22,969 nucleotides of DNA from a virus. The notes beneath the pieces were generated by a model. The model had not been told where the DNA came from, did not search any database, and saw only the letters and a list, made by a program, of their open reading frames with translations. Shown here in pieces: positions 1-22,969 of this stretch. Position numbers and translations under genes: made by a program. Position 1 is the stretch's first letter. Each line of letters opens with the position of its first letter. The DNA lies in IMG/VR virus record IMGVR_UViG_3300031857_001472, positions 1 through 22,969 of that record, one strand, 5' to 3'.

Positions 1-1155
1 GTTTATGTATATCTTTTCTTCGTAGTTGCTCTCTTTTATGTTTACGGGTATATAAGTCGCTCCATACTCCATCATTACTACTGGACTTAATACTAATTCT
101 TTTAAGCCTATCCATTCAGCATCGGTCAACCCATCGGAATTTATTTGAATCGTGTCCGTAAGTTTAGTAAAGTAGTTAGTTTTAGCTCTGAATGTTTTAG
201 GATAATTTAAAGGCTGAAATTTCTTGAACATCTTTCTTTCTATGTCGGTGAAGTTGCGACTAACTTTAGTAAATGTATAAGCATCAAATCCTCCCAAATT
301 ATTTAACCAATGTAATCTAATAGGTGAATACTTTTGGCAGCTCGTATCAATCAAGAAGGTTCTGCTAAAATAAGTTGTTGCTCCGCTCCCAGCTGTGTTC
401 TGTCCGTTAACCCGATAGTAGACTGCATTCGGATAATCAAAAGCCGCATCGTAAACCGATTTGTAATATCCACTTGCATTACCTGAGTTAGCGACATTGA
501 TAGAATTAATTGACCCAATCGGAGTGAATCCAGCATTTGACTCAATTAATAAATTTAGATTTTTATCTAATACCTGAACATTGATATTACCTACTATACC
601 AGTACCATAGATTTCATCGTAATCAAAATAAGTTAAAAACCTTTCCTCACCATATCTGAGCTTTTCTTGAAAGGTAGTTTGATTCAAAGTTAAACCTGAT
701 TCAATTGGTGAGTTTACATTGTAATCAATGAATGCTGTTTTGCTCCAGTCTAAGAAATCAAAAATAGCATTTGTTGAATGTGCGTTATTACCACTTGCAT
801 AGAACCCAGTTAAGTTAGGGTAAATTACTGGTATACCTGAAGCATTGTTGCGTACCTCTCCGAACTCAACCCAGTAGTCAACCTTAGAGTTTATGCAATG
901 ATAGATACCAGATGCGTTATAACTTGCGAAGTCATAGCTAACATAGTTGCGTAGTACTTCACTCACATCTACATCTATCGTGTTAATGCCTGGCTGTTTT
1001 GGGTAAGTCAATCTTGCGACTGGGTTAGTCTGTCCGCTTACATTAATGTCCACCAAGAATTGAAAACCCGCAGCAGTTGCGTTAGTACTCTCCAATCCGA
1101 ATACCATCTCATTGTATACATTCTGCCAATTGTTTGGCTGTGAATTTATAATCAT
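1..1155 (-). CDS. Large phage virion protein, probably tail-associated (C-terminal end cut by the window)
   Basis: The frame is open for 385 codons from the ATG at 1155 to the window edge with no stop. The start overlaps the preceding stop as ATGA (1152-1155), which supports it. The N-terminus reads MIINSQPNNWQNVYNEMVFG and is followed by beta-rich sequence with many N, T, G and Y residues. Further on is a stretch of the type RLTYPKQPG then DVDVSEVLRNYVSYD. I know this pattern from uncharacterised virion proteins of Bacteroidota phages, where it lies among tail genes. There is no signal peptide, membrane segment or catalytic motif. A tail or baseplate role is inferred from its place after the neck-like gene and from its composition; no biochemical function can be assigned. 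Confidence 0.75.
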   Translation of the reverse strand, partial: MIINSQPNNWQNVYNEMVFGLESTNATAAGFQFLVDINVSGQTNPVARLTYPKQPGINTIDVDVSEVLRNYVSYDFASYNASGIYHCINSKVDYWVEFGEVRNNASGIPVIYPNLTGFYASGNNAHSTNAIFDFLDWSKTAFIDYNVNSPIESGLTLNQTTFQEKLRYGEERFLTYFDYDEIYGTGIVGNINVQVLDKNLNLLIESNAGFTPIGSINSINVANSGNASGYYKSVYDAAFDYPNAVYYRVNGQNTAGSGATTYFSRTFLIDTSCQKYSPIRLHWLNNLGGFDAYTFTKVSRNFTDIERKMFKKFQPLNYPKTFRAKTNYFTKLTDTIQINSDGLTDAEWIGLKELVLSPVVMMEYGATYIPVNIKESNYEEKIYIN

Positions 1156-1778
1156 TTTAAAATATTTTTTGTTATCGTAATTTCAATTGACCTACCTAAC
1201 GCATCAGCTAATCCTTGTGCGAATGCTGCTACATTGCGTTCGCTTAGTGCATCGTTGATAAAATTAGTTGGTTTTATACCTTCTCGCTTAATACCTATTC
1301 CCATCGCGTAAGCCATCTGCGTCTTCTCATCAATTTGTTTTTTCTTTCTTTGGTCCTTCGTCAAATCTCTTGTTTGTGAATACCTACTCTCAATCGGAAA
1401 GCCTCTCTTTGTAATCCATTTTCTCAATGACTTATTAAAGGCTGGACTGACTGACTCTTTTTTGAATGAATAAGGTGAATTGAATTTGTTACGAGTACCA
1501 CTTACACCCTCGTTTAAAAAGTCACCGTAATAGTTCATCTCAATAGACATTTCAAAACTATTCCCATTGGCACTCAAAGGTAAAGTGATTATTGACTGCA
1601 CTAATTCCGAATCCGCATAGTAAGCATCTAACTCGGTTAGGTTAGATTTCATAGTATCGGTTAAGCCATTGACAAACCTAACTAAGGCCTCCTCAATAAT
1701 AGAATCAAACTGAATAGGACCAGCTTCTGCGTCTGTTCCTAAATCGCCTAATAACTTAGTGTAGTCTGTTTCTGCCAT
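1152..1778 (-). CDS. Putative neck / tail-completion protein (HK97 gp10-like)
   Basis: This 208-residue protein has no membrane segment. Three blocks resemble HK97 gp10-type tail-completion proteins: an acidic helical N-terminus, a central strand pair ending near MNYYGDFLNEGVSG (about residues 82-95), and a late block AYAMGIGIKREGIKPTNF (about 156-173). In that family a Y-x-x-F/Y-x-x-x-G element precedes a basic region, and an x-GIKP-x-xF element lies before the C-terminus. Such proteins normally sit at the head-tail junction. Its start overlaps the end of the upstream frameshift extension (1756-1778), and its stop overlaps the next start as ATGA. The gp10-like call rests on motif resemblance and position; it could instead be another small tail protein. 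Confidence 0.55.
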   Translation of the reverse strand: MAETDYTKLLGDLGTDAEAGPIQFDSIIEEALVRFVNGLTDTMKSNLTELDAYYADSELVQSIITLPLSANGNSFEMSIEMNYYGDFLNEGVSGTRNKFNSPYSFKKESVSPAFNKSLRKWITKRGFPIESRYSQTRDLTKDQRKKKQIDEKTQMAYAMGIGIKREGIKPTNFINDALSERNVAAFAQGLADALGRSIEITITKNILK

Positions 1779-2013
1779 TCTCTTTCTTTATCTGTTCCGT
1801 GTGTTCAATGTGGTAGCTTACTATATTAAAAAACTCCTTCAGTCCTAAATTAAAAAAGTAGTCCCACTTTGTTTTATCGTGGTTAGCTAAATTATCTATT
1901 GTTGCGACCCATCCCCATTTTGTATAAAAGTTCTGAGCCTGCTCAAAGTCTCCTCCTTCGTGCTTAGGAAATAAGTTAGGATATTGTCCGATAATTTGCT
2001 TGAGAGAGTGCAA
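1756..2013 (-). CDS. Frame -1 extension of the tail-assembly-chaperone-like gene (made by frameshift)
   Basis: This open frame covers the last 85 codons of a probable fusion protein. It contains no ATG. Its only possible independent start is the TTG at 2013, which lies in the slippery run itself, and an in-frame stop (TAA, 2056-2058) lies just upstream. Expression by a -1 shift at 2013-2019 from the 196-codon gene would give a product of about 243 residues (158 + 85). The sequence is compact and protein-like (QAQNFYTKWGWVATIDNLA, about residues 25-43) and ends in a charged helix. It resembles C-terminal parts of tail-assembly proteins from Bacteroidota phages. An indel in the nine-T run during assembly would give the same picture, in which case this is simply the true C-terminus of one gene. 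Confidence 0.6.
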   Translation of the reverse strand: MHSLKQIIGQYPNLFPKHEGGDFEQAQNFYTKWGWVATIDNLANHDKTKWDYFFNLGLKEFFNIVSYHIEHTEQIKKENGRNRLH

Positions 2014-2486
2014 AAAAAAAGCATAATCGGATAAGCATCCTTTACTTTCATTTGATTAAGTAGTAGTTCACTTATTTCTTCGTGTTCGTCTCCGTTGTAC
2101 TTACTTGGCTTTCCAAATCTCCAGCTAATTGGTCTTATACACGAAGCTACTATCTTGTGAATATTCTCAATCGGATTAGTTTTTGAAAAGTGCGAAATGT
2201 CTATGAATTGACTTGCGCTAATTTGACTTAATCTGTAATCAACAAAAAACCATCTACCGCCTACCTTAACTCTTTTCTTGTAAGTTGTCTTAATCGGCTG
2301 ACTTTCTAACTGCTCAAATTCGGAGTAGAGCGATATTATCTGCTCAGAGGTAAACCCATCAAAGAACTCAGCCTCTATCTTATAAATAATAGATAGCTTC
2401 TTTTTTTTTGCTTCAATCCCCAAGTCCTTCACTTGTTGCAGTTCTATGAAGTCCTTTAAAGTTAAATTATAGTAATTGCTTCTCAT
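1896..2486 (-). CDS. Tail-assembly-chaperone-like protein, zero-frame product
   Basis: This is a 196-residue soluble protein, mainly helical, starting MRSNYYNLTLKDFIELQQ. The middle has RVKVGGRWFFVDYRLSQIS then ASQFIDISHF, and a later block ENIHKIVASCIRPI followed by an acidic helix. I recognise this order from Bacteroidota phage proteins encoded near tape-measure genes: a Y/F-x-V-x-Y strand, a QFIDI helix, then N-x-H-K-I-x-A. The last 38 residues are read in a different frame from the extension at 1756-2013, and the two overlap for 118 bases. This short-form and long-form layout matches tail assembly chaperones such as lambda G/GT, which help load the tape measure protein. The gene starts 17 bases after the large terminase stop. 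The role is inferred; no family profile was run. Confidence 0.6.
   Translation of the reverse strand: MRSNYYNLTLKDFIELQQVKDLGIEAKKKKLSIIYKIEAEFFDGFTSEQIISLYSEFEQLESQPIKTTYKKRVKVGGRWFFVDYRLSQISASQFIDISHFSKTNPIENIHKIVASCIRPISWRFGKPSKYNGDEHEEISELLLNQMKVKDAYPIMLFFCTLSSKLSDNILTYFLSTKEETLSRLRTFIQNGDGSQQ
2013..2019 (-). other. Probable -1 ribosomal frameshift slippery site
   Basis: The coding strand reads CTT TTT TTT TGC across codons 156-159 of the 196-codon gene, so T_TTT_TTT sits in the correct phase for tandem -1 slippage (X_XXY_YYZ). The run is nine T long (2012-2020), so transcriptional slippage could also produce the shift. I saw no strong hairpin just downstream. Confidence 0.6.
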
Positions 2487-2503
2487 TTATATTATATAGT
2501 TTT

Positions 2504-3655
2504 TTAGGCTCGGATTGTAACATATTGGCCTCGTTTGTGTTCTTGCAATCTCATCAAGGCAAGATAGCGTGTAGCATCTATTAAGTGGTTGTTGAAGTCT
2601 ACTGGTTCGTTAACTATCTTTCCTGCCTTATCAGTTTTCCATTTATAGGTGCGGAACTCCTTTTGCAGGTTGTTTCCGATTAAGTGCAGTCTATATCTCC
2701 GCAGAATATCAATTGAGTTAATAATGCTGTCCTTACCTTTCTGTGTTGGTTTGATATTGTAACCGAGTCTGTAAACCTCCTCTATACTTTTAGGTTCAGC
2801 TGAGTCTGCAAAGATTTCTTTTCTGCCTATCTCTAAACTCTTCAATCTTTCTGCGATGTCTTGGTTAGTTAGTCCTCTATCGTACAGCTCCTCTCTTATG
2901 TATAACTCTTGCTCATACTTCCAAACTGAAACAAGTGCAGTAGGGTCAGCTGAGAATCCCCAGTCTAAACCATAACCGATAAAGTTAGCTTCGTTTGGTA
3001 CTACATACTGATTGGTCCAATTGTTAAAGACTAATCCCATCAATTGTCCTCGTTCACCTAAACCGAATATCTTCCAATATTCTGGGTCGGCTTGTTCTAA
3101 ACTTTCTATCTCTCGCTTTAATGCGTCAGGTAGATGTGGGTTATCCTTATAGGTCGTTATAATCAATCCGCAATCATCACGGGTCAGTACCTGATCATAA
3201 ATCCAATGCTCAAAGTCTGAAGGGTTATAGTCAATAATAACCTTACCAGTCGTTCTAAGTAGTAACTGCCTCCAGTCCTCTAAGTCTATCTCGTTGGCTT
3301 CATTTACAAAAAGTATATCTCTTTTCCTTCCTCGTATCTTCTGAGCATCGTCTACCGAAAAGAACTCAATCAAGTTCTTGTTTAGGATGTAAGTGTTCTC
3401 CGACTTGTTATGGTCAGTCTCATTGTACAGATTGATTGAAGTAAGTATCTCAATAAAATCTCGCATAGCTGAAGACTTCAAAGCTGGTAGTGTTTTACGC
3501 ACAATAGAGATGGTCATTCCCTCGTGTTTGAGGCATAACCGAATAAGCCATTGTAGAGCTGAATAAGTCTTACCTGACCTTGTTCCTCCTTGCAAGGCGA
3601 TAATGCGTTTGGTACTTACTGACTTCTCTAAAAAGACAAAGTTAGGATTGAACAT
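2504..3655 (-). CDS. terL: Terminase large subunit
   Basis: This is the ATPase-nuclease motor that drives DNA into the prohead and cuts it. It has 383 residues, slightly short for the Terminase_3 (PBSX/SPP1-like) family but with both domains complete. The ATPase part has Walker A GGTRSGKT (residues 23-30) and Walker B DILFVNEAN (113-121, with the catalytic acid at E119). The RNase H-like nuclease part has the three acidic positions: D231 in GLDWGFSADP, D284 in FADSAEP and D360 in HLIDATRY. The start ATG is at 3655, touching the end of the small subunit gene, so the two are probably translationally coupled. This is among the most secure calls in the window. Confidence 0.97.
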   Translation of the reverse strand: MFNPNFVFLEKSVSTKRIIALQGGTRSGKTYSALQWLIRLCLKHEGMTISIVRKTLPALKSSAMRDFIEILTSINLYNETDHNKSENTYILNKNLIEFFSVDDAQKIRGRKRDILFVNEANEIDLEDWRQLLLRTTGKVIIDYNPSDFEHWIYDQVLTRDDCGLIITTYKDNPHLPDALKREIESLEQADPEYWKIFGLGERGQLMGLVFNNWTNQYVVPNEANFIGYGLDWGFSADPTALVSVWKYEQELYIREELYDRGLTNQDIAERLKSLEIGRKEIFADSAEPKSIEEVYRLGYNIKPTQKGKDSIINSIDILRRYRLHLIGNNLQKEFRTYKWKTDKAGKIVNEPVDFNNHLIDATRYLALMRLQEHKRGQYVTIRA

Positions 3656-4089
3656 TACTCAATAGGCTTGGTCAACCATTCAGGTAGTTTGTTTACATTT
3701 ATGTTCTGCTCAGTTTGAACTTTCTCCGTTAACCCATTCAATCGCTGAGTTATGCTCGGATTATAGACTCCAGCCATACCTCCTTGTATTTGGTCTTCAC
3801 GAACGATTTGCCTTATACGCGTACAGATGGTGGTAAAGTCTCCGTATCGCTCACCTTTGTTTGAGAAGTAATCACCTAAGTCATTTATTATACCTTCCTT
3901 AAAACAATAGACTTCAAACCCATCTATTGTCAACGCTCGTTCTCTTTTCTCATATACTGACTTTCCATCTTTTCCTACAAATGTATGTTTGAGAATTGGA
4001 TTGGACTTCGTCTCCTCTCTGTACTTTTCAAAAAGCTCTAATAACATTTCAGGACTTTCTATTGCTCTTGGTCTACCTCTTTGTGACAT
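3655..4089 (-). CDS. terS: Terminase small subunit (gp3-like DNA packaging protein)
   Basis: This 144-residue protein recognises phage DNA for packaging and hands it to the large subunit encoded directly after it. Features matching the Bacteroidota/gp3-type small terminases are an N-terminal GRPRAIESPEMLLELFEKY helix, the FVGKDGKSVYEK segment, the ALTIDGFEVYCF block, and a C-terminal GGMAGVYNPSITQRLNGL motif before a charged tail. The helical region around residues 52-75 is where DNA recognition would be expected. Its start overlaps the end of the preceding glycosyltransferase gene by 17 bases, and its stop touches the large subunit start. No truncation is evident. Confidence 0.92.
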   Translation of the reverse strand: MSQRGRPRAIESPEMLLELFEKYREETKSNPILKHTFVGKDGKSVYEKRERALTIDGFEVYCFKEGIINDLGDYFSNKGERYGDFTTICTRIRQIVREDQIQGGMAGVYNPSITQRLNGLTEKVQTEQNINVNKLPEWLTKPIE

Positions 4090-5131
4090 AATTAAACATC
4101 TCCTTTCTTAATTGATTTATATTTAATATATTATAATTGGCGAATATTTCTTCATATAAGGCTGCGCCTAAGTCTTCTCTTAACTCCTTTGAGTCAATCA
4201 TTCTTTTGATATTTTTAAACCAATCTTTTTTTGATGAGACTAAAGAGTTCTCTCCGTGTTTGGCGATATTAGTATACGGATATTGATTAGAGACAATTAC
4301 TGGTAGCTTCTTAGCACCCATCTCCATCATCTTTAATTCAGACTTGCATCGGTTAAATTCAGTATCCTTCAAAGGTATCAATCCGACATCCATTAAGTCA
4401 TAAGCACTTGCGTAGGTATAGACATCCATTCCGTTTATACGGCAGTACTGGTCCTCTGCAATTTTAAATCCTGAAGTAAAAATCTTCTCGTATTCCTTCC
4501 ATATCATATCGCCTTCCACAAATCCACTAAGTACTACTCTGTATTTTCCTTTCGTATCAGGATTAGAGTTAAGCTGCATAAAAGTATCAGTTAGCATCAT
4601 TACATCGTGAAAATGCGTTACTGAACCACTCCATCCTATGTGTACTTTTTCAGTTTTTAAGTCCTTAACTTTTTGGTCCGTTTTGAATTGTGGCTGATTA
4701 AAGTCTATTGCGTTAGGTATAACGAAGACATTCTTGTTGTATTGCCTTGCCTTAGCTGCTAAGTACTCAGTAGGTACGGAAACAGCATCAGCCATTTTAA
4801 GATTGTAGACTATTTGGGCTGCTGTTTTATTCTTTACCCAGTCGTTCTTCATTATGTGGTCATGAGGTAGCATCCAGTCATCGTCTCGGTCTATTATTAC
4901 GGGAATGCCTAAACGTTTAAGTTGTGTCCAAACTACCTCTTGAAAACCTAACTTACTTACTACTGAACTCGTGTAGATTAAATCAAACTCTTGAAAGAAA
5001 GCATCGGGCTGCTGGTCTATTGACTTTACGGCTGTAATTTGGTGGTCGCCCCCCATATTCTCAAAAGGGATTATTAAACGGTGGTATTCTACCCCTGTAA
5101 CTGGGTCGGGTATGATTATAAGTATCTTCAT
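4073..5131 (-). CDS. Glycosyltransferase, GT-B fold (GT4-like)
   Basis: This 352-residue protein resembles retaining GT-B glycosyltransferases of family 4, which transfer sugars from nucleotide donors. The N-terminal domain begins MKILIIIPDPVTGVEYHRL and includes a DRDDDW element (81-86). The domain boundary has the typical VIPNAID (137-143) and the C-terminal domain opens with HIGWSGSVTHFHD (164-176). The donor-binding region shows KSELKMMEMGAKKLPVIVS (263-281), equivalent to the E-x7-E part of the family. There is no signal peptide or membrane segment, so it should be cytoplasmic. It is the last of three adjacent glycosyltransferase-like genes and overlaps the small terminase gene. The acceptor (host surface glycan, virion protein or DNA) cannot be read from the sequence. 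Confidence 0.85.
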   Translation of the reverse strand: MKILIIIPDPVTGVEYHRLIIPFENMGGDHQITAVKSIDQQPDAFFQEFDLIYTSSVVSKLGFQEVVWTQLKRLGIPVIIDRDDDWMLPHDHIMKNDWVKNKTAAQIVYNLKMADAVSVPTEYLAAKARQYNKNVFVIPNAIDFNQPQFKTDQKVKDLKTEKVHIGWSGSVTHFHDVMMLTDTFMQLNSNPDTKGKYRVVLSGFVEGDMIWKEYEKIFTSGFKIAEDQYCRINGMDVYTYASAYDLMDVGLIPLKDTEFNRCKSELKMMEMGAKKLPVIVSNQYPYTNIAKHGENSLVSSKKDWFKNIKRMIDSKELREDLGAALYEEIFANYNILNINQLRKEMFNYVTKR

Positions 5132-5865
5132 AGTATTGAAAGTATTTCGGATTGTTTGGTTTGTTCGTATAGTTCTATTCTATGTTTAAGCTGGTTTTCT
5201 CTTATTTCGTCTAAGTTGTACTCTTCTCCTGCTACTGCCATATTATAGCTTGGAATTAAAATATCTTGGTAGCCGAAATCATAAGTGCCTCTATCCATTA
5301 TAATAGGTACTCCGTAACTGATAGCTTTTACTACCGCATTGCATAAGTAGCCGCATCTTTTAATATGTACTAAGGCTTTCATTCCTTCCTCAAATAGCTC
5401 AGAGTCGTTTCTTTCTCCTAATTCGTTTTCTTGCCCATAAACCATAGCTCCTAAACTTAATGCCTGATAATAGCCTTGTTCGTCTCTTTGTTTGTAGAAG
5501 TGAATAATTGAAACAAGTTTATCATTTATTGGTGCAGGTTCGTAAAGTTTTACAAGTGGGGGTAAAATAACGCCATCGCCTAACCAGTGTATTTTATGTT
5601 CAAAGTTTTTAAGTATCGCCCTTGTATATCCTGCATAAAAATATGAGTTAATGTGCATCGGGTGTACGCAAAAAATAATAATGCAGTCTTTTCTCCTATC
5701 GTGTGGGATTTCTCCTGCAAATGGTCCATCGTGTACAAATAGCAAATCAAAATCAGTCGGAGGTCTATCTCCTATAAATCTTTCGCAGTCTAACCCTGCT
5801 AAATTTAGAAAGTGTTTAACTCTTTCGTATTCGTCAGGGTGTTTATCCCAGTAAACTATTTTCAT
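5128..5865 (-). CDS. Glycosyltransferase-like protein (GT-B C-terminal half)
   Basis: This 245-residue soluble protein begins MKIVYWDKHPDEYERVKHFL. It has HDGPFAGEIPH (45-55), a linker near WLGDGVILPP (94-103), and a donor-site-like block GYLCNAVVKAISYGVPIIMD (172-191) ahead of a charged helix. The last block is the GT-B pattern in which a conserved helix and a GxP turn contact the nucleotide sugar. The protein is short for a full GT-B enzyme (usually over 300 residues), so it may be a reduced or divergent enzyme. It overlaps the next glycosyltransferase start as ATGA (5128-5131) and abuts the gene before it, consistent with one functional cassette. The family is inferred from motif order; donor and acceptor are unknown. 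Confidence 0.65.
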   Translation of the reverse strand: MKIVYWDKHPDEYERVKHFLNLAGLDCERFIGDRPPTDFDLLFVHDGPFAGEIPHDRRKDCIIIFCVHPMHINSYFYAGYTRAILKNFEHKIHWLGDGVILPPLVKLYEPAPINDKLVSIIHFYKQRDEQGYYQALSLGAMVYGQENELGERNDSELFEEGMKALVHIKRCGYLCNAVVKAISYGVPIIMDRGTYDFGYQDILIPSYNMAVAGEEYNLDEIRENQLKHRIELYEQTKQSEILSIL

Positions 5866-6617
5866 AATAATTGATTAAGTGCGTGTTTAAATCCGTTTTG
5901 GTTGAATACATCGTAGAACTCCCCACCTACTGGAATAACATTTGGGCAGCCAAAATACATCTCAAGTATTCGTTCCGTTTGTAGTTGTTCAGCTATCGCA
6001 AAACACATTGATTGATTGCCTATAAATACTTTACTATCTGAAATATAAACAGCTAATTCTAAAAAGTCCTTAACTTTTAAATATTCAAGGCTTGGGATGG
6101 TTATTTTGATAAGTTGGTATTCGTCTATGGTACCTGCAAATAGTTTTAAGTTAGAGTAATCGTTTAGTATTGAATAGTCAATACCTCCGTTTTGGTAGCG
6201 ATTAGTTCTATTTATTAGAATATAATCCCCTTTTTTACTTCCTACATTAAAGATAGGTTCGTTAACATCAAAGGTCATCTCAGGAAAGGCGTAATAGTAC
6301 CATCTTTTTATATCTCCAGCCCCTACATTTAAACCAATCTGTCTAAACTTATCTAAATCGTAGTCTATTTTCTGACCTGAATACACCATTACGTCCGCTA
6401 TAAAGTCGCAGGAAAGTAGTAACGGCTTCAAGTTTTTATACATATACTCGTTTAGCATAACGTTTCCGAGTGGATGGTTAGGCATAAGACCAATTGATCG
6501 TTGGTCTAAATGCAGGAATAAAACGGCCTGAGTATCGTTTGTCTCACATACTTGCTTAATTGCGTTAAGTGAGTAAATTATATCCCCTGAGTTCCCCGAA
6601 TGTTTAAACTTTAGCAT
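5862..6617 (-). CDS. Glycosyltransferase family 9 (heptosyltransferase)-like protein
   Basis: I chose the ATG at 6617 because it opens directly onto the family-like N-terminus MLKFKHSGNSGDIIYSLNAI; a longer reading to 6653 would add only 12 unrelated residues. The GxSGDIIxSLxAIK opening matches the acceptor-side loop of ADP-heptose:LPS heptosyltransferase-type GT9 proteins. The C-terminal block SDSKVFIGNQSMCFAIAEQL matches their FIGxxSGxxHxAA donor site, although S/M/C-F replace the usual residues. Of 251 residues, none form a membrane segment. Its start overlaps the upstream gene by 14 bases and it is the first of three glycosyltransferase-like genes. Similar proteins occur in other Bacteroidota phages, but I know of no defined substrate. 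Confidence 0.7.
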   Translation of the reverse strand: MLKFKHSGNSGDIIYSLNAIKQVCETNDTQAVLFLHLDQRSIGLMPNHPLGNVMLNEYMYKNLKPLLLSCDFIADVMVYSGQKIDYDLDKFRQIGLNVGAGDIKRWYYYAFPEMTFDVNEPIFNVGSKKGDYILINRTNRYQNGGIDYSILNDYSNLKLFAGTIDEYQLIKITIPSLEYLKVKDFLELAVYISDSKVFIGNQSMCFAIAEQLQTERILEMYFGCPNVIPVGGEFYDVFNQNGFKHALNQLL

Positions 6618-6852
6618 TCTTTCTCCTTTTCTTTTCAGGTGTGAAATTGTCAAATTGCCTAAATACTCGTGTTATTAATTCCTGAACGCAAGATTGACAG
6701 CCCATATTACGAGGAGGTGCGCCAAACATTAAGGACCAAGCTTCCTGCACTATTGTATAGTCTTGATTAGTGAAAGTAGAGTGATGTTCGTTTTTAAAGG
6801 TTTCCCACTTAGGCTTTAACGGAAGTAGTAGTTCATAGATTGTTTGATTCAT
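6604..6852 (-). CDS. Small conserved phage protein with a CxxC pair, unknown function
   Basis: This 82-residue soluble protein starts at an ATGA overlap with the previous gene (6849-6852). The N-terminus is helical (YELLLPLKPKWETFKN), and a late motif MGCQSCVQELITRVF places a CxxC at residues 52-55 before a helix and a basic C-terminal tail. I associate the combination of a C-x-x-C-V-x-E-L-I/L motif with small proteins near structural or terminase genes of Bacteroidota phages, but no function is known to me. The single CxxC pair could bind metal only as part of a dimer or complex. Confidence 0.75.
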   Translation of the reverse strand: MNQTIYELLLPLKPKWETFKNEHHSTFTNQDYTIVQEAWSLMFGAPPRNMGCQSCVQELITRVFRQFDNFTPEKKRRKNAKV

Positions 6853-7094
6853 TGCACGATAATTTTAAAAATGATAGAAGATATAACCGCAGATAAACAA
6901 GCGTAACCAAAGGCGTATAAATTAGGCTCTATGGCTAAAAAAGTTATTAACCCAATCCAAAACGAAAGACAGTACCCACAGCTCAAAGGTTTTTTAGGGA
7001 ATGAGTTAAAAGTCTTCCTCCAGAACTCTATTATCGTCTGACTCAGTACATAACCAGTTGACCCGATAAGTAAGCAAAGTATTATATTCTCCAT
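6849..7094 (-). CDS. Small membrane protein with CGYCLSFWIG motif (DUF1360-like)
   Basis: This 81-residue protein has an N-terminal hydrophobic segment (NIILCLLIGSTGYVLS), a conserved-looking loop PLSCGYCLSFWIGL (about 37-50) leading into a second segment, and a hydrophobic C-terminus. The C-x-x-C-x-x-F/W-W-x-G pattern is like that of DUF1360-type phage and bacterial membrane proteins, whose function is unknown. The ATG at 7094 lies inside the sigma-like gene, giving an 89-base overlap. No shorter start would keep the first membrane segment. The stop overlaps the next start as ATGA. Confidence 0.7.
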   Translation of the reverse strand: MENIILCLLIGSTGYVLSQTIIEFWRKTFNSFPKKPLSCGYCLSFWIGLITFLAIEPNLYAFGYACLSAVISSIIFKIIVQ

Positions 7095-7599
7095 TGTGTT
7101 TCTCTTTTAGTTTTTTTATAGTTTGTAGTATTGAATGTCTTACGGCTCCGTACTTGATTCCGACTAAATTACTAATTTTACGAAAATCACGAAATTGAAC
7201 ATAAAGTTTAAATAGTTCTCTCTCATATTCTTCAAAGCTCTCTATATCGTTTTCTATATGCTGAATAAATCTCTCAAATAATTCCTCATAATTGTCATTT
7301 TCAATTTCAATGTCAGCTTGTATTTTCTTAAAATCATCTGTTGATTGGTTAAAGTGTCTGTATTTTTTAGCAAATGGTGAGGTATAAGAGATATAAGAGT
7401 TGGTAACTATCTTGTAAAAAAGGAAGCTAAGGTAGTTCTTATTGTGTGCGTCAATTATTTTCTGTTCGTCTAATTCGTAAAGGGTTAAAATACATTCGTG
7501 TAATAAATCAGTCGTGTAGTATTCGTGGGAATTCTTAACACAAATTCTCATCGGTACGTCTGAATTATAGAACTGAAGTAGTATTTGCTCTTTATTCAT
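7006..7599 (-). CDS. RNA polymerase sigma-factor-like protein
   Basis: This 197-residue protein has the general build of small phage and ECF sigma factors. An N-terminal helical block YTTDLLHECILTLYEL (28-43) is of sigma region 2 type. An aromatic/basic segment follows (SYISYTSPFAKKYRHF, 68-83), then an acidic linker. The C-terminal helix-turn-helix, about 125-167 (ERELFKLYVQFRDFRKISN then GIKYGAVRHSILQTIKKL), resembles sigma region 4. Divergent sigma-like proteins of this layout occur in many Bacteroidota phages. It lies after the replication genes and just before the glycosyltransferase and packaging genes, where a late-transcription regulator would fit. It overlaps NinG by 8 bases. It could instead be a non-sigma HTH regulator. 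Confidence 0.65.
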   Translation of the reverse strand: MNKEQILLQFYNSDVPMRICVKNSHEYYTTDLLHECILTLYELDEQKIIDAHNKNYLSFLFYKIVTNSYISYTSPFAKKYRHFNQSTDDFKKIQADIEIENDNYEELFERFIQHIENDIESFEEYERELFKLYVQFRDFRKISNLVGIKYGAVRHSILQTIKKLKEKHNGEYNTLLTYRVNWLCTESDDNRVLEEDF

Positions 7600-8221
7600 T
7601 ATAAATTCCGATTTCTTTATTGCCTAAGTGCCTAAGAAAGATTCTTTGACTTGGTAAGAATATCTCAGTTTCTTTATAGTCATTTATCCTAACTAAAAAG
7701 TCCTTAGCTTTTAGTATGGCCTCTTTAATACCTTCCTTATCCAGTTTCAGCTCTCTGTATTCCTCAGGTAGCTTTGTTACTATTTTAATCCAATCTTCGC
7801 CAAAATCTCTTATTAATCCCTGAGTGAACCCTATCGGGTTGCCTGACTTGTAAAGGTTATCAGCTACTGATTGCGAGTATATGTTGTGTAAGTTGAATCT
7901 AAGATGAGGATAAGCTCCTACTGAGTAATAATGCCCAGCTTGGTCGTTTGATTTGTACTTCCTTCCTGAACTTATACAGTTGTGTCCTTCGTCTATTGTG
8001 CGGACTATCTTGTTTATAATTATCTGAAGGTCCTTCCTATAATTAGAGATTGTCTTAGCCGACTCTTTTAATTCTTTTCGTATCTTAACCTTCTCTTTTT
8101 TCTCTGACTTGGCTTTTAACTGATTGTTTAATTCAATCGCACAAGCTGGTGAGCAAACTTGTTGAAGTAATTTTGCTGGTTCAAAAGAGACTTTACAAAA
8201 TTTGCACTTTTTGGGCTTCAT
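7592..8221 (-). CDS. ninG: NinG-like recombination protein
   Basis: This 209-residue protein resembles lambda NinG (Rap), a recombination protein that acts on branched DNA. The N-terminal zinc-binding motif is CKFC (residues 6-9) paired with CSPAC (23-27). After a basic coiled linker comes the family core: DEGHNCISSGRK (78-89), AGHYYSVGAYPHLRFNLHNI (95-114), SQSVADNLYKSGN and RDFGEDWI (138-145). The histidines and aspartates there form the probable metal-dependent nuclease site. The gene follows the SSB-like gene and precedes the sigma-like gene by a short overlap, a common position for phage recombination genes. Confidence 0.9.
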   Translation of the reverse strand: MKPKKCKFCKVSFEPAKLLQQVCSPACAIELNNQLKAKSEKKEKVKIRKELKESAKTISNYRKDLQIIINKIVRTIDEGHNCISSGRKYKSNDQAGHYYSVGAYPHLRFNLHNIYSQSVADNLYKSGNPIGFTQGLIRDFGEDWIKIVTKLPEEYRELKLDKEGIKEAILKAKDFLVRINDYKETEIFLPSQRIFLRHLGNKEIGIYNE

Positions 8222-8223
8222 AG

Positions 8224-8490
8224 TTAAAAGGGAAAGTCAGATTTTGAGTTTTTGTAAGGTTCTGTTGGAGCTGTCTTTTTTAGGTTCTTTGCTGTGCCTA
8301 TGAATTGTCTTGGCTGCTTGGCTTCTCGCTCTTCTTTTGACTGATTCACATAGGCTGTTAAGTCATTGCCGTAGTTGTCAGGTTCTTTTCTTTCAGTTAC
8401 GCAGATTGAAAGGTACTGCTTTCCGTTTTTTGAAGTAAAGATTTTGTCTTTAGGGATGTCGCTTAGACATAAATTGATATTAATTAGCAT
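8224..8490 (-). CDS. SSB-like single-strand DNA-binding protein (small phage type)
   Basis: This 88-residue protein starts with a beta-strand pattern (MLININLCLSDIPKD), then a lysine/aromatic segment SKNGKQYLSICVTERKEPD. It continues with a QSKEEREAKQPRQFIG region and ends in NSKSDFPF. The strand-rich first two thirds plus an acidic-aromatic tip ending Asp-Phe-Pro-Phe look like a small OB-fold SSB, whose tip (DDDIPF in E. coli) recruits replication partners. It is placed between the C5 methyltransferase block and NinG, within the replication and recombination genes, and behind a promoter-like motif (8509-8516). I am confident in the tip resemblance and less so in the fold. Confidence 0.6.
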   Translation of the reverse strand: MLININLCLSDIPKDKIFTSKNGKQYLSICVTERKEPDNYGNDLTAYVNQSKEEREAKQPRQFIGTAKNLKKTAPTEPYKNSKSDFPF

Positions 8491-8508
8491 AAGTGGTTAA
8501 TTGTTATA

Positions 8509-8516
8509 CAAATTTA
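8509..8516 (-). promoter_or_regulatory. Promoter-like -7 motif upstream of the SSB-like gene
   Basis: The minus strand reads TAAATTTG, a full match to the Bacteroidota -7 consensus TAnnTTTG, 19 bases before the ATG at 8490. It is followed by TATAACAAT, very like the bases after the stronger promoter near 16545. I do not see a TTG at the expected -33 distance, so this is a weak candidate. The 75-base gap 8491-8565 also holds the decamer TGTGCAAAAC. Confidence 0.35.
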
Positions 8517-8565
8517 ATTTATTGATTCTGTTTGCTTGTTGCAGTTGTAAACTTGTTTTGCACAT

Positions 8566-8937
8566 TTATAACTCAAGCACATTAATCTTAGTTAATAAAT
8601 CAAAATTCATTTGTTCAAGTTCTGCAATTCTTTCTTTCGCCTCATCTAATTTAGCAAGTGCGTACATCTCGGCAGTTAGCATCTGAGTAATAGTATCGTG
8701 AACTTTATAAAGAATTTTTAGTTTTTCAATCTTAGCGTTCCTAATATTTTCGTTTGGGATTTCGCTTATCTTGTTTTCTGAGTCGTTCAAAAAGTTTTCT
8801 AAGTCTATTACAGCCTGAATCCTTTGAGGTCTTCTCCCTATTCGTCTCTCTATATCTGCCATTGCGTAGTTTGTAAATTCAAAATTAATTTGTCTTTCTT
8901 GTTGAGCTTTCCAGTACTCGTAGCGTTCTAAGTTCAT
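8566..8937 (-). CDS. Coiled-coil phage protein, unknown function
   Basis: I set the start at the ATG at 8937, which forms an ATGA overlap with the methyltransferase stop; a longer reading to 8964 adds nine unrelated residues. The 123-residue product begins MNLERYEYWKAQQERQINF. It has a short basic turn RRIGRRPQR (about 32-40) and is then almost entirely helical, with heptad-like acidic/basic alternation through DEAKERIAELEQMNFDLL at the end. It has no membrane segment or cysteine motif. I do not recognise the family. Coupling to the methyltransferase could suggest a partner role, but that is only context. Confidence 0.7.
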   Translation of the reverse strand: MNLERYEYWKAQQERQINFEFTNYAMADIERRIGRRPQRIQAVIDLENFLNDSENKISEIPNENIRNAKIEKLKILYKVHDTITQMLTAEMYALAKLDEAKERIAELEQMNFDLLTKINVLEL

Positions 8938-10055
8938 AGTTTTAAGTAGTTTAATATGTGGCAAATTACATCAATTGTCCATCCGTTACCAAGCATCTTA
9001 TACCTTTGGCTATCGCTTACGCAACTGGTGTAGTTGTCTTCAACGGTTTGTAGGCGTTCGCATTCAATAGGTGTTAATCTGCGGATTCGTGAGTTAATCA
9101 TTGCAAGTGCATTACCACTTAATCCATTTTCTGAACCTAAACAAAGAGTCGGACTTTTACCATTTTCTCTTGGCCTAAATCCTTCATCAAATCTAAAATC
9201 CATTGGGACTATCTCAACCTCATTACTGATACTTGGTTGCATATTGTGAACTATTACTGAATTATCAGTAGGATCTAAAGATGCGTTTGCTCTTAAACAC
9301 GATGCTTTTTTATCTCCAATTGTAGGATTAAAAATAAACCCAGTTCCTTTTTCAATGTGCCTTTCTTTATGCCTTTCAAATCCTTGTATCATTTTCTCAC
9401 TCAAAAAATACTTTTCATCTACTTGACTTTCTAAAATATCTTTCAGTAAAATTCCTTTATCCTTTGGCTGCTCAATAATAGATTCTAAATCCCCGAACAA
9501 TCCAGCAGGTTTTAATCCTATGTTTGTCCAATAGATTCTCTTGCGATTCTGAGCTGAGACCAAAGCCGAGTTAATGTGAATGCCTTTTACTCCTATTGCT
9601 CTGCTTAAAACTAATTCCCACTTTTCGCCCATCTCAACATTTTCAAGTATAAAATAAACATTTGGGTTTTTAATTCTAAGCTCGTTTAATAGTCTCATAT
9701 ACTCCCAAAACAAATAAGACTGTCCCTCAAATTCAAAGCCTTCAGATTTTAGCTCTAAATAGTGTTCAAGTGTTAGTATCTGTTGCTCATCTTTGGTAGA
9801 CATTCCTTTTCTTTTACCTGCAAAACTAAATGACTGACAAGGTGAGCCACCCAGTAGTAAGTCTATTTTAGGTAATGAATAACCATCTACATTAATAACT
9901 GACCCTAACTGAATCGTGTTTGGGTAATTGTGTTGAGTTACTTTAATCGCGTGTTTGTCAATTTCACTCGCAAAGTAGTTCGTGACTTCAAAGCCACATC
10001 GGTTGAGTGCTTGTTGACCGCAGCTCATTCCGTCAAATAAAGATAAAATATTCAT
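8934..10055 (-). CDS. DNA (cytosine-5-)-methyltransferase
   Basis: This 373-residue enzyme should transfer a methyl group from S-adenosylmethionine to carbon 5 of cytosine in DNA. The ordered C5 motifs are all visible: motif I LSLFDGMSCGQQAL (4-17, SAM binding), motif IV GGSPCQSFSFAG (69-80, catalytic C73), motif VI ENVEM (138-142), motif VIII QNRKRIYW (169-176), motif IX RRLTPIECERLQT (325-337) and motif X GNGWTIDVI (356-364). The variable target-recognition region lies about 180-320. The FDGMSCG form of motif I is typical of many phage C5 enzymes. There is no adjacent restriction endonuclease, so it is best read as an orphan that protects phage DNA from host restriction. It lies between the helicase and SSB-like genes. 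Confidence 0.95.
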   Translation of the reverse strand: MNILSLFDGMSCGQQALNRCGFEVTNYFASEIDKHAIKVTQHNYPNTIQLGSVINVDGYSLPKIDLLLGGSPCQSFSFAGKRKGMSTKDEQQILTLEHYLELKSEGFEFEGQSYLFWEYMRLLNELRIKNPNVYFILENVEMGEKWELVLSRAIGVKGIHINSALVSAQNRKRIYWTNIGLKPAGLFGDLESIIEQPKDKGILLKDILESQVDEKYFLSEKMIQGFERHKERHIEKGTGFIFNPTIGDKKASCLRANASLDPTDNSVIVHNMQPSISNEVEIVPMDFRFDEGFRPRENGKSPTLCLGSENGLSGNALAMINSRIRRLTPIECERLQTVEDNYTSCVSDSQRYKMLGNGWTIDVICHILNYLKL

Positions 10056-10056
10056 A

Positions 10057-10974
10057 TTAAAATGGTGTATTTATTTGTAGTCCGTTGAATGGTGTATCTA
10101 AGTATAATCGTTCTCCGTGATTCTCGTAATAGGCATTTTTGAACACATCAAAGGTAAGTCTTGCCGTTCCTTTCTCTCCTTCTGCTCTCTTCTTTATTTT
10201 CCTGACTATTATCTGAGCCTCACTTGACTGCCTCCAGCCTTCTCCGTGTTCTTCATAGTCTCGGTGAACGCAAATTAAGTTTAAAGCTTTTGCATACCAA
10301 ACACTACCGCCTTCAATCTCGTCAGGTCTTGGAGCTGGAGGGTACTTATCGCCTCCTCTCATATCAGGATTCCTTGCGTGAGCTACTATGAAATTATGAG
10401 TATTGTTTTTTCTTGCGTGTCTGTTGACTCTCGGCAGTTGTTGTTTAAGGTATTCGCTTATCGTATTGGTGTACTTGTGTTCTATATCGTTCCAATTGTC
10501 TACTGAGCTTGAGAAAATTCCGTAGTCTTTTATAGCCTCATCTGTAAGCTCCAGCCACTCATCAAAATCAAGTCCTTTCTCATCTACATCAATTACTTTA
10601 AAATAGTCAGTTACGAATGGCATTACGCTATAAAGCTCCTTTTCTGTTATTTGGTAGTTAATACTTCGTTTGTCAAAAGTTTTACCAGTCAAGCAGTGAA
10701 TTATCTCTGCGTATATTTCGTAAGCAGAACCAGTTTCAGGTGTATAGATTAAACACTTTTTATTGTGCCGAGTTGCAAGTGCGCATAGTGATTGAATTAA
10801 GAACTGAGATTTACCACTTGTCGGATGTCCGTAAATAATTGTTGACCTACCTTCTTTGATTGAATAGAGCTTATCCAAAGTAGGAAAGCCTATTTTTAAC
10901 CCAGCATTCTGTCCAAATTTATGGAGATGAAATATTTGTTCTTGTAGCTCGTTAGCTTGTATTATCTTTCCCAT
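10057..10974 (-). CDS. DnaB-like replicative helicase (RecA-fold ATPase)
   Basis: The start is the ATG at 10974 (MGKIIQANELQ); the longer reading begins at a TTG that overlaps the previous gene. The 305-residue protein keeps only the RecA-like core of replicative helicases. A lead-in LKIGFPTLDKLYSIKEG is followed by Walker A GHPTSGKS (49-56) and a Walker B-like strand GIFSSSVDNW (D159). Motif H3-like AHAR lies at about 198-201, and a late EIEGGSVWYAKALNLICVHR segment resembles the DNA-binding and arginine-finger region of DnaB and Twinkle. The usual DnaB N-terminal domain is absent, as in many small phage helicases. It lies next to the replisome-organiser-like gene, which probably loads it. 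Confidence 0.88.
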   Translation of the reverse strand: MGKIIQANELQEQIFHLHKFGQNAGLKIGFPTLDKLYSIKEGRSTIIYGHPTSGKSQFLIQSLCALATRHNKKCLIYTPETGSAYEIYAEIIHCLTGKTFDKRSINYQITEKELYSVMPFVTDYFKVIDVDEKGLDFDEWLELTDEAIKDYGIFSSSVDNWNDIEHKYTNTISEYLKQQLPRVNRHARKNNTHNFIVAHARNPDMRGGDKYPPAPRPDEIEGGSVWYAKALNLICVHRDYEEHGEGWRQSSEAQIIVRKIKKRAEGEKGTARLTFDVFKNAYYENHGERLYLDTPFNGLQINTPF

Positions 10975-10976
10975 AA

Positions 10977-11585
10977 TTACCAAATTACTTTAGATGGGTC
11001 AAAAGGTTTAGGCGCATTTTTTAGTACTGGTTTATCAATTCTTAGTATCCATCCAGCGACTGCGTGTTCTACTGACTTCATTTCATTTTTGCCTACCATC
11101 CAAAAATTAGATGAATAGTAGTTAAAGAATTTCTCAGCCTCTTTTAAAATAAATTCTCTATTCCATTCAGATTCTTTTTTAGAAATAAAAATAGATTGGA
11201 TATTCTCTATACTCTTATCTATTACATTTACATTAACATTAACATTAACAGCTTCGTTTGCTTCAGTTTGCTTCGTTATTGAAGCATTTGCTTCGTTTTG
11301 CTTCATTTTGCTTCGTCTTGCTTCACCACTTTTGATACCTCCTAATCTCCCTGAGTTAGAACGATTTGGCTTAATCTCGTTATTCCACTTTTCTAAATCT
11401 CTTTTAAGTTGTTGTTTAATTGGTTCAAATGTTAGCTCAATAATTAAATCATTTGCTACTGGGTTTTGGTCATTAACATAACGCAAAATGTGTTTAAATA
11501 ATTCACCAGCTTTTTCATTTGGCATCTTTTCCATTGTGTGTATCAAATCAGCATACAGCACAAAACTCTTTTTACCTTCTGCCAT
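10977..11585 (-). CDS. Replisome-organiser-like replication protein (DUF6291-like)
   Basis: This 202-residue protein has a conserved-looking N-terminal domain beginning KSFVLYADLIHTMEKMPNEK and continuing GELFKHILRYVND (about 6-65). A basic segment (RSNSGRLGGIKSGEARR, 75-91) follows, then a low-complexity linker (about 92-122) with a VNVNVNVNV stretch, and a C-terminal domain (about 130-202, ending PFDPSKVIW). The N-terminal part fits DUF6291, found in Bacteroidota phages beside helicases. The domain-linker-domain build and position directly before a DnaB-like helicase resemble initiators such as lambda O. The linker-coding DNA contains a 10-bp iteron array (11255-11324) and AT-rich hexamers (11221-11250), so the replication origin may lie inside this gene. 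The family name is from memory; the initiator role is inferred. Confidence 0.75.
   Translation of the reverse strand: MAEGKKSFVLYADLIHTMEKMPNEKAGELFKHILRYVNDQNPVANDLIIELTFEPIKQQLKRDLEKWNNEIKPNRSNSGRLGGIKSGEARRSKMKQNEANASITKQTEANEAVNVNVNVNVIDKSIENIQSIFISKKESEWNREFILKEAEKFFNYYSSNFWMVGKNEMKSVEHAVAGWILRIDKPVLKNAPKPFDPSKVIW
11221..11250 (-). repeat. AT-rich hexamer repeat (TTAATG) next to the iterons
   Basis: On the minus strand TTAATG recurs in tandem, with the last copies degenerating to TAAATG. It encodes the VNVNVNVNV linker. The period is a multiple of three, so it could be protein-driven. It directly adjoins the iteron array and is the most AT-rich, easily melted part, as expected of a DNA unwinding element. 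Confidence 0.7.
11255..11324 (-). repeat. 10-bp iteron array inside the replication gene (candidate origin)
   Basis: Reading the minus strand from 11324, seven consecutive 10-base units follow the form GAAGCAA(A/G)NN. Six begin exactly GAAGCAA. The fifth (11275-11284) has lost the 5' half but keeps the register. The period is 10 bases, not a multiple of 3, so the pattern cannot arise from simple codon repetition; the protein shows it only as a 10-residue superperiod (EAR... EAN... EAN). Spacing of about one helical turn puts every copy on the same DNA face, as in iterons bound by initiator proteins. Confidence 0.75.
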
Positions 11586-11587
11586 AA

Positions 11588-11788
11588 TTAATCCTCCAAA
11601 AATGAAATTTGTTTTCTAATTTCTCTTGAAAGTTTAATTGCAGTTGACTTGTCTAAGCAAACATACCTTAGTTGTGAATCGTCATCTTCAAATTGATTGA
11701 TTGTAATGTTTAAGGTATTGTTAGGACCAGCATAAACATTTAAAACAGATTCATTTTTTTCGCTAATAAATCTAATTTGTATAGCCAT
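11588..11788 (-). CDS. Small conserved phage protein, unknown function
   Basis: This 66-residue soluble protein has two predicted strands (IQIRFISEKNESVLNVYAG and TLNITINQFEDDD), then RYVCLDKSTAIKLSREIRKQ and an acidic end. The pattern of two beta hairpins followed by an L/S-x-D/K-x-A-x-x-L helix recurs in small early proteins of Bacteroidota phages, without a known role. It is the first gene after the structured leader at 11806-11890 and lies two bases from the replisome-organiser-like gene, so it should head that transcription unit. Confidence 0.75.
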   Translation of the reverse strand: MAIQIRFISEKNESVLNVYAGPNNTLNITINQFEDDDSQLRYVCLDKSTAIKLSREIRKQISFLED

Positions 11789-11805
11789 AAATTTTGTAAT
11801 CAGAT

Positions 11806-11822
11806 ACGCTCCGATTAAGCGT
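11806..11822 (-). other. Short hairpin next to the structured leader
   Basis: ACGCT (11806-11810) pairs with AGCGT (11818-11822) around a seven-base loop. The loop region on the minus strand carries AATCGG, complementary to CCGATT at the start of the larger hairpin (11833-11888), so the two stems could exchange partners. Confidence 0.45.
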
Positions 11823-11823
11823 T

Positions 11824-11888
11824 AAATAAAAAGCCGACCAACTAAAGATTCGCAAGGGTAAGGACCACCCAATCTTTAATCAATCGGC
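11824..11888 (-). terminator. Structured RNA element with terminator-like end
   Basis: On the minus strand an outer stem GCCGA/TCGGC (11884-11888 with 11833-11837) encloses an internal loop and a seven-pair stem AAAGATT/AATCTTT (11871-11877... with 11844-11850). A small GGGT/ACCC stem (11867-11870 with 11856-11859) closes the apex. The outer stem is followed at once by TTTTTATTT (11832-11824), so it can act as an intrinsic terminator or attenuator. The sequence lies in a 202-base gap without a gene (11789-11990), about 40 bases after a promoter-like motif. It could therefore be the 3' end of a small RNA or a regulatory leader for the replication genes. Confidence 0.6.
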
Positions 11889-11932
11889 AATAATTTCTTT
11901 TTTAATGTCCTTTTTTGGCTGCGAAACCGATA

Positions 11933-11960
11933 CAATTATAAGTTGTTATATAAGTAACAA
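11933..11960 (-). promoter_or_regulatory. Promoter-like motif upstream of the structured leader
   Basis: The minus strand has TTG (11958-11960), then 17 bases, then TATAATTG (11933-11940), one mismatch from the Bacteroidota -7 consensus TAnnTTTG. Initiation about 7 bases on would give a leader of about 140 bases before the ATG at 11788. The decamer TGTGCAAAAC, also found near 8560, lies just upstream (about 11967-11980). Confidence 0.45.
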
Positions 11961-11990
11961 AAACAGAAGTTTTGCACATTATAACGGACT

Positions 11991-12251
11991 TTATAACTGA
12001 TAGAACTTAGCTAATTCTCTACTTGCCTTATTCGGTTTAAGCTTATAGCTCATAAACTTACCAGCCGTTCCGAACTTGGTTTTAAAGTGTTTTACTTCGC
12101 CTGAAATGTTGCAGCCATTCTCTCTGAATTCGTGTACTCGTGTGGCTAATTTCATTGAACCAGTAGCTTTAAAAGCTTTGATTAAGTCAATCTCCTGACC
12201 GCTTAATAATAGGCTGAAAATTGCAGCCTTTTGTGATTTGATTTTTTTCAT
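11991..12251 (-). CDS. Helix-turn-helix protein (winged-helix type)
   Basis: This 86-residue basic protein begins MKKIKSQKAAIFSLLLSGQE. The pattern DLIKAFKATGSMKLATRVHEFRE, with a following turn before NISGEVKHFKTKFG, matches small phage HTH proteins of the HTH_39 type. There a helix-turn-helix (about 20-45) is followed by a beta wing carrying basic residues. It is the last gene of the 12.2-14.3 kb block and ends just before the non-coding leader, so it could regulate that region, but that is inference from position. Its start overlaps the upstream stop as ATGA. Confidence 0.7.
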   Translation of the reverse strand: MKKIKSQKAAIFSLLLSGQEIDLIKAFKATGSMKLATRVHEFRENGCNISGEVKHFKTKFGTAGKFMSYKLKPNKASRELAKFYQL

Positions 12252-12460
12252 AATTTTTCTATTTCTTGTTTAACTTGATTCCAGTATTCACATCGTTTTG
12301 CGTCTTGCGGATAGTGTTCTTTAATAATCTCATCTACTGCGATTAAAGCACATTGTTTGGCATTATTTACATTATCCATCCATCCATTTAATTCATCCCA
12401 ATCTTTTGTAAATGGAATAAATTTATCAATTAACTCGTTTGCTTTGTTTTCTGCTGTCAT
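12248..12460 (-). CDS. Small conserved phage protein, unknown function
   Basis: This 70-residue, helical, soluble protein has an N-terminal KANELIDKFIPF segment, a central AKQCALIAVDEIIKEHY helix (about 34-50) and an ending EYWNQVKQEIEKL. I have the impression of frequent Bacteroidota phage proteins with the same N-term, the KQCALI-VDEII motif and the W-x-x-V-K-x-E-I-x-x-L end, always of unknown function. Start and stop overlap neighbouring genes as ATGA. Confidence 0.75.
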   Translation of the reverse strand: MTAENKANELIDKFIPFTKDWDELNGWMDNVNNAKQCALIAVDEIIKEHYPQDAKRCEYWNQVKQEIEKL

Positions 12461-12849
12461 TTTATAAGGTGTTGATATTGGTTAAAAAGATTCATAAAGT
12501 ATTTATTTTTAACTTCAAGTTGTCCTTGCACATACTCTCTGCTGTGAATGATGGTTGAATGGTCCTTACCACCAAATACAAATCCGATTTCTTTAAGGCT
12601 ACCTGACTGGTTAGTATAGGCTATGTATCTACCGATGTGCTTTATCTCAATTAGTTCTCGTTTGCGACTCTTACCAGTTATGTCATTATAACTATAACCA
12701 CTAATTGTGCAAAGCTCGTAGATTAGATTCTCAATAGCATTCATATTGTCCTTGTCTTTTGAGTCTTGGATATATGCTGCCCATTCTGCAAGAGTATTGA
12801 ACTCGTATTTTTTTGCTAAGTGTTTTAAAAAAGGGTTGTCAAATTTCAT
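12457..12849 (-). CDS. Stand-alone DnaA domain IV-like protein
   Basis: This 130-residue protein carries the DNA-binding part of the chromosomal initiator DnaA without the AAA+ domain. Residues about 38-108 include SRKRELIEIKHIGRYIAYTN (61-80), SLKEIGFVFGGKDHSTIIHS (84-103) and a final helix. The GG-(K/R)-DH-(S/T)-T-I-x-H signature is the DnaA-box-recognition helix region of domain IV, and the R-K-R-x-L block matches the preceding helix. A short N-terminal segment (1-36) is unlike DnaA. Phages use such proteins for origin binding or to interfere with host DnaA; which applies here cannot be told. It overlaps the next gene by four bases. Confidence 0.85.
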   Translation of the reverse strand: MKFDNPFLKHLAKKYEFNTLAEWAAYIQDSKDKDNMNAIENLIYELCTISGYSYNDITGKSRKRELIEIKHIGRYIAYTNQSGSLKEIGFVFGGKDHSTIIHSREYVQGQLEVKNKYFMNLFNQYQHLIK

Positions 12850-12850
12850 T

Positions 12851-13285
12851 TTAGTTTTTTATAAAAGTGCCGTTAATAGTTTTTCCTTTTCTGTCATTAA
12901 TTTCAAGCCAAGCTACTTCCAGGCATTGCACTAAATCCAATCCGTTGAAAAAACAAGCATCGTTTAGAAAGTTCATTGCTGAAGGATTAACGAAATAAGG
13001 TCCTACTCGCCTAACTACATTGTGTAAATTGATAAATCCGATTGGTTTATAGGTGTCGCTCAGTTCTTGGCTGTTTCCTATCTGCTCTCCAAGTATTATC
13101 ATAGTAACTGCAATATCCCCAAATCCGTCAATTACTCCAGCAGAATCGTCTTTTAACAAAGCCTTAGCTGTTTCGCCTACTTCTTCTAAGAATTTAAGGT
13201 ATTGATTAGTAGAGTTCTCTCTTTTGATTAACTCTCGTTCGTTAGCCCAGTCAATGATCAGGCTTTTTAGTTCGTTATAGTTCAT
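12851..13285 (-). CDS. MazG-like nucleotide pyrophosphohydrolase
   Basis: This 144-residue protein fits the all-alpha NTP pyrophosphatase (MazG/dUTPase-2-like) superfamily, which hydrolyses nucleoside triphosphates, sometimes ppGpp-related. The helical pair carries NQYLKFLEEVGETAKALL (27-44), with the EExxE metal ligands at E34, E35 and E38. The second, VIDGFGDIAVTMIILGEQ (51-68), has D53 and D57 in place of the usual ExxD. The N-terminal IIDWANERELI segment is common in phage members. The C-terminal half (about 75-144) is an extra helical region. It starts at an ATGA overlap with the upstream gene. In phages it is thought to adjust nucleotide pools or host stress signals. Confidence 0.8.
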   Translation of the reverse strand: MNYNELKSLIIDWANERELIKRENSTNQYLKFLEEVGETAKALLKDDSAGVIDGFGDIAVTMIILGEQIGNSQELSDTYKPIGFINLHNVVRRVGPYFVNPSAMNFLNDACFFNGLDLVQCLEVAWLEINDRKGKTINGTFIKN

Positions 13286-13530
13286 TTGTTAAATGTTTTA
13301 TTATAATAATCTATTGAATCTTGATACATAACATCATTCTTATGTATACCATCTGCATAACCTTCTCCATAAGCATCATCTACCTCCTCCTTGTGCATTT
13401 CTTTGGCTTCTTTTAAAATAGCATACCAATTTAATTTATCCTTTGGAGTATCCCATAACTTTTGGAATAACCACTCTACACTACTTATCATTTTGTTGGC
13501 TTCACCGATATGATTTTTTTTATTGCTCAT
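13282..13530 (-). CDS. Small acidic phage protein, unknown function
   Basis: This 82-residue soluble protein has a helical first half (MISSVEWLFQKLWDTPKD), a linker, and KEAKEMHKEEVDDAYGEGYAD with a glycine-acid turn. It ends in a tyrosine-rich helix. It overlaps the next gene as ATGA and the previous one by 11 bases. I see nothing that gives a function. Confidence 0.7.
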   Translation of the reverse strand: MSNKKNHIGEANKMISSVEWLFQKLWDTPKDKLNWYAILKEAKEMHKEEVDDAYGEGYADGIHKNDVMYQDSIDYYNKTFNK

Positions 13531-13696
13531 TGTTTGGGTTGATTAGTGATTTCATAATTCGGATTCCTTCCTGAATGCCTTGCTGTTTAGCTAACTCTAA
13601 TTCAAGTTGTCTAAGTCTTTCAGCTCCAGCTACTATCTCAGGCGTAGCTTGTTGGCTTATAGTTAAAGCCTCTAATAAAAATTGGATTGATGTCAT
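13520..13696 (-). CDS. Small helical phage protein, unknown function
   Basis: A 58-codon frame runs from the ATG at 13696 to the TAA at 13520-13522, filling the space between the YqaJ-like gene and the 82-residue gene. The product starts MTSIQFLLEALTISQQATPE and continues as a helix with RLRQLELELAKQQGIQEGIR. It starts two bases after the preceding stop and overlaps the next start by 11 bases, the same packing as its neighbours. Function is unknown. Confidence 0.6.
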   Translation of the reverse strand: MTSIQFLLEALTISQQATPEIVAGAERLRQLELELAKQQGIQEGIRIMKSLINPNNEQ

Positions 13697-13697
13697 T

Positions 13698-14309
13698 TTA
13701 TTTAAAGTGTGTTTTTAGTTTTTCAAAAAATAAGTTTCTCATTAATATTACTTTCTCGCCTCGTTCCAATAGTTGTTCGTTCCAGCCTTCCTCTCTTGTT
13801 ACTACATTACGAATCATTCGCTTATCATAATCAACTGGATAAACTAAACCGTTATCAGCCATTCGTGAGGTTTCAAGTAAGTAGGCGCAAATATGCCATT
13901 CAGGTTTATCGTATAGCCACATATACATTTGACATTGGTGGTACTGTTGTTCGTCTACTCCGTAATAAAAATAGTCTAACCATTTTTCCATTGAAGTAGG
14001 GCATTTAAAATCAATCCCCCAATCAGGTGCGATGCAATCAGCTGAACCTCCGTAATTGTCAAACTTTTGAAAGTCGGGTTTGTATTCGGCTTCTCTGCAA
14101 AAGTGTTGCTGGTAGTACTCAAAAGCTGTACTTTCTGCGAGGTGACCGTGTTCAGTTTGCCAGTTGCCTTTTTCATCGTAGTATTTAAAGTACATTTGAT
14201 TAGCTAATTCTTTTGCGTAGGTTTCTTGACCTTTCTCGGCTGACCGTTTAGGGAATAATACTGAACACCTTGACCCAGTAATTAATCCAAATCTTCTCTC
14301 GTCAAACAT
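13698..14309 (-). CDS. YqaJ-like exonuclease (PD-(D/E)XK family)
   Basis: This 203-residue protein matches phage YqaJ/lambda-exonuclease-like recombination nucleases, which degrade one strand of double-stranded DNA for annealing. It opens FDERRFGLITGSRCSVLFPK (2-21), which includes the family R-x-G-x-I-T-G-S-R/x element. EHGHLAESTAFEYY (53-66, E59 as the first metal ligand) follows, and GGSADCIAPDWGIDFKCP (87-104) supplies the D91 and D100-x-K102 core. QYHQCQMYMWLY (122-133) is the closing Q-x-Q-x-Y helix. All active-site positions are present. It is preceded by a conserved phage protein gene (14312-14653), a common pairing in Bacteroidota phages. Confidence 0.88.
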   Translation of the reverse strand: MFDERRFGLITGSRCSVLFPKRSAEKGQETYAKELANQMYFKYYDEKGNWQTEHGHLAESTAFEYYQQHFCREAEYKPDFQKFDNYGGSADCIAPDWGIDFKCPTSMEKWLDYFYYGVDEQQYHQCQMYMWLYDKPEWHICAYLLETSRMADNGLVYPVDYDKRMIRNVVTREEGWNEQLLERGEKVILMRNLFFEKLKTHFK

Positions 14310-14311
14310 AA

Positions 14312-14653
14312 TTAAGCCTTTTGATTTTTAACTCGTAAAGCGTCAACAGTCTCACCGAATGCTCTTACTTTTGCGCTGTAAATAATGATTGACTTTCCTA
14401 CCCAATGCTCAATAAAAGGAGTATCTAATACCTTAGTAATGATTTTAGCGTTGGTCTTGTTGATGATCATTCCTTTTTGCCCTCCTTTGAAGTAACAAAC
14501 GATACATTCCTGAGTACCTTCAGCAGTTTTTACTTGTTCTTTTTGGACTTTCTCAATAGTGAGCTTGAGTTCTTGGTTAGGTTGCAGGATTTCAGCTCCG
14601 ATATAGTTCGGATTTGTTAATCGTCTCCAGTGCGTTAATTCATTAGTTGCCAT
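14312..14653 (-). CDS. Conserved phage protein paired with the YqaJ-like nuclease
   Basis: This 113-residue, strand-rich, soluble protein starts MATNELTHWRRLTNPNYIG. It has a core ECIVCYFKGGQKGMIINKTN (49-68), a helix AKIITKVLDTPFIEHWVG and a final strand pair KSIIIYSAKVRAFGETVDAL. This family, which I recognise from position and pattern, is very common directly before exonuclease genes in phages of Bacteroidota, so a role in recombination or single-strand DNA handling is likely. An OB-like fold is only my reading of the strand pattern. Confidence 0.75.
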   Translation of the reverse strand: MATNELTHWRRLTNPNYIGAEILQPNQELKLTIEKVQKEQVKTAEGTQECIVCYFKGGQKGMIINKTNAKIITKVLDTPFIEHWVGKSIIIYSAKVRAFGETVDALRVKNQKA

Positions 14654-15320
14654 TGTGTTTAATTTTTGTTTTAAATTGTGGTTTTATAAAAGTGATTGAT
14701 AACAAATAATAATCATAGTCAACTATATCTGAATAATTATTTGATTTTTTAAAATTTTCTTCTTTACTAAGTATTTGTAAATTTTTATAATGTGAAACAA
14801 TATTAATTGGTGCATCAACTATGAACCAAGATACTGGTATTTTATGATCTAAATGCTCATTAGAATTAGGATATTTACCTAAATAATTTAATAATGTATT
14901 TTGATTATAACCTAATATGTTAAATGTTGAATCCTTTTTATTATTAACTAATCTATGTACAATTTTTCTCATATTTTTAATTAGTTTATAATTTAAATCA
15001 TTCGCATATCTATTCTTTTCATACACATTTTTTTTAAAATTAATTTTATCCTTGTTAAGTAAATTATACTGTCTATTATATTTTTTCTTTTCTTCAGAAT
15101 TATATCTTATTTTTTGTTTAATTAAAATATCATCTCGTTTTAATAAGTATCTTTCTTTTTGATATAATATTTTTTTATCTTTAATTCTGTTATAAATTGT
15201 TGAATAATATTCTGAACAACAAACTTTACATCTATAATTTAAACCATCAGAAGCTCTTGATAATTTACTATATTCTGAATAGTCTTTTTCAATTTTGCAT
15301 TTAGCACATATTTTTTTCAT
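14643..15320 (-). CDS. HNH endonuclease with N-terminal zinc ribbon (probable selfish insertion)
   Basis: I chose the ATG at 15320, which begins right at the zinc motif (MKKICAKCKIEKDYSEYSKL); an ATG at 15344 is possible and adds eight residues. The N-terminal part has two CxxC pairs (CAKC and CKVC, about 23 residues apart). A long lysine/asparagine/tyrosine-rich region follows. The C-terminal HNH site shows HLDHKIPVSWF and then the N-L-Q-I-L-S-K-E-E-N-x-K-K-S-N end. The gene is much richer in A and T than its neighbours and lies between two short conserved genes with a clear gap upstream. These features fit a free-standing homing-type endonuclease acquired separately. It overlaps the next gene start by 11 bases. 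Confidence 0.85.
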   Translation of the reverse strand: MKKICAKCKIEKDYSEYSKLSRASDGLNYRCKVCCSEYYSTIYNRIKDKKILYQKERYLLKRDDILIKQKIRYNSEEKKKYNRQYNLLNKDKINFKKNVYEKNRYANDLNYKLIKNMRKIVHRLVNNKKDSTFNILGYNQNTLLNYLGKYPNSNEHLDHKIPVSWFIVDAPINIVSHYKNLQILSKEENFKKSNNYSDIVDYDYYLLSITFIKPQFKTKIKHNGN

Positions 15321-15384
15321 ATTCAAATATAATAATTTTTCCAATTACTTTTTCCAATGTGTATAATTATTCCAATGGGTTAAA

Positions 15385-15645
15385 TTAGTTTCTGTTTGCA
15401 TAAAATTTTAAATTAGTGAATTTGTTAATTTCTGATTGAATACTGTCTAATAAGTCATTCTTTTGCTGCCAGTCTTGATGAGCCTGACCGAGTGCGATAT
15501 AGTCATCATCTGTGGCTTTCTTTGAATTGAGTTTTTTACGAATTGCGTTGTATGTTTTCCAAGCTAAAACTAAATCATTGGAGGCTGCTTGGTATCTGTA
15601 TCGCATTTCAAGCTTTTCAGGGTACTTAGATTTAAGTTCGGTCAT
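15385..15645 (-). CDS. Small coiled-coil phage protein, unknown function
   Basis: This 86-residue soluble protein is almost all helical: a basic N-term (MTELKSKYPEKLEMRYRYQ), VLAWKTYNAIRKKLNSKKAT, then ALGQAHQDWQQKNDLLDSIQ. It overlaps the upstream gene by 14 bases. The AT-rich gap 15345-15384 separates it from the HNH gene. I do not recognise a family. Confidence 0.7.
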   Translation of the reverse strand: MTELKSKYPEKLEMRYRYQAASNDLVLAWKTYNAIRKKLNSKKATDDDYIALGQAHQDWQQKNDLLDSIQSEINKFTNLKFYANRN

Positions 15646-15814
15646 AACTAAAATGGGTTAAGTAGTTTATTCTTTCTGTTACTTGCTGCATTAATAGGTC
15701 AGCTTGTTTCTTTTTTTGGATGTTCTTATCATCCATTGCCAATTGTCTCAACTTTGAAAGTCGGAAATAACGATTAATTAGTATCTGATTCATTTCTAAA
15801 AGGGTTTGCTGCAT
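15632..15814 (-). CDS. Small helical phage protein, unknown function
   Basis: This 60-residue, basic, helical protein begins MQQTLLEMNQILINRYFRLS and has a central QLAMDDKNIQKKKQADLLMQ. A start at the internal ATG at 15793 (MNQILINRYF) would reduce the overlap with the upstream gene from 41 to 20 bases and is equally likely. No domain is visible. Confidence 0.6.
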   Translation of the reverse strand: MQQTLLEMNQILINRYFRLSKLRQLAMDDKNIQKKKQADLLMQQVTERINYLTHFSYDRT

Positions 15815-16007
15815 TGTAAATTAAAAATCTTAGTTCATTATCTCTGCCTTTTTGCTCTTGCTGGTTCTGCATCTCTAATAGCTTTAACTCGGCTGCGAAA
15901 TTCCAAAGTCCTAAATCTTCTGCAATTTCTAAACATTTAGGAAAGTCTTTCTCCCCCATTGAGTACCATTCCATTATGGTATCTTCTGCGAATTGTTCAA
16001 GTGTCAT
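15774..16007 (-). CDS. Small acidic phage protein, unknown function
   Basis: This 77-residue soluble protein starts MTLEQFAEDTIMEWYSMGEK, followed by CLEIAEDLGLWNFAAELKLL and a glutamine/charged stretch. It begins one base after the stop of the ribbon-helix-helix-like gene. No family is recognised; the helical acidic composition is like many early phage proteins. Confidence 0.65.
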   Translation of the reverse strand: MTLEQFAEDTIMEWYSMGEKDFPKCLEIAEDLGLWNFAAELKLLEMQNQQEQKGRDNELRFLIYNAANPFRNESDTN

Positions 16008-16008
16008 A

Positions 16009-16179
16009 TTAATTGGTTTTTAAAAATTGGTTTAGTGCATCGCTTACTAACTGGTCTTTGGTGTATAAACCTTCGTAGGCTGTGCGAGATTGGTTTACTT
16101 TGTCTTGGTGGATTGATATTCTGCGTATCAGCTCCTCCGATAATCTAAAGCTTTGTAGCTTCTTTTTTTCTTGTATCAT
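16009..16179 (-). CDS. Ribbon-helix-helix-like small DNA-binding protein
   Basis: This frame of 56 codons runs from the ATG at 16179 to the TAA at 16009-16011. The basic lead MIQEKKKLQ is followed by a strand and helix SFRLSEELIRRISIHQDKVN and a second helix KDQLVSDALNQFL. A short strand FRL, a first helix and a second helix after a longer loop resemble CopG/Arc-type ribbon-helix-helix repressors, although the loop is longer than usual. If real it would act as a dimer on operators, perhaps near the promoter at 16543-16572. It overlaps the upstream membrane protein gene by 35 bases. Confidence 0.55.
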   Translation of the reverse strand: MIQEKKKLQSFRLSEELIRRISIHQDKVNQSRTAYEGLYTKDQLVSDALNQFLKTN

Positions 16180-16306
16180 AGATATTGTAAATAGTTAGTG
16201 AAATAGTTAATAAAGATCCAAACAAAATAGTAGTAAAGTATTTGTAAGGAATGTAAGCCGTTAAGTAAACAGCTAAAATAGATAAGGCAATTGGAAGTAG
16301 TTTCAT
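16145..16306 (-). CDS. Small two-span membrane protein
   Basis: This 53-codon frame from the ATG at 16306 ends in a TAG at 16145-16147. The protein has two hydrophobic segments (LPIALSILAVYLTAYI and FTTILFGSLLTISLTIYNIY) and a charged C-terminus DTRKKEATKL. The start lies 48 bases after the previous gene. Its early-region position separates it from the lysis genes, so a holin role is less likely than a membrane function in early infection. Function is unknown. Confidence 0.6.
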   Translation of the reverse strand: MKLLPIALSILAVYLTAYIPYKYFTTILFGSLLTISLTIYNIYDTRKKEATKL

Positions 16307-16354
16307 AATATTTAAAGTTTAATTGTGCGTTGGTGAGTCGCACCCCTCAGTTGG

Positions 16355-16513
16355 TTATTTTTTTTCAATTAATTTTGCAAGCTCATTTCCGAATTGGATT
16401 AACTCATTGTAATTCCATCCACTTTCTTTAATTTCTTTTTCGTCATTGCCCATTAATTCAATAAATAAATCAGAGTTAAAAATGTCTTCAATTGTTTTGA
16501 TTTCGGTTTTCAT
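16355..16513 (-). CDS. Small acidic protein, first gene after the early promoter
   Basis: A 52-codon frame from the ATG at 16513 ends in a TAA at 16355-16357. The product MKTEIKTIEDIFNSDLFIEL, then MGNDEKEIKESGWNYNELIQ, is helical and acidic with a lysine end. It begins about 30 bases after a strong Bacteroidota -7 element, so it should be the leader gene of this transcription unit. It has no recognised family; its size and acidity are like anti-host or regulatory early proteins, but no function is claimed. Confidence 0.6.
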   Translation of the reverse strand: MKTEIKTIEDIFNSDLFIELMGNDEKEIKESGWNYNELIQFGNELAKLIEKK

Positions 16514-16542
16514 ATAAGTAGTTATTTGCGTTTATTGTAATA

Positions 16543-16572
16543 CAAATATACAACCATTGTAAACAAATGCAA
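16543..16572 (-). promoter_or_regulatory. Bacteroidota-type promoter for the early region
   Basis: The minus strand has TTG (16570-16572), exactly 19 bases, then TATATTTG (16543-16550). This is a full match to the TTG-N19-TAnnTTTG consensus, about 30 bases before the ATG at 16513. It lies in the 132-base gap 16514-16645 between the lysis genes and the early genes. The gap also holds direct repeats TGCAAGC and TGCAAAC, 10 bases apart (about 16568-16584), that could be repressor half-sites. I found no convincing terminator in the gap. Confidence 0.65.
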
Positions 16573-16645
16573 GCACCTGCAAACAAAATAGACAAAATAA
16601 TTCCTTACTCATTGCTAAGTTGCTGAAAATCAATACAATTATTTT

Positions 16646-16987
16646 TTAAAAAATTAGGATTAATCCCAAAATTATTGCCGTAGTAGTGGCAATTAGAGAT
16701 AGTTTTTTGTGGCGGTCCACTTTGATTCGTAGTTCTTGGTTAGTTCTTATTAGCTTTTTGTTGTCAAGATGGTAGGTTTCGGCAATAAAGTTAATATGCT
16801 GAACCTTCTTTTCAAGGCTTTCAATTATTCTTTGCTGGGTTTCGCTGATTAAGTGCGTTGAGTTAGATTGCTCCATTATAACTAATATTTTTCGGAGTTC
16901 CGATGCTGTCAAATTGGTTGAGTTTTGACTTGATGCTGTCAATGAGAACGCTATCAGGCAGCAAATAAATAATCCTAATCTTTTCAT
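16646..16987 (-). CDS. Spanin-like protein with signal peptide and C-terminal membrane anchor
   Basis: The start is the ATG at 16987, because it opens with a signal-peptide-like MKRLGLFICCLIAFSLTASS; a longer reading from 17068 adds unrelated sequence. After cleavage near residue 20 the 113-residue product is a coiled coil (about 30-93, with SLEKKVQHINF and IRTNQELRIKVDRHKKL) and ends in a membrane segment SLIATTTAIILGLILIF (97-113). Signal peptide, helical middle and terminal anchor are common in Bacteroidota phage proteins beside endolysins. It probably spans the periplasm to help disrupt the outer membrane. Its first 125 bases overlap the previous gene in another frame. Confidence 0.6.
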   Translation of the reverse strand: MKRLGLFICCLIAFSLTASSQNSTNLTASELRKILVIMEQSNSTHLISETQQRIIESLEKKVQHINFIAETYHLDNKKLIRTNQELRIKVDRHKKLSLIATTTAIILGLILIF

Positions 16988-17174
16988 TTGTTTTGATTTT
17001 TGTTTTATATATAATAGAATCATAACGCTTAATAATAGTATCAATTCGCAGTATCTCTTTTTGAGCATTTAGAATCGCTGTGCTGCTTTCTTTCTCTTCG
17101 TGGGGACATCTTATCCCTATGAAAAGAATTAGCGCAAATAGGACAATAAATAATAAGCTACTTCCTTTTTCCAT
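16863..17174 (-). CDS. Inner-membrane spanin-like protein (Rz-like)
   Basis: The start at the ATG at 17174 (MEKGSSLLFIVLFALILFIG) puts a membrane segment right at the N-terminus; upstream extension to 17222 adds 16 residues without a membrane segment. The 103-residue product has one transmembrane helix (about 6-20) and then a periplasmic charged coiled region with DTIIKRYDSIIYKTKIKTNE. It ends in RIIYLLPDSVLIDSIKSKL. This is the shape of i-spanins such as lambda Rz, and the LLPDSV-type segment is like i-spanin-like proteins of Bacteroidota phages. It overlaps the upstream small gene by 17 bases and the next spanin-like gene by 125. The function is inferred from topology and neighbours. Confidence 0.65.
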   Translation of the reverse strand: MEKGSSLLFIVLFALILFIGIRCPHEEKESSTAILNAQKEILRIDTIIKRYDSIIYKTKIKTNEKIRIIYLLPDSVLIDSIKSKLNQFDSIGTPKNISYNGAI

Positions 17175-17313
17175 TTTTAAGATAGTTACCAGTTTTTTGT
17201 TTATCGTTCCATTCCTTTTCAACTTCTGCTACTATTTTTTTTCTTTGAATTTCGTGTTCGGCAATTGCTTTAATTTGCTCAGGTGTGGCTTTGTATTTGA
17301 GTAGGCTTTTCAT
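17158..17313 (-). CDS. Small basic coiled-coil protein in the lysis block
   Basis: The ATG at 17313 overlaps the 27-codon membrane gene stop as ATGA, so I prefer it to the longer reading from 17352. The 51-residue product is MKSLLKYKATPEQIKAIAEH followed by EIQRKKIVAEVEKEWNDKQK and a basic tail. It is a lysine/glutamate-rich helix, cytoplasmic by its lack of hydrophobic segments. Its role is unknown; it lies between lysis-related genes. Confidence 0.55.
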   Translation of the reverse strand: MKSLLKYKATPEQIKAIAEHEIQRKKIVAEVEKEWNDKQKTGNYLKNGKRK

Positions 17314-17393
17314 AGTAATGTGCTGAGTAAGTAACTTACCCAAATAATACACAAAATTAATATAATTATATCTTCTTTTTTTTGCTCGTTCAT
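17310..17393 (-). CDS. 27-residue membrane peptide in the lysis block
   Basis: This 27-codon frame runs from the ATG at 17393 to the TGA at 17310-17312. It overlaps the peptidase stop and the next start by ATGA at both ends, strong evidence for so short a gene. The peptide is MNEQKKEDIIILILCIIWVS plus a short hydrophobic end: a charged head and one membrane span, like very small holin-assisting or lysis-timing peptides. The function is not known. Confidence 0.6.
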   Translation of the reverse strand: MNEQKKEDIIILILCIIWVSYLLSTLL

Positions 17394-17791
17394 TTTATTA
17401 CTAAAATTTGTTTGCGGTTTTTAGTTGAATAAGATATGTGAACCCAGCTAAAATCGTACTCGTTTATAAGTTGGTCAAATTCCAAAGTCTTAGCTAACTC
17501 AAATAGCTTTTTATTTTCTACTTTATTGCCTCCAGTTATGTCTATTGCTTGACCTTTTGCGTGTTGACTTGTTGCTGACCCACCTACTAATTTATTTAAT
17601 TTAGCAGAGCGAAAGAATGAATTAATTTTAATGGGTTTGCCGTACATCTTTCTGAGCGGTTCAAAGATATTATCAGCTAACTCTTTCATATTGTGTAGCT
17701 GTTGCTCGTTTGGTGTATTGTCTATACCGTTTCTGATAGCTGTCGGAGATAGTACCGCCTCATCGTAGCTAATATGTTCGCTAATCTTCAT
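17390..17791 (-). CDS. Peptidase M15 family peptidoglycan hydrolase (endolysin)
   Basis: This 133-residue enzyme matches Peptidase_M15_3 (D-alanyl-D-alanine carboxypeptidase/endopeptidase type), which cleaves peptide cross-links in peptidoglycan. The zinc-binding residues are H77 and D84 in SQHAKGQAIDI (75-85) and H118 in WVHISY (117-122). The N-terminal segment EAVLSPTAIRNGIDNTP (11-27) and PIKINSFFRSAKLN (53-66) are typical of the family. It has no signal peptide, so a holin is needed to reach the wall. It is the lysis enzyme of the window, with small membrane and spanin-like genes after it. The start overlaps the acidic gene before it by 11 bases. Confidence 0.92.
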   Translation of the reverse strand: MKISEHISYDEAVLSPTAIRNGIDNTPNEQQLHNMKELADNIFEPLRKMYGKPIKINSFFRSAKLNKLVGGSATSQHAKGQAIDITGGNKVENKKLFELAKTLEFDQLINEYDFSWVHISYSTKNRKQILVIK

Positions 17792-18014
17792 AGTTCTCGT
17801 AGTAAATTTCTGATAAAAAGCCTTCCACCAATATCAAAGCCATTCGCCTTATGTTATCTATTCGTTCCTTATCTTCTCTACTTATCATTGAGTAGTCGTA
17901 ATAGTCACAAGTCGCAAGTGCGTAGTTACAAATTGAGATAATCTCGCCTCTCGTTTCTCCAGCCTCTATTAAATACTCCTCTAAATTCTCTGTTTGGTTA
18001 GTAGATTGTTCCAT
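17781..18014 (-). CDS. Small acidic phage protein, unknown function
   Basis: This 77-residue, acidic, helical protein contains MEQSTNQTENLEEYLIEAGE, then EIISICNYALATCDYYDYSM and a final LVEGFLSEIYYENYED. It overlaps the phosphoesterase gene by 17 bases and the peptidase gene by 11. I see no domain; its repeated D/Y/E clusters are not a recognised motif. Confidence 0.65.
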   Translation of the reverse strand: MEQSTNQTENLEEYLIEAGETRGEIISICNYALATCDYYDYSMISREDKERIDNIRRMALILVEGFLSEIYYENYED

Positions 18015-18960
18015 TGATTACCTCCTTTTGTGTAACTATCCCGTTTTCTACTATACAAAAGCCGTGAACCCAATTATTGATGGGCATATAGGCTGGAGTT
18101 AAATCGCACAAACAGCCATTTGAATAAGTGTAATAGTGAGGTCTTCCGAGTATCATTCCAGCATCTTTACTCTGTCTATGAAAGTGACCGATAATTAAAG
18201 GACGATTGACCGATAAACGAGCTGCTCTTGCTGGGTTAATACCTCCGCTTTTCATAGGTAACTCGTGTCCGTGTAAAACTGCAATGTCCCACATATAGCA
18301 CCATTGAAGCGAATCCAATTGAACTATCTCTAATTCACGCAAACCAAGTAGTTCGCTCAACATAATGTTCTCTATATCCAACAACTCAGGAGCTTTGAGG
18401 CGAATCCATTTATCAAATCGCAAATCGTGATTTCCGTATTTGTAAATTATCAAGGCTTTGGGGAACATTTCTCTAAGTCCTTTTAGAAATACCTTAGCGC
18501 AGTCTAATTCGTACTTAACAGAATGCTTAGTTGTACTTGTCTCGTGTTTCGATATTAGGGCGAAATCCAAAAGGTCTCCGTTTATGTAGATAGTATCTAC
18601 CTTCTCTTTCAATCCGTATTCTAAGGCAGCAAATAAAGCCTTATCATCGTGATATGGAAGGTGAATATCTGATATGATTAATACCTTCTTGCGGTCCTTA
18701 GGTAAGTAGTAAGGTTCAGTCTTTTCTGATTCTCCTTTTGGTAGTTCGTTCTTTAACTTTTCTAAAAAATCAATATAAGGTTTTGCAGATTTTTTGTCTT
18801 TTATACCTTTGTTCCCTCTGTAATATCTTACCCTGTCACGGACTTGTTCAACATCCTTAAATTTTTCAGGATGTTCTTTGTATATTTTTTTAGCTAAGGT
18901 TAGGTTAGCTGTGTTTGGATAGTTTTTTAAGTATTCAAAAATTATAGGGTTTGGTTTCAT
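17998..18960 (-). CDS. Calcineurin-like metallophosphoesterase
   Basis: This 320-residue protein contains all five phosphoesterase motifs: DIH in LIISDIHLPYHD (D98, H100), NGDLLDF (D129), YGNHDLRF (N177, H178), VLHGHE (H230-H232) and IIGHFHRQS (H259-type, 258-261). These residues bind two metal ions and cleave phosphoester bonds of nucleotides, nucleic acids or proteins. The N-terminal 60 residues (with ANLTLAKKIYKEHPEKF and QVRDRVRYYRGNKG) are a helical basic extension that may bind DNA, and phage relatives often carry one. The gene starts at an ATGA overlap and lies in the lysis/virion block. The substrate cannot be read from sequence. Confidence 0.9.
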   Translation of the reverse strand: MKPNPIIFEYLKNYPNTANLTLAKKIYKEHPEKFKDVEQVRDRVRYYRGNKGIKDKKSAKPYIDFLEKLKNELPKGESEKTEPYYLPKDRKKVLIISDIHLPYHDDKALFAALEYGLKEKVDTIYINGDLLDFALISKHETSTTKHSVKYELDCAKVFLKGLREMFPKALIIYKYGNHDLRFDKWIRLKAPELLDIENIMLSELLGLRELEIVQLDSLQWCYMWDIAVLHGHELPMKSGGINPARAARLSVNRPLIIGHFHRQSKDAGMILGRPHYYTYSNGCLCDLTPAYMPINNWVHGFCIVENGIVTQKEVINGTIY

Positions 18961-19229
18961 ATATATAGGGTAATAAATAACAAGCTCATAATCGTAGTAA
19001 CTACTGGAAAAGCTAAGGTCTTAACTAACAAAAAAGCTACTATGTTATATTGCATGAATTTTGCCAAGTGCCAAGCATCCCAAAACATCGGGAAGTACTT
19101 AAAAAAAATTGGCTTAACCATTTCGGATTGATGCCTTGAAAAGAACTTACCTAACTTGTAGTAGGCATCGTGGTGAGCTATTGAATCTCTAATTGCATCT
19201 AACCAAACATATAGTAATAGTAGAATCAT
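18957..19229 (-). CDS. Small membrane protein, unknown function
   Basis: This 90-residue protein has a short N-terminal hydrophobic stretch (MILLLLYVWLDAI), an amphipathic aromatic/histidine-rich middle (IAHHDAYYKLGKFFSRHQ and FPMFWDAWHLAKFMQYN) and a C-terminal membrane segment (LAFPVVTTIMSLLFITLYI). It starts and stops at ATGA overlaps within a run of small membrane protein genes. The pattern LDAIRD... W-x-L-A-K is common in Bacteroidota phage genomes near lysis genes, so a lysis-associated role is plausible but unproven. Confidence 0.65.
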   Translation of the reverse strand: MILLLLYVWLDAIRDSIAHHDAYYKLGKFFSRHQSEMVKPIFFKYFPMFWDAWHLAKFMQYNIVAFLLVKTLAFPVVTTIMSLLFITLYI

Positions 19230-19465
19230 TCACTTTTTTTGTTAATCAATTTTCTCAAAGCTCCTTTGACATCGTCAGGAATAATAAGTAAGCACAAGCC
19301 AATGATTCCAAGACCAGCAGAGTAGTAAATATCAATCTCGGCAAAGGTCTCATAAACCAAAGGCAATCCAATTAAAACAAGCGAATAAAAAAAACAAATC
19401 AATCCGCATATAGTTGTAACTGGGTTATCTAATAAGTTAATATTTTGCTTTATTTTTTTAACCAT
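19226..19465 (-). CDS. Two-span membrane protein, holin candidate
   Basis: I take the ATG at 19465 (MVKKIKQNINLLDNPVTTIC); a longer reading begins at TTG 19546 and runs over the upstream gene. The 79-residue product has two membrane segments (TTICGLICFFYSLVLIGLPL and YYSAGLGIIGLCLLIIP) and a basic tail DDVKGALRKLINKKSE. The two-span layout with both ends likely inside and the NPVTTI-x-G opening are like small proteins of Bacteroidota phages suspected to be holins. Its start overlaps the preceding 54-codon gene by 16 bases. Confidence 0.6.
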   Translation of the reverse strand: MVKKIKQNINLLDNPVTTICGLICFFYSLVLIGLPLVYETFAEIDIYYSAGLGIIGLCLLIIPDDVKGALRKLINKKSE

Positions 19466-19614
19466 TTCTTGAGCATTTGGGTTAATTGCCAAAGTGAAAT
19501 GATAACTGATAAAGTAAACGATAAAAATTGCACCACTGGTAGCCAATGTGCCAAAGTTCCTACTATTGCGAAAGTCCAGCTAACTATATTTAATTCTATT
19601 ATTTTAGTATTCAT
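19450..19614 (-). CDS. 54-residue membrane protein, holin-like
   Basis: The ATG at 19614 overlaps the stop of the LamG-like gene as TAATG. The frame reads MNTKIIELNIVSWTFAIVGT, then a hydrophobic middle LAHWLPVVQFLSFTLSVIIS and the end LWQLTQMLKKWLKK, stopping at 19450-19452. Two hydrophobic helices and a lysine/tryptophan tail match small holin-like proteins. I assign this frame rather than the overlapping TTG-started one because of its ATG and the TAATG overlap. Confidence 0.65.
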   Translation of the reverse strand: MNTKIIELNIVSWTFAIVGTLAHWLPVVQFLSFTLSVIISLWQLTQMLKKWLKK

Positions 19615-20396
19615 TATAATGCGTTAACAGATGTTATATAATTTTGAATTAAAGTATTGAATGTTGCTGATTCTGCTGCTAAATTTCCACCAATAAAAGC
19701 TACTCTAATTTGTGAACTGCCGTAACTTGTACCATTCCAAAAAATAAAGAAGTTACTTGTATCTGTTGTAGCCCAAGGCTGTAATGATGCACTCGTTCCA
19801 GTAGATGAACCATTCAAATAAGCTGTTATTGCTGCCGATGTTCTGTTAATATGTACGAATGAATTTGCAGTAGCTGTTAATGTTATTACAGATGAAGTTA
19901 CTGAACTTGAACTTCCGCTTCTAATCCTACTACCACCAGCTCCAGTAGATATAGCAGCTGTACTTGCTTGAACGGTACCATAGTAAACTCCTATTGAACC
20001 ATTTGGATTAGCAAAATTTGTACCTGAAAAATGAGGATAGTTTAAATTTATTCCAGCAGTACCATTTCCAGTAAATCCGTTTTTTGCACTAATAGGAGGG
20101 AGTCCTGAACCTTGTGCAGTTCCATAGTTAGCTGTTGGAGTTTTCCAATTTATTCTCGCAAAAGCTCCAGTACTATCAGTACTAATATTATTTGCGAACA
20201 TATAGAACGCATCTAACTTAGCCCAAATACCAGCAGTCTTTAAATCCTCAATTAATTTATTTTGAATTGTTTGTTCGGCTGAACTTGGTCTTGTGAATCC
20301 ACTACCAGCAGTTAAAATAGCCTGATACTCGGCAGAAAAACCGCCAAAGCTGCTACCATTACCGCCAACCAACGTTCCTAAACCTAAGCTAATCAT
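19614..20396 (-). CDS. LamG/concanavalin-like virion protein
   Basis: This 260-residue protein is rich in S, T, G and N. After a glycine-rich N-terminus (MISLGLGTLVGGNGSSFGGF), a helical segment (EDLKTAGIWAKLDAFYMFAN) leads into a beta-sandwich-like part. That part carries NGFTGNGTAGINLNY, NSFVHINRTSAAITAYLNG and SNFFIFWNGTSYGSSQIRVA. The block order (YxFA, NxFTGxG, HxNRT, YLNG) is familiar to me from LamG-like virion proteins of Bacteroidota phages, which probably bind carbohydrates on the capsid or tail. The C-terminus ends in a helix ATFNTLIQNYITSVNAL. A role in host attachment is inferred. Confidence 0.7.
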   Translation of the reverse strand: MISLGLGTLVGGNGSSFGGFSAEYQAILTAGSGFTRPSSAEQTIQNKLIEDLKTAGIWAKLDAFYMFANNISTDSTGAFARINWKTPTANYGTAQGSGLPPISAKNGFTGNGTAGINLNYPHFSGTNFANPNGSIGVYYGTVQASTAAISTGAGGSRIRSGSSSSVTSSVITLTATANSFVHINRTSAAITAYLNGSSTGTSASLQPWATTDTSNFFIFWNGTSYGSSQIRVAFIGGNLAAESATFNTLIQNYITSVNAL

Positions 20397-20671
20397 TAAC
20401 CAATAATGTTAAAGCCGTAACCAATAACAGAACCTGAACTTGGAGTTATGTTTGCAATTGGATCTCCGTTAAAAGCAGGAATAAGCATTCCTTGTTTTAA
20501 GGTTTTACCGCTCAATCCGTATTGAGTTAAAAGGTTTTGCCCGTTCACAGTTGACAAAGTTGTCAAAACGCAATCAGCATTTACAACTATAACGTAAAAA
20601 GTATTCCCAGTTGAGGCTGCATCGATGAATTTACACCCATTACCGCCTAACATTCTTTGCTCTAATATCAT
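20396..20671 (-). CDS. Small beta-rich virion protein
   Basis: This 91-residue protein reads FIDAASTGNTFYVIVVNADC, then LLTQYGLSGKTLKQGMLIPA and ITPSSGSVIGYGFNIIG at its C-terminus. The SG-x-TL-x-QG and GSVI-x-Y blocks are common in short proteins between head-tail and tail genes in Bacteroidota phages, perhaps decoration or spike-adaptor proteins. Its stop overlaps the next ATG as TAATG. The 29 bases upstream (20672-20700) are A/T only apart from a few G, a typical phage leader of this phylum. Confidence 0.7.
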   Translation of the reverse strand: MILEQRMLGGNGCKFIDAASTGNTFYVIVVNADCVLTTLSTVNGQNLLTQYGLSGKTLKQGMLIPAFNGDPIANITPSSGSVIGYGFNIIG

Positions 20672-20700
20672 AATATTATATATTTTTTTCTTTTAAAATT

Positions 20701-21147
20701 TTAATTTGTTGGAATAACACAAGAATCGTAAGGGTTAGCTATGTTTAAAGTAAAATTACAAACCCATCCAGCCACTTCGTCTCCATAGCTATCCTTAATC
20801 GGAGTGCAGGTTATGTTCTCTTGCATCTCAAAATAGCTACCATAGTAAGTAGACTGCTTAATTTTAGCAATTACGTCCGAGATTATTTGTAAAGTATCAG
20901 AGAGTACATCTCTTTCGTTAGATAAGTCCTTTAAAACTATGTCTATTGCAGTCAATTGTAAGTTAAGGCTAAATACCTTAGTTGAAAAGTTTGATGGTCT
21001 TACATCGCCCCAAAGCAAAGGGTAAGATAATGGCGCACTCGCACCCAAATCTGCGACATCGCAAAAAGTAAAGTTACCATTTAAGAATTGATTACTTGTT
21101 GCTATCTCTTGTAGTAAGTTGACTACTTTGTTTAGGCTGGTTTGCAT
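20701..21147 (-). CDS. Tail-terminator/neck-like virion protein
   Basis: This 148-residue soluble protein starts MQTSLNKVVNLLQEIATSNQ and continues FLNGNFTFCDVADLGASAPL. It has the block YPLLWGDVRPSNF, a strand/helix pair VFSLNLQLTAIDIVLKDLSN and SDTLQIISDVIAKI. The C-terminus VAGWVCNFTLNIANPYDSCV carries the W-x-x-x-x-x-L-x-I/x pattern. That sequence order is one I know from neck or tail-completion proteins of Bacteroidota phages, encoded after the head-tail adaptor, as here. The function is inferred from position and motif order. Confidence 0.7.
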   Translation of the reverse strand: MQTSLNKVVNLLQEIATSNQFLNGNFTFCDVADLGASAPLSYPLLWGDVRPSNFSTKVFSLNLQLTAIDIVLKDLSNERDVLSDTLQIISDVIAKIKQSTYYGSYFEMQENITCTPIKDSYGDEVAGWVCNFTLNIANPYDSCVIPTN

Positions 21148-21205
21148 TTAAATAGATTCTTAATTTTTCTAAATTTGATTTGTTTTTGCTTCCTTTTTTT
21201 CTCAT
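21092..21205 (-). CDS. Possible 37-residue basic protein
   Basis: A short frame starts at the ATG at 21205, four bases after the adaptor stop, and reads MRKKGSKNKSNLEKLRIYLN, ending in a serine/threonine-rich tail. K/R-rich short proteins beginning M-x-K-K-G-S-K-N-K are frequent in phage structural regions. It overlaps the next gene by 56 bases, which is more than usual here, so it is uncertain. Confidence 0.35.
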   Translation of the reverse strand: MRKKGSKNKSNLEKLRIYLNANQPKQSSQLTTRDSNK

Positions 21206-21209
21206 AGTG

Positions 21210-21788
21210 TTATGTTCGTCTTCTAAAGTTTCCTTGATATTTAATGTGTGGCGGTACCAAATCCCAATCAATGTCAGGTCCAAGATACATTCCATTTTGG
21301 TAGTTATTATCGTTCGGATAAATAGTATCTATGTTTGCGTTCGGTTGAGTCAAATATAACGGATAAGTACTTGTATTTGCGAGTAAAAAGTTAGTCAATC
21401 TTTCAGCGTACCACTCAGCTCTGTTCTTTGTGTAATCTAACAAGTACCTTAAGTCTTCCATATTAGCTTGATTAGAGAATTCAGAATTCTTAGTAGCTAT
21501 ATTTTTGTTTTGAAACTTAAAACTTAAAGGCAAAATAGACTCATAGACGCAATATTTTACGAGAGTTGGTGTAATGTAAGTGTCTAACAAAGTTACATTT
21601 GCTGCGCTTACCGTATTGCTTGAAACTTGTGTAACCAATTGATTGTATAACGCAGTTCCAAGAATCGGTAGTAGATAAATATTTTGTGCCTCTTTTATTG
21701 TTGGCACTAATAATTTTGGGTCTACATTCTCCGAAATTATAGACTCTTGTTTAAGGGTCTCTTCTGATATGAATAGTATTGTTGCCAT
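21210..21788 (-). CDS. Head-tail connector (adaptor) protein
   Basis: This 192-residue protein matches the connector family common in Bacteroidota phages (DUF6712-like, adaptor Ad1 in HK97-style nomenclature), which sits under the portal. It begins MATILFISEETLKQESIISE, then ENVDPKLLVPTIKEAQNIYL and LPILGTALYNQLVTQV. It continues with a threonine-rich loop, YITPTLVKYCVYESILPLSF, and a helix DLRYLLDYTKNRAEWYAERL. The helical core and Y-x-x-E-R-L end are family-typical. Its start touches the portal stop (TAATG), the usual order portal then adaptor. Confidence 0.85.
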   Translation of the reverse strand: MATILFISEETLKQESIISENVDPKLLVPTIKEAQNIYLLPILGTALYNQLVTQVSSNTVSAANVTLLDTYITPTLVKYCVYESILPLSFKFQNKNIATKNSEFSNQANMEDLRYLLDYTKNRAEWYAERLTNFLLANTSTYPLYLTQPNANIDTIYPNDNNYQNGMYLGPDIDWDLVPPHIKYQGNFRRRT

Positions 21789-22969
21789 TATTTTTTCTTA
21801 ACTAAAATTGATGCCCATTGATGTCTGCAATATGGTAAGTGTATGTCTGTACCTGGCTTTGTATACCAGCCGCCTCGTTTGGTCCAAACATTGCGTCCTA
21901 CTCGCTGTGAAATCTTACTAATTTCGTCTCGTGTATATAGCTTATTCAAGTTCAATAAAGCCTTACAGAAAGCTCTGTTCTTGCTGTCTTTTGGTCCTTG
22001 ATATTTGTATCTAACTTCGTACTTTTTTAACTCGTCTGCTATCTTTCCTATCGCTGATTGAGTAGGCAGTATATTAATAACGTTCCAAGCACCTTCAGTA
22101 AGAGTTAAAACTTTCTTATCCTTCAAAGACTTAATTAACTCGTCTAATTTACCCTCACTTACTTCTAAATTAACAGCTAAATCTTTCTTACTTATTAAAG
22201 GGTCTTTTTTTACTTGGCTTATTAATCTTCTCTCCTCTTCAGTTAGTGACTCAATAGCGAAAGACATTTCTGTTAAGTCCTGCTCACTAAATTCTAAGTG
22301 TGACTCAAAAGAGTAGTGGTCTTCAAATATTTCTAATTTTCTGCTTTCTATCTCAAAATATTCGTCTGCGTCTACTCCATACTCTGCGAAAACTTCAATT
22401 TCGCTATCTTCTGAAAACGACTGCGGAGTTATTGGCGTTGGTTGTTCTAATTTAGGCAAACCAGCCATCTCTCTCAACTCGTCTTTTGTCGCAATTTGAA
22501 TCAAAGTTTGTTCGGTAAATTCAGGACTGAAAGGCTCTAAAGGTTGTACCTCGTACGGCTGATTGATTCCGTTTAATCCGATTATATAATTAAATAACTC
22601 TTCAAAATGGTTCTGATCAGGCTTAATTTCGTTTTGTTCAAACAATTTAAACGCATCTACCATCTCATTTCTTCCTCCGAGTTGACCTTCTACTCTGATT
22701 CCCATAAAAATAGGCGAAGTAACTCTGTGAGCTACAAAAATCTCTTGCTGTATAGTATCGTTTAGTATGTCAAATTGCTTATCTAATTCCGATGGTTGAA
22801 GACTAATTACATTTGGAGCTTTATCTGAACCATCTGAGAAATTAATTATCCATCTACCAGCGTTATCTGTGCTGCCGTGTTTGTTGTTTATCCTTCTAAC
22901 TAACGCTCTTTGCTCTTCGTCAGTCGGAATGCCGTTATTGAAATTTAAAATACCACCAAAGAAGAAATT
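21788..22969 (-). CDS. Phage portal protein, N-terminus outside the window, with C-terminal extension
   Basis: The visible 393 codons (to the stop at 21788) contain a portal core. There is NFFFGGILNFNNGIP at the edge, then INNKHGSTDNAGRWIINFSD and QPSELDKQFDILNDTIQQEI. VAHRVTSPIFMGIRVEGQLG and GRNEMVDAFKLFEQN follow. These match portals of Bacteroidota phages that form the dodecameric DNA gate. After the core comes an acidic linker and a winged-helix-like segment (ERRLISQVKKDPLISKKDLA then NLEVSEGKLDELIKSLKDKK, codons at about 22237-22072). A C-terminal domain (about 22015-21791) follows, with RAFCKALLNLNKLYTRDEIS, RGGW and YCRHQWAS. The core call is secure; the extension is a family-like but uncharacterised addition. 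Confidence 0.88.
   Translation of the reverse strand, partial: NFFFGGILNFNNGIPTDEEQRALVRRINNKHGSTDNAGRWIINFSDGSDKAPNVISLQPSELDKQFDILNDTIQQEIFVAHRVTSPIFMGIRVEGQLGGRNEMVDAFKLFEQNEIKPDQNHFEELFNYIIGLNGINQPYEVQPLEPFSPEFTEQTLIQIATKDELREMAGLPKLEQPTPITPQSFSEDSEIEVFAEYGVDADEYFEIESRKLEIFEDHYSFESHLEFSEQDLTEMSFAIESLTEEERRLISQVKKDPLISKKDLAVNLEVSEGKLDELIKSLKDKKVLTLTEGAWNVINILPTQSAIGKIADELKKYEVRYKYQGPKDSKNRAFCKALLNLNKLYTRDEISKISQRVGRNVWTKRGGWYTKPGTDIHLPYCRHQWASILVKKK

Follow-up and report, generated by a model that had tools for sequence, protein, structure and literature searches.

In the lactococcal phages and in SPP1, origin sequences lie within or beside the gene of the initiator (replisome organiser), and the iterons of phage lambda are 18–19 bp long. 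The origin of lambda and its relatives, consisting of iterons and an AT-rich tract, is located in the middle of gene O, and two iterons together with the AT-rich region constitute the minimal fragment for unwinding in lambda-type origins (PMC7466680). In phage P27, silent recoding of the iterons abolishes plasmid replication (PMC7466680). Iteron plasmids, reviewed in PMC4980987, carry direct repeats to which an initiator encoded by the replicon binds, together with an AT-rich opening region.

A stretch of 22,969 nucleotides from a virus (IMG/VR record IMGVR_UViG_3300031857_001472), referred to here as the window, contains an array of short repeats inside a gene of DUF6291, a Pfam family without assigned function. 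As judged from the DNA and from comparison of relatives, this array very probably serves as the site of initiator binding in a replication origin that lies within the phage's own initiator gene. The locus comprises the following features:

11255–11324, minus strand: iteron array of seven 10-bp units, six of them GAAGCAANNN (sequence reading and pattern search; register kept in relatives)
11281–11294, read on the plus strand: central palindrome GAAGCATTTGCTTC (GAAGCA-AA-TGCTTC), formed by unit 4 and the inverted unit 5 (sequence; inverted pairs of the same core in relatives)
11251–11255, minus strand: partial eighth unit GAAGC, 9 bp further on (sequence, Tandem Repeats Finder)
11224–11250, minus strand: AT-rich 6-bp array (TTAATG)3 TAAATG, encoding VNVNVNVN, a candidate DNA-unwinding element (Tandem Repeats Finder, pattern search, codon choice in relatives, IMG/VR scans)
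10977–11585, minus strand: candidate initiator gene, 202 amino acids, Pfam DUF6291 (PF19808) (Pfam E 6e-21; C-terminal matches of relatives)
11397–11585, minus strand: conserved N-terminal helical domain, residues 1–63 (AlphaFold2 pLDDT 92)
11328–11396, minus strand: candidate DNA-reading segment, residues 64–86 (..RSNSGRLGGIKS), the type of which predicts the iteron core in relatives (comparison of relatives)
10980–11213, minus strand: C-terminal domain, approximately residues 125–202, swapped among relatives with the same N-domain and iterons (comparison of relatives)
10057–10983, minus strand: replicative ATPase, DnaB-C/primase-helicase-like, the downstream neighbour (profile match)

The initial annotation likened this layout to that of lambda, an apt comparison in that iterons and an AT-rich tract lie in the (candidate) initiator gene (PMC7466680). 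The origins of lambda, P27 and 933W in gene O resemble the locus in their iterons and adjoining AT-rich tract inside the initiator gene, in the adjacent helicase-loading gene and in a unit number that varies between relatives (PMC7466680). The window contains iterons in the candidate initiator coding sequence, an adjoining AT-rich tract with a candidate unwinding role and a helicase-like gene next door, but neither 18–19-bp iterons (the period is 10 bp) nor homology to O; the C-terminal parts of some relatives match O-like PHROGs. In contrast to the lambda origin, the iterons are 10 bp long with 7-bp cores, one unit in the middle of the array is inverted, the AT-rich element is itself a phased 6-bp array and the initiator belongs to DUF6291 instead of O. 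The initiators of the lactococcal phages and SPP1 likewise belong to families other than DUF6291. Plasmid iterons are usually longer and located outside the rep gene. Direct repeats and an AT-rich region are common to the window layout and to iteron plasmids. With its unrelated initiator family, 10-bp iterons and apparently exchangeable recognition segment, the element is lambda-like in anatomy and distinct from a lambda O origin. The literature searched contained no mention of DUF6291, and the part of it devoted to embedded phage origins does not describe a system of this type; coverage of subscription journals was thin, most of them lying outside it, and an earlier description is possible.

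On the minus strand, positions 11255–11324 read GAAGCAAGAC GAAGCAAAAT GAAGCAAAAC GAAGCAAATG CTTCAATAAC GAAGCAAACT GAAGCAAACG. The 5' ends of GAAGCAA lie at 11324, 11314, 11304, 11294, 11274 and 11264 on this strand, all in 10-bp register. The pattern GAAGCAAN3GAAGCAA occurs four times in the window against an expected 0.02, and none of 100 shuffles reached four; Tandem Repeats Finder reports a period of 10 with 7.6 copies at 11251–11325. The array sits in the linker of the minus-strand ORF 10977–11585, directly before the RecA/DnaB-C-like gene 10057–10983. Seven units in register, six of them starting with GAAGCAA, and their place in the linker ahead of the helicase gene had all been read correctly in the initial annotation, which had missed the 6-bp array and the fifth unit (CTTCAATAAC), an inverted copy that forms a 14-bp palindrome with unit 4. 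For DnaA boxes, the window contains a single TTATNCACA, which equals chance expectation.

Directly after the partial eighth iteron follow the four 6-bp units TTAATG TTAATG TTAATG TAAATG, so that 11224–11250 reads TTAATGTTAATGTTAATGTAAATG; GTWAATGTWAATG occurs three times in the window, with 0.02 expected. When IMG/VR was scanned by the 6-bp array alone, without the protein, using the patterns (GTWAAT)4 and (GATAGT)4, at least 172 viral ORF sites were found, and 140 among the matches listed fit the DUF6291 profile. Five of the ORFs that did not match the profile were tested in Pfam, and four scored above the DUF6291 cut-off, the other being weak. Since scans by array, and not by protein, led mostly to DUF6291 genes, the 6-bp array is strongly tied to this family.

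Altogether, more than 200 related genes were compared, including 64 loci from an IMG/VR scan and 14 further loci from GTDB genomes, the latter all in Bacteroidota. INPHARED contributed relatives in phages of Flavobacterium, Cellulophaga and Olleya, together with more remote ones in Vibrio and further phages. PF19808 is rare in bacterial genomes, as only 4 of 395 genomes of the phylum contain a match. In nearly all relatives the linker carries a short-repeat array followed by an alternating-codon array, and the number of iteron units varies. The phages elemoA, tooticki6-1, 11b, phi19:3 and Harreka_1, which belong to Flavobacterium, Cellulophaga and Olleya, share the N-domain, the linker array and the 6-bp array with the window but differ from it in their iteron cores and C-terminal domains; Harreka_1 is of the CAAC type and elemoA of the TCGC type. 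L064, a distant relative, has 16 linker copies of the core CGCGA on both strands, far above the others. In L083, a DUF6291 gene in a Cytophagaceae MAG, the frame is broken within the first iterons, which reflects either a sequencing error or a decayed prophage. L073 (Vibrio phage 1.155.O) and L112 carry initiator-like genes in which the N-domain is another one (DUF4373/Lin1244) and short linker repeats precede an AT-rich array with a 5-bp period. A search with Lin1244_N beyond DUF6291 produced few readable cases; by eye, L112 looks alike, with CAAC-type repeats before its 5-bp AT-rich array.

Both arrays are under selection at the DNA level. Repeated 4-mers at a distance of 9–11 bp average 16.8 per gene, compared with 6.2 in synonymous shuffles (61 genes), and the excess reaches p<0.05 in 48 of the 61 genes, with 13 above p=0.05. 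Among 11 close relatives, silent codon changes at invariant residues are found at 2 of 17 positions in the iterons and at 36 of 53 in the N-domain, and variable positions amount to 2 of 42 in the cores versus 11 of 28 in the 3-bp spacers (p=0.0004). The core types found in relatives are AGCAA, TCGC, CAAC, AACCC and ATGC, and the distance from one core to the next is mostly 10, 20 or 30 bp. The spacing is exactly 10 bp in 67 of about 101 cases in the AGCAA class and in 54 of 90 in the TCGC class, while the other classes provide fewer counts and more scatter. Arms of inverted pairs average 5.4 against 2.5 in synonymous shuffles and exceed the null mean in 64 of 75 genes. The palindromes use the core of their own class (GAAGCA/TGCTTC, TAGCA/TGCTA, GAACCA/TGGTTC, AACCCA/TGGGTT, TCAACA/TGTTGA), and both arms vary in concert among relatives. 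In the alternating-codon array of relatives, codon choice differs from that elsewhere, with Ser AGT at 82% versus 19%, Asp GAT at 100% versus 73% and Gly GGT at 81% versus 36%.

The comparison of homologous genes proposed initially came out as anticipated, with the 10-base register kept, silent changes located in spacers and not in cores, and a variable unit number. The opposite pattern, in which the protein linker is kept and the register lost, is absent in most genes; 13 of 61 fall short of p<0.05 in the shuffles. These data also bear on the idea that the repeats merely reflect a low-complexity protein linker, which could be derived from the predicted disorder of residues 87–124 in the full-length model and from the free variation of the linker. 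The iteron units, however, occupy all three reading frames of the DUF6291 gene, and the synonymous shuffles, the silent-site constraint and the codon choice contradict this idea as well, making it very improbable. Codon repetition as the source of the 10-base period, already ruled out in the initial annotation, is rejected because the units lie in three frames and protein-preserving shuffles fail to reproduce the repeats. The presence of a palindrome could likewise point to a structured RNA that regulates translation. An RNA structure at the array was rejected, as the predicted fold is weaker than that of shuffled sequences (z +1.4), there is no Rfam match and a 10-bp DNA phase is meaningless for RNA; this explanation is exceedingly improbable.

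The protein encoded by the window scores 74.8 bits against DUF6291 (PF19808), above the gathering score of 27.2, and in Pfam it has no match to Phage_rep_O. AlphaFold2 predicts three helices in its N-terminal part, at residues 12–20, 23–37 and 47–99, of which the last is a long helix running through the specificity segment. A PDB fold search with the N-domain returned no significant match, and the proposed DNA binding therefore draws no support from structure. Links to replication are found in relatives. In L191, DUF6291 is fused to a DnaB_2 replication-initiation domain, and the C-terminal parts of other relatives match PHROGs for replication initiation, O-like proteins, DnaD-like helicase loaders, replisome organizers and primosomal proteins. 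The named relatives are annotated as hypothetical or 'replication protein' only, and the gene next door encodes a helicase, a primase-helicase or a DnaC-like protein.

The first 66 residues were considered as the determinant of the iteron core and rejected, because in whole-matrix comparisons both N-domain (residues 1–66) and C-domain similarity correlate weakly with iteron similarity (partial 0.13 and 0.23, respectively). It is the following segment that predicts the core. Across 75 genes, GGxK is paired with AGCAA in 25 of 26 cases, GNLKRW with TCGCA in 19 of 22, SAxxRK with CAAC in 14 of 14, GGRP with AACCC in 7 of 7 and KRW with ATGC in 5 of 5. As these classes had been defined by inspecting part of the 75-gene data, they were applied to held-out loci found only via the 6-bp array, from which genes close to the earlier set or to each other had been removed. 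The core was predicted correctly in 60 of 74 held-out genes (shuffled labels: mean 21.7, maximum 35), a set in which the label 'non-DUF6291' is unreliable, most of the five such proteins tested being DUF6291 in Pfam. For the clustered set as a whole, the prediction was right in 115 of 130 cases (null mean 29.8, maximum 47), the genes in these samples not being phylogenetically independent. Among the exceptions are a subtype, GGRPKKQ, paired with AAAGCAAA and a further type, GGAPKGN, paired with AACAACC.

The clearest natural switch is seen in L086 and L088, which have closely related N-domains (support 98) and differ in both segment and core. A tree of the N-domain (63 columns) contains two to three supported pairs for each class, almost all of them concordant and without an opposed case, but it is poorly resolved, and independent co-switching therefore falls short of formal significance. 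Since the segment adjoins the iterons, block inheritance could explain part of the link. DUF6291 initiators may possess an exchangeable DNA-reading segment (approximately residues 64–95) with a simple code, in which GGxK would read AGCAA, GNLKRW TCGC, SAExRK CAAC, GGRP AACC(C) and KRW ATGC. Because the target would lie in the gene itself, directly behind the part that encodes the reading segment, specificity, array and unwinding element would travel between phages as a single cassette. We consider the chances of this proposal to be evenly balanced.

Natural domain swaps are located at the array. L003 and L016 share the C-terminal domain and differ in N-domain and iterons, while L004 and L021, as well as L018 and L023, share N-domain and iterons and differ in the C-terminal domain. 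Such swaps would be expected if the arrays served mainly as recombination junctions for the exchange of initiator domains, with the origin role being secondary, but they may simply follow from the location of the origin. A role as junction also leaves the 10-bp register, the palindromes and the link between core and segment unexplained, and there is very little probability that it is the main one.

In the origin reading, the 10-bp iterons would be occupied by several DUF6291 protein molecules lined up on one face of the DNA helix. Contact would be made by the basic segment in which the long N-terminal helix ends, and the central inverted pair may nucleate or orient the complex. The resulting strain would open the adjoining AT-rich 6-bp array, after which the C-terminal domain would bring in a helicase or primase from the neighbouring gene, here the DnaB-C-like gene 10057–10983. 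The register, the position of silent changes in the spacers and the lambda-like layout agree with the origin proposed in the initial annotation; binding by the protein and use as an active origin are what we infer. GC skew, suggested as a check, gave no clear support. Across the window there is no switch at the array at 11.2 kb, and in tooticki6-1 the skew minimum lies 4.7 kb from the array. In the complete relative Harreka_1 it lies about 200 bp away, a position confounded by a nearby switch in gene strand.

If the same DUF6291 protein bound the array as an operator, or as a centromere-like site for partition, and not as an origin, the array would look alike. In plasmids, iteron arrays serve in copy control and partition too. 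Together with the partition-type iteron array reported for phage B83 (PMC6669507), this offers a precedent for a partition role. However, the codon-selected AT-rich array, the neighbouring helicase gene and the initiation domains in the C-terminal parts of relatives fit an origin better, and no ParA/ParM-like gene is found among the annotated genes near the inspected relatives, where most genes are hypothetical. An operator or partition function is accordingly unlikely. With the array as an origin, DUF6291 would gain a likely function as an origin-binding initiator, and origins could be located by a sequence rule in many phages of Bacteroidota, among them several isolates. The link between segment and core offers a possible DNA-recognition code for a phage initiator family, one that lends itself to direct testing.

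Further elements were observed elsewhere in the window. The minus-strand gene 12457–12849 encodes a small protein with a DnaA C-terminal DNA-binding domain, and phi19:3 and tooticki6-1 have similar genes close to their DUF6291 gene, Harreka_1 at another place in its genome. The GC content drops to 0.24 at 14501–15500, compared with about 0.35 around it; this region spans ORF 14643–15344, which by eye resembles an HNH-type endonuclease, and is possibly a recent insertion. An imperfect hairpin at 11833–11888 (minus strand), in an intergenic region upstream of the initiator gene, is conserved and has a T-run behind it. No Rfam family matches it above the gathering threshold, and in eight relatives 3 of its 22 pairs are changed on both sides; it may be a terminator or a phage RNA element without an earlier description.
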